Below, one piece after another: positions 1 through 64,000 of a stretch of 64,000 bases of DNA. Where the stretch lies: contig NC_088779.1 of the NCBI RefSeq assembly GCF_954871325.1, positions 11,348,846 to 11,412,845 of the forward strand, in the 5' to 3' direction. The notes beneath the pieces were generated by a model. It searched no databases. It saw nothing but the letters and a program-made list of their open reading frames with translations, and was not told where the DNA came from. A program made the position numbers and the translations under genes. Within the stretch, counting starts at the first letter, position 1. Every line of letters begins with the position of its first letter. The DNA comes from Gordionus sp. m RMFG-2023. Taxonomy: Eukaryota; Nematomorpha; Gordioida; Chordodea; Parachordodidae.

Positions 1-3000
1 AAGATTTTTAAAAAAATATAAGAAAATTTATTTTAAATCTTTGCGGGATAAAATATCATACACAATGAAGAAATATTTAAATAAATTGTAACTTTTGCGA
101 AAATTTAAATTAACAAAATCCTTATTTTTTCAAAATTTTTTTTACAGTCACTGCTGACTACGCGCCAACTTTTATGTAAAATATTCACATAAGAATTTAA
201 AATCACGTTTAAAAATGTCGGGAGCTTGCTCTATCATTTCCTTTACAAGTTTCAACTTCTATGTTTTTTGTCTTTTCCTTAATAAAATATATAAATTTTA
301 AATCTTATTTATTATTATGAATAAGATGCGATAAACATGAATAAATTTAGGAAAGGATAAAAGATTTGCAAAACTTCTTTCTTTTTAAATATATCCAATT
401 TTTATTTTTTTTTTAAAAAAAAAACCAAATTCTAGATATAGCTGCTCAAAAAAAGTAACGGCGCTATTAATTGATTACATTTTTATAAAAGTAACGAAGG
501 TACCGATAACTACTTTTAATAGCTACTTTAACAGTATTGTTAATTATAATATGATTTGCATTTGATAGTATTAAAAGCTCAGACAAATGATAAATATAAT
601 ATAATACCTGTTAAATTTAAATAATGTGTATTTTATTATATTATAAATAAAGAGAATATTATTTTATCTATCAAAATATCATCTATAATTTGGCATTTTG
701 AAGTATATAAACTTTGAATGGGAAATTTAAATAAACCGATAAAACTTAAATAAATCTAGGATTAATGCAAATTCCTACGTGACCCGTTTTAACATATACC
801 CATAGTTAATAATAAATATTATCAATATTCTTTCATGATACATATTATATATGGCATTTGATAGAGGTGGGAGATTTCATATATATAACATTTATGTACT
901 ATTTAAAACAATGAGAAATCTAAATAAAAACATGTTAAAAAATTTTAATTTTAGGGAAAAAAAACAAATAATAATTATTCCAATAAAATACTAAGTAATT
1001 AATCGATGATATAGAGAGAAGATATTTTTGTCACCTATTAATTCGTATCATAATTATCTATGTTGCAACTGAATTTAACTCTCTAAATTAATATTTCCTA
1101 ATAATGTTTTGACATGCCCAGTTTCCCATTTCGCCCTGGTCTGCTTATTTATGTATGTTTTATATAATGCATTTGCTGGAATTATTTTTCAAAAAATAAA
1201 TTAATTGACGTGAAACGATTTAATTTATTCATAAAAAAATTAACAGTTTGTATACAAATGATTATATTTTTTATCTGAGTGGCGTTTGTTTGAGTTTTCG
1301 GTAATACTTGTAGAGAAGAGGGGAGGGGGGGGGGTTAAATTTTGTTGGGTGACTATCATATGTTTATTACATGGAATTTTATAACATAAGAAATTCGGAA
1401 TCTAATTGAACTGATCATCATTTATATGCCAGCTTTAATGTACATCATTAAAATATTATATAATATCTAAATTTTTTACGATTTAAAAAAAATAAATAAT
1501 ATCCGAGGGCAATACCTACTAGAAGTCTTCAAAGCCTTACCCACAGTCTAAGCCGTGTGGATGTATAAAAAATTAAAACGGGCCGGCCGTCATTTAAATT
1601 TTTTTATACCTTATAGCTGGGTTGGTTGACCAAAAGAATCAACAGGCTGAACAATTCGTGCATAAATAAATTTAGGGCTTGCCGGACAATATAAAATATC
1701 AGTCAGAGCCTCCCAATCTCTGATTTTTTGTAAAATTTTAATAGGCCACCTCGGGCATTAATTTTTGAATTTCAAGCTAATATTTTTGCTTAGATTATTA
1801 CCATTTGAAAGTAATAAGCTTTTTTCTTTGTATTTTAAGAGCTGTCTAACTATCTCTATAAATAATAGTAAATTCGCAAGAAAATTAAATAATTTGTTTA
1901 TGATATCAATACAGATACAAGCACAATTGATTTATAAATAAAACGATTGTTGTAAAAATATTCAGCCTTAAATTAGTTATAAATATTCAAAATGTGATGT
2001 GCTGAAAATTTGCACAAAAAATTTAACAGAAAAGGATAGACCTTCATATCATTGATAAAAGAGGTCTGACCTAGAGGTTCAAGGACTGTGTGGGGGGTCC
2101 TTTAAAATGTGATCCATCTGATTTTTTATTATATTCTTATTATATTTATTATTATATACTTTAAAATCTATTTAAACATTGAGTAGAGACCTACAATTTC
2201 CGTTCAATTTTATTAGGTGCAACCTATTATAAAATATATTTTATGATATGGTTATTATACAAATAGAGTTCAAATAAAAACACGATTCGATAAAAAAGAT
2301 TAATACCATACCTTTTAAAAACCACATAACTATATAATAGTAGAGAACGTAAATTTTTCATATTTTTTAAAATAAAATTTGGTAAATAAAAATTCTAAAA
2401 ACGAAATATATTATAATCGAGGAATATTTATTTGAAAATAATCTTCAAAAATATTTTGAGCAAAAATCTATGAAATCTTTGATCCAATTATAAAAATGCC
2501 AAATATCTTTTGTAAGTATATTAATTTACGTGCATAAAAAATCTTTCAAGATGAAATCATAATTTTTTTTTCAAACTCTGGAAAGTATAAATTTCCAGGA
2601 CCAAAAATCCAAACGATTAACTTTCTTTCTTTCTTTCTTACAATGATGAGCGAGCTTCTATATTTTTCAGAATTTTAATTATTATTTGTTTTTATTTTAT
2701 CAAATTTGACCACAGCAAGGAAATTGAACAAAGAAAAGTATATATTAATTTGGAATTAAACTCTCTTCTTTAGAGTTTTGGATTATATAAAAACTAAATG
2801 TTATTCTTTGTAATTGTTATGATATTAAATTCTAATCAGAAATAGGGCCGAATCGCGGTCCGAGCCCGGATTGCGCCATCAAAAAAATATAGGCCTAGTC
2901 CCTGGCCCAATATTTAGTATATTTTCTTCATATTCTTTTTACTGGGGCTTTTTTTTGGAAAAATTAATCTTCAAAATAAAAATTAGCGTAAAATAGATGA

Positions 3001-3069
3001 TTCCGTTAATAGGATATCCTTATATAAGAAAATTAGTGCATTATATCAAATTTTCTCACTTTTAGCTTA
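1..3069. other. AT-rich intergenic DNA, no gene seen
   Basis: No reading frame with recognisable protein similarity was found on either strand. The stretch holds a poly-G run near 1317-1334 of the kind that marks hAT-like ends elsewhere in the window. It also holds a GC-rich dispersed repeat around 1500-1770 (GGCCGGCC; GGGCTTGCCGGACAA), similar in wording to 59180-59240, another GC-rich patch at about 2850-2960 (GGTCCGAGCCCGG), and a CTTT microsatellite at about 2620-2639. These look like decayed non-autonomous transposable elements whose ends I could not pair. Confidence 0.5.
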
Positions 3070-3078
3070 ATTATAATT

Positions 3079-3919
3079 CAGAGACCTGCAGAGGTACCAT
3101 TTGTACGGCCCGGCCCAAATATTTAAAAACAAAATTTTGGGGCCCCGCCCGGCCTAGATTTAAAAAAAATCTTTTAGGCCCGGCTCGGAATTTTTAAAAA
3201 TTATATTCGACCTGGTAAATTCAAAAAATTCATTATTTCGTATTTTATCATATTTTTCGGCGAGTATTATCATTTAATAAGCAAGTATATTAGCTAATGT
3301 TGTTAAACGGCTCGTTTTGAGCCGATTTTTAACGGCTCACTCAATATTTTCGCCAGATGTCAAGACCTTTGTTCCTTCTATGAGCCAAATCTTCAGGCTT
3401 GCATAATATTTTACTGGATAAAAAACTTAGTTAGCCGTTTTTAAAATTCGGCTCAAAACGAGCCATTTAACAACACTATTTTTTTTATTATTCTAAACAG
3501 ATATTTAGTATATTACAAATACTATGTATTTATAAAAAAAATAAAAATGATATTTTTAATAAAAAATATATATTATATATTATATAATAATGTATTTAAT
3601 CCTTTGCGTATTTATTCCATGGCAGGAAAACTATAATTTTATTATGTAATAGATATTATGAGTGTTAGCTAGTGTTAACTTTCACCAAACATTATATTAA
3701 TCATAACTATATATAATCATTATAACCATATCTAATTGACGAATATAATAATTCATGTTGTATAAATTTTTTAAAAAAATACGGCCCGGCCCGGCCCTGC
3801 CCGGGTATTTTTTAAAAAAAATTTTCAGGCCCGGCCCGGCCCGGGTATATTTTAAAAATTTAAAATACGGCCCGCCCTGATACCCGGCCCGGGCTTAGGG
3901 TCGGGCCTTCAGGTCTCTG
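3079..3919. mobile_element. GC-rich TIR element (GGCCCGG family), non-autonomous
   Basis: The ends are short inverted repeats: CAGAGACCTG at the left and CAGGTCTCTG at the right. The flanks share the 8-bp direct repeat ATTATAAT (3070-3077 and 3920-3927, with one extra T on the left). The interior alternates GGCCCGGCCCGG blocks with T- and A-rich spacers and has no coding potential. The 8-bp duplication and TIR beginning CAG suggest a hAT-derived non-autonomous element; this is inference. A 182-bp MITE (3296-3477) sits inside it. A shorter relative, 7135-7405, begins CAGAGATACCATTTG and ends CAAGTCTGTG. Confidence 0.7.
3296..3477. mobile_element. MITE, AATGTTGTTAAA/TTTAACAACACT family, copy 1
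   Basis: Long inverted arms (GTTGTTAAACGGCTCG at the left, CGAGCCATTTAACAAC at the right) make this 182-bp unit fold on itself. The inner arm motif AACGGCT is also inverted. It matches the copy at 57540-57755 closely, and the ends resemble those at 11546-11748 and 42615-42819. It is nested inside the GC-rich element 3079-3919. No target duplication is visible at this copy. No coding capacity. Confidence 0.75.
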
Positions 3920-3927
3920 ATTATAAT

Positions 3928-5149
3928 ATTAAAAAATTTTATCAAATAAAAATAATTTTTTTTACCTACGCCATAAATATTTTTAGCAAAAAACTAGAGG
4001 CCTGTAGATGGATACGGATTTAACCCTAACGTCGCCCTATATTGTTTTAAATATTTAAAAAATTCAATCATTTATTAAATGACTACTTTTTTTATATTAA
4101 TCTTCTAAAACGGGTTATGTTTATTAATTAGAAGTTGAATATCCCATTAAATGAAAATATTGTAGTAACATGTATAGAGATACATTTTTGTTTACCAAAT
4201 TTAAAATAATTAACCCAAAAGGTTAAAAAAAACATAATAGTCCCGATCTCCTACAATTATAAAATAAATTCTTTCTTTCTGTTTACATATTTCTTTAAAA
4301 CAAACCCAATGACAACGATATTATTAAGATCGACCTTACCATAGCGTGACATTCGTTATACAGATTTTTTTTTGAAATGATTAGATGTCTGCCCATTATT
4401 ATGGATAAAAATGGATGATATTTATTTTTAAGAAGATCCTATTTGTAAGAGATAGATAGAATTTTGAGATCTTTAAAAATTGAGAATATTAATCAACAAT
4501 GGATCTTATATATGATGGAAGGATCTCCTTAGTGATTGGCCTAGAAAACGCTTATGATCTATTAAGGTCCAGAATTTTACATAAAAGTATAATATAAATT
4601 ATTAACATATAAGATAATGATAAAAATATCCTTGGTAGCAACTGCGTAACTCAATGATTTGAGAAATGTTGGTTTACATTAAGGGTTATGTTTTATCACT
4701 TTCTACAATTATAATGTTAGATTGATTATTTTATTTACTGAATACCTGCTAACGGTATCTGCATGGTTGTATGGCTTTTACTGATTTATTTATTAAATAA
4801 TAGGAATTAAGAACAAATGGCCAAAAATATTTAGCAAATGAGGAATTTATTCTAATAGTGAGTGGGATTAGGAAAATTATATACATAGAATGTAAGGTAG
4901 GTTCTATTATTTAATGCAGTAGAACTCAGTCTCACGGGAGAATGACAATGTCATCAGACTATAAATGGAGATTTTAAAATGTTTCCTGTTTTAACATGTG
5001 AAAGTTTATAGACCTGAAAAAATTGACTGTTTCAGGATAGAAATTCTAATATAAACAAATTATTGTATAAACTATAAATATAAAATTAAAGTACAAAAAT
5101 AGCTTAACGATTACCTCATTACTGGTAAATAGTTGAGGCCAAAGAATAT
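3928..5149. other. AT-rich DNA, no gene seen
   Basis: No supported gene. Part of the right side (about 4500-5150) may be a further decayed portion of the RTE relic that follows, but the translation is too broken to align, so I leave it unassigned. Confidence 0.4.
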
Positions 5150-6075
5150 AATTTGCAGTTAGTAAGAGTAGCTATGGAACATTAGAACTTTAAATGGTAA
5201 ATCACAAAACTTCTCTTATACCTTAAAAAGACGAATACTAACATATTACAAAACGCAAAATAGAAAGAGAAAAACTCTAAAATTTGGAGATGGGTGAAAA
5301 TTATATTACAATGGCACCAAAACATGACGAAAAAATGGGAATTATCTTGGGGGAATAATGGAAAAACGGGAATGAATTTTAAGATAACATGGTGGATAAA
5401 TAGATTTAAAGCTTAAGCCTTCGACTTTTGAGTAAATTTTCTTTAAAAATAAAAACAGGTATCAAAGCAGTTTGTGGAGTACACAGATATATTATATTCT
5501 GATAACGAGAAAATAACTTAAAAATGCAACAAAATGTAAGGGACTACTTGGGGCAATGTAGGTTTAGAGCATAAAATATAAAATTATAAACAATTGCTTA
5601 TATAAAAGAAAGAAAGAGTCAAATGCTTAAAAGAGTCAGATATTTAAAGTCTCTTGACAAGTGGCTAAAAATGGAAGCAATATAACGGAAACAAGGTTTA
5701 CAAAAGATTATGGTATAGTACTCACAAATCAAACATACATAATGGAAAGATGTAAGATCTATAATAAATAAAGAGTACTAAATTACAAAGGAACTAAATG
5801 GTGACTCGTCAATTAGTTAAAAAATTAAAGAGGCTGATGGGTGCTCTCAAGAAAATGATGGATACTAAAGCTAGTGGTCTGGATGAGATTCATATCGAGG
5901 AAGTTTAAATCTCTTGGACAAGAAGGTAAATTTGTCCATATAAAACAATTTAATTAAATATTAATAGCCAAAAGAATTTCAATGGAAGAGCGAATGTCAC
6001 CTCTTCCTTATTTCGGGAAATATGGGGGGGGGGGGGGAGTTTAAGAAGAAACTTGCATTTGGGAAATTTATTGAA

Positions 6076-7880
6076 CTATGTACGCAGCAGGGTTGGAGGG
6101 ATCCCCCCCCCAAAGCCAAGAAATGCAGATGTCGGATTATATTTTTCAAAAATATTATTGTTAATATTAATTTATATTTGTTAATATTTATTCCTATCTC
6201 ATATACATATATATATAATTACATTTATTTATCACATTCATCTACTAAGTTATTTTATCAATTAATTTCGATTTCAAGTTTTCCTTGGCGTAATTTACCT
6301 ATTATTTTCAAATTTTAATGGCGTATTATTTATCTAAATTTCTAGTCAAATAATAATTATCTCTTAAACTCCTTGTCCAACAGGGAGAAAGAAATTGCAA
6401 GCTTGTCCAACGAGATCGAGTCTCTGCCATCAAGCAGTAACAGCTTTTATGGAGTTAGAAGAGCCGATTATTAATGCTATTACTGAAATATCACAATGGC
6501 TTGAAAGAAATATAGAAGCAAGAAAATTATTGGATTCAATACTTATTCCAAATTATTTTTTCTCATTAGAATGTATTATTTAATTATAAAACTATTTTAT
6601 GTAATACTTTTCAAAAACATAACATTGACTTGATTAAGAAGATGAGAATAGCGGCAAGCATTTTATTAGAACTCAAGGAAATTAGAGCTAATGTTGATGA
6701 AGAATTTCATATTTTATATGTTATTGTTGAGTCAAAAGCAGAGCTATAGGTATTTAATATTTGTCCCCCTCGACTTGCAGCAAGCAAGCTCATCGTAAAA
6801 ACATTAATATAATATCAGTAGAAGAGTATTATAAAACAAATGTCCCTTCTACCAACCTTTTTCATATGGTGATAGAAAAAAAATATAAATATTTGTTAGA
6901 TTTTTATCATGAAGATGTTAAAATATCTTATGATGCCTTATTAGCTGAATAACTATGATTAAAAGATTAACTATGGTTGATACAGTCCCAAAAAATGCTA
7001 TGGATGCTTTGCATTATTTCAAATACATTTTAGATTATACTCCCAATGTATTATATATATTAGCAGCTCTTTTTTAAACTAATGAGAGAACATTCTCTTT
7101 TTTAAGAAGAATAACAGAGCCTTACAGAGATACCATTTGCAGGACACGGCCCAGATTTTTTTTAAAAATTTTTTCCAGCCCGGGTTCTTTTTTAAAATAA
7201 ACTATATTTATTTTTGATTTTTATAGCTAATAATGGCGATTTCAAATATTTGGTTTTAAAATATACAGCTCGGCCCGAATATTTTTCCTTAAAAAATTTT
7301 CAGGCCGCCCGGGTGTTTTTTTTTAAAAAAATACAAGCCCGGCCCGGGTATATTTAAAAAAATTAAAATACGGTCCGGCTCGGGGGCCGGGCCTGCAAGT
7401 CTGTGAAAAACATACCTATGAAATACAACATCTGAAAGTAGATTGAATGATTTGGATCTTTTGAATATTCATAGTCATATGCCAAGCAAGGATAGATAAT
7501 TGAAAAATTAGCTCAAAACATACAAAATACAATTATTCCTAAAAAACTTTTTGTGTATTAATTTATATTTCCAACATTTAAATTTTTTATAATTTATACA
7601 TTTTAAAAGCTCAAAAAATTCAAATTTCAATTTTGGGTCATTTAAGTGATTCATATCGTGGGTTATATTCACTTTATATTTTTTAATTCACATTTATTTT
7701 CTAGTTTTTCAATGCCGGTTTATATATATAATTTTTTTAATTTACATTAGTTTAAAATTGTGTATTAGAAAAGTTATTAGTCCTAATAAATTTATGCTTA
7801 GTATTTTTAATTAACAATAATATTTCTTAAAAAATATATTATCCCCCCCCCCACAAACCCAATTCCTGCGTATGCGCCTG
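6076..7880 (+). mobile_element. hAT element copy A, decayed transposase
   Basis: The right end CGTATGCGCCTG matches the hAT copies at 10072-12055 and 23032-24139. The left end (TGTACGCAGCAGGG followed by a poly-C run) is a degraded form of CAGGCGCGTATGCAG. Coding fragments on the plus strand include 6395-6583 (CHQAVTAFMELEEPIINAI) and 6761-6952, and at about 7080-7125 NERTFSFLRRIT, which resembles the ERSFS segment of the hAT C-terminal dimerisation domain. Stops and frameshifts are frequent. The coding sequence is further cut by the element at 7135-7405. The whole copy sits inside the RTE relic. Confidence 0.75.
7135..7405. mobile_element. Short GGCCCGG-family element nested in hAT copy A
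   Basis: Ends read CAGAGATACCATTTG and CAAGTCTGTG, relatives of the ends of the element at 3079-3919. The interior carries CCCGGCCCGGG blocks separated by T/A runs. It interrupts the hAT coding sequence right after NERTFSFLRRIT; the host coding sequence resumes at about 7410. No clear target duplication is visible. Non-coding. Confidence 0.65.
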
Positions 7881-8640
7881 AGTTGGGATAAAAAAGGAAT
7901 GATGAGTAAAGACGATGATGATACAGAGATAAGCATCGGAGAATGGGCGCTAAAATTAATGGATTTTATACAAATTTTATCCACGATAAAACTAAATGAG
8001 GCTTAGAAAGGGAAATTAATTAAAGGCAGGATGTGTGAATTAAGGAAATCTGACGATGGATAAAATGAAGAAATCAGACGAGTGTTGATGTGACAGGCCA
8101 CTGATGTTAAAGAATAAATTATATAAATCGGTGATATAACCTACTATTCTATATAAATGAAAGATATGGACACTGAAGAAGAGAGCTGAACTAAGTTTGG
8201 CTACAGTGGAAATGAGAACCTTAAGGTAGATAGCTTTATGAGCAAAGATGGTGTTCTTAATACTATAAAATTGGGGAGCTGAAAGCTGGTAACAAGAACA
8301 CGGATGTTGATAGATTGGTAGGTCTTGTGATAAAATTGGGGAATACCTATATTTCGGGACGAAAAAAATGAGTGGAAAATCGGGAGATTTTTAAAGTAAA
8401 CCTTTTATTGTAATGGTCATTGGGTATGGAAGGGGCATATATAGGACCAATATTTGGGTATATTTGATAATATTGAAATGTAGAAATTAGATTATTGATT
8501 TGATCGGATGGAGGCAAGACAATAGAGGTTAGAATTTATAGAAGCTTAGAAAAGGGCGAATAAAAAGTATAAAACTGAAAGGTTTAAGACGTCTTCGCCA
8601 AAATTTGGTGATATATATAACGGGGTTGAGGACATATTAA

Positions 8641-10071
8641 ATGTCAATAAATATAATCATTTGTTTGAATAATATTGGATAGTTATCATTTAAAATATCA
8701 AATCTTTTGACAATGTATACATTTGGAAAATTGATATTTCTATTAATCATTTTAGCATTAAAAAATTCAGTAAACTGAATAAAGTATAATTTATAAAATG
8801 TGAACTTCAATTCAAATCTCAACCTTTTTTAAATTCTTTATTTATATACTGTTTAAATTTTATTTCAAATGTATTCATAAAGAAGAATAATGGTTTCATT
8901 TGATATTTATGGGCGCCTAAATATGGAAATAATAAAATTAGGAATAAAAAGCGTAGCATTCGAATAAATATTGTCAGATTTTATGTGCATTCCATTAGTA
9001 ATAGAAGGTACATCATAAAAACTAAAACATATATAACGTTTATAATTTGGCCAAAATCGGAAGATAAAAATGTCGAAAAGTTAAAACATATTAAAAAACA
9101 AACATATGTTAGCCTGAATATGAATAAAATAAGATTGAATTTATTATATAATTATCCTGTAATATCAAATTAAATCATGAGTAGAGATGTTCGCGAGCAG
9201 GATCGTCTCGTGGTGAATCGGCCATACTCGGCCCATAGGCCGGGTATCGACTTAATATTATATTTCCTAGCAGACCTGGGTTTTTGAAATTTTTTTAATG
9301 TTGCCACAAAATGTTTTTTTAAATTTAGCTTATTTAAAACAGGTGCTAACTTAAAATAATATTGCAATATCTTTCTTCTAATAATAAATTTCAGTATTGT
9401 AAACAGATTGCCTAAATACACTTAAATATTATTTATTTACATTGAATACTAGATTAACTCTTTGAATATGAGCCTGGAAAATTTTTTTAAAACTTATTAT
9501 GGGCTTGGGTTACGCTTGTGATTTTTTTTCAAATATTAAGCAAGGACTGGACCAGATCTAGGTCTATAAAATTTTTATATAGCGGACCTAGACCAGGCCT
9601 GATCAAAAATTGCAGGATCATGAAGACCCTGATGAGGGGTTCTTAATTGTTATAAAATGACATGCAAGTTAATGATGTATAAAAAAAAATATTTAATAGT
9701 CATGCACACAGTTATTAAGATTACTTGGCCGGCAAACTTCTAATCCGATTTTATAGTAATAGAAGCTTTCCGCAGCTATCCAGTGTTGTCATTGGCGAAT
9801 TCTCTTGCTTGTATGTGTTGAATATACTGTAAATAGCACATTAGTACATGTTATCCCTTTGCATATTTATTTATTCTTTATTTTTAAGCAATGGCGATGT
9901 AATTATTGATTTTCATTAAAATCATTTATACCTATGGTATATTCATTTTGGGGAACTCATTTTATAATAAGTATTTTCCCAATTTTTTTACTGGCAAAAT
10001 AATTTAAACCTTAATTAAATATTTTTTTTTGCACTACCTGCCCCCCCCCTAACAAAATTCTAGATATACAT
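8641..10071. other. AT-rich DNA with a decayed dispersed repeat
   Basis: No gene supported. A GC-richer patch at about 9185-9640 (GAGCAGGATCGTCTCG; GGACTGGACCAGATC) looks like a decayed dispersed repeat with inverted parts (AGATCTAGGTC and GGACCTAGACC), but I could not define ends. A poly-C run at 10040-10049 lies just outside hAT copy B. Confidence 0.35.
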
Positions 10072-12055
10072 CCGGACGCATGCGAAGGGGGCGGGGCAAA
10101 TCTCTCTAAAAGCCAAAATTTTGGTATTGGTCAAAAAATTTTGCAAGGCTGAAAATTTTGGGAGATATTATATTTATCACTTTCACAGTAGAAACAAGTA
10201 CACTACTAATTTATTGTATTAGGGTTATATTTATCTACCATTTTAAAATTTCTCACCAAATCATTTGAAATTTTTTCTTTGCAAAGCTAAAATAAGATAT
10301 TTCAAAGAATTAATATTTATGATTTGAAATATGTTTAAGAATGGATATATGGACATATTTTTAACAGTATTGATGAAAATTATAATCCTAGTCATCTTGA
10401 CAAAGGTATGAGCCCGTGCAATAATTAAGCAACTAAATAGGCTTCAGTTTTTTGCAAAAATTTAATGTCCAATAGCTACATATGTACACTACTGCTCACT
10501 CCCTGAACAGGATAATTTCCGATTCATGTTCTCTACCATTGATATCAAAATGCTTAAGTATAATTTTATTTATTTTAATTAAATTTTTTCATTTAGATTA
10601 GGTAAAATATCTAGCATCTGTGAGATGTTTAGATGTCTAAAGAGATAAAATATAACAAACAGAATTATAACTAAAACTTCTCGTTCACATGGGAGAAAAG
10701 TAATTCCATCAAGCAGTAACCGCCTTTGTGGAGGTTAGAAGAGTCTATTATAAATGCTCTTACAATGGCCTGAAAAAAATATTTCTTCAGAAGCATCCAG
10801 ATCATTGAACACAACACTACAACCAAATTTTCGTTTTTATATTAGAATGTATTAACAAATTATTTAATTAGAGTATTTTATGTAAAATATTTGAAAAATT
10901 GACATTGATTTGGTTGAAACTACAAAGTATTTAACTTAAGGAAATTAGGGCAAATGTTGATGAAGAATTTTATAGATTGTATGTTATTGTTGAGTCAAAG
11001 ACAAAACTCCATAAGTTCAAAATTTACCTACTTCGATTTGCAGCAAATCGAACCCATCGGTGCAATATTAATATGGGGTTAGTCGAAATTACTGCAAAAT
11101 AAATATTTTTATCACTCTTCTTGAATACTTCTATCACTCAAATGAATGAAAAGCTTTTGATTCAACAGGTTGCACCTGCAAATCTGCAAATATTATTCCT
11201 GCAAAATCCTTCCCTATCTATTTCAAATCTCGATATAAGAAAATTTAAATATTTGGCAGATCTTTATTGTGAGGGGGCTTTAAAATATCTTATGATGTAT
11301 AACTAGCTAAATGCAGTCAATGGTATAGAAAGTTAACTATGGTTGATAATGTACCAAAGAATGCTATAAATGGTTTGCAAAATTTTAAATCAATTTTAGT
11401 CTATTTTCAGAATTTTGGCAACATCATTAGTACTTGTCCCAATGAAAGAATATTTTCATCTTTAAAAAAAAATAAAAACGTATCTGAGGAGTACTGCATC
11501 TGAAAATAGTTTTAATGGGTTAGACCTTCGATAAAGAGTTGTAACTAAAATGTTGTAAAAAGCCATATTTATGTCAATTTTTCAAAGCGGCCCGATTAAG
11601 ATTTTAGCTAAAATAATATTATGTAAGCATCGAGATAGATGTCCAAGCATTTCTACCAACTATGAACAAAATTTTAAGGCTTACATAATATTATTTTAGT
11701 TATAATCTTAATCGAATTTTATAAAATCGCGCTGTATAGGTAACAACTAGTTGTGAAACCAAGCATTAAAGAAATAATTGAAAAACTAGCTCAATGCCAA
11801 AGTAGATTAAATTTCATATTGTAAATTTATAGTATGCTTCTTAATTATATTTTTTAATATTCATACACCTGTTATATACAAATAATATTTTGTCATTAAT
11901 TTATATTTGAACTTGTGTATTGGAAATTATAATTTTTTATATTCACCAATCCTAATAAATTTCTGAAACATTAGATATTCTTAAATAACTACTAGATAAA
12001 AAATTTAATTACCCCCCACCTCCCTCCCCATAGCAAATTGCTAGGTACGCGCCTG
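10072..12055 (+). mobile_element. hAT element copy B, decayed transposase
   Basis: Left end CCGGACGCATGCG and right end GGTACGCGCCTG are degenerate inverted copies of the ends of the third hAT copy (23032-24139), each with an adjoining G-rich or C-rich run. On the plus strand the broken translation follows copy A in order: the AVTAFVEVRR segment near 10710, then FAANRTHRCNINMG near 11035, and a PNERIFSSLK segment near 11440-11470 resembling the hAT dimerisation region. Frames change repeatedly and stops are frequent. A MITE (11546-11748) is inserted in the 3' part. Target duplications are not clear. Confidence 0.7.
11546..11748. mobile_element. MITE of the TGTTGTTAAA family, copy 2, inside hAT copy B
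   Basis: Left end ATGTTGTAAAAAGCC and right end GGTAACAACT are inverted. The arms also pair further in (TAAAATAATATTATGTAAGC against GCTTACATAATATTATTTTA), giving a near-complete hairpin. Flanks AGTTGTAAC (11537-11545) and AGTTGTGAA (11749-11757) agree at 7 of 9 positions, consistent with the 9-bp duplications of copies 3 and 4. Comparison with hAT copy A shows that the hAT sequence continues on both sides, confirming insertion. Confidence 0.65.
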
Positions 12056-14985
12056 TATCATGGCCTAGTATTTGTTTAGGATACTCAACTCATTATCTTT
12101 ATATATTATAAATATGTCTGCCAAATTATTTGAAACTAATTTAATATAAATTGTAAATAGAATGGTTTATGAATATTTTATACATATAAACAATGGCCAC
12201 CGATATATTTAAAGTGTTATAACACAATATTAATCTAATAGTGTGTATTAACCTCATTGTGATAACATATCCATTATATAACGAATACTTTATAAAATGA
12301 ATAGTATTCAGTATTCATCCATAACGTTACACCGAGGTTGCAAAAAATCTTAGCACAGCTCTCATCATTATTATGAATAATCATTGACCCAATATTTATT
12401 GGTTTTTTTACTCAATGGTTGAAATTAAAACTCTACAGTAACACGAGTGTAATTTAATTAAATATTATAATTTTAATTTCTTCTTAATCTACTGCTAAAT
12501 ATAATTTTATATTAATGCTAACTATCAAATTTCATTATTTTGGGATATTTTATTACATAATAACTATTATATCTTAAATTTATAAATGAAAAAGGAATTT
12601 TTTTTTTATAATTTTGACTTTTTACAATTTGTTAAAAAATTTTGTAATAATTCTTACAAAAAAAATTTATTTTTTGGTCATTATGAAATTTATTTTAAAA
12701 AAAATTTGTTTTACACTCATCAATCTTTTTTTATCATAATAATATAAAGAAATAAATTCATATTTTTTTTTATAACAAGAAACAGATAGATATTAAAATA
12801 TTTTATTAAAAATATTTAAGGTATAAAATTTTTTAGACAATCTGCCCCTAAAGATATATATTTATTAACATGTCTATTATGTTAATTTTGTTTGTTATTT
12901 TAAATTTTATATACATAACATTATACTTATTATTATATTATATATTATATTTTTTGTATTTGTACAAATATATGTATTGTATTTATAATATAAAATTGTC
13001 ACTTCTTTTTCTTTTTTGTTTAAAAAATATATGGTGTGTCTTCATTTTCATAAAATTTGCGATAATTATTGCTGTATTTATATATATAATATTTTAATGA
13101 ACTTCAAAATAATTATATTCCTATTTTATAATTATAATACCAACTTAAAATGATATACCTATACAAAAAGTCATATAATTTGTTTTTAATCTGTTTTTAA
13201 TTTCATTAACCACATGTATAATGTCGACTTGAAGTCAATGGGCTTTATCTTGCGGCGGGGCCTATATAAATAGTGACAAATATTTTTACAGGCACTCCAA
13301 AGTTTTTTATACTTTATCCTTTATAAAAAACTGTTATTGGCTAGAAAAACCCGAAAGTAAGGAGGAGTAAATAAAGAAAGCTATATTTGGTAAGTTTATG
13401 TAATTCTATGAGAGCAAAAGCGTCAATATTATGAAAAGATGAGGGTTTGGACTGATGTGAATTAAACAACTACCTTTTTGTTTTAGAGAATGAGAATATT
13501 TATTCTGATAATTTCCATCCTATAATAATATCGTTAGGCTCAAATATTTATAAAGTTTCAGTTATAGGTATATCCAAGATTATCCTAAGAGGGGCTTTTG
13601 GATATCTTTTCTATCCTAAATTTTAAAGGAGAGTTCCACCTTTTTTTCATTTTTGAAAATAATTTTGGTTATATTTAGATCTATTTTAAAAAACATTGCA
13701 AAAATATTTATTGTTCATATTATTTTATTTACTAGCAGGGAGGGGAAAATAGATAAAATAATATTATTTTTTAAATTTTAGGAGAGAGATTTTTCAGACC
13801 CCCCCCCCATACTTAGATATGACGATGTTCATGTTAACTTAACTGCACATAAGATATGCCTCATTTTACTTAGTATTTCGCAAAATCGGACTTGGGAATC
13901 TCCAATGAAGGATGCATATCTCATTTGCAGAAAAAAATATTTGGAGGTTTTAGGGGATGTATGGAGTAGAGAAATTTATATCCATAACCATGGCATAATA
14001 CTGTGAGATCATTTTCAAGAAGAAAAAATTAAGAAGGAAAGAATGCCAGATTCAACAGAATAAGGGATTCCTTCCTTCCTTCCTTACTTTTAATAAAGAC
14101 AACGTATACAACCAATTTTCAAAATTCTATTTTTTTTTACAAACCTCCATCTAATATTATATACCACTAAATCAAAAGTTGACCTGAAGCAAATCCTACA
14201 ATAATATATTTTTTCCAACGACTCAGAGGCGACGTATTTTACTTTGGTCTACCATATTATTCATATATTATATTACCTCTTCCCTGTTAAATAATAATTA
14301 CATATTTCAAAATAGACAATTTTTTTCACATTTATATTTTTTGGAGGGGGGTTTATCAAATTATATAATAAATACTATTGTATATATTATATAATATTGT
14401 TAAAAATGTATTTTAATAAACTCATTTTTAATATAAGGCATTAAATTGTGAAATCAAATATATCCTCCCTTTAATTGTCATCTTAATGTCATTAAATTTA
14501 ACCTTAAACCATTTTTTTTTGTATTTATTTTTATTTTTTTGGAGAAGATAGAAAAGAAACAAAGTTATAAAACCTGTATAAAATGTAATCAACTTACAAC
14601 AAGGTAGCAAATTTAACTGAATCATTTAAATCTAATTTCTTTATTTAAACTTTTTCCCCGAAAAAACTATTATTTTTTGGCCAGCTCGTCAATTTAACAT
14701 AAAGTTGCCCTTCATGTGCTCACTTTATTCATATTTTTACTTAACTGTTATGAATATTATTTTATTTTTTTAAAAAATAAAATTTATGTTTTTATCACGG
14801 AAAAAAACGCATGAACGCAATTTTATAAAATTAAGTAAAATATATTTTTTTTTTAGTTTGCTCGACATTATGGCCTTTCTACAAGTCGAAAGGTCTCCTG
14901 TTTTTAGAACTTGTTATTTTTTATATTTTTTTAAAAAAAAGAAAAATTATGCTAATTTATTAAAATTTTCTCCAATTAATATATC
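12056..14985. other. Long AT-rich stretch, no gene seen
   Basis: No supported gene. Reading frames here (for example 12870-13097 and 14786-15013) are rich in I, F, Y, L and K as expected from random AT-rich DNA. A CCTT microsatellite lies at about 14069-14085 and poly-C at about 13800-13808. Confidence 0.45.
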
Positions 14986-15120
14986 AAAGACCTGTAGAAG
15001 TCAATGTTTATAGATATAGAAACTATTTTAATATAGTCTTCATTTTCAAGTCCGTTTTAAATTTTTTATATTTTTAGCCCAGCCCGGGTTTTAGAAAAAA
15101 TTTGCCTATTTTAAAAATAT
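14986..15120. repeat. Fragment of the GGCCCGG repeat family
   Basis: AAAGACCTGTAGAAG followed by TTTTAGCCCAGCCCGGG and T/A-rich spacers resembles the left half of the element at 3079-3919. The right end is not recognisable. Confidence 0.45.
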
Positions 15121-15215
15121 AATATATGAGAGGCAAGTAATAAAATTCCAAATTAATTTTCCTTATGCTCATAAGATTAAGCTATATATTGTAGTGCACT
15201 GATGTCTTATTACTA

Positions 15216-16405
15216 CAGGGTCATAGCCAGGAATTTTATATGGGAGGGGGGGGGGGATGATAATTATTTTATATTGAAATAATTTTCTTGGAGCATTAAA
15301 AATTTATTAGAACTAATCATCATATAAAATTTATTAGCTAGTAATCATAATATAAAATTTATTAGAACCAATCATATTTGAAAATATGATAATTTCGAAC
15401 ACAAATAATAAAATATTGGAAAATTTAAAATATATAATATATAATACGGTTAAAAAATATTATTGTAAATCACAATAAAATAAAAGTTTTTAAAAAATTA
15501 ATCAAAATATCATCTATAAATGAAAATTTAATCTTCTTTGCGATTGCGTCAATTTTTTAATAATTTGTTCTGTGTTGGAGATTAGATTTCGATGAGTAAA
15601 GCTAGTTTATTTAATCAATTTTACGATGTCTTAATTTTGTTATAGGTTTTTATTTTCTGCAATGAAGAAAAGGTCCTCATTTGTGCTTGTCCTATTGGAA
15701 GCATTTATAAAATATACATAATTTTAATAATTTTAACTTATGAAAGATATTTTATGTATGTAATGCTTCCACCGTATTTCTTGAAGAATTATCTATAAAA
15801 ATGAGTCTTTCATACATTCCATTTAAATTTTGAATTTAATTGGCCTTCAGATACATTTATATCTAATGAATAAAAATAAAAATATTGAATTTTCCAATAT
15901 CAAGATTTGATATATCCTCAGATAAGCTGAAGTTATAAGGTATAGTATTTGTAAATTGGATAAAGCCATATTTGATAAATCACAAATCGTTTAGTGATTT
16001 GAATCAAAATTAAATCCAAAAGTAGAAAAACGGTTATTTTATAATAATCCTCAATTGAGTCCACACGTTAATATTGGAACGATTTGCTTGCCAGTTAAAG
16101 TCGAGGCTTATGAATCTCAAAATCATATAATTTCGCTTTCACCTAACAATCACACAAATCTCGAGAAATTCCAGGTCGATATTATCTCTTGATTTTCTAA
16201 ATCGCGATTCTCATAACTTGAGCCATATCCATTTTTTTTGAAAAATATTGCATAAAATTTAATATTAGAATAGAATATAATTTATTTGAAATAGAATACT
16301 TTGCAATTCACAATTCATGAAGCACTTTTATATTTTTTCAAAAATTCTTGCTACGGAGGGGGGAAGGATTTCCCCCCTCTCTCATTCCCGTTGGCCACAC
16401 GCCTA
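15216..16405. mobile_element. hAT-like non-autonomous element with 8-bp duplication
   Basis: Left end CAGGGTCATAGCCAGG pairs with the right end GGCCACACGCCTA as degenerate inverted repeats, and each is followed inward by a G-rich (15242-15253) or C-rich (16371-16380) run. The flanks TATTACTA (15208-15215) and TATTACCA (16406-16413) match at 7 of 8 positions. The ends resemble those of the element at 52376-54477 (CATAGGCGTAGCCAGG). The interior is non-coding and includes about three imperfect 36-bp tandem units around 15298-15390 built on AATTTATTAGAACTAATCAT. Confidence 0.6.
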
Positions 16406-16439
16406 TATTACCAATGAAATGAAATCGATATTAATTCAT

Positions 16440-16600
16440 AGAATAAATTATTAACTTATTTACGCCCCACTGCGTATGCGCCTCATATAGACAGTCCAAA
16501 TTTCAAACCAATAATTTACCACATAAAAGCCGGACTTAATATTTTGGCTTTGAAAAGGGGATCCCCCTGCTGCGCACGCGCCTGAAGCATTAATTTACCA
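16440..16600. repeat. Two hAT right-terminus fragments in tandem
   Basis: ACTGCGTATGCGCCTCA (about 16468) and GCTGCGCACGCGCCTGA (about 16570) are both similar to hAT right ends, and each is followed a short way downstream by AATTTACCACA. They look like solo termini or one terminus duplicated. No coding potential. Confidence 0.5.
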
Positions 16601-19393
16601 CACACTTATTTGTTCACCTTAAAAATAAATATTTATTTTTCATAGAAATTCGAGCTTAATAAATCTTAATAACAATTTAGCATCAAACTATTTCAAAATT
16701 TGAGTCTAAAGGGTTTGCTAGTTTTTCTCCGTATATTAGCTTCCTAGACTAAATAAATGTTTTATAAAAAATGTTTTAAGTAAGTAAAACATTATATTGA
16801 ATAAACAGTAGTTTAGGAAAATTCATATTTTAAAAAGTAACTAATTATTTATAACAAGTTACTTTAACACTATTAAAATGGCCATATTTATATAAAATAA
16901 ATTCAATGCAATTATAATTATATTTGGTTTTGCAAATTTAAATTCTTTTGTATGTATATTTAAACCCTTATATGATTAACCTCACAAACTCATTTTTCAC
17001 ACTCAAATTTTTATTAAGTAAAGGTAAGGTAAACTTATATTATTAATATGAAATGTTTAACCTTATAAAGAACCTATTAATCTTTTCATGTATAGTACAA
17101 ATTTTTAATTTTGAAAACATAAATTACCTCAAAATGCCAAATATTTAGCGACATAAATTTTAATGATTTTTTTTAAAAAAATTATCAAACCTTTGAGCCA
17201 AAATTTATCATATTTTAATAAATATTATTGTGTTTATAAAAAATATCATTTATATATATATATATAAAAGCTATAAATTTAATCATCTTTCAAAGTATTA
17301 ATTTGTTCATTGAAGCTCAAATTAGTTCATAAAATTAAACCATATTTTCATTTCTCTAACACCGATCCGAGCCAAATTAAAAAAATATCTTGTTAAAATT
17401 GTACTATATGTCGGCAACCTCTATATTTTGACCAGAACCTAAACACCCTGAAGAGATCACTTTATTCAGGTATCATTGTGTAGTTTTATTGTCATAAAAT
17501 TTTAATTACATAATTAAACACACATTAAAAGTTGTCACCAGGTGAAGTTGCAATTTACAATAAAATGCCTTCTTTTTTTTTTAATTTATAAAAATTTAAT
17601 TTCATTTTTTTGTTTTGAAAATTTTTGATAAAAATTTTGATTGCCAAAAATGTTTATTTTATTATTCATTTAACTTATCTGGACCCTATATGTCGTATTG
17701 AGATATTGAATCCATGGGGATAGGAGTCTCTCGAATGAGAATTATTTATCGAGGATGAGTTTAAATTTTTTTTTAAATATGATTGAAATTTAGTATCTAC
17801 CCTATAAATTTCAGCCAATTTTCTCCATAAACCTTTGTATATTTTTTTAATTTATATAAAAAATCAATATAAAGATCACTATAAATTAAAATTAATTCTA
17901 AATTTCAGGGAAAATTTGTTTGAAATTCATAATGGGGTGCATACTTAAATATATTGGTGTGATTAGAATTTTTGAAACGAACTCTTTCTTAGTAAATAAT
18001 TTATTTGAGAGATTCAGACCTGGATTCCATATTCCAATATGACATATATAATATACATCGAGTGAGGCCAAAACATCATGATATTTAGAATGGTTGATAA
18101 AAAGAAATGATTTAAATATTTTCAAATAAAATTAAGAAATTATATGAATAAAATATCACAGGTAATGAGAACTGCCAAGTCCTGGGCTGTTAAACCTTTT
18201 TTTAAAAAATGATTATACCAAAATCAATCCTATATTGACATATTTTTTTTTAACCAACGAGAATAATTCTTCTATTTTTTTAAATACCCACTTGAAGTTA
18301 TTTTTCATAGACTAATGCTAATGAACTGATATAATATTTACCTTGTGATATCCTAAAGGCCTTATATTCATCCTTTGTTCAAGATTCTCTAGAGAAAAAC
18401 TCTACAGTCTACTATAAAAATGTAATCTAATGCAGTGGCGTATTTCGATAAGAAGACTTTTATTCTGGAGGGGGAAGTGGTGTATGACGCAAGGTTGTTA
18501 TTGAAATTTAAACTGGGTTAATTATGAAGAAACTATCGTCATTTGAATAAAATGTTAGGGAATAGCGGGTAGTTTTGATTCGGATTTTTTTTATTGCAAA
18601 TTTGGATTTCGGGGTACTAGATTAATGGAAAGTATTTTATTTTACCATTAATGGAGGCACTGCATAACATCGTCGTATAAGAGAATATCATTATTTATCT
18701 TGGTAAAGTAATAAAGGAGTTGGGTAAAAATTACTCAAATTGTATTTAAATACAGATAAAGATATTTTTCAAATAATATCCAAGATATAAGATATTTGAG
18801 GAAAATTTTAAAAAAATTCCAATAAAAGTATCCACATGGAAAAATTTTTCTATTTTACCTTGTAGTTTTTCTTAATTTTTTTTTTTAAATTTTATATAAA
18901 AATTTCTTAATTATTCCTACTACCTCAAATTAAACTAATTAAAGTAAACTTAGTAGTATCATGAATGATTTATTTCTTTAATTTGCCCATTTTATTGGAA
19001 TAAAATTTATTTAAACAATATTGACGAAATTATAAATTCCTTCGCTTTCTCTTCTCCTAATCTGTCTAAATTATTCATTTAAATTTTTTTTCAGAGTGTA
19101 TATTTTTTACATTAATATTATATATAGATTTACGAATAAAAATTATATTTGAATTTTTTAATATAATTAACTGCTTTTTTAGAGGGATGTATTTCTTCAA
19201 AGAGGGAGGTGTGGAAAGGGGGGGGGGGATATTTTGTCCAACATTTTCTAATTTTGAATTTGTAAAAGGGTTGAGGAATAAAATTAAAATTTTCTTTAAC
19301 TCAATTTCAACCAAATTGGAGTTAAAACTTTATAATATTCAAACAATGATTAGTTGTATTTTTAAATTTTTGTCATATTTTTTTAAAATATTA
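16601..19393. other. AT-rich DNA upstream of the homeobox exon
   Basis: No coding exon could be supported, although the upstream exon(s) of the homeobox gene might lie here or further upstream. A hAT-like left end (CAGTGGCGTATTTCG, about 18433) followed by GGAGGGGG is visible, without a matching right end. A poly-G run lies at 19218-19227. Confidence 0.4.
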
Positions 19394-20515
19394 GGTTCAC
19401 GGATTAAAAGGAAAAAGACGACATTTGCCATTCCGCCTGTGAATAGCAAGAGCCCTAAAAATTTCACAAATTTTAAAGAGGATTCAACGGATGTCTTAAG
19501 TGATTGTAACAATTCGTTTAACTCGCACAGTATACCAAATCGCAAATTAGAAAACTCTAATAATGAGGTAGATATCAACGGAGAAGTTAAAAATGACATA
19601 GTGAATAACGAGGATAGCAATATCGAGTCCGACATAAATGGTTTAAAACGACCAAGAACGGCGTTTTCTCATGCTCAGCTGCATCGTCTGAGGAAAGAAT
19701 TCCAACAAAATCCCTATTTAACCGAATCCCGGAGGAAAGATTTGGCAAACGATTTAAACTTGAATGAATCCCAGATAAAAATTTGGTTCCAAAACAAAAG
19801 AGCAAAGTTGAAAAAGAAGGCCCAGAAATCTAACGATAAGCCCTTCAGGCCAGTTAGCCCTTCATACAACATTTCTGTTAATAAATTTTCTAAAACATCA
19901 GGAATACCTAGTTTTAAACATAAAAATTTAAACAAACATAGAAAGAGTAACGAAACGTCTTGCGGCTCCATTGGCATTATCACGATTCAAAATACGATCT
20001 CACAATCAATTAAGAGCACGACGAATAATATTTTATTTCCCTTAAATTGTGATAGCTATATCAATAATTCAACATGTGATAAATCTTTTAAAGTTAACAA
20101 TGAGGTCCAAACAAACTCTCCTATGAGTTATAAACCAATGCCTATCTTCTTTCCTACTACTTTTTCCGATTACCCTCGTGTCAAAACAAATTTGGATCCA
20201 AACATTATAAATAAACAAGATTATGGTAGCTCGTTAGCCAAATTAAACAATGTAAAACCTGCTTTCCATGCTACCGGTGAAATAGTAAACTGCTCGATCT
20301 CCGAAAAAACGATATGTAATGATAAAATCACGTTAAAATCAGGACCGCCTTGTCCAAATTTTGATAATAACTCGTTTCTCTATAATTATTACTATTATAT
20401 GTTACCTATATTAGACATATCCAATTATCAACAACAAATTTTTAATAAACCTTTTAGCTTGGACAAAAATTTTATCCAGCACTTTAACAAATATTGCCTG
20501 AATTCGAAAACTTAA
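19394..20515 (+). CDS. Engrailed-like homeodomain protein, probable last exon
   Basis: A long uninterrupted frame encodes a homeodomain at 19643-19822. It reads KRPRTAF at its N-terminal arm and helix 3 contains [15 protein letters not shown], with W48, F49, Q50, N51 and R53. Lys at position 52 together with the KRPRTAF arm is typical of the Engrailed class. The protein would act in the nucleus as a sequence-specific transcription factor. The frame is open from 19187, but a good acceptor (T-rich tract, then TATTAG) ends at about 19393, just before [11 protein letters not shown], so I place the exon start there. The start codon in an upstream exon is not located; ATG at 19187 or 19346 is the alternative. 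The region after the homeodomain is Asn/Ser/Lys-rich, and the Engrailed EH5 motif is not recognisable, nor is the EH2 motif upstream. An intact frame of this length suggests a functional gene. It could also be a divergent NK- or other ANTP-class factor, less likely. Confidence 0.85.
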
Positions 20516-20623
20516 AGAAAATATATTATATTATTATTTGGCAATGTTAAAACGTAAATTTAGTATTATCTATTTGTTAATTAATATATATATAATGTAA
20601 ATTAAATTTCATGAGAAAAAAAA

Positions 20624-20629
20624 AATAAA
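20624..20629 (+). promoter_or_regulatory. Candidate polyadenylation signal AATAAA
   Basis: AATAAA lies 109 bases after the homeobox stop codon (TAA at 20513-20515), a reasonable spacing for a short 3' UTR. In DNA this AT-rich the hexamer is common by chance. Confidence 0.3.
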
Positions 20630-23023
20630 CAATGTCATAGTTTCAACCAAAGTTTCGTGTACAGTTAATTATGGATAATCAATTAACCGTTGATTGATAT
20701 AAGAGAGATGTTAAAATTAAGTTTATTTACAAATCAAATAAATCAATCCATAGAATAACATTAATATAATAATAAAATTTCAAAAGTGTATAAATTTGAT
20801 ATATAACAGATTTTTGAGTAATTTTATAATCATCATAGGTAGAATCCTGCAAAGTAATTTTTCGAAAAAATATATCTGAACCAAATTGGGCACAATTTTT
20901 TTTGTTCCAGCCCGGCCAGAACTCAACCCGAACCCGACTAAAGAAATTTTGGAATTTAAGTTCAAATATTATAATTTAGTAGGAATAGTATTTTTCAAAA
21001 TTATTTTTAAATTTGGAATCCATTCTATAAACAATTTTATAAATATAAAAATCTGAGGGTATTTAATTGAATAGATTTTAGATTAAACAAAAATTATCAA
21101 ACGTAAATATTCCATAACTGTTATGACAAATTAATATATACTAAATTTTGGTCAAATGTAGAATACAATATATTTTATTTAAATGTAATTAATAGTTTAT
21201 CTAGTCACAATACAAATCACAATCACATGAAATTGTTAATTTGGGAAATGGAAATTACATAAATAAATAAGTGAAATAAGTTAGATGAAGAGTTACATGT
21301 GATTCTAATCAATGAACAGGATCATTATTGAAGATATTTCTAATATTTAATTTTCAGGCTTGGTCTGAATCTCTTATAATTGGACCCGAGCAGTATTTAA
21401 TTCTAGCCCAGGTGGGGCTCCGGATAGGTCGTGCAGGGCTCAAATCATAGGTTATCCGAATTCAGTTCATTTAAAAATAATTATTTAGAGTTCAAATTTG
21501 GTTCGTAAAATAACATAATATCGGTATAGTTTAAACCATTAGCCCTCTCGCATACAAATTTATTAGAATGAAGAAATAAATGTTATCGGTACTAACGATT
21601 TATAAAGCAATTAAGGTTTTTTTATTTTTATTGCAAAATATACACTATAACAAATAAACAGTATTTATTAAATACCATGGCGACTGGTATTGACCAATCA
21701 ATCAAAATTAATTTATCTTAATCCTTAAAATGGTTAGGAAATTAAGAGGCTCAAACTGGTTTACCACCAACCTATATTTTTATGTTCGATTCAAGTTCAA
21801 GTGACAATATTTTTAGCATCAGATTCGGTTGTTGGTTTGATAAATAATACCGGTTCCGGTTTTGTTTGGAACCTTGGGTTATTACATTATATTCTTTTGT
21901 ACTTCCTTTCGTCTCAAGAATAGTTTATTCATAATACATTTTTAAATAATAAGCTTTTTAGATATAAATTGCGTGCCATTTTAGCCACTTTTGGGGTATA
22001 GCATTGGGGCTTAACTGTATAAAAAATACCTATAAATGTAAGTAACTAAATATATTGGTTTAATACAAAAATAATTTGACATTTTAGAATTTATGATATA
22101 TCAACCAAATATACTTTCCCTAAGGTTTCCATAACTCTATTTGATTATTTCTATGCTAAGGCTACTAAATGATAAGCTAAAGCCAGAGCCATCGAGTCTC
22201 ATAATAGGATAAAGATTTGATCATTTATAATCATAATGGCAATTTTTAATAAATTGCAGTAATTTTTTTTTATAATTGCTTGCCACCATATTTTTAGTTC
22301 TATTTCAAATATTGATACCAATTTTAGCAATTTACTCATTTTTATTTTTTATTTTTACTGTACTAAAAGGATTGAAACATTAAGTAAAATGTTATTAATT
22401 TGGCATAGGCTCTACATCTATTAAGCATTACTAAATGATCTGATATAAGTTTCAGAGTTAATGTTCCCAAAAGTTGAGTCAAACGTGGCATCATAGTTTT
22501 AATTTTGCTTATAACTCGGTCTCTTTTTTGTGGTTCGCAAAACTGATAGAAAAATAGATGCTATAAATGTCCATCGAATTTACATTTAGTTTGGGAGATC
22601 ATATTAAAGCGGCGAATATTTCTATCACTAAATTCAAATAACTCAGAGATATTGTGGGGATTCAAAAGTTAATTCATCTTGCAAAATAGGGGATTGCTTT
22701 CATTTTATATTTCTCAATGGTTATTTCGAAGATATGATAGTTGAATCATTAAATTCCTTGTATGTAGATAGATCTTATGGACGGATATAAAACTTATGTC
22801 ATCAAATCTATAAAAATTCAATATAATAAACCCATTATTTCCTTCAAATTTTTGAAATATTTATAATAAGATAATATAGAGAAAGATTAACGCTCAATCA
22901 ATAATTGCAAAAGTTAGAAAAATAAAATTTAAAAATTTGGTCAGTGAAATTTTACCATTTGGAGACTAATTGAAAAGGTAAGATTTGAGATTAGCGAAGC
23001 TATTAAAACTTTCACAATGGCAG
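20630..23023. other. Intergenic, dispersed repeats only
   Basis: No gene supported. GC-richer patches at about 20900-20945 (CAGCCCGGCCAGAACTC) and 21355-21480 (GCCCAGGTGGGGCTCCGG) look like repeat fragments. The part at about 22260-22580 is similar to 63480-63930: both contain TTGATACCAATTTTAG and a cluster reading TTTCTTGTGGTTCG or TTTTTTGTGGTTCG after CTTATAAC, so it is a dispersed repeat of unknown type. Confidence 0.4.
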
Positions 23024-23031
23024 CCAAATAT

Positions 23032-24139
23032 CAGGCGCGTATGCAGCGGGGGGGGGGGCAGGGGGACAAATCCCCCCCTCCACAAAACAAAAAATGCAGA
23101 TGGCGGATATATTTTTCAAAAATATTATTGTTTATATTAATTTATATTTGTTAATATTTATTCCTATCTCATATTAAATATATATTTAATTACATTTATT
23201 TATCACATTCATCTACTAAATTATTTTATCAATTAATTCCGATTTAAAGTTTTCCTTGGCGTAATTTACCTATTATTTTCAAATTTTTGGTGGCATAATT
23301 TTTATCTACCATTTTCAAATTTCTAGTCAAATAATAATTATTTCTGAAATTCCTTGTCCAACAGGGAGAAAGAAATTGCAAGCTTGTCCAACGAGATAGA
23401 GTCTCCGCCATAAAGCAGTAACAGCTTTTATGGAGTTAGAAGAGCCGATTATTTACTGAAATATCATAATCGCCTGAAAGAAATATTCCTCAGAAGCAAT
23501 AAAATTATTGGATTTAATGCTTATTGCACAACTATTTTATGTAATACTTTTCAAAAACACATTGACTTGATTAAGAAGATGAGAATAGAGAGCATTTTAT
23601 TAGAAATCAAGGAAAGTAGGGCTAACGTAAAGAATTTTATATTTTATATGTTATTGTTGAGTCAAAGGTAGAGCTATATTTGTCTCCCTCGACTTGCAGT
23701 AAGGCATGCTCATCGTTAAAACATTAAAATAGGATCTGTAGAAGAGTATTTTATAACAAATGTTTCCTCTCATAGATAGATTTATGACCAAAATAAATGA
23801 ATGATTTTTAATTCATCATGCAGCACTTACCAATCTGCAAATTTAACTTCTACAAAAGCCTTCCCAACCTTTTTCAGATGGTGATAGGAAAAAAAATATT
23901 TGTTAGATTTTTATCATGAAGATGTTAAGGTATCTTATGATGCCTTATTAGCTGAATAACTATGTTTAAAAGATTAACTATGGTTGATATAGTTTCAAAA
24001 AATGATATAATTTTTTTATAATTCACATTAATTTAAAATTGTGTATTAGAAATAGTTATTAGTCCTAATAAATTCATGCTTGATATTTTTAAAAAACAAT
24101 ACTTCTTAAACCAAGCCCAAATTCCTGCGTACGCGCCTG
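23032..24139 (+). mobile_element. hAT element copy C, shortened
   Basis: The element starts CAGGCGCGTATGCAG followed by a poly-G run and ends CTGCGTACGCGCCTG, a good terminal inverted repeat. Flanks CCAAATAT (23024-23031) and GCAAATAC (24140-24147) match at 6 of 8 positions, consistent with the 8-bp hAT duplication after mutation. The broken plus-strand translation parallels copies A and B: AVTAFMELEEPII near 23420, and later LLQKPSQPFSDGDRK near 23850. It has many stops and is shorter than copies A and B through internal loss. Confidence 0.8.
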
Positions 24140-25485
24140 GCAAATACATATTTATATATATTTTTTTAAATGGAATATGAAAGTATAATATAAAACGCTT
24201 ATAATCTTTAAATCATAACAAACCAACAAGAAAAACGACCCCTATAGAGAAATAATTTACCATAATATTTAATCCATTATTTTTATAATCCAGTTAGTGG
24301 ATGTTGTAAGATTATGAATCCTCAATTTCTTATTTATCTGGCAAGTTTTTCTTGTATAAAGACTGATCCGCAATTGCGCGTATCTTTTAAATCAATCACT
24401 TTAAATTTGAAAAATCAGATTTAATCGGAAATAAATTCTAGCACTAATTTCAGAGAATTTTGACATTTTCTTTTCTATATTTTTAATTTATGTGAAAAAT
24501 CTAACATATTAAAATTAATAAATTAAGATTAGCTTAAAAGTTGAGGGTATATCTTTTATATGGGTAAGTTATAATGTTGAAATTCATTTCCGGGTATCAA
24601 ATTTTTTTTTAAATAAAAAATAGTGCTCAATAGATGGTTTAAAATTGAGATTCCGAATCACAACGGGATAACTCCCAAGTACTCATACTAGATAAATTTC
24701 AATGAAGTATGTATTACTACTAAATTGGCGATTCATTAACCCTTTCATGTACAGAAAAATATGGGTTATATTTTTTATTATCACGTATTTTTTTCAAAAT
24801 TTTTTAAAAATAGAATATAATACCGACTTGTTCATTTCATATCAATGATCTTTTTTAGGACTTAGTAAAAAAAATATTTTAAAAAACTTTAAGGTAGGTT
24901 AGATTATGTATTACCATACAAAAAGTTACTCCAAAAAGTGGGTTATATTTTGGCCTAGCGTGAATGAATTAATTTAAAGTGCCCATACATAGGAGTCAGC
25001 TGTTGAGCCATTTTGTGGTTTACACTTAAACGATTTGTCTATTTATCATTATGCACATTAATGTAATTTAATAGAAGTGCAAACTACAAAATGGCGCTAC
25101 AACTTACCACTACGTATGGACACTTTTAAATAAATTTAATGAATTAATCTCCAAACTGATAGTGTGCATATATATTGATTACAACATATAGTATATAGTA
25201 TTAGGCAATATTTCACATGTAAAATATTGGATAAATAAACGGGATTATTCTTAGTATTCTTTAAAGCTCGACTTTTTAAAATAAAACTAAAAAAATTTTT
25301 TTATAAAAAATCTTCATTTATACACACCAAGGATGTAAAATTTTTATTTCGACTTTTATTTCATAGTATACAGGTAAAAAAAAAATCATGATACAATTTG
25401 GCATCATTGAGCGAAATGCATGTATATAAAAAAATATTTATTTATATATTATGAAAAATTTTTCCTAGTTAGAGCATAAATTTTT

Positions 25486-25680
25486 TCACACATAGTCCTT
25501 AAGCGATATAACACATAATTTACACCTTTTTCGAGTCTTAGAAACTTCTGGCCAATGCCTTAAATTATCATATCTAACGTCAGTTATTATCGGAGGTAAC
25601 TTAGATCCTTTTTGTATTTTAGGATTTTCATTTGATGGTCTCCCTATTTTTCTTTTACTAATTTTACCTGCCATTAACAA
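25486..25680 (-). pseudogene. piggyBac transposase C-terminal remnant
   Basis: The minus-strand frame contains KIGRPSNENP, PPIITDVRYDNLRHWPEVS and RKRCKLC followed by a stop soon after. This order (Arg/Pro-rich linker, DVRYDN, H-W/F-P, first zinc-binding Cys pair) is that of piggyBac-like proteins just before and at the start of the C-terminal zinc-binding domain; the rest of that domain is absent. Confidence 0.8.
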
Positions 25681-25794
25681 GGCAGGAACTATTTGAGATT
25701 TAAATGTTATAAGTTTTATAAAAAATTTTCATTTTTTTGAAGTAACGATACAATATCCATACATTCACAATGCAGGTATCTATCAAATGAAATA

Positions 25795-26051
25795 TTATTC
25801 GAAGTAATATGGTGTTGGAATATTATTTGAGGGATTAGAAATTTTTTTAGAAAACGCTGTATCAAATGATTCAATATTTTTTAATACCCAATTACTACTG
25901 AGATTAGGAAAACTAGGACCTTCATGAACATTATCAAGTTCTATGTGGAGTGCATTTATGGGCGAATCTACATCTATATTGTCAATAGAATGATTAAAAT
26001 TATCCTCCTGTTTCCGAAATATCACCTTCAGTTATAATTATTTTATTTGAC
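25795..26051 (-). pseudogene. piggyBac transposase N-terminal remnant
   Basis: An ATG at about 26051 starts MSNKIIITEGD, then a frameshift leads into an acidic segment ending FDTAFSKKISNPSNNIPTPY. Acidic N-termini followed by P-x-x-YF are usual in piggyBac transposases. Placement inside the TTAA-bounded element and collinearity with 25486-25680 support the assignment; sequence similarity alone is weak. Confidence 0.6.
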
Positions 26052-26483
26052 ATCTATAAAAAATAAAATTTATTCAATGTTAATAAAATAACTTATTAAA
26101 TTCCCAATGAGTTAATTTGGCATCATAATTTTAAAATTATATTTACAAAAATAATTAAAATTCTAAAAAAATATAAATTCATGACATTTTTGAATATTTT
26201 GTCTTCTTTATAAAATAAACAGTTTTAAATTTTTTTATTAAAATATATTTAAATAATATGTAAAATCAAGTAATTCAGAAAAAATCGAAACGGAAATAGT
26301 CAAAATTTACATGACAATAAAATAAAAACAAAAGCACCTTTTTTTATTATTGAAAAATACGATTGAATACATTTGTATATTTATTTAAAAATGTTAAATT
26401 AAATCATTAAGTGGTTTTAAACGTTAAAAAATAACATTTAATATGATGATGTCAAATTAGCTCACAGGACTTTAAAGGGTTAA

Positions 26484-27563
26484 AATTTAAAAATGACCGC
26501 TTAAGCGATGAATTTACAAGGTAAATTTATTTTACAAATCGATAATGGTTACTGATATTTTTGAGGCGGATTACATAACAAATAAGCGAAAGATAGAAAT
26601 TGCTATATTATACGTTTCTTTTTTTTAAATATAAATGTAGAGTAACCCTACTGGGCATCTGTGCTTTACCGAACATAATATTGGGCTGATCAGGATACAA
26701 ATGCCAAATCTTTGTATTATCAGACAGACATCAATAGTACAGAACTGCAGTGGTTCATTAAAAAAGTGGTTTACACTTATATTTACTCAATTTTTTCAAA
26801 TTATAAAATTTGATTGATTATCTTTTATTTGAACTTTAATATATTTATTTAAAAATTACCATATGACTAAAATAAATCAAACAGACTCTTTCCAAATTCT
26901 GCGCATAATTTTTAATAAAATCATTAAAATAACTATACTATATTTTTATTTTAATATAAGCAATTATTTTTATCTTTTCGTTTTTACCATGTAAGGTCAT
27001 TTGATTTCTACTTGTCCAATTAATGTTTAAGGCAAGTCTTATTATATTTGAATTTATATCTAGCGCTTCTCTTAATTTTCTTAAAAAATTAACCCCTAAA
27101 TTAAAAAGTATAATGAAGCCACTATAAAAAAATTAAATATTTATTGAATACATTTAAATGAGTATTTCAAAAAATTGTTTTGACAATAATATATATGATT
27201 TGTATATTAAAATTTGAAAAAAAAAAATTTATAATGATTATATAATACAAGTATAATTTGCATTTATTGTATCATAAAGTAAAATTAGAGTTTTACATCA
27301 GGCTAATATAAAAATTGATAATAATATTTCAATAATTAAAGTTATAAAAATTTGTCATTTAAAAAACAATTGTACCAAATGCAATAATTATATAAGGTTA
27401 AAAAAAATTAAAATTAACTTTAAAAAAAATACTATTTAATAAATATATAGTTGAACCAATAATTTCGTCAATAATATATGAAAATATGTCATGTTCAAAA
27501 TGTTTAAAAAAAGGTAATTGCAATAAATATTATATTATTTAAAAAAAGGCTCCAAGCCTAGTC
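26484..27563. other. AT-rich intergenic DNA between piggyBac and AMDHD2
   Basis: No coding potential recognised. It must contain the 3' UTR of the AMDHD2 gene, whose stop codon is at 27564-27566 on the minus strand. No polyadenylation site stands out among the many A/T runs. Confidence 0.4.
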
Positions 27564-27817
27564 TCAAATATAATGAGATTTGATATTCTTGTCTAGTTCC
27601 CTTATATTCCTTTTCCTATTTTCTAGTTTGCTGCTCTCATTCGATTGATATGCCAACTTGCCCCCTAAAACTGTGCCCTGCACTTTCAAGGTATCAGGAT
27701 CGAGTATTACTAGATCTGCATCGTTTCCAAAGTCGAGACAGCCCTTGGATGTTGTTATACCTAACGCTTGGGCCGCATGAAGTGAACTGCATTCTAGCGC
27801 CTCGACCAAGGTACAGC
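27564..27817 (-). CDS. AMDHD2: AMDHD2 last coding exon
   Basis: The acceptor is TTTTATAAG. It encodes [20 protein letters not shown], then [20 protein letters not shown] and [14 protein letters not shown], matching the end of the human protein, and adds a charged tail of about 25 residues before TGA at 27564-27566. This is the end of the amidohydrolase fold and its beta-sandwich. Confidence 0.93.
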
Positions 27818-30800
27818 CTTATAAAATATATAAAAAATAATTATTATTGTTTGTAATATGACTCGACCAGTGATTCGGAAGGAAGGAAGGAAGGAAGGAA
27901 GGGACCATCTCAAAAATGAATGAAACTTGGCATGTTAGTTATTTATGATGTAAATGTTAATAAGATATAAATTTTAGAGCGCCAGCTCAACCAGATCCAA
28001 AAATATACACCTTCAAAGTCGAAATCGCGTAATGCGTGTTTTTATTAAATCTTGTTTTTTTAAAAAATACTTTGGATAGAATTACATTGGAAAATATCGA
28101 AATAAAATTTACAAATTTCATATTTCTAGTAAAAATAAAAAATTAACATTATTAGGAAGGGATTTTTTGGGGGGTGTTTATATTCTCTAAAAATGTTTAT
28201 TACCTTTATATTAAACTATTTAATAAAAAATCTCGATAGCCATTTTTGTTTTTTTTAATATATTATATTTAATAAAAATATGTATTATATTAGTATTAAA
28301 ATTTAAAAAATCGATTAAGTATAACCAATATGATATCCTGGGATAATAAGTAAGGAAGCAGCCCATAAAGATGTGGTTATTAGAACGCTATATTTTAAAA
28401 TAAACATATTTTAAAATATTATATACAAACAATTATAAAAAAAATATTTCTAATCTTATATAATTTTGCGTTTATTAATGGAATTCCTGAGGCTAAAGTT
28501 TGTAGGTGCGTCCTGTCACTATTATGGGATCTACTTTCGTTTTTATTTGATTAATGGGCATAAAAGAAGGATGGTGATCCATGGGGATGTAAAAAGGAAA
28601 TATATAACTCCTCAGTAATTTCATTGTTTTTTAGTAATGCGGCTAATTACCAAAAATCGTCATAAGCCATGTTATGAATCCTTTAATATCAGCAAAAGAC
28701 AAATTATCGGCATTTGAGATATTACTAATTTGAAAGTACTCTGCATGTAAATATATTTATGATTTAAGTTTACTTAAACTCAAATGAAATACAGCATGTA
28801 CCCGAATTACTAGAATGGGGCGAGCTAAATTGAATCTTTCTCGTAGTTTAATCTCTTCTAAATTGTTTTGTTCGTTGGTTATATATGTAAAATTTACTGA
28901 TGGCATGTTTTGTTTTGCAAACTGATATAAATCAACTAGTGTTAAAATGTGTCTAGATGGTGTGCTGAAGGCTTAAAGTGCTGTTAATCTTTTTAATATT
29001 AGGCCAAGGCCGTCACATAGACCTATGGTATGTAGCTAACTGTGCCATTCGCTACACCAAAATCTAATTCATGATAACACAGATTTGATTTTCTGTTTGT
29101 ATATTGTGCAGTTGATCCGTCAGCAGCAATATATTTTACTTATCTTTTGAAATAAATGGTTAAAAATTTTATCATTTTGGTCTGGTATAAATGTACTGCA
29201 ATAACATCATGCAGAAGTGACTCTGATATTATAACAAAATTAAGGTTTTCTATATTGCCATTATTATTATTATATGCGATCATAGGATGGATAGTGGCCT
29301 GATTATTATTCCAGTGGAATCATTGAACAGCGTCTTGGATTATAAAGGCATAATTTTCAGAGAAATTACAAATTATCAACATGGTTGTAAAAAATGTTTA
29401 AGTTTTGACTGATTGGTAGCGATAAATGAATGATGTAACATAGGTGGAATTTTTTTTTTAAATTAAGAATTCTTGAGAAAATTTTGTTATCGTTTCTAGA
29501 TTAATTCTATCAACAGATACCCACTGTTTAAAGGATATATGATCTATGTCATTTTAGGCAAATTAATTGTTCTTTAATTGAGAATGTGTCTGAACAATAG
29601 TCACAATCTCCCAAATAATATAGTGCTGGATTGCATATTGCTTGGGCTAAAATATTTATATAGTTATGTAATGGATATTCTGGAATAGCTAATAGTTTTG
29701 CCAAGTTAGCATCTACAAACATAAGCTTAAAATTTTAATGAATTGCACAAACAAACAATGTGTGTTCCACTGGATCCAGCCAGAATATAATTTTTTAGCC
29801 GTAAATCTGCAAATTTAGAAAATCCAATTTTAATTATAGTACTTCTCTTTAAAAGCAGCTGAATGGCCTTTTTCAGCAATATCCCATGGAAAAGGTCCAT
29901 GTGAAGGCATTTGCGGAACATAAAAAAGTTAGCAGCACGTTCAAGCCTTCAGCGCACTAGTTATGGACACATTTTAACACCAGTTGATTTATATTATTTT
30001 GCAAAACAAAACATGCCATCAGTAAATTTTACATATATAACCAACAAACAATACAATTTAAAAGAGATTAAACTATGAGAAAGATTGAATTTAGCTCGCC
30101 CCATTCTAGGAACTCGGGAAATACATGCTGTATTTCCTTTGAGTTTATGTAAACTTAAATCAAAAATATATTCATATGCAGAGGACTTCCAAATTAACAA
30201 TATCTCAAATGCCGTTAATTTGTCTTTTGCCGATGTTAAAGGATTCGTAACATGTGTTTATGACGATTTTTGGTGGATATCCACAATACTAAAATCACAA
30301 TCTTTCTTTTACCCTACAATTGAGGAAAATATATTGTGGCCCATTAATCAAATAATTACAATAGTAGATCCCATAAAAGTGACAGGAGGTACCTACAAAC
30401 TTTAGCCTCAAGAAATGCTATTAATAAGCGCAAAATTTTTTAAGTTTAAAACATGGGTTATTTTTTTTATAACTGTTTGTATATAAAATTTTAAAAATTA
30501 TTTATTAAAATATAGCGTTCTAATTATTATCCGTATGGGCTTCTTCCTTACTTATTACCCCAGGAAATCATTTTGGTTACACTTAATCGATTTTTTGAAT
30601 TTTAATACCAATACAATATATATTTTTAATTAAATATATTATATTATAAAAAATTTTTTAATATAATGTCATCTATATTATCTTTTATTATTTCTAAAAA
30701 TAAATAAAATTAAAAAAACAAAAATGGCTATCGAGATATTTTATTAAATAGTTTAATATAATGGTAATAAACAATTTTAGAGAATATCAACAACCAAAAA

Positions 30801-33800
30801 AATCCCTTCCTAACAAATTTTTTATTTTAACGGATATTTTTTAAATTTTTTTTCGATATTTTTCAATGTAAAATTTAAGGCTATAAAATGATATATTATT
30901 TGTAATTCTATCTTAAGTATTTTTTTAAAAAAAACACGATTTAATGAAATCATGCATTACGCGATTTCGACTTTGAAGGCGTATATCTTTGGATCTGGTG
31001 CTCTAAAATTTAAATTTTATTAACATTTACAACATAACTAACTAACATGCCAAATTTCATTTATTTTTAGATGGTCGGCCATATCACTAGTCGCGTCATG
31101 GAATTAATTACACAAGTAATAATGTGCGTATTATCTGGTTCAGTAATTTTAGAATAGATAGTAGGTTGATCTTATTTAGTAAAATAACTATAACGTTTTA
31201 TGATTCAAAAATGTTTGACAATATGCATAAATTAAAAATATTTTTGAGGCCTTGATAATTTCATTAGCGATAAATTATAGGTACGCCCAGTCGCTGCTGA
31301 TGGACTCATTATTATTAAAATAATATTTATTGGTTTGAAAAGGTGATCTAGTGTCGCTGGATAAGAAAATATTTTTCATTTCGTCTCTATTTACATTAAC
31401 TTCTTGCACAAATCCTAATTATCAAACGTTTTCATACATACAGATCACATATCCTATTTCATCGATCAATAGATCCTCAAACAAAAAATCCTCACATGGA
31501 TTAACTATATTTCGGTAACAAATGTCTGCAAATAAGAATATATTTCAGCATTGAGCTTAGTTAAACAGATCGGAAACACTGCGTAAATTTTACTATTTGA
31601 TCTGAATAAGGTGTTTGTAAACTTGCCTTAGCAACTAACCTTTTTACTGTGCCGCCTATGCGATCTCAGGCACTTTTACCATGTGCCGTAGCAAAAAATG
31701 TCATTCTGCTTGAACGCCAAAATCAGTTTCATGGTAACAAACATTGATGACGCTTTTCTTTATATTTAGTATCGCGCTGCTGAACCATTAGAAAAGGAAT
31801 ATAATTTTTCCTGGTGGATTGTCGAATTTTTTAAAAAATGAATAAATTGCGATTGAATAAATGGAGTGAAATAGTATCATGAATTAAGGATCCTATTACC
31901 ACAAAGCTTAGGTTGTTTATTTGATCTCCTATTTTATAATAAATTGAGAATGGATGCAACGTAACTTGTGAAGCTGTCCAATGATAACTCTGAACTTCGT
32001 CTAGGAAAATAAAAGAATAGTTTTCCAAAGACACAAATAATTAGATAATTTATTTTCTAAACTATTTATAAGATTATGTTTTAATTATTAAAAATTTCTA
32101 TCATAATATTAAAACACTATAAAAATATAAAAATATAAACAATTTCATAATTGTGTTCCTCAAAGGAAGCTATAGTTAAATCCACAGATTTCTATCTAAA
32201 TTATCTGACGAATATTTAAAAATTCTTTGATTCGGTTGGTAAAATGCGAAATTTTGCTGCCAAAATTTTAAAAACTTATAGGTTAGAAAATGACCGTTTG
32301 TGGAATAAAAAGGAGAGATTTTTGAATTTGTTGATCTGTGTTGTTTCTGCTTGAGTTAGCGAATTTATAGTTTGAGGAGAATGAAGAAACGCATGTGTAA
32401 TCCCACATATGATTTGCCGAGGTCCCAATATAGTTTTCAACAATCAAGTCTTAAGCCATCTGAAATAAATTTGCGGGCTTAAACCTCGATTTATTGCTGT
32501 GTGGAGCTGGTGCCGCCCCTCACTGTATATACATTAAGAAGGCCGTGCCACTTTAAATCAACTGGTGATTTGCATTTGATACAAGCATGTGTAAGTACGA
32601 TGTCCCAAGCTGGATGTAAATCAATGGAAACTCTCAATTGTTCATCTGATAAAGGATTACCAAGGTTATGAATACAGCTCCAAGGATGCAATCTATAGGT
32701 GAATTGCCTTGATATATCGACTTAGTAATTCAATATTAAAGGAGTGAATTTTTTTTATGAGTGATGATTGATGGTAAATGAGCGTTAAAAGGTATAATAG
32801 CCTCCCATTTGTTGGTTAGGTCTACTAATAAAGGATGGCATATGAAGCCTGACAAACGTGGATGAGAAAAATGACAATAAAGATAATAGATTGAATGGAA
32901 AAAAGTATCTACCACACAATTTAGAGGGTAACTGGGCGAGTGATCAATTGAATGAGTTTTATTTAATATTTAAGAATTTTTCTGATGGATTCCGTGGAGT
33001 CCTTTGTTGTATGCCTTCTTGGGAGAGAATCCGAAAATTAAAGGCGGTTGAAAGTCATAAGAGAATTCGATAAATTTAAAATAAAGGAGAAAAGTTTCAT
33101 ATAAAAATTTAAAAAAAGAAAAGAGGCACGATATCTCCCTTGATCCCAAAATCTAGTTGGTAAGTGTTATGTTGACAGCCACATGTTTGATAAATTCGAA
33201 GAGGATTTTAAAACAACGATTTCTTGAAAAAGTGTTGATCTAGTTTTACTACTTGATACAAATATCAGACATATTTTTAAAGGTTACATGTCAATACCGC
33301 GAAAATTTTAGCGCGAAATGTATTATCGCGAATGAATAAAAGCGAATGTCGATTAACGCGAAATATTATTATAGCGAATGCATTACCGCGAATATAATAT
33401 TGCGAATGCATTATAGCGAATATAATACAGCAAAAATATTAAATCGAATGCATTAGCGCTAATGTAATACCGCGAAAGTATTATCGCAAATGTATTATAA
33501 CGAATACAATATAGCGAATGAATTATCGCTAATGCATTATAGCTAATGTATTACCGAGAAAGCATTATCGTGAATGCAATGCAGCAAAAGCTTTACCACG
33601 AATGCATTATAGCAAATGAATTATCGCGAATGCATTAACGCGAAAATGTGAAAGCGTATTAATTATAGAGAATGCTTTATCGCAAGTGTATGATCGCGAA
33701 TGCATTATCTTAAATGAATTACATCAGTTGCAATATCGAGAATGGAGTATGATAAAAATTACAATTTTATATTTATCAGCCTTAAGATAGACTTGGTTGA

Positions 33801-36800
33801 ACCTGGAAATTAAGTTAGACATTTTTTTTTGAAAATAGGGCTAAGGCTTTTAATTTTTTTAATTCAAAATATATAAAAAAAATTCTAAGCAATAAATTAG
33901 ATTGGGTAAAGAAATTATTTTTATATTAATTGATTGTTTAAATATGCTTTAGTTATATTTTCAATTAAATTTGGGATAGGAAGACCTAAAATTTAAAAAT
34001 AAAGATTTTTGATGGAGCTTTTGCTAAATAAAATATGGCCCTTAATATCAAATTGGGGTTTATTATTATGTTCATACAAGAAAAAAAGGATAGATTAATT
34101 ACATAAATTATATTTATTATTTTAATAATTTTACGAATCTCAAAATATGCTTTGTTTTTCCATTATATTTTATAATTACGAAAAAAATTTGAAAAATAGG
34201 CGAATGTCCGACTATAGATCAATATAATGGGAACACGTCTAGCCTATTTTTAAATAAATAAAAATAAATGAGGGTCTTAAGTTATTTTTTGTCCAATGTT
34301 AGTATTTCAAATTTTCTAAAAAAGGATTTAATCTAATTATTAAAAAAAATTGAGGATATGAAAATTCACAAATAGCAAGTGACGTGTTTTAGAGTTATAA
34401 AAATTTAAAAATGCTACGTTAAATAAATATAGAAACGTCAATTAGGCTGGTTTTTTGGTTTTTTGAAAAAGGTCTCAACTTGCTAAATGAGTTACAATAT
34501 AATATACACCTATTAACACTCATTTACCATCAATCAATACTCATAAGAAAAAATTCACTCCTTTAATATTGAAATACCAAACAGATATATTAGTCAATCC
34601 ATTCACTTCCTTTAATCATTAGGAGATACATTGGTTTATATTTACGTTGTACATCGTACAGCAATAGTTTGTACCATATGCAAATCACCAGTTACTTCGG
34701 CTAGGCACGACCTCAATTGTATGTCAGAGGTCAATAAATGGCAACTTAAATAATATTTTTTCAGATTAATGCTGGAAAATCTTATCATTTAATGTTTGAA
34801 ATTTTAAAAGCATAATGAATTTAACAAAAATGTGTTATTTTATATAGGAGCACCTTATATTTTTGAGAAAATATTCATTTTTTTTAAATCGCAACTAAAA
34901 AAACCCATGGTTGTTCCAAGTTAAATTTTTTTTAAATAGATATAATGTAAGTGAATAATAAATGTTAAATTCAAAGAAATTCAGAAAGAGAGACACCTGA
35001 AGCTTTCAGGTTCAAAATTTATAATGTAAATAAAAACCCAACATTTTTATTTTAAAAAAAATCGTAATATTTACTAAAAGCCCTTTAATAGAATTCAAAA
35101 TGATACATAATTTTTATTTTTTGCTATAGTATTTTTTAATTTATCTCAATTTTAAAAATCGTATTTTCGAAAAGGTCATTTTTGGCACTTTTGACTATTG
35201 ATATCTCAACTATTAGTAATAAGAGGTTAACATTTTAGATTCGATGCCTTCCAATGATGTTCTCTCAATGTAAAAATTATATCAAAATTAAAAAAAGTCG
35301 AGCATGATAATTAGATTTGGTATGGAATTACTCTTTGGATATAAATAGAAAACAAAAAATAAGAATCTTTCATCGGGGATATTTGTATCTAAGATACAAG
35401 TTATTTTAGTATCGAACATTTTCGAAAGTATCTTTTACATAAGCAATTTTTTAAAATATGTGGATTTAAGTAAAATTTTCGAAAAATTTGGCAACCCTAT
35501 TATACTATATTGTAAAAATAACCTGTGGACTTTTTGAAATATTGAACGCAGGCGTCGAATGGAGTCATACTGTGTGTTTTTTTAAAAAAAATTTAAGTTT
35601 ATTATATATTTTAAATATTTAAAAAAAAAGAGTAAAATATAATCCATGCAATAAGTATAACAAATCTGTCTGAATAAAATTGTTTTAATTCCTTAAAGAA
35701 TCAATTTTAAATCAAAATATGTGCATAGGGGAGACCGGGGATAGTGTTATCCCGGGGCAGGTAAATTCTTTTCAAATAATTAAAAACGAATAAACTTTGA
35801 GTTTTAACATTTAAGCCAAATATGTGTTTTAATAAGGTGATTAAGTAGGTCTAAAAATGTTTCACACAAAATTTTGTAAATTAGTTTTAAGTGACAACAA
35901 GTTCTTACAAAATATATGAACCTGGTAAATTTAACATACTTGGCAATTTATTTTCATATATTTACTTAGAATTAACATTTTTAAAAAGTACTTTTTTTAT
36001 CCGAGAATTAAAATTATTTATCTTATTTTAAAAATATTTTTTTAATTACAATCTACGTATAAGAGATCTAATAAATATATTATATAAAATCTAGTATTGG
36101 GCCAATAAATAAATAAAAATTTCGATCCAGTCTGGTATTAGTAAATAAATTGATTCCGGTCCGGTATTGGTAAAAAATTGGACCCGGTTATATCTTATAA
36201 TATGTAAAAACTTTCAATGAAAACATATTGCCACGTACTTTGTCGATTTTCAAATATAATATACAAAAAATACTATAATTTTTTTTAAAAAAACCATTAA
36301 AATTTAAACCCTCCAGCTAAAGTTTGTTGTTGTGACATGGCAGTTTTATCGCCAGGTGAATAAATGACATCTTGACCTCCGAAAGTAAAGTGTTGGACAG
36401 GACTTTCGTCTACTGAATGATAACGTTCTAAATTACCTGGATGTTTCTTAGTCTTTTTATCGTTGGGAGAGGGGGGTAGTTCATCTAAGCCCATGGTCAG
36501 AATAGCGTCGGTTATAATAACAAGACCTTTTTAGATTTGGTAAAGAATATGTTTATTGTAGCAAACCTATCTTTCCTTTTATATTTTTTAAAAAAATGAT
36601 AATTTATAAAAATTTTATTGAGAAAGTTTTTAATTCCAACATGCCTTCAGAATCCATCATTAATATCTTAAATCCTATACAAAAAAAATCATTTATTGTT
36701 TTAACTTTTGAACTTAAGTGAATGTTAATAAATTAAAATGGGAGAAATAAATTAAAGTTGTTAAGAGGATTATTAAAAAATATTATTTAGAATTTTAAAT

Positions 36801-39800
36801 CGTAAATCCATTAAGGTTTATTATTGAAATATGAAAATTTAATTTCAAAAAATGTTAAAAATTTCAATTTTATAGGATAGTTAATGCCATCCATAAAATC
36901 CATACCCAAAATCTTGGTGGAAAAAATAAATATTCGAGAAAAAAAAATATATAGAAAAGCATCACTCTGTTTATAAATCAGTGATTGGATGTCTTTATCT
37001 CACCAAAACGGACAAAAAATATTGGTCATGCAATACTGGTAAGACCCCCTTTAGGTCTGTTTTAACCGATAAAAGAGAGATTAGGGCGGCTATATGCGTA
37101 ACTTAAATAACCCATAAATCATATAAAATAAATATGTATTTAAATCTAATTAGTACCTAACCAAATTTATATATAAAAAGGTATTGTAATTTACCCTTAT
37201 ATATCGTGTTGCCCGCGTAAATTACAAAATCCCCATCTATTTTAGTTACCAAGTCAATTAGTAAAATCACACAACCCCTGTAAGATATACTATCCTCCAA
37301 GACTTTGTTTGCATTTTTCTCTTTATTAATGCATTTTTTTCTTCTAGAACATAATTTAAGGCAAGCTACAAATCACATCTCTTATGATAAATAGAATGAA
37401 AAACAAATTAGCAGTACTACTAAGAAATTTTGAAACGGAGAAATTAGACATTGTTGGTATCCAGGATAATCACTGTCCAGGAAAGAATATCACAGACTTT
37501 AAAGATCATAAGTTGCTTTGCAACGGTACCACCTCCAATAGCTGGTTTGGAATTGCATTCCTAATAAACATGCAAAAATCCATCATCAAATTTGTATCCA
37601 TATCTGAAAGATGTGGTCTACTATATCTGAACACAATATTTAGGCCTATGATATTGCAAATTATACGCCCCATTTAAAAAGGAACGATAGATTGGGGTTT
37701 ATAGACAAAATGACAAATATGATAGACTCCCTGCCATCAAGATATAATATTATAATCCTAGGGGATTTAAATTTGAAAATTGGTAAAAGAGTAGAATATG
37801 TTAATAATAATATAACTGGAAGACAATACAACAATCTAATAATGAAGATAGCAGAAAACTTCTCGATTTTTGTAAAAGCAAAAACTTAAAATCGAAAATA
37901 CCTTCTTTTGCCACCATAAGGGAATAAACACATACAATTTCGTAAGAGCCAATCAGAAATCCCTAATAGATCTTCATCTCTAATATCCATGGGTGGTTCG
38001 ATGACGTTAAAGTTTCTACTCATATTAAATTGCCATATCACAGAATGGTGATAGCTAAAATTACTAAAAAAATATATAGGAGTACCACAACAGGATTAAT
38101 CAAAATCCATCTAGACCCAGCGTAAATTTTTCAAAACATTCATTTCATGGAAACATATCAAAGCACAAACGCAGGAAGATACATTGATATTTGATCAAAC
38201 GTTAGTCAAGAGAAAAGAAAACTTTCAAAATGTAACCTTACATAGAAACGTGGATAATGTTAGAGTCTTTTTAAAAAAGATATTGCAGAATTCTATAACA
38301 CGCTGCCAAATGTAAATTCCTTAAGGAAAGAATGTATGCCAAATGAGACATTAGAAAAAATAAGATAGCTTAGAGAAGGAAATGACTTAAAAAGAGACTT
38401 ATGGAAAGATATACAGAAACTGCTGCGGAGAGATAGAAGAATCTATGTTGTAAGAAAGGCCTTTGAAATTGATTAGGACATGAAAGAAAATATGATTTAT
38501 GACGCTTCAAAAAATTAAAATATTTCTGTAAACCATAAAGTTCCAAACTCCCACTTAGTTTTAGCGAATGGAAGGAAAATCATTGGCCAAGAAGAGCAGA
38601 TTATTACATGATGGTTTATGATTCAAGGAAAATATTCTGTCCAACAAACACAAATATGAACCCAGCCCCGCCCCCGTCGAGTTTTTCTATAAATGAAATA
38701 GAAAAATAGTTAAAAAACTGCGGAAAAATAAAACTCCTGGGCTTAACAATATTACTGCCGAATACCTAAAAATTGCACCCATAACAGTATCTTCCTTTCT
38801 TCTATCCATTTTCAATAAAATCTCGGAAAGCGGAAAAACCCCAGAGGAATGGAACAATCCTTACTGTGTAATTTCCCTAAGACCAAAGACCCTAAGAAAT
38901 TTACAATATCGTGCTATAGCCCTCACATCTTCTGTATCTAAAATCTTCATGGTCCTCCTAAAGAACAAGATTATGACATCTACACCATATTTGTTCCCGA
39001 AATATATTTGCGCTTAAAGACCAAATAAAAACATACTGGAACCAATACTTACATTAAAAATAATTATACAAAAATGTTAGAAATACAAAATACCTGCTTA
39101 CTTCACTTTTATAGATTTTAGTAAGGCCTTTGATAACGTAAACCATGATGCTCTGACACTATCAGCATTGAACCATATTATCAACATTCTAAAAAACCAC
39201 TACTCCAATCTATCTGTTTGTTTCAAAATTAACAATTATCACGCCCATGTAGCCTTTTACTAATAATTCCTATAATTCAGAAAAAAATTGTTGATTTGAT
39301 TTAATATTTTTACTAAAACAGAAAATTGAAGATCTCGACAACAGGAAAATTGATTAAAAAATATTAAAGAAAATGATAATATTGAATCTGAATCTGAAAA
39401 TGACTCTGCCATGGAGAGCTAAACATTCGTTATTGAATGATAAAGAATTTGAAAAATATTATAAAATTAATATTAGATTCGTTTTACCATTATATACAAA
39501 ATAGTTAATATTGACTTTAAAAAACATTTATTTGAATTTGACCATATTTGACCGATCAAATAGCGGTGAATTGACCGAAACGTATTTGACCGGTCAAATA
39601 CACAACCCTGATAAAATATATTTTATAGATTTTTCCAAATATATTTAAATTAATGCATATTTTTGGCAACAATACTAATAAGCAAAAAAATAAGAGAATC
39701 TTTTCATTACTGAGAATAAAAATTATCTCAAAAATGGGACATCAGAAAATTAATTGAATTGATTATTTCTATTTAATAGACATAAAGATTTGATCTTACA

Positions 39801-42800
39801 GAGCAACTTATTGAAAAATCGGTTCATTTACAAAGAAAAAAGTTTAAAATTTTATTTAGGAATATATATTGATCAAATTTTTTGAAATCATCATATGTTT
39901 AATTCTGATGTTATGTAATTTATTTACAGGGTTATATGCCTAAAATATATTTTTAATAATATTATGTATAATTTATTTTCACTCTTATTAATATATTTGT
40001 ATTTTATATTCTAAATTTATAAAATATGATGAGAGTTCTTAATAAATTTTGTATAAAAAATCATCCCCCTCCTTATTTGTAGAAGATTCCTGGCCACGCG
40101 CCTGAAGACATCAAATAATATATGCCTATATTTGTTTATCATAACCAGTTAAGGACTCAAAATTTAAACATGATTATTAAAAAAATTTTTAACCTAAAGT
40201 GTTTTATCAAAAATAAATATTGGTATCAATCGTTAAATTATTAAATGGTTGCAAATGAACCTTGGGGCAAAGTTCTTTGCGCAATTTTGATAGCAGCAGG
40301 ATTGGTGTGAATGCCGTCCGTTATCATTCCATAGAAAATATGAGGACATGCTGTTAAAAGGCCGACCAATCCAGGATCTCGGTGATGGAACTATATTTTT
40401 TAAAAAAAAATTCCTTTTTTCTATTCGATAATCTCTATAAAATGCAGAGAGCAAAGCAAATATGTAAATGTAATTATTACCGGAAGCATTGCATTAAATA
40501 AATGGGTTATAAAGGAAGCACCGCTTTCAACACCTTTCTCTCCTTGTTCCAGGTTGGCCATTGAATGTCCTAAAAAAATCATTGACATTTTATTTTTATG
40601 TGTTATGTCAAAAATTTTGATTAGAAAACTAAAACTAAGCATAATGTAATAATAAATCAGTATTTTGTGTACAATTTGCGTATTACTTATGAGCCATTCT
40701 ATGTGTTAAATAGATCAAAAAAGGCATATTTACGGTCGTCCCCTTTTAAAATTGTTTAAAATTTTCTGGAATTATTTAGATAGGTAAAAAAATGAGAAAG
40801 TCGTTTATTTTATCATGCTAGCACACCTGGTTTCCGAGATATATATAGGGTCTCAAAGGTTCGAAATATAGTGACTTTGGAATCCGTATTTTTAAAATGC
40901 TTTATCTCAAAACTATTTATGGTAAAAATAAATGTAATATATCATATTGTAGGTAAAAAAAATATTTAAAGGTCAATCATAAGAAGAAAATTTTATATAT
41001 GCTTAAACCATGTTTTTAAACAATAAGGGGAGTTGGTTTTAGAAATTTATTTTTTGTAATGTATTTAGACACCTTTTATAAATATGTATACGATGTGAAA
41101 ACCTTTGGTATGCTATCGGATCTTCCGAAATTGCATTTTTACCAAAAATTAAAATTTTTTGCATAAAATAGATGTCGCTATATGTGTCTAAAAAGGAAAA
41201 GGGGAAAAATTTTTCCGAAAACCAACTCCCCTTATTGCATAAAAACGCAGAAAAATTAATATAGGTAAACAAGAGGTTAAAGCTCAAATTGTGTCAAATT
41301 TTCTTTTCTTCCGATAAACCTTTAGATATTCGATATAAGCTTTTTTAAAACTTTACAGATTCGAAAGCGGCTATTTTTCACACCTTTGAGGCCCTCTATC
41401 TCGGAAACCAGGTGTCCTAGTGACCTAAAATAAACGGCTTTCTCATTTTTCCACCTATGAAAATAATTCTAAAAAATTTTAACAATTCTAAAAGGGATCG
41501 GTAGAATCATGATCGATTTGACATGGAATAGCCTTTATTTTGTAATCAATTACAATTGCTTCCCTCCTTTTAACCAAATCACATTTATTTACAAAAAGAG
41601 TAATTGTAATTCAATTATATAAGTAATCAATCTATTCAATCCTGCCAAATAGCACTGTTTTTAAGAGTAGCACTCTATCTAACCGGAGATAGAACCCTAC
41701 AATATTTTCTAATCAATAGTATTATTTATTTTATGCTATAAATAACTAGAAGATAAATTAACCTAAGGAAACGCGGATCCCCTTCTCTCGCGTGAGTTTT
41801 TCGATTACCTTGTCAGCTCCCACATATTCGGGAGCTAATGTTATTATGAGAGGAGCTGAATCGGGCTCATCAAAACCTTTGGTTAATTTTTAATATTTTA
41901 AATAAAAAACGTTTCTTTTTCCATTCCTTTCATCATTTTATTATATTTCTTATTTTTTCTCTTCATTTATATTTTCACTTATCTCCTTTTCCTTCTTTCG
42001 TTCATTTTTTTTTCTATCTTATTTTTATATTATATTTATTTTCATTTTCATTTTGCCTTTTTTAAAATCCAAGTTACCAAAAAAAAATTTGATTGAATGG
42101 AGTGAAACGGGGTTTCCATTCGGAAAATAAATATATATGATACGGTAATAAGAAAAAAAAAATCCCAGGAATAAAAGCCCCCTGAAAAATTTCAAATAAC
42201 TTATAAACACTTTTTGAAATTCTCTCACATAACGTAGGATTGGTCCAGGCCAAACCAGAGTGGTATGGAGTTATTAGGAATGTTTTATCATAATAATGTA
42301 TGAAGGTTGGGTAAAGTAAGAGTGGGGGTAGAGGGTGAGGTAAATGTGAAATAATTTTTCCATTTTTTGCCGATTTTTATTTAGAATTTTATTTTTTACA
42401 AATTTGGATTTATATTTCTCTAACACTATAACTCCTGGTATTTAGAAAATTAAGCATTAATAATGTATCATTTTATACGATATAAAGATAAAAATAATAT
42501 TATTATTGTATTTTAATTTTAAAATTTATAAATATATTGTCTGAAAATATATATTTTATAAAACAAATTTAATGAATCTAATTAACCCTGGAAAAGTCGT
42601 ATTTGATATACCATTAGTGTTGTTAAAAAGCACATGGGTGGATTTTTAAAAATGGTCTGATTAATTTTAGCCAAAATAGTATTATGTAAATCTGGAGATT
42701 TTGCTCATAGATGGCAGAAAGTATTTGCCAAACTCGAGGCTTACATAAAAATTAATTTGGTCGTCAAAATCTTAATCGGACCTTTTCTAAAATTCGACCC

Positions 42801-45800
42801 AAATCTGGCTTTTAACACTATATACCATACATAAAAAAATTATTAAACTTGAACATCACCTTCACCATCTTATCTTGTTTAAGAATATTTTATGGAGGGT
42901 ATATGAGTAACCTTTAAATAATGAATTCGAGTCGTTAAAAAAAATTAACTTATTTTGTGACCTCATGAATGTATATATTATAATGCAAATAAAAATATCT
43001 TTATTATTAGGTCATAAATTTAATAAACATGGGTAAAAAAAATTCCATGGGTTTTTTTTTCCTAGGGATTTATTTCGGTTTTTCTCAGGGATATTTTCTT
43101 TTGGATTAGTATGATACACAAACTCATTTTAAAAAAGGATAATTTTTAATGTAATTAATCAAATACTTTTTCTTTCTTAAAAAATAACCTGATCCATAAA
43201 CTTCCGTTAAAGAAGAATAAAGTAATGGTCGATCATGGGAAACAGTAGGTACTTGCTGCGTTAGGGCCCCATTTTGAGGCAGAGGAGGCAAAGATATGGA
43301 AGAAGGTTTGTATATAAATTCGGGCTGGTGAATGCCTCTTTTGGATGGGTTTATAAATGGGCCCTCTAAGTGTACACCTTTATAGTTTAAAAGAAATTTT
43401 TTAAAAATTGAGTTTTAAATATTTTTAAAAAGTTTGCCTCTAATTTATAAAAGCCTTGCTTTCAAGTGACTGAGAATATTATTTGAGCTATTTTATCTAT
43501 TTTTCCAGTATTTTATAATAAATATTCAGCCTTTTCAAAAAAATTATTTTTATCAGAATAAATAACAAATTGATCAGTATTCATTTTTTAATTCCATTAT
43601 AAGAATTGTCAATAAACATATTTTTCCGTCATTATTTTAATTAAATAGTCAGTAAATAAATTTTTCCCCCATTCTTTTGATTAAGTTGCAGTAAACATTT
43701 TTTCCCCATTACCTTAATTATATTACAATTAAAATAAATTGACTATTTACTATTTAAATAAATTTGAAGTCATCTAATATAAGTTAACCCTAGTAACCCA
43801 CATTAGGCCTTTATAGCTTATTTATACATAGTTTAGATATTTTAAAAAAAAATTAAGCAAAAAAATATTTATATTAATATTATTTTAATCTTACCCTACT
43901 AATTCTAATTCACATCAGATCAGACCTTAGACCAGGTTTAGTTATGATAAAATAAATAAGATATATGATTATACGGCTGTGAAATATGCTGGTTTGTTAA
44001 AAAAATATCTATTGATTATATCAACGGGTAGCCATCTCATATAAGATCTTCCCCATATCAGGTTTTAACTTGATACTTAATTTGGTAAAATATATCTAAC
44101 TCTAGCTATCTCCAATTGTTTTCCCTGGGGATTTTTCTTTCTCGCAAAATGCCGTTTCCGCAATAATAGTTTTCATATTTTTTCTTACTGAACTAAACAA
44201 AATTTTTTTTATGCTAAACATATTTTATTTTACTAATCAAAAAATATATAATATTAATTAATTCTAGTAAAAAATAATGGTAGCTTAAATTAATTGTTTG
44301 TTGTTTATTATAAATATATAAAATATATATTTGAATAATATCAAAAAATAGGACAGTGAGACAACTAGAACCAAACAAGTTAGAGAACGCCTAAAAAGGC
44401 AGCAGCTTACAGACAAATAGAATTGTACCAACTTACGAGATTGCCCGCTCTACTCCAACTACTTATTCCCTAACTTAACGCTGACGATTATACAACTTAC
44501 TAAAGAACCGAGATTACTAGAAGTACACCAACTCACAGTACTATTAGAACTAAAAAAACTACTCCAACCACTTATCCCCCTATTCACAACTGACAATGAC
44601 GATTATACAAATTAAAATTACTAGAGATGACTAGAACTACACCAACCCACAGGGCCACTGGAACAAATAACCTATTCTCTATACAACTGATGATTATTAT
44701 GTCTTTTATCAAAATAACTATTACATATAAACCATATACATAATATTTGAATTATAACAATTATATTAATGATTGTATAAATAAAAAATATTTAAAAACT
44801 CACCCAAAACATTAGCACATCTATGATCGGGAATCTTGGTTTTCTTTATTTTAGGAAGAATCTTTAATAAAAAAAAACATTTTAATTGAATAAATATAAT
44901 TAAAAATCTATGCATAAATATAAATTGATAACTTAATAGATTTTATAAAGGCGTCCTTCACATGAGTGGAGCAGAGGGTGAAGATTTTTAAATTCAACTT
45001 TAGTGGAAATTTTTATTATGTCCTCCAATCCAAATTTAATTATCCTACTCACATGGCCACAGACCCTATCATAATTTTAAACATTATTTAGACAGACCCA
45101 TTTTTTCATCTGATCCGAAAAAATAATAAATAAATTGTCCGACCAATTCGTTAATTCCGACCAATTCGTTAATTTTTTTCAAAAAATCGGGATCTTATCC
45201 GAAATTTTATCTTAGAATAGGCCCAAATGCACCAGGAAATTCATCTAAAAAAATTTAACAGTTCGGGGACTGTTTTTAGCAATTTAAGGGTAGGGAAATT
45301 AATACAAAAAAAATTGGTCCTAAAAAGGTCGAACAAATATTTAAATAGTGAGCCGGAGGCCGACTTACAGATTTCTCATCCCAAAGAAATTTCTTCAAAA
45401 TCATTTTATTTATCACATATTTTGAATTTTGATGATCAAAATAATTTCAAGAAAGATCTGACCTAGTTAATATCTTCTTTCAGATAATTTATTTTTATAA
45501 AATTATTCACCCCCCATTAAACTGAGTGGTCAGAGCAACGGGCTCAACTTCACCCAAAAGATTTTCGAAGATTATCTTGTTAATATTTAACATTAAAGAA
45601 AATTTTTATATAATACAGGATTTCTTCAAATTATGGCTAGAAAGCAAAATAGATTATAAAAAAAGTCGACAATGATTGTTACTCTGAATATGCTAAAATG
45701 TTGGGATAGTCGATAAAGTTATACCTTTTGATTATAATTTATTTATGACTCGAATTTACATGGACTCGAGATTTAAGAAATGGGATCTAAAAAAGGGCAT

Positions 45801-48800
45801 GCCGCATAGCAGCAAACTTGAAATCCGGTGAATTCTCGAATAGTGATTACTCATTTGCAAGTATGTCATCAAACGAGAAGGAATCCCAAAAACATTTAAA
45901 ATAATCATGAACAAATCAAAGTTTTCCGATGCCTCGTGCGTGGGTTTTAATCGCCATCAACAACTTTTCCTTTAACCTATTAAATAATATACCATCACAT
46001 ATTATTAGATACAATAATCCCAATTGTTAAAAATTAAAATAAACAAGCGAACAGTAATCTAAAATTAAATAGGTTGCACCAGAAAATAAGACGCCAAATT
46101 ATTAACAAGTATTACGGCGTACTTATTTCGTTGAAAATTGATACTGCAACACTATTTCAAAAATAGGTATATTAATTAGGAATAAATTCTCAGAATATTA
46201 TAGACGGTAATGGAAATCTGAACGTTGTAGAATCATAAAAATCGTAAAAAATCCATATAAATATTAATTTCATGGGAGGAATTATTAGTAAGACCTCAAT
46301 TTAAATCGTATATAGAGTTGCAGAAAACATGATTAAAATGATTGAAGTGTTAAAACACATAAATAGCTAATCACTGTATAATTCAAGTATTAGCAAATAA
46401 ATGACAGCCAAATTTCTAATATAGATGATAGTGATACTGTAAAGGATTCGAAGAAATTACTTCAGGGGATTCAGGTAAACACCCAAAAGATAACATAATA
46501 ACCTTTACTTTGAAATAAGTCACGAATAATTTCAGCAAGATTTTGAAGAGCCTATCTAAAATAATATGAAAAATTTGTTAACCTTCAAAAAATCTTTTAG
46601 ACTAAGTTGTATGCGTTGCTGTGTGAATAGATAGGATACATTTTAAAATTATTTAAATTACATAAACAATTTTATAGTCTTAAAAATAAATTTTATAGCC
46701 TTAAAAATAAATTTTAGTTGTTAAAATAATTTTTTAATATCACCGGGGTGGCCTAATGGGTTAGATGTATGCTTGGAAACAGAAGGACGAAGAAGGACGC
46801 AGGTTCAATCCTGTTAAGGAGAATAAAAACTTTCAAGTTTTTCTTCGATGACTGATGTGTAAAGACAGATAGTATGATGAATTTCGGAGCTTAGAGATGA
46901 TACCCCGGTCACAGGCCTGGACAGCCGGGTGCTAAGGATACCTGTCCAATAAACAAAATGAAGGAAACAAATGGAAATATGAATAAGAAAGCTAGGGCGT
47001 TCCGTCCAAGCGACGCGCAGGGTGTAGACCTCCACCCTGTGAAAAGTAAAATAAAGGTCAAAGCAAAGAAGACAAGATTAGCAAGTTTGAATATTGGGAC
47101 GCTTAAAGGTAAGACGAGAGAGTTGGCATCAATGTTGAACAAGAGAAAAGTTGATATAGCGTGCATACAAGAGACGAAATGGAAAGGTCAGAAGACTTTA
47201 ATGATTGGAGATGGGTATAAATTGTACTATAATGGAATTGTTAGCAATAGAAACGGTGTCGGCATCATCCTCAGTCAAGATCTAACCTCCTCAGTAGTAG
47301 AAGTGAACAGGATCTCTGATAGAATAATGAAGATAAAACTCTGCATTGATCAATCAATACTACCTATCCTTTCAGTATATGCTCCTCAAACGGGTTGCAA
47401 GGAAGAAGAGAAAAATGACTTTAGAGCTATCCTTGATGAAGCTGTAATGGAAATCCCTAAGGATGACCTAGTCATAATTGGTGGTGACTTAAATGCGCAT
47501 GTGCGGAAAGCAAGAGATAGCTACAAAAGGCATCATGGTGGTTTTGGATATGGAGAAAGAAATGATGAAGGAGAGCACGTACTGAAATTTGCGCAAGCCT
47601 TCGACCTTGCCTTAACCAACACCTACTATAAGAAAAAAGACAGTCATTTAATAACATACGAAAGTGGTACAAGGAAAACACAGATAGATTATATGCTAAT
47701 CTCTCGCAGAAGATTAAAAGATGTAATAGACTGCAAAGTCATCCCAGGAGAAGATATCGCCGCATAACACAAGCTACTAGTCATGGATTTACACATCTCA
47801 AATAAATCCACTCAAAACAAGATAAAAATGGAACCATGCATCAAATGGGGCAAATTAAAAACAATGACAAATGCCTTTGCAATCAATGCAAACATTGAAA
47901 CTATAGATTCCTCACAAGTCAGTGAAAAAATGTGGACAGACCTTCCATCCAGATTAATAGACACTGCCAAATCGACACTAGGCTTGACAAATGGAGGCAA
48001 CAAATCATACAAAGAACTATGGTGGTGGAATGAAGAGGTACAAACCACTATAAGGAGAAAAAAAGCCCTTTATAAAATATGGTACAAATCCAAAAACCCA
48101 GATGACAAGACAAGATACAAAAAATCCAAGAGAATAGCTACAAAGTCGGTGGCTAGGGCCAAATCTATGGCATACGATGACATGTATGAAGAACTACATA
48201 CCAAAGAAGGGCAAAATAAAATATACAGATTAGCCAAACAGCGAGAAAAGAACTCTAGGGATATAAACGGAGCTACGAAAGTAATCAAAAATGAAAATGG
48301 GAAATTGATAATAAAGGGAAAAGAAATAATGAATAGATGGAAAGAATATTTTCAGAAGCTTCTCAACTTTAATCCCCACACACTACATCTAGACGAACAC
48401 TCCCCATGTCAAAACCTTGTACAACCTATAACAGAACAAGAAATAATCACATGCCTCAAGCATATGAAAAACAACAAAGCTAGAGGTCCAGACGATATTC
48501 CAATAGAAAGCCTTAAAGCACTAGGAGATGATGGAATACATCTCCTCACAAATCTGTACAATAAAATACTTGGAAATGAAGAGGTTCCCCAAAAATGGAG
48601 GCAGAGCTATCTAGTTCCTATCTTCAAAAATAAAGGGGATCCACACAATTGTCAAAATTACAGGGGCATAAAACTAATGTCACACTTTCTAAAACTATAC
48701 GAAAAAATAATAGAAAAAAGATTGAGACATAATCGAAATAGGAGAGACTCAGTTTGGCTTTATGCCTGGAAGATCAACAACTGATGCTATCCACGCAATT

Positions 48801-51800
48801 AGGCAAATGAGTGAAAAATACAGGGAAAAGAACAAAAAGCTACACATGGTCTTTATCGATCTAGAAAAGGCATTCGATAGAATCCCAAGAAAACTTATCT
48901 GGCGCTACGCCACAAAAAGGTTCCCGAAAAATATATAAGAATAATACAGGATATGTATATGGGTCATACAACAATGGTCCGTAGCACAACAGGTACTTCA
49001 GCAGGCTTCACAATAGCCGAAGGAGTTCATCAAGGGTCGGCTCTCAGCCCACTTCGCTTCATTACAGTAATAGATGTATTAGCAGTCAATACCTCAAACA
49101 GTCCCGTGGAATATGATATTTGCAGATGATATTGTGATATTTGCCGAATCCAAGGATGAAATGAAAGAAAGATTAGTGAGTTGGATAAATATCCTAGAAA
49201 AACACGAACTAAAAGTAAATAGAGAAAAGACGGAGTATATGGTGTTAGGAGGAAGATGAAACAGAGAGTATTGATATAAATAAATGGCAGATATCAGCAA
49301 TTGAAAGCTGCAAATATTTGGGCTCCACTATACAAACAAACGGCACAATAGAAAAAGAGATAATGAGTAAAATTAATCAAGGGTGGTTAAAGTGGAGATC
49401 TTTATCTGGAGTGCTATTTGACAAAAGAATCCCACACAAATTAAAGGGAAAAATTTACAGTTCCATAGTACAACCAACTATTCTATATAGTTCGGAAACA
49501 TGGCCAACCAAAGTATCAGACGAGAGAAGTCTACAAACTATGGAGATGAGAATGCTGAGGATGATTGCTGGGGTAACAAGAAAGGATAAAGTGCACAGTA
49601 CAAGAATACTAAGTAGTTTAAAGGTAGTGCCCATTAAGACTAAGTTAATGGTAAACAGACTTAGGTGGTATGGGAACACAGTGAGAAGGCCTATGAACTA
49701 CATAGGAAATAAGGTTGAGAGTTTGGAAGTGATGGGCAAACGTAAAAGAGGAAGGCCAAAACTTTAATGGGGCCATAAAGTTAGAGCCAACATAAAGAAG
49801 TATAAATTAGATAAAAGAGATTGTATGAATAACAAAAAGTGGAGAGAGATGTTGAAGGAGCTTACCATCAGAAAAGGTGATAGCTAAAGATAAAAAAAAA
49901 AATAATAATTTTTTAATATTTTTTTTATACATGCCTAATTTTTGTAAAATGTACAGATGAAAAATTAAATTGCCATTTGTTTACATCTAGGGTCATGATT
50001 TTCCAAATTAACAAATATTAACATTACTTAAATAAAGCACTCCTGTAGAAAATAGATTTCATCTAGGGAAGCTTTCTTGGAGAAAAACTAGCACACCTTT
50101 ATTGTGACCTAATTGAACGTTTTCGAAAAAGCTAATTAGTTTGCGCTTTTATTGAAGTTTATAAATTGTTATCAATATGCACGATACCATTTGAAATGCA
50201 TTGTTTGTATTTTACATAACAAAGTGCAAACGCTTAATTCAATATTAGATACAAATTTTGAAAATATTGTTATTCAAATTAAAATTTAATAACCCCACAT
50301 TTCTTAAAAAAAATGTTTTAATTAAGTATTTTTTTTGAATAAGTATTTTTTTTGAATAAATATTTTTTTCAGTGCCAATAATTATATGGCAAATTGTTTT
50401 AGTGCAAATATTTTTTTTATTTAAATTGTTTATATATTTAATTCCCTTTGATTTCAATTTGTAAAAATTTTACAAAATAAAAAAATTATATTTAAAATGA
50501 TGAATTACCTAGGCATCCTGGACAAAATTTTAAAAGCTAGGCTAGGTGGGCCTTGCTGGTAAAAAAAATTTGGACAAGATAGTCAGATTCAGACTTAAAA
50601 TTAATTTTTTGGTCAATAACAGTTACAAAAACAGGTTCAATGCAGGACTCTAATATAGTAATTTTAGTGAAATCAAAATTTTAAATATTTTTCAAGCATG
50701 ATTGTTACACCAACTAATGGAACCTTTCAAAAATAATATTCATTTAGTTTATAATTAATTACACTTCTTAATTAATATAATATCGAAATATCAACTTTAT
50801 GTTTGTATATTATTATCTAATAATATTTAATAACTTAATTTCATATATTCCTAAAGATATATTTCAATAATAAACACTGATTTAATGTAATCATTAAAAA
50901 AATTAAACTATTTTGCAAAAATCGTATATTAAATATCTAGGAACTTTCTGTTTGAATATTTTTCCTATAATTATTATAATATAAAACATGCATGTAACCA
51001 ATGCCTTAATAACAAATTTGGCTGTTCTCATAAATATCAATATAAGCAATAAAAATCCCCCCCCCCACTCTTTCCTAAAAATGTATACAATGTAACACTA
51101 TAAAGAATGAAAAATTAGTAAAACTTAATAACTTTTAAAATAATTTAAAATTTTTAAAAAATATAAAAATATAAGTAAAAACCAAAAACAATTTTTTATA
51201 AAAATATAATATAGTCAAAGGCCTATAACTATAATAAGTGAACCTAAAGACCTCCAATAAAATTTATTGTAGAAACCCCCAAGTGTTTCCCTCCGCCTAT
51301 AAAAAATACTGGATACACCTATGTTATTAAAATAGCAGCCTAAATTTATCAAGATTTAGAAAATTTTGATACTCCTAAGTATCTGCAGGAAAATCATATA
51401 TTTTTTCTATAATATACTAAAACCTTATGATAATATGATACAGGGGAGGTTATTATTGTAGGAACAAATGATGTCACTCCATGTTTTAGCAACTTTTCAC
51501 CAACAAATTGAATATCTTTATTAGGGTCATGGTGATCTTGAAGTTGGGAAAAGTCAATTCCAAATGCACCTTGTAAATATTATTTTAAATATATTGATAT
51601 AATGGAATGTAAATGTTACCATTAATTTGGACGTCTATAAAACCAGGTGAAATAATGTTATTATTACAAAAATAGACCTCATCCGCAATCCTTTTTTCAT
51701 CAAAGAAAACAGGCTTTGGATCAATAATTTTACCTCTACGTACCCATATATCTTCTTTAAATATTTTGTGATCCCTTAATATGAAACAATCTGTAAACTG

Positions 51801-51812
51801 TGTCAAAATATC
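27564..51812 (-). CDS. AMDHD2: N-acetylglucosamine-6-phosphate deacetylase gene (AMDHD2), 9 coding exons placed
   Basis: The enzyme hydrolyses GlcNAc-6-phosphate to glucosamine-6-phosphate and acetate in the cytosol, feeding or restraining the hexosamine pathway. Exons on the minus strand, in gene order: 51812-51620, 51569-51424, 44861-44804, 43377-43189, 41876-41763, 40569-40481, 40390-40261, 36526-36310 and 27817-27564. All internal boundaries are GT-AG and phases agree except between the last two, where a short exon (length 3n+2, expected to encode the SIAPMD region) is missing from my model. Family motifs are present in order: [30 protein letters not shown] (metal Glu), LGHS (His), THLFNAM (His), [17 protein letters not shown] (catalytic Asp), [12 protein letters not shown]. 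Two loops are longer than in the human protein. No ATG is visible near LTQFTDC, so the start lies in an upstream exon. No stop or frameshift was found in any exon. Confidence 0.9.
28450..29921 (-). pseudogene. Decayed transposase-like protein, middle and C-terminal parts
   Basis: Reading the minus strand with stops and frameshifts gives a consistent order: [20 protein letters not shown] (29727-29921); [14 protein letters not shown] near 29600; [16 protein letters not shown] near 29490; IQDAVQ, stop, [12 protein letters not shown] near 29310; [19 protein letters not shown] near 29215; [15 protein letters not shown] near 29110; DFGVANGT near 29045; and a C-terminal part in the left arm. From memory this pattern (F-W/H-W-N-N-Q-x-T-I-H-P, then S-D-G-x-A-x-Q-Y-x-N, then H-G-K-x-x-C-D-G) belongs to uncharacterised transposon-like proteins of cnidarians and insects. 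The spaced acidic residues suggest an RNase-H-type transposase fold; that is inference. Confidence 0.65.
29940..30405 (+). pseudogene. C-terminal part of the same transposase-like protein, inverted copy
   Basis: The open part (30085-30405) encodes [36 protein letters not shown] and [17 protein letters not shown]. The Y-D-D-x-W-W and T-G-x-x-Y-x-L motifs are those I associate with the C-terminus of the family seen at 28450-29921. It is the better-preserved partner of the degraded minus-strand copy in the left arm, so the arms are an inverted duplication of the 3' end of the gene. Confidence 0.65.
31100..32464 (-). pseudogene. Second fragment of the transposase-like family
   Basis: On the minus strand 32034-31831 encodes [20 protein letters not shown] and then [28 protein letters not shown]. 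Further down (about 31725-31620) a shifted frame reads [10 protein letters not shown], stop, [18 protein letters not shown], with a stop where the family has Cys. This covers the same region as the middle of the 28450-29921 copy but is clearly diverged from it, so it represents an independent, also dead, insertion. Confidence 0.65.
32465..34745. mobile_element. Inverted-repeat element with internal minisatellite
   Basis: The left arm (about 32465-32810) and right arm (about 34495-34745) are inverted copies: ACTGGTGATTTGCAT near 32561 against ATGCAAATCACCAGTTA near 34678, and TATTAAAGGAGTGAATTTTT near 32733 against its complement near 34545-34570. The right arm is shorter through indels. The interior contains a tandem repeat (33330-33750). 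Minus-strand frame 32491-32691 ([19 protein letters not shown]) lies in the left arm and plus-strand frame 32858-33073 in the interior; I do not recognise either. Confidence 0.6.
33330..33750. repeat. Minisatellite of GCGAATGCATTATA-like units
   Basis: About 28 imperfect 14-15-bp units of the form GCGAATGCATTATC/A follow one another. Variants include GCGAATATAATAC, GCTAATGTATTACC and GCGAAAGTATTATC. The unit contains the palindromes ATGCAT and often TCGCGA, so single strands can form many short hairpins. CpG within GCGA is unusually frequent for this AT-rich region. Confidence 0.85.
34746..36309. other. AMDHD2 intron, no feature recognised
   Basis: Ordinary AT-rich intron sequence. It was searched on the minus strand for the missing AMDHD2 exon (expected to encode I-A-P-M-D) without success. 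The repeated wording GGTCCGGTATTGG near 36155 may be a small dispersed repeat. Confidence 0.4.
36310..36526 (-). CDS. AMDHD2: AMDHD2 exon with catalytic Asp (VIITDAI)
   Basis: The acceptor is TAAAAAG and the donor GGAGG|GTTTAA. The exon starts [20 protein letters not shown], where the Asp of TDAI is the family general acid/base, and ends with QQQTLAGG. Between these lies a Lys/Asp/Ser-rich linker about 20 residues longer than in the human enzyme. It leaves phase 2, while the last exon requires phase 1, which proves that at least one exon is missing from this reconstruction. Confidence 0.92.
37340..39250 (+). pseudogene. LINE relic with endonuclease and reverse transcriptase fragments
   Basis: At 37384-37677 the frame reads [14 protein letters not shown], a form of the endonuclease motif with I-Q-E, and at 37692-37889 it contains [13 protein letters not shown], the G-D-x-N motif of AP-type endonucleases. 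Further on, broken frames give a reverse transcriptase: [20 protein letters not shown] near 38760, then [18 protein letters not shown] at about 39100-39155 with the catalytic Asp. The later YADD motif is not seen, so the 3' part is truncated. It differs clearly from the RTE copy at 46741-49903 and may belong to another clade. Inactive; inside an AMDHD2 intron. Confidence 0.75.
39500..39640. repeat. Palindromic ATTTGACCGGTCAAAT sites
   Basis: ATTTGACCGATCAAAT (about 39548) and ATTTGACCGGTCAAAT (about 39587) are two near-identical 16-bp palindromes about 39 bp apart, with GAATTGACCGAAACG between. They look like subterminal repeats of a transposable element whose boundaries I could not define. 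Confidence 0.4.
40064..40105. repeat. hAT-like right terminus, solo
   Basis: A CCCCCTCC run followed by GATTCCTGGCCACGCGCCTG matches the right ends of the hAT-like elements (compare 16384-16405). No left end could be paired, so it is probably the remnant of a truncated copy. Confidence 0.45.
40261..40390 (-). CDS. AMDHD2: AMDHD2 exon with FHHRDPG...DGIHTNP
   Basis: The acceptor is TATAG and the donor CAAG|GTTCAT. It encodes [16 protein letters not shown], then [20 protein letters not shown], containing the substrate-binding D-G-x-H region of the family. Only 90 bp of intron separates it from the preceding exon, in contrast to the multi-kilobase introns on the other sides. Confidence 0.95.
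40481..40569 (-). CDS. AMDHD2: AMDHD2 exon with GHS and THLFNAM metal ligands
   Basis: The acceptor is TTTTTTTAG and the donor CTTCCG|GTAATA. It encodes [20 protein letters not shown] followed by [10 protein letters not shown]. The His residues of GHS and THLFNAM are the family metal-site ligands. 89 bp, phases 1 in and 0 out. Confidence 0.95.
40733..41501. mobile_element. Foldback element, near-complete palindrome
   Basis: The ends CGGTCGTCCCCTTTTAAAAT and TTCTAAAAGGGATCGG are inverted. Pairing continues inward: CTGGTTTCCGAGATATATA near 40828 against CTATCTCGGAAACCAG near 41394, then CAATAAGGGGAGTTGG at 41021 against CCAACTCCCCTTATTG at 41222. Almost the whole 769 bp can fold on itself around 41125. 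Minus-strand frame 41039-41287 is only a shadow of the arms. No target duplication is evident. It lies between two AMDHD2 exons. Confidence 0.75.
41763..41876 (-). CDS. AMDHD2: AMDHD2 exon with LIITLAPE...IRVSL
   Basis: The acceptor is AACCAAAG and the donor TCCTTAG|GTTAAT. It encodes [20 protein letters not shown], then [16 protein letters not shown], matching the human segment VRIVTLAPE to GICVSL. The terminal G starts the Gly codon of the LGHS motif completed in the next exon. Confidence 0.92.
42615..42819. mobile_element. MITE of the TAGTGTTGTTAAA family, copy 3, 9-bp duplication
   Basis: The element starts TAGTGTTGTTAAAAAGC and ends GCTTTTAACACT, with internal inverted segments (TTTTAAAAATGGTCTGATTA against TAATCGGACCTTTTCTAAAA, imperfect). 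An exact 9-bp direct repeat ATATACCAT flanks it (42606-42614 and 42820-42828). A 9-bp duplication points to mobilisation by a MULE-type transposase. Non-coding; in an AMDHD2 intron. Confidence 0.8.
43189..43377 (-). CDS. AMDHD2: AMDHD2 exon with HLEGPF metal-binding motif
   Basis: The acceptor is TATAAAG and the donor TCAG|GTTATT. It encodes [20 protein letters not shown], in which the Glu of HLEGPF is the family metal ligand, followed by a Pro/Ser/Leu-rich stretch ([14 protein letters not shown]) that has no counterpart in the human protein and probably forms a surface loop. It ends EVYGS. Confidence 0.92.
43605..43740. repeat. About three imperfect 50-bp tandem units
   Basis: The unit is roughly CAGTAAATAAATTTTTCCCC followed by CATTNTTTTGATTAA. 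Starts lie near 43612, 43651 and 43689. It is AT-rich intron sequence of AMDHD2. Confidence 0.5.
44425..44700. repeat. About 2.5 imperfect tandem units of 110 bp
   Basis: Units start with ACCAACTTACGAGATT, ACCAACTCACAGTACTA and ACCAACCCACAGGGCC, each followed by CTACTCCAAC, CACTTATCCCC and a GACGATTATACAA block. The purine/pyrimidine composition (CTAGAA, CCAACTAC) stands out from surrounding AT-rich intron. No reading frame is kept through the units. Confidence 0.65.
44804..44861 (-). CDS. AMDHD2: AMDHD2 58-bp exon, ILPKIKK...NVLG
   Basis: This tiny exon is found between a TTTTATTAAAG acceptor and a G|GTGAGT donor. It encodes [20 protein letters not shown], aligned with the human segment ending in GAGVLG just before GLHLEGPF. 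Phase 0 in, phase 1 out. It is 6.5 kb from the preceding exon because of the RTE LINE and other repeats in that intron. Confidence 0.88.
45518..45560 (+). repeat. tRNA-like fragment, probable SINE remnant
   Basis: AACTGAGTGGTCAGAGCAAC followed by GGGCTCAACTTCACCC resembles the D arm and anticodon arm of a Leu/Ser-type tRNA, with an A-box-like TGAGTGGTCAGAG. No B box follows, so this is a truncated tRNA-derived sequence, not a tRNA gene. Confidence 0.4.
45561..46724. other. AMDHD2 intron, no feature recognised
   Basis: The stretch has longer stop-poor runs than typical AT-rich DNA and may be an old element, but no protein family could be read. A small tandem TCTTAAAAATAAATTTTATAG lies at about 46678-46715, next to the LINE insertion site. 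Confidence 0.35.
46725..46740. repeat. Target-site duplication of the LINE, left copy
   Basis: AATAATTTTTTAATAT, identical to 49904-49919. It directly precedes the tRNA-like head. Confidence 0.9.
46741..46815 (+). repeat. tRNA-like head of the LINE (pol III A and B boxes)
   Basis: TGGCCTAATGGGTTAGA (from 46749) has the form of an A box and D arm, and GGTTCAATCC (46802-46811) is a good B box. The spacing is about 53 bases, as in long-variable-arm tRNAs. The head starts exactly at the edge of the target duplication, so it is part of the inserted unit. It could supply an internal RNA polymerase III promoter; that is inference. Confidence 0.75.
46958..47767 (+). pseudogene. LINE endonuclease domain (APE-type), ends at a premature stop
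   Basis: After a basic N-terminal segment of about 40 residues the frame reads [14 protein letters not shown] (residue about 45), [12 protein letters not shown] (about 67), [31 protein letters not shown] and [11 protein letters not shown]: the full motif series of an apurinic/apyrimidinic-type endonuclease with the catalytic Glu of QETKW and the Asp/Asn of GDLN. TAA at 47765-47767 falls where relatives continue, and the same frame goes on at 47783, so one point change separates the two parts. Confidence 0.88.
47783..49770 (+). pseudogene. LINE reverse transcriptase domain, frameshifted
   Basis: The first part (47783-48784) contains [49 protein letters not shown] and YRGIKLMSH, the RT fingers. 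Reading then shifts: [16 protein letters not shown] and [16 protein letters not shown] (first catalytic Asp, about 48850), then in another frame [10 protein letters not shown], then [15 protein letters not shown] (about 49119, catalytic Asp pair). 49318-49767 holds the thumb/connection region ([38 protein letters not shown]). Frameshifts and stops make it non-functional although sequence identity to a working element is probably still high. Confidence 0.88.
49904..49919. repeat. Target-site duplication of the LINE, right copy
   Basis: AATAATTTTTTAATAT, identical to 46725-46740, directly after the A-rich tail. Confidence 0.9.
49920..51423. other. AMDHD2 intron, no gene; small repeats
   Basis: AT-rich. 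It has a short tandem of GAATAAGTATTTTTTTT at about 50318-50372, a GC-rich patch GCTAGGCTAGGTGGGCC near 50535 and a poly-C run at 51058-51066 that may be an isolated transposon end. Confidence 0.4.
51424..51569 (-). CDS. AMDHD2: AMDHD2 exon with GAFGIDFSQ...SPVSYYHK
   Basis: It begins after ACAAG and completes the split Gly codon of the preceding exon. It encodes [16 protein letters not shown] and [17 protein letters not shown], a stretch highly conserved in the family. It ends CATAAG|GTTTTAG. At 146 bp its phases are 1 in and 0 out, consistent with both neighbours. Confidence 0.93.
51620..51812 (-). CDS. AMDHD2: AMDHD2 exon with QFTDC...VQING
   Basis: It encodes [16 protein letters not shown] and, near its end, [12 protein letters not shown], matching the start of animal AMDHD2 proteins. 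The donor is AATG|GTAAC at 51620. The 5' boundary is uncertain: CAG ending at 51813 is a possible acceptor and the frame stays open upstream without an ATG, so a short start exon probably lies at higher coordinates. Confidence 0.9.
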
Positions 51813-52367
51813 CTGTTTTTGATCCAGTTTGTTTAAAATTAAAGATTTTGCGATTAGACTGACTTAAATTAAACCTATCTCATTAGGGTTAGTTTTTTAA
51901 ATTCGTTCATTCATTATCATCACTCCAATAATTGGATAATTTATACTTTATAGGGCAAGTTTAAAACTATTAAATATAGTATTATATTGTTATTTGTTAC
52001 TATGGAGAGAGGGGAGAGGGGCACAGGGCTCGATTCCTATGAAAAATTTAAAGCGCCCCCTTAAAATTTTAGAGTTCATTGTTTATACAACTAAAAAAGG
52101 AATTTTAGATAATGTTATCATATTATTTGAAAGAAATTAATAGATGCCCTATAAAATTCGATTATGACAAACTTTATAGATAAAAGTGTCTAAAAAATAT
52201 ATAATTATTTTGAAATATATTATTTATCAAATCTTCGAGGATTTTTTATACTTCAGGTTCATTTGTTGTATTTAAAATACTTTTTTCTCTTATGAATTTA
52301 AGTCTATTTAATGTTTTAACAAAATTATCCATTAGTTACTTTAGGATTCAACTTTTGTTATCTTAAT
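51813..52367. other. Sequence upstream of the first located AMDHD2 exon
   Basis: It should contain or lead to the AMDHD2 start exon and promoter. The minus-strand frame remains open to about 51870 but without ATG. No promoter motif can be singled out in DNA this AT-rich. Confidence 0.35.
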
Positions 52368-52947
52368 ACCGGAATCATAGGCGTAGCCAGGATTTTCATA
52401 AGGGGGGGGGGGGGGATTAAAAAATTAATAGTCATAAAATATTTTTACAAATTTTAATAAAAAAAATAAGCCTGGAACAAATATGAAATATATTTTTATT
52501 AGTTTATATAAAATAAAAATATAATAAATTACTTGTATTGTATATACCTTAATATAAAAGCATGGTAATAATTTATTCCAAACAATTATAAGAAATTTAT
52601 TTATAAAAAGTAAGTAGACATATAGTTGATTTTACTCTATTATATAGAATTAGTTATAAAATACAGGTAAAATTCCACTTTTACAGACATATTACAGTTA
52701 ATAATTTAACAAATTTTACTAATCAATGCTCTTGATATTAAATATAGCAACAATTTGCATTCAATTATTTAACGCCATCTATTTATTTTAAGTAAAAATG
52801 ATATTTAAATTTAATCTTCATATTATTCATCCCACAATGTCTTTAAAAGATATTTTCTGATGTCCTTATCAATATTTTATAGTTTTCTGTAAAATATATA
52901 ATCGCTATATTGGTGAAAATTACTTGATTGTCATTTGATAATTAGAT

Positions 52948-53509
52948 CAGCGTCTACATGAGCGGGAGGGGTAGGAACAGTTTGCATCCTATTTATTTGA
53001 AGGGGGTAGGCTCTTTAATGGGGGTAAGGGGTAGGCTGCTTTAATGGTGGTAAGATTTATTTTTTGGTTATATATTAAATTTTGAAAGGACAAAATTTAT
53101 TGATGTAAAAATTAATACTTTTATAATAGAATTATTATAATGCAATTCATACCAAATCTATATATTGCAAACAATCACACACATTGTTTTCCAAATAAAA
53201 CTTTCTGCTATCATTTCAGCAAGCTCATAATGCCATAATAATTAATTCATTGTAAATAATGGAGGTTTTAATTGAATTTATTATCTAAAAAATAAATTCT
53301 TTACATTTCAAAATATCGATAGTTGGTAGTAGAGAAAGATTAATTTAAGTTATCCTTTATAAATTCTGTGAAAAGAGTATCAATATATTTAAAAGGTAAA
53401 AATAATAATAGGGAGACACCGTCGCCGAGGCGGGGATTTTTTTTAGGGGGGTAGGCAAAGGTTTTTGAAGGGGGTTTGCATCCAGTGAAAATCCTGTCAT
53501 GTAGACGCT
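52948..53509. mobile_element. CAGCGTCTACATGA TIR element, nested
   Basis: CAGCGTCTACATGA at the left end is matched exactly by TCATGTAGACGCTG at the right. The flanks are the 7-bp direct repeat ATTAGAT (52941-52947 and 53510-53516). The subterminal motif CAGTTTGCATCC/GGTTTGCATCCAGTG is present on both sides, in the same orientation. The interior has GGGGGTAGGC blocks at both sides and a CGTCGCCGAGGCG palindrome near 53425. It is 562 bp, non-coding, inserted in the hAT-like element 52376-54477. A relative is at 54848-55769. Confidence 0.85.
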
Positions 53510-54179
53510 GATTAGATATACTGTAAATCTACGACATATAATATTCCACTGTTTGTATTGTGCTTTAATATATTTTTAATTTATGACTTAATTTTATCAA
53601 TAGTTTTATAATTATATTTTACTTTTATTAAGATAAATAAATTAAAATTACTCACTTTATAAAAAATTATATTTGATATATTATATTATTTAATAATTTT
53701 CTGGATCTATTATTAATAATTATAATACATTTCACTTCTGTCTTAAGACTTATTTTTGGCTTATATTACATTATTAAAAAACATTTTTAGTTCATTTTAC
53801 ATATTTATAAATTTATTTTCCCAAAAATCTATAAATTATGATGAATAGTTTTATAAAATAATATCAACTTTTACATTCTTTCTTTTAAATTATTATTTAA
53901 GATATATGCATACATATTTGAGGGTCAGGGAGTGGGGGGAGGACTAAGGGGTGTTGTAATATTTTAAATTATTATTTATAATTGTATTAAAATGATAATA
54001 TTATTTATTATAATATATATATTATGAACCTGTTGTTAGCCATGTATTTTGTTGATTTTTGTGAAAAGGAATACAGTGGCAACAAAGGAAAAGGATTTTT
54101 AATTAATTTGTTTTTGTTTTAAAAAAGAAGAAAATTTTACGATTGGTAAATTATTGAAGATACGAAGAAAATATTGAAT

Positions 54180-54390
54180 TAATAAAGAAACCAAGAAATT
54201 ATATAATTAATAGAGATTCTTAAATTATAGAATAGACCAAGAAAATATTTAATTAATAAAGAATAGACCAAAAAAATATTTAGTTAATCAAGGTAAAGAT
54301 ACTTCCATATTAATTTACTTTCATTATAATTTACTTTCATTTTAATTTATTTTCATTTTAATTTATTTTCATTTAATATACTTTCATTTT
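54180..54390. repeat. Two AT-rich tandem arrays
   Basis: A unit of about 32 bp (GACCAAGAAAATATTTAATT, then AATAAAGAATA) occurs about three times at 54180-54295. A 16-bp unit TTTCATTTTAATTTAT occurs about five times at 54309-54390. Both lie inside the hAT-like element. Confidence 0.6.
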
Positions 54391-54847
54391 GGGGGATATT
54401 TTTTTATTAGCTAAAAATGATATTTACAAAGTGATAAATTTCTGAAGGGGGGAATTCCCCCCCCGGCTACGCCTATGACCGGAATTCTTTTTATAAATTA
54501 TATTATTTAATTGATTCACGTTCTCGGATTCAAATTATATTGTTACCTTTTTATAATTTTTACTATTATTTATTCAAATATATTGTATATAGATTATACT
54601 TGGTTATATTATTTTATATTTTGGATTATTATTTTTTGTTCAAAAATAAATTTTTATTCTGATTATTGTTTAAAGATCTGTAAAAGTAAAATGCATTGCA
54701 AGGAGGGCATGCTGTCAGCAACAATTAATAGATTAAATCTTAGAACCAGCTCTATAATCGAAACAAACAGGTTATAAAACAATCGTGTAATAATAATCAA
54801 GATTTCAAAATATTTTAATATTTTGGAGGTATAAATTCTATTTTTGG

Positions 54848-55769
54848 CCAACGTCTACATGACGGTTAATAATAGTCACTACCAAGTCAACGTATATCAA
54901 TTTTCTATACCGACCAAAATTTGGTCGAGTCCGGCCTCCTATATATCATCTCCACAAGGACGGAACCATGAAGTTAGATTAAGAAAAAACATGATCTGCT
55001 GGGATTCGAACCATCAGATTGTTAAGCGACGCTCCTGCTGACTAGGCCACAGAGGCTTTCCAAGAATCACGATTTTTCAAATATATATTATATATAAATT
55101 TGGCAGTGCCTCTCTAAATGTAAAATAAACAAAATACAAATTTGATAGGTAATACCTTAAGGTAGTGACTATCATTAACCATATATGAACGGGATAGTAG
55201 AAACAGTTTGCATCTATTTTTTGAGGAGGTTAGGGGGTAGGCGCCTTTCGGGGTTGGGGGGGGAGAGATAAAATTATTGGGGGTGTATATTAAATTTTTA
55301 AATAAAATAGGGCAATATATATTGCTGTATATATTAATATTTTTATTATAGACTTAATATAATACAATGATATTGGTGATAATCAACCAAATCTATATAT
55401 TGCAATAATCATAGACATTATTTCCCAAATGAAACTTTCTGCTGCATTTAAAAGGGTTAGCCATTCTCAGCAAACTCATATTCATACCAAACAATATATT
55501 ATAATAATGCATTCACTGTAAATGAGGAGACTTTTAATTGAATTTGAATTCATCCTAAAAAATAACTCTTTTATATATTATATTTTGATAGTTGGTAGTT
55601 GAGCTTAAATAATTTAAGCAATTATTTTTTAATTTATGAAGGGATACAATTATAATTCAAAAATAATGTAAAAACATCGTCGCCGAAGACGTTGAAATTT
55701 TTTAGGAGGGTAGGCATTCGTTTTTGAGGGTGGTTTGCATCCAGTGAAATTCCCGTCATATTGACATTG
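54848..55769. mobile_element. Second TIR element of the CAACGTCTACATGACGG family, carrying a SINE
   Basis: The left end CCAACGTCTACATGACGG and right end CCCGTCATATTGACATTG are inverted relatives of the ends of the element 52948-53509. The 7-bp direct repeat TTTTTGG flanks it (54841-54847 and 55770-55776). From about 55195 to the right end it is similar to the 562-bp element (ACAGTTTGCATC; GGTTTGCATCCAGTGAAA; CATCGTCGCCGAAGACG). Between lies a tRNA-derived SINE, flanked by inverted blocks GGTTAATAATAGTCACTACC (54864) and GGTAGTGACTATCATTAACC (about 55163). Confidence 0.75.
54975..55075 (-). repeat. tRNA-derived SINE head
   Basis: On the minus strand, CTCTGTGGCCTAGTCAGCAG has the A-box and D-arm form (TGGCCTAGTCAGCAGG), and GATGGTTCGAATCCCAGCAG has a perfect B box (GGTTCGAATCC, 55002-55012). 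Spacing is about 36 bases, as in a normal tRNA. The acceptor stem is poorly paired and the sequence continues without CCA or a pol III terminator, so it is a SINE head, not a tRNA gene. The body would run towards 54880. Confidence 0.7.
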
Positions 55770-55776
55770 TTTTTGG

Positions 55777-57530
55777 AGAATGGAATTTGACTTTTGGGAT
55801 TAGTATAGACTAGAAATCTGTAACGGGCTAAGTTTATGCCGGCCCCCATACGACCGATCGTCTAAATGGGTGGGCCGGCTGGCGATCTTAAAATTTTTAA
55901 AGAACAGGCGGAAGGCAGGCGGGCGACTAATAAAATTTAGACAATGAGCGGGCTGGTTAAAAAACATATAAATTTTATTTGTTATTTAAAATCATTTAAG
56001 AAAACATTATAAAAATATATGTCCCATAAAATTTCAATATTTTTAATACCAAAGTTCCGATAATTGAAGATTTTGTAATGGATGAAATTAATAAAGTTTA
56101 AAAAAATATCGAAAACATGGATCTTATTTGCTTTCTTTCTTTCTTTCCTTCCTTCTTTCACACGACATACTAATTTCACCTGTTTCCCAAAACTCAAAGA
56201 GAATTCAATTAAAGAGTTTTAAATTATAAATGTAAAGTTTGAAATAGAAAGCCATCATGTCAAAATGAAACCACTACCGATAAGAGGATGAGGTTTTTAC
56301 AAAGGAAAGCACCGTACCTAATAACATAATAAAATATTAATTTGTAAAATTTTGCAAGCTTTTAAGCTACTTAGTTTAATTTAAATATAAACAATTAATT
56401 TAAAGAGAAAAATCAATTGAAATGTACCTATCTCGGATGATATTTTATTCATTAAGTTGGAGCCCCGCTCCGTTTTTTCATTACTATTGCAAATTTTACT
56501 TCGAAATTTTGGGCTTTATATAATGTTGGGAAGAAGTGTATTTTCTAGACTAGATAAAAATTTTAATATAATCTTGAAAAAAATAATTCAAATTTAGTTA
56601 AAACTTAAATAGAATTTTTAATTTGATACCCTTCTTTACAGGGATATATTAAATCGTTGAAGCCTAGATGTTAGCTCTGCGCCCTTAACCTTTCTATAAT
56701 TTAGTATTTGAGGATTTCCTGCCCGAATCAAGAATAGACTCTTGCTGTTTATCTATATTTAAATTTGACACCTTATTTGTAATATCAAAATAATTCTTTA
56801 AATTTTGCTCTGATATGCTGTCTTATAGCTTTTAATAAATCTATCTATCTCGATTTTAATTTAATATCGATTATTAGAATAAGTCATTTATAAAAGTGGT
56901 CTTATCTAAACGTCTAGTCATATTATTTAATTTTTGAAAAGTGATTGTATAACAGAAAATAAACTTTCCAAACTGCTTTCGCTATGGGGAGTATGCAAAA
57001 AATCCAATTGAGTGAAGTATTTGTTCAATTTTTACATGTTCGATCCTCAAATCACTAGAAATGGAATTAAGTTACATTTATTTATTATTGGATTGATAAT
57101 ATAATAATAGATTTTATCGAAAAAAATTTTAAATTGTAGAAATATAATAAAATCACATAATGCTATTTGAAACTTATAGTTTGAAGTCGGTTTTGGATTT
57201 CCTTTATTTTTCTAATTTATTTGATAATGGGGGTAAAGGCTATGATATGAAAACACGCAGCAGGGTGCAAGAGGGTAACATGCAGTACTCTGAGAGAAAA
57301 TACAAATGAAATATTCTTAAAATCCATATTTTAATAAACCTGAGCTATTTAAAAAAATTTAAAAATGGTTAGGTTAATATTTATTTAATTGATTTTATTT
57401 ATTTAAAATGTAAATAATTTTTCAGTATAAGTATAAGGCTATTAGTTGACCGCACAAATTTATATATTTTTTCTTAAGCTGTTTTTATTACTTTCTTTTT
57501 TACTTCACTTTGATTTGTATCTTAGATATT
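55777..57530. other. Intergenic, repeats only
   Basis: A GC-rich patch at about 55820-55965 (CCGGCCCCCATACGACCGAT; GGGTGGGCCGGCTGG; GGCAGGCGGGCGA) is a repeat fragment similar in style to 59560-59830. A CTTT/CCTT microsatellite lies at 56131-56159. Reading frames here are short and AT-driven. Confidence 0.4.
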
Positions 57531-57539
57531 AATTAAATT

Positions 57540-57755
57540 TAGTGCTGTTAAACAGCTCATTTTGAGCCGATTTTTTAAAACGGCTAACTCAATATTTCAT
57601 TCAGAATAATATTACGCAACGAAGGTTTTGCTTGTAGAAAACAAAAGTTCTCACATCTATTGGCGAAATCTCATGGCTTAGGCAATATATTTCTGGCAAA
57701 AATATTGAGTTAGCCGTTTTCAAAAATCGGCTCAAACGGGTCGTTTAACAACACT
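57540..57755. mobile_element. MITE of the TAGTGTTGTTAAA family, copy 4
   Basis: The ends TAGTGCTGTTAAACAGC and GGTCGTTTAACAACACT are inverted, with the inner arm pair TTTTGAGCCGATTTTTT and AAAAATCGGCTCAAA, like copy 1. Flanks AATTAAATT (57531-57539) and AATTGGATT (57756-57764) agree at 7 of 9 positions, supporting a 9-bp target duplication. Non-coding. Confidence 0.75.
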
Positions 57756-58187
57756 AATTGGATTGTTTGAAGAAAAAATAAAAAATAACCTTAACATAAT
57801 TCTAAATAATCAAACTCAAAACGGTTAACATAATAAAACTCATATTTACGAATTTAATTTTTATTATTAAGAACCAGGAATAACAAAAGCATGAAAAAGC
57901 AGATATCACATTTTAGCCAAAAAAAATATATTACCAAAGTCTTGAGAATCCTTTTTTGACAATATCTCAAGACTTGTAAATCTGCTACATGATATAATTT
58001 AAATTCTCTTCGATGATAAAAATCGTTATTTTATAATAATATATTGCCACTTCTCCGCTTTATTTAAATTTGTAATTATATATGAATAAAATTATATATA
58101 GAATAAATGTTTCTATAAAACAATATTAAATAAACAAATCACATATTTTTTCTCTTTATCTCTAATAAACTAAATTATATATTTTCA

Positions 58188-58721
58188 ATGGACGAATATT
58201 CCATTGAATGTCTGATGAAAAATAATTTAAAAATATTGAATAATATCTTACCCAAAAATGATGAGTGCTTGATAGAAATAATGTTTAAAAGAGATGAGGA
58301 AAAATTGAGAAAGTTATTGATATCCGAAGATTCTGTGGATTCCGATGCCGATAGCTCATCAATAGATTCTATTTATCCTCTGAATTTGTTCAAGTATTTG
58401 AAATTCTATTTTGAAGAGTTGAAGGCTTTTATGGTAGAGAATAGAATTCAACTAGAACATGGATCCACCAAAAACACCAAATCCGTGTCACTGAAATCAC
58501 AATTAAAACAATTGTCCACTCATTATTACCAAAAGGGATACACTCATATAGTTAACTCCTCGAAGACTTATTTTTCCCAGATAGCGGAGTGGAAGGAAGA
58601 AGATGGCCTTCATGATTTGATAAATTTCGCTTTTAAAACATGTTCTTTGCCTCAAACGGAATTGATAGATCACGCGAAGAAGTTTGAGGAAAGAGAAGAA
58701 ATGCGCAAAACTGACATTTAA
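58188..58721 (+). CDS. Uncharacterised 177-residue protein
   Basis: An ATG-initiated frame of 178 codons ends at TAA. It is longer, less AT-driven and more varied in composition than any random frame nearby. I do not recognise the family. Residues 1-45 look helical and charged (KNNLKILNNILPKNDECLIE; RDEEKLRKLL), residues 46-62 are an acidic Ser/Asp stretch (SEDSVDSDADSSSIDS), and residues 63-177 look mainly helical (FKYLKFYFEELKAFMVENRI; LKQLSTHYYQKGYTHI; DHAKKFEEREEMRK). No signal peptide or membrane segment is seen, so a soluble intracellular protein is likely. It may be a complete single-exon gene or a terminal exon; no strong acceptor lies just upstream. A retroposed or transposon-derived origin cannot be excluded. 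Confidence 0.55.
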   Translation: MDEYSIECLMKNNLKILNNILPKNDECLIEIMFKRDEEKLRKLLISEDSVDSDADSSSIDSIYPLNLFKYLKFYFEELKAFMVENRIQLEHGSTKNTKSVSLKSQLKQLSTHYYQKGYTHIVNSSKTYFSQIAEWKEEDGLHDLINFAFKTCSLPQTELIDHAKKFEEREEMRKTDI

Positions 58722-59004
58722 AGGAACAAGCAAACCATCTTGAAATTATTATAATATTATATATTTATGATTTAATTTCCAACTTAATTTATTTGATAAA
58801 TCTATGCCTGTATAAATATATTATTTTTTTCTTCTTTGTCGGTAAACCTTTTTAAAATACTATGAAAGTAAAAATAAATTTACAACACATTTGATTGGTT
58901 ATCACAAAAGTTTTACAAGTCATATTAACGAAAATTTTCATTTGTAATAAGCTATATAAAAAGTGATGATTGGCTTTTCTTTTTAGGAGTGGAGTACATA
59001 AGGC
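58722..59004. other. Downstream of the 177-residue frame
   Basis: AT-rich sequence with no clear polyadenylation signal and no gene. Confidence 0.35.
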
Positions 59005-59090
59005 CTCGTTTATAATAACCGCGAAAATCACGCGACATCGTTTAGCTTTTAATTACTATCTTAACCATTATCGCCGTTACTATAAACGAG
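59005..59090. mobile_element. Small palindromic MITE-like hairpin
   Basis: CTCGTTTATAATAACCGCGA at the left is inverted, with two mismatches, at the right (TCGCCGTTACTATAAACGAG). The total is 86 bp with a loop including TTTAGCTTTTAATTACT. It could be the core of a short MITE. No duplication of flanks is obvious. Confidence 0.5.
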
Positions 59091-61931
59091 ACACGATCTT
59101 TTTTAAAGACAAACTGCCACTTCTATTTTATTCTAATAAGTTTTAGAAATCTGAAATGACAGGCACTAGGTAACGGCTGAAAAAATTTTTATATGGGCCA
59201 GGCCGGACAAAAGAATTAACAGGCCAGATCGGGCAAAAAATTATTGGCATGGATTATTGATGAACTCTGTTATATGGTAGAAAAAGAAATGATAATTTAT
59301 AAAGTATAGTCTTTTTAATTTAACCACTCCCCAATGTTATAAATAGTTGTTTATTTTGGTGTTCAACTAAATCAATTTCGGTTTAGGCCTTGTATTTAAA
59401 AAAAAAACCAGGCCTAACCTTAGTAAAAAAAATTGAAAAAGGGCTGGACTTGGTACACACTTGGCCTGATATGCAAACTAAATTCCAATCGGGCCTAAAA
59501 TTTTGACATTTTTATTGAGCGAGTCTTCTTAAATATTTTAAACATTGGGTAAGTGGCGGCATGTTAAAAATATTGCGGGCGATGGGTGGGTGAATTTTAA
59601 ATATCTTTGGGGCGAAATGAGCAGAACAGACTTCTATTTATTAATAATCATTTTGGAGTTTATTTAAAAATACATGAAATTAAATAAATGGCCACTAAAA
59701 TAATTTTTAAACATTGAGCGGGCGGACAGGTAAGCGTTAGGGTTAGACAAAATTTTTAGATAAATAGGGGAGCGGGTAAATTTTTAAATAACGATGAGTG
59801 GGTGGGGGTTAATCGGTAGGAGGAACTATGGTTTTGCTAATTTTGATTTGGATTCCATTTTTGTTGCTAATTTTGATTTGCTTGTGAGTACGATGAGCGG
59901 GGGGAGATAGGAATAAAATAGTCATGCTTTAGAGGGATGTTAAAATGCTTTCTCGCTCATCTAAAATGATAAAAGCTAGTGAATGTCACTGATAAAATGT
60001 GATTAAAGTTTTAATATAAAATAAATGGCAATCGATAAATTATAAATTTAATTATTTTTTTAAAAGAAATATAAGATAATACATAAAATCTCTTAAATAT
60101 ACATATGTCTGGCCTAAATATTTTTATCTATGTTATAGTCCAGTTCACCCCTGGCAATTAAATTAAATTTTTCTTAAAAGCACCTTCAATTTTTATTTAT
60201 TTATTTTAATATAATTATAAAAAATTGTTTTCAATGTCGATACAATATCGTGATATTATAGTTATCTATTTGTTTTAATATCGTTTCCTTTCAAATATCT
60301 ATTGAAACCCATCAACACCCATCGCTTTTTCACCTATTTTAATTAAAAGATTTATTTATTTTTTAAAATTTATCTATTAATTTGTCTGTAAATAATTTAG
60401 AGATAAAAAAACATCCCAAAATGTTATATAAATAAATGATTATATTATTACATACATAGAATCGAATAGAAGGAAGAAGGGAAGGAAGACATGTTATAGA
60501 GTAAAAAAAAATTTCATATTTCGTTAATTAATATGAAATACAAATTAAAATTTTTTTAATACTATGTTTTTATCAATTTTCGTTTTATATCAATAAAACC
60601 TATAAATGTCAAATATAACTAATGTATTTCTCCTCCCTCTCGTTGTGTTGTTTCCCCTTTTTTAAAGTTCAGCGTACCTGTAAAAAAAATATTAAAACCT
60701 TTACTTAAAAAATTTTAACACCCCCCCCCCCTTCCCCCCATGTCCAGAACTTGAATACTAGATATTTTTCAAAAAAAAATCACTCCTTTTTAAATTAAAT
60801 TGAAAAAATGATATTATTTATTTTTTTTAAAAATGAGGTGTGTGGAAAAAGGGTTATAAATCTTAGGATATTTTTTATGATATAATGTTATGAGAGCAAA
60901 CTTAACGATTATTAAGTTTGATTAATGAATTCTTTGATTGAGAGTTTATTTTTTGTTTAGATTAATCGGTTTATAATATTTGTCAGAAAGTGTATCTAGC
61001 ATGTTATAGTATACTAAGAAAATTTAAACTGTTAATTGCAATCAGTAAATTCACTATATTATATAATATTCATATGGCAGGTAAAAAAAAAGTCAAAAAT
61101 AAAATATGTAAGCGCCTAGTGATCCTAAAAATGATTTTGTTTAAATATAAAATATATTAGGTTTGCTTAAATGAAAAACATAGGGTCTTGCTATGGTAAG
61201 CTAGCACTTCCCCAACTATGCCCCTCAAGGTAAGGGAAGGGGAAATTTTAAGATCATTTGCTTATTCCTGTTTAAAATATTAGCCCGCCCATTGCAGGTT
61301 TCGGGATTATTATCATTGATCTATGTATGACTCAAAATATATATCTTGGAGGGATGCGATTCTTATAGTTACATGGTGGTATAGTCTAGTTGTTACCGGT
61401 AACTATTTTTTTTATTACTTTTCATATTCTTATATGTCATTCATCATCTTTATTTTAATGATTTCTTAAATTTAGATTAAGATTTTTTAAATATAATTTC
61501 TAATTTACATCAAGCACTCCTTGTAGTCAGTTATTCAGTCCAGGGAGGCTTATCTTTTTCTGAGAAAAACTTGTACGTTTTTTTTATGCCAGTTTAAAAA
61601 AATTTTTAAGATTGTAACTTGCAACTAGATACTTTTCAAAAGGAGCCTTCAACAACATTACTGTTCATCAGCCTATATGTAGACTATTAAAAATAGATGT
61701 TCATATAAAATTAGATGATATCTATCCAAGTAAGATTAAAATTTTATCGGTATAAAAAACATAATCAAAAGAGTCATCTATAAACATATATAAATAAAAA
61801 CCTGAAAATTAGATATAACGGACATTGCGATAATACCAGGTTAGAATAAACCAGAATCAAGTATGTTTACAAATTTTTATGAAAATTTTTCACAATTTGG
61901 TACAAACACTGTTATTCTCATGATTATTTAG
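59091..61931. other. Repeat-rich intergenic DNA
   Basis: From about 59160 to 59830 there are GC-rich repeat pieces (GGGCCAGGCCGGACAAAAGA, similar to 1610-1690; GAGCGGGCGGACAGG) separated by AT-rich spacers. A tandem TTTTGATTTGGATTCC/TTGCTAATTTTGATTTG lies at about 59835-59881. A poly-C run lies at 60721-60730. No gene supported. Confidence 0.4.
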
Positions 61932-62091
61932 AGTGGATGAAGAACAATGGATGAGTATAGTGAAAAGAAAACGGTCATTCAATATGCACAAAATGCCATT
62001 AGGGATGCAAAAGGCAAAATATATCATCTTCAAATTTGAAATATTCAAACGCAGAGAATCCTATTATCAAACCCATCCTTTCGTGGTCTAA
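61932..62091 (+). CDS. Weak exon candidate, 52 codons
   Basis: A possible acceptor (TGATTATTTAG ending at 61931) is followed by an open frame reading VDEEQWMSIVKRKRSFNMHK, then GMQKAKYIIFKFEIFKRRES and a TAA at 62089-62091. Composition is more protein-like than neighbouring frames. I recognise no family; it could be an exon of an unknown gene, a transposon fragment or chance. Confidence 0.2.
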
Positions 62092-64000
62092 TTAATTAAA
62101 ATATCAAATAAGGTTTATGGGAAAATAAATTATTTTTAAGTAATTTGTAATACAATGTAACTCCTTACTTTTGAAATATAATTGTAACGAGTTACTTTAC
62201 TCGTTACAGTCACTATTACTTCTGAAAGGTAACTTCAAACAACGTTAAATATTTTATATTATATAATAAGTTTTAATGTATTTTTAAAATAATTAAGTGA
62301 GAGCGAGGTATTTTTCAAATCTGGGAAAAAATTAAAATATCTAAGTAAGATGGTAAAAATTTGAGCTCAAGCCATTTTTTATACAACATACAAATTCATT
62401 GATTAATTATATGATGAAAAAATAGAATTTGTGCGTTTTCTCAAAAAAGTAAAAAAGTATTTCATCTTTGTAAAACTTATAACTATAATTCTTAAGATTT
62501 ATATATGATATAGGGAACTTGATTCCATCTTTCTATATTACTAGGAATTTTCATTGGAGGTGCAGAGTGCTCCTAGGGTGTTTCTGCGTAGGGTGAAATC
62601 GCAATTAAAGGGATTAAAAATAGGGTAATTCCATTCCAAATTATATCTATATAAACGAAAAAAAGAAAAACGACAGAGGAGCGGGTTATATATACCCCTA
62701 TTGTGACGAATAATTATTTTCATATCTTTCGAAAATATTTTATGTTATTTTGGTAAATTTTGTTAAACTTTCTAATTTGAAAAATACATTTGCAAAATTA
62801 CCCCATAACCTTGCAAGATTACCCTTTTATGCGGTAAAATTGCTAGGAAAAAATGGAAATTTTATTAAACTCCCATGTCATGGGAAATAATGTCTCTAAT
62901 TTATATATTTTGTAGGTTCGTGGTGTGATTGGATTGGATACAATTAGATTAATTAAACGATTTCGAATAATTACTTGATCGCCAAAACACCTGTAGGAAT
63001 TCTCCGGATCCTACTGTAGGTAACATTTTCAGAAAGGCGTTTTAATAAAGAACTATATATGTTGAACGAATTATGTAAAAGTTAGGCATAAACCCACTAA
63101 AGGCTGGTTGAAGGCTAAAAATTTAAATAAGATAGCTATAATAAGGTTTATAATTGAACTTGAATTGATAATATCGATATTTGACCTTTTCTATTTCCAA
63201 ATGTAAAAACGCATTTAGTATTAATTTACTTAACAATCGCGAAATATTAACGTTTGAGAGTAAAAAAAATCAACTATTATAATCGTTTTCAATTTCACAG
63301 TAACAACTTCATCTAATTTTAGAAATATATTTTCCAAAGATGTCACAAGTCTATTTGACTACTTTTGCTACCACCATTAATTTATAAAAGACATCGAGTC
63401 TCATAGTTTAAATTACGATAAAAGTTTACTTTATATAATAATGATAGGATTTTTTTCGTATATTTAGTTTATTTAATTTTTTACTATAATTGCTTTATTG
63501 CTTCTGTATTTTTCATTATACCTTCAATTTTGATACCAATTTTAGAAATTATCTTATATTCTTAATCACTTTTTTAAAATTTATATTATACAGTTTATTT
63601 GACTTATTTGGTTAAATTTTTTGTGGTTGGCAAAATTGATTGGAAAATTGTAATTAATAGGTAAGGCACTAAATATTTAACGCAAGTCAAATATTTAGAT
63701 TTTTATATTCTCCGTTCTGGTATGATATCAATTTGACAATTTTTTTTTCTTATTTTATCAATAATTTTTTTCAATCGACCAAACAGATTAAAGCAATAAA
63801 AAAATACTAATTGAGTATTATTTTAGAGTTCGTTATAAGTTTAAAAATAAGTGTTTCCAAAAGCATGGTTTTTTCTTATAACCTTGTTCCTTTCTTGTGG
63901 TTCGTAAAAAAACTGAATGAGGAATTAATAAGTACTAGCAGACAATAAATATTAGCGTAAATCAGATATTTTGTTCTTCTACATTTTCCATGGCATGATG
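62092..64000. other. AT-rich end of window, no gene
   Basis: About 63480-63930 is a diverged copy of the dispersed repeat at 22260-22580 (shared GATACCAATTTTAG and CTTGTGGTTCG). The minus-strand frame 62541-62723 has no recognisable similarity and is probably not a gene. Confidence 0.4.

Follow-up and report, generated by a model that had tools for sequence, protein, structure and literature searches.

A head taken from a small-RNA gene typifies a SINE, and SINEs are known to borrow ends from RTE elements. How, then, does a tRNA-like sequence come to stand at the 5' end of a protein-coding LINE, and do the two move as one? The question is raised by a 64,000-nt stretch of the horsehair worm Gordionus sp. 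m RMFG-2023 (NC_088779.1, assembly GCF_954871325.1, positions 11,348,846-11,412,845 of the forward strand), the whole of which is referred to here as the window. It contains a single 3.2-kb insertion flanked by a 16-bp target duplication (46725-46740 and 49904-49919) and holding, in this order, a tRNA-like head, the remaining 5' UTR and a broken RTE-type endonuclease-reverse transcriptase (EN-RT) frame. With considerable confidence we place this copy, itself degenerate, in a family of RTE-type LINEs that is established in Gordionus and has been active recently; full-length copies of the family start with a tRNA-related head.

The insertion and its coding sequence

The features of the insertion, in window coordinates, are as follows.

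46725..46740, +, 5' copy of the target-site duplication, AATAATTTTTTAATAT, of which the final AT may be part of the element
46739..49903, +, whole insertion: tRNA-headed RTE-type LINE, A-type copy, broken frame
46741..46815, +, tRNA-like head
46749..46759, +, box A TGGCCTAATGG
46781..46800, +, two tandem copies of a 10-nt unit separating box A from box B (agaaggacga agaaggacgc)
46802..46811, +, box B GGTTCAATCC
46816..46957, +, remaining 5' UTR, common to the short S family as far as the start codon
46825..46842, +, possible hairpin AAAAACTTTCAAGTTTTT with a T5 run (46838-46842) at its end, resembling a pol III terminator
46903-46908, +, CCCCGG in the 5' UTR, complementary to the head start
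46958..47764, +, first piece of the frame, with the AP-type endonuclease domain (PF03372)
47768..49767, +, reverse transcriptase region, its frame broken into several pieces (PF00078 within 48726-48935)
49853..49903, +, 3' end common to the S family, and A-rich tail
49904..49919, +, 3' target-site duplication

Exact matches to the 16-mer AATAATTTTTTAATAT lie at these two places of the window and nowhere else in it, and the chance of its recurring at most 60 nt from the 3' end is ~5e-6 (independent bases, window composition). This confirms the original prediction that one 16-bp duplication encloses both a tRNA-like sequence and an EN-RT element. The latter, predicted to be about 3 kb long, is recognized by Pfam in the window copy: an EN domain (PF03372, E=3.8e-11) and an RT domain (PF00078, E=1.2e-10) lie in separate frame pieces, two other pieces gave no match, and PF14529 scored 27.3 bits, slightly below its cut-off of 27.4. 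The frame is interrupted by an in-frame stop (47765-47767) and by frame changes downstream of it. Among the best matches of the EN part are insect 'craniofacial development protein 2-like' proteins (45-50% identity), endonuclease relatives which we take to be RTE proteins; the assignment to the RTE clade follows the names of homologs. L020, L026 and L028, three full-headed copies of the young B subfamily described below, have no stop across the 580 codons examined. RTE elements have EN and RT in one frame of about 1000 aa; frames of 1004-1006 aa are given at more than 20 places, but one of these, L014, has a stop on translation, so the frame lengths do not prove intact full-length frames.

Copies of the element in the genome

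One reading offered originally was a single template-switch event. The result would be a one-off chimera of a SINE or tRNA RNA with a LINE RNA. A study of mammals reports tRNA/LINE-1 chimeras at 21 loci; like the window copy, they hold tRNA sequence and LINE inside one target duplication, but they are single insertions, mostly of antisense tRNA halves, whereas the Gordionus LINE is a propagating family (PMC13174262). With positions 46725-47200 as the query, 40 of the 41 matches listed (the best of 989 candidates, window copy included) span the head-LINE junction. The junction is common to many copies with different target duplications, which supports the claim that the LINE was mobilised together with its head. 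Copy number and shared junctions refute the one-off chimera for the window copy, and a single chimeric insertion is scarcely credible; the founding event of the family may nevertheless have been a single template switch.

The exact two-box head was found at 218 places in the genome, the LINE 5' UTR motif (up to three mismatches) at 434, and the flanks of the head, ignoring most of box A and box B, at 204, with a control count of 0 in each case. All 20 loci chosen by the head, out of 110 places, run on into the same 5' UTR, so the head is not confined to a separate SINE, and in the 14 plus-strand loci aligned in register the flanking DNA diverges at the head. A SINE inserted beside a LINE is rejected, since the two parts lie inside a single target duplication and are joined uniformly.

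Copies were also chosen by their endonuclease, regardless of the head (38 copies; C3:26856895 was left out of 39 non-window copies). The whole head, starting at +1 to +3, is present in 21/38, its first 6-12 nt are missing in 8/38 (start +7 to +13), and 9/38 are truncated at dispersed points between +56 and +507; a rearranged copy lies on C177 (start +104). The nine truncated starts all differ, and no headless full-length start recurs among the 38, which runs counter to the possibility that other copies simply begin without the head. On contig 1 the exact two-box head is missing upstream of 29 of 68 exact 5' UTR motifs, several of the 29 being known truncated or mutated heads.

The seven full-headed copies examined of the young B subfamily are 0.3-0.9% apart over 1.7-1.9 kb. 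A search with L141, a more diverged LINE copy, returned mainly young B copies again, and the older lineage is known from few loci. As types A and B and L141 all carry the head, its acquisition probably predates their separation.

Two proteins, P0027 and P0113, looked different from the LINE family. A separate headless RTE lineage was considered via P0027 and dismissed when the three loci fetched with it proved to belong to the same LINE family, one of them (L114) truncated at +26. No relative was found in two scans of viral contigs, which yielded a single pattern match lacking similarity to the element.

Target duplications and the first base of the element

Duplications of 10-18 nt were found at 9 of the 20 head-chosen loci, that is, at 9 of the 12 with a 3' end found. 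In the B subfamily ten pairs were checked, three of them from 5'-truncated copies. Each of the seven full-headed copies has its own target duplication of 11-18 nt, whereas truncated L076 has an 8-nt repeat only and truncated L072 and L082 gave no usable duplication.

Among the 16 copies whose duplication is 10 nt or longer, 14 have a gap of 1-4 nt between the end of the duplication and the first C of the head; the intervening letters are T in six copies, AT in six, ATT in one and ATTT in one. In the window copy AT lies inside the duplication. This offset in the other copies suggests that the element probably starts at ATCGCC (46739 in the window copy) rather than at 46741. This refines the original prediction, in which the tRNA-like part begins at the first base after the duplication.

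Likeness of the head to tRNA

The consensus motifs used were TRGYNNARNGG for box A and GGTTCRANNC for box B. A search of both strands of the window for a strict pair 28-60 nt apart gave one occurrence, at 46749, and none in 40 first-order Markov windows, in agreement with the two boxes first read from the letters. The spacing is 53 nt in the window copy and 44 nt in L141 and L134. Among the 204 places chosen by the head flanks, 23 had their letters printed; 21 of these fit the box A motif, it is broken in the other two, and all 23 retain GGTTCAATCC. When the head was compared with 15 distinct host tRNA genes (out of 18 listed), its similarity exceeded that of nearly all dinucleotide shuffles (0-2 of 1000 did better; 0-5 of 2000 in a second run), and the stretch AAGGTCCCAGGTTCAATCCTGGG is identical to host tRNA-Phe at 21 of 23 positions. 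Judged from its sequence, the head is tRNA-like in boxes, spacing and letters. tRNA-Arg looked the best parent at first, but the best match varies between copies (Arg, Thr, Met), so no parent tRNA is named.

The head might instead derive from neither a tRNA nor a SINE, being the LINE's own 5' end in which box motifs arose or were kept for another use. The tRNA covariance model finds nothing (with a limit of E<=10, Rfam gave no tRNA match for the window or for 14 loci, and ARAGORN found no tRNA gene in the window), and the inconsistent best isotype points the same way. We nonetheless think this origin unlikely in view of the two boxes with their 44-nt spacing in L141 and L134, of tRNA-like stretches such as AAGGTCCCAGGTTCAATCCTGGG scoring above nearly all shuffles, and of the box A variants of the S family, which mostly retain the motif.

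HDV-like self-cleaving ribozymes occur at the 5' ends of R2 and some RTE elements, and such a ribozyme, with the boxes incidental, was tried as an explanation of the complementarity in the 5' UTR. The head start CCGGGGTG is complementary to CACCCCGG some 155 nt downstream, the helix between them is paired in 90% of cells, and the position at the 5' end is where such ribozymes lie. However, neither the window nor the 14 loci searched gave a ribozyme match with Rfam (E<=10), the first base of the element is apparently 3 nt ahead of the helix, no adjoining P3-like helix is visible by eye, and the helices of the 5' UTR show no covariation above shuffles. The ribozyme was therefore rejected and is a very improbable account of the 5' end.

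The short S family

The S family has the same 5' UTR and last ~50 nt as the LINE around an unrelated middle, and is probably non-autonomous. Within the 391 bases taken from each of 18 S loci, the box B core is present in 13 and was not found in the remaining five. Nine of the 13 have a fitting box A (L118, L119, L120, L121, L124, L128, L129, L131 and L132), in L116 and L127 box A breaks the motif, and L117 and L133 are without it. In copies chosen by the S middle, box A reads TGGTGCAGTGG in seven, TGGTACAGTGG in one and TGGTTAAGTGG in one. These nine fitting copies differ from the LINE box A solely by changes that the motif allows; the chance of four such changes is ~0.006, a post hoc figure.

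Spacing of the boxes in S copies is near-canonical for tRNA and their heads are more varied. These features are consistent with recombination in the shared 5' UTR having passed the head to the LINE from S, or from a SINE resembling it, so that S would not be a deleted LINE. RTE-derived SINEs gain small-RNA heads and exchange parts (PMC7245038). The diverged LINE copy L141 also has the 44-nt spacing, however, and the head may thus be equally old in LINE and S. Such a transfer is a serious possibility, somewhat short of an even chance.

Comparison with known retrotransposons

The closest parallels are bipartite RTE-derived SINEs with tRNA, 5S or 7SL heads, such as SINE1-1_EBu and SINE2-1_EBu of hagfish; they share with the LINE a head of small-RNA type, part of an RTE 5' UTR, an RTE 3' end and duplications of ~17 nt (PMC7245038). 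The S family follows their plan with an unrelated middle added. They are non-autonomous, whereas in Gordionus the protein-coding LINE itself bears the head. RTE/BovB-type LINEs resemble the Gordionus LINE in their AP endonuclease, reverse transcriptase, short 3' end and A-rich tail, but we found no tRNA head reported for them. tRNA-derived SINEs (SINE2) resemble the Gordionus LINE in having a 5' head that contains both boxes, but they lack coding capacity; the LINE, which encodes EN-RT, is therefore not a SINE.

The titles and abstract openings returned for LINEs with tRNA heads or pol III promoters included no autonomous LINE with such a head, and searches on retrotransposons of Nematomorpha gave nothing specific. 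A retrotransposon family of this phylum is described here. Old copies of this protein-coding LINE bear a SINE-like head just as very recent ones do, and a short family shares both of its ends. The LINE is thus a natural setting in which to ask if a promoter of tRNA type can serve a protein-coding retrotransposon, and in which direction heads pass between SINEs and LINEs.

Transcription and copying

Head and LINE were inserted jointly, as the target duplications and the uniform junction demonstrate. From knowledge of LINEs we infer how they would be copied: an element RNA starting at A(T)CGCC would contain the head, the remaining 5' UTR and the EN-RT frame, all copied jointly by target-primed reverse transcription, and every complete insertion would take its head along to the new site. 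The S family retains the 5' module and the last ~50 nt around an unrelated middle, so these two ends are probably the parts required for transcription and by the LINE machinery. We lean slightly towards the view that the head acts as an internal promoter and sets the start at +1.

The order of elements, with box A first, then box B and then a T-run terminator, is that of a pol III type 2 unit. Alignment A1 holds 21 selected copies, nine of them LINE rows; LINE copy L014, S copies L116 and L127 (motif-breaking box A) and truncated ones were left out, and nine rows (L031, L040, L044, L134, L136-L138, L140 and L141) were picked via box A patterns, so that box A is conserved in them by construction. 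Box B is followed by TTTTT in every one of the nine LINE rows and in 20 of the 21 rows overall, one S row having TTTT. In the part of the ORF examined TTTT is not depleted, its frequency being that expected from synonymous shuffles (among the rows used, L014 and L024 have one stop each, and L025 is not in frame). The TTTTT after box B and the undepleted TTTT speak against pol III transcribing the whole LINE. As the T5 run comes after box B, pol III, if it acts at the head, might make mainly an RNA of ~100 nt, and the full LINE mRNA might come from pol II or from read-through with the same start.

A fuller proposal, which seems doubtful, is that a tRNA-type promoter of its own drives the whole LINE lineage. 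Boxes of TFIIIC type, near +11 and +55 to +64, would set the start of the 3.2-kb protein-coding RNA, made by pol III through the T5 run or by pol II recruited to the head. Head and T5 run would also give a separate RNA of ~100 nt, and the S family would be a trans-mobilised twin sharing the module.

The head-bearing LINE as an established family

In the window of this horsehair worm (Nematomorpha), the RTE-type LINE is preceded by a tRNA-like 5' stretch, the head, at 46741-46815. The perfect 16-bp duplication that the original prediction had placed around head and LINE is present, its two arms flanking ~3.2 kb. The insertion is laid out as follows.

46725-46740 and 49904-49919: target duplication, perfect 16-bp repeat
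46749-46759: box A, TGGCCTAATGG, inside the first 75 nt of the insertion
46802-46811: box B, GGTTCAATCC, also inside the first 75 nt
From the head to the ATG at 46958: 5' UTR
3' of the ATG at 46958: coding part, endonuclease (PF03372) then reverse transcriptase (PF00078, in fragment), frames broken
3' end of the insertion, after the coding part: A-rich tail

A motif scan finds a box pair of this kind only once in the window. The host assembly (287 Mb) holds many more. With 46725-47200 as query, the head-LINE junction is spanned by 40 of the 41 matches listed (the best of 989 candidates, the window copy included), and duplications are separate from copy to copy, so that the suggestion of an established composite element is upheld. 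Exact two-box heads occur at 218 genomic places, the 40-nt stretch that begins with box A at 110 and a LINE 5' UTR motif at 434 (the last two at <=3 mismatches), while the head's flanks as query give 204; the control is 0 throughout. On contig 1, an exact two-box head lies upstream of 39 of 68 exact 5' UTR motifs; the other 29, read in part, include known truncated and mutated heads.

All 20 loci picked by head pattern (from 110 genomic places) run on into the same 5' UTR. LINE copies make up sixteen of them, several internally deleted; the other four (L031, L040, L043 and L044) belong to S, a short family sharing the LINE ends. Target duplications of 10-18 nt border nine of the 20; a 3' end could be located in 12, and these include all nine. 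At the lower limit, 10 nt within AT-rich sequence, a duplication is weak evidence taken singly. The flanks part ways at the head in the 14 plus-strand loci viewed in register, the comparison covering these but not the 16 minus-strand loci. Duplications end 1-4 nt before the first C of the head in 14 of 16 cases, with T or AT left over in 12; because they stop short in this way, the element probably starts at ATCGCC. A one-off chimera as the origin of the window copy is ruled out by the many copies with a common junction and differing duplications.

Subfamily B is a younger one. Its seven full-headed copies examined differ pairwise by 0.3-0.9% over 1.7-1.9 kb, and each has its own target duplication of 11-18 nt. 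Translation of 580 codons is stop-free in three and meets stops in four. Frames of 1004-1006 aa are tabulated at >20 places in the genome search, but one of these copies, L014 (contig 1, 35351177; tabulated at 1005 aa), shows an in-frame stop in its own translation, and intact full-length frames are therefore not claimed.

Is the head optional?

The original prediction would have failed had all other LINE copies been headless. Copies picked by endonuclease sequence alone, and so blind to the head, number 39 besides the window copy; of the 38 examined, 21 begin at +1 to +3 of the element, eight at +7 to +13, and nine singly at +56, 94, 104, 129, 182, 233, 314, 318 and 507. No headless start is repeated among these 38. 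The distribution looks like ordinary 5' truncation plus a cluster of stops in the head's G-rich first strand. Eight of the 38 (L069, L076, L079, L080, L084, L107, L111 and L112) are shortened by just 6-12 nt, ending within that strand as if reverse transcriptase often halts at a stem there.

Relationship of the head to tRNA

Aligned with the host's own tRNA genes, the heads outscore nearly all dinucleotide shuffles: the score is reached by 0/1000 shuffles for L031, 1/1000 for the window head, 2/1000 for the B head and 0 to 5 of 2000 for four others. Ordinary tRNAs have a box spacing of 44 nt; L141 (a diverged LINE copy) and L134 have the same 44, L031 has 43, and the window copy, like L024, has 53. 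In the A type, to which the window copy belongs, a 10-nt stretch lying between the two boxes is tandemly duplicated. ARAGORN calls no tRNA within the window, an Rfam search finds none at E<=10 in the window and 14 loci, and the best-matching isotype differs from head to head. Because scores and spacing are tRNA-like but these searches are blank and the isotype shifts, the head is, on sequence likeness, tRNA-related without a named parent.

In one copy, contig 1 14303184-14303284, TTCAAT is flanked by CCCGGG on its 5' side and CCGGG on its 3' side; in most copies the flanks are CAGG and CCTGG. This two-sided change preserves a T-arm-like hairpin, and the copy has a further fitting box A variant, TGGTCCAGTGG. 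A formal count on an alignment of 21 chosen LINE and S copies, to which it does not belong, gives no covariation above shuffles.

The S family has LINE positions 3-218, nearly the whole 5' UTR, followed by a middle unrelated to the LINE and found at 34 genomic places (<=3 mismatches); three of the four head-picked S loci also have the last ~50 nt of the LINE, and L040 has a 15-nt target duplication. The box B core is kept in 13 of 18 S loci picked by their middle, nine of the 13 with a fitting box A, which in seven is TGGTGCAGTGG. This head type occurs at 19 genomic places (<=3 mismatches). Its box A differs from that of the LINE at four positions, every change being permitted by the consensus TRGYNNARNGG; the chance that four random changes all fit is 0.006 (post hoc). 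The motif is broken in S copies L116 and L127. The S middle holds diverged internal repeats (GATACACCGGTGGGAGATC-like), with length varying among copies (L040, L134).

How the head may work

From its start at +1 (an A), the element runs through box A (+11), then box B and a TTTTT run, which reads as the order of a pol III gene. The run is whole in 20 of the 21 aligned copies and TTTT in the remaining one, and it could supply the 3' side of a predicted hairpin. Pol III terminates at such runs. TTTT is not depleted in the ORF part examined (2 observed vs ~2.4 expected in five copies, another, L025, of the six being out of frame). We think that the head would fix the start of the element RNA, and that pol III alone would not make the LINE mRNA, because the T run follows box B and TTTT runs in the ORF are not depleted. 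An argument of the same kind about pol III stopping at T runs has been made for SVA (PMC2666806).

Among SINEs, bipartite elements derived from RTE and bearing small-RNA heads have been described (PMC7245038), whereas in Gordionus the head is on the LINE. Chimeras of tRNA and LINE-1 have been described, each as a single insertion (PMC13174262), unlike the multicopy family here, and in Heliconius a tRNA-headed SINE subfamily has spread within a non-autonomous Mariner (PMC4016481). Titles and abstract beginnings in the openly licensed literature yield no report of a tRNA-headed autonomous LINE; such an element may therefore be new, though possibly on record elsewhere, Repbase lying outside the comparison.

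Other features of the window

The Pfam search and a self-comparison of the window give the features below; the homeodomain frame is presumably engrailed-like from its sequence.

19070-20515, + strand: open frame with homeodomain PF00046 (E=3.3e-22)
58134-58721, + strand: 195-aa open frame, no Pfam match
27903-29024 and 29893-31076: an inverted repeat, its arms 76% alike across ~1.2 kb
6101-6843 and 23070-23763: dispersed direct repeat, 82%
33292-33721: overlapping self-matches at short distance
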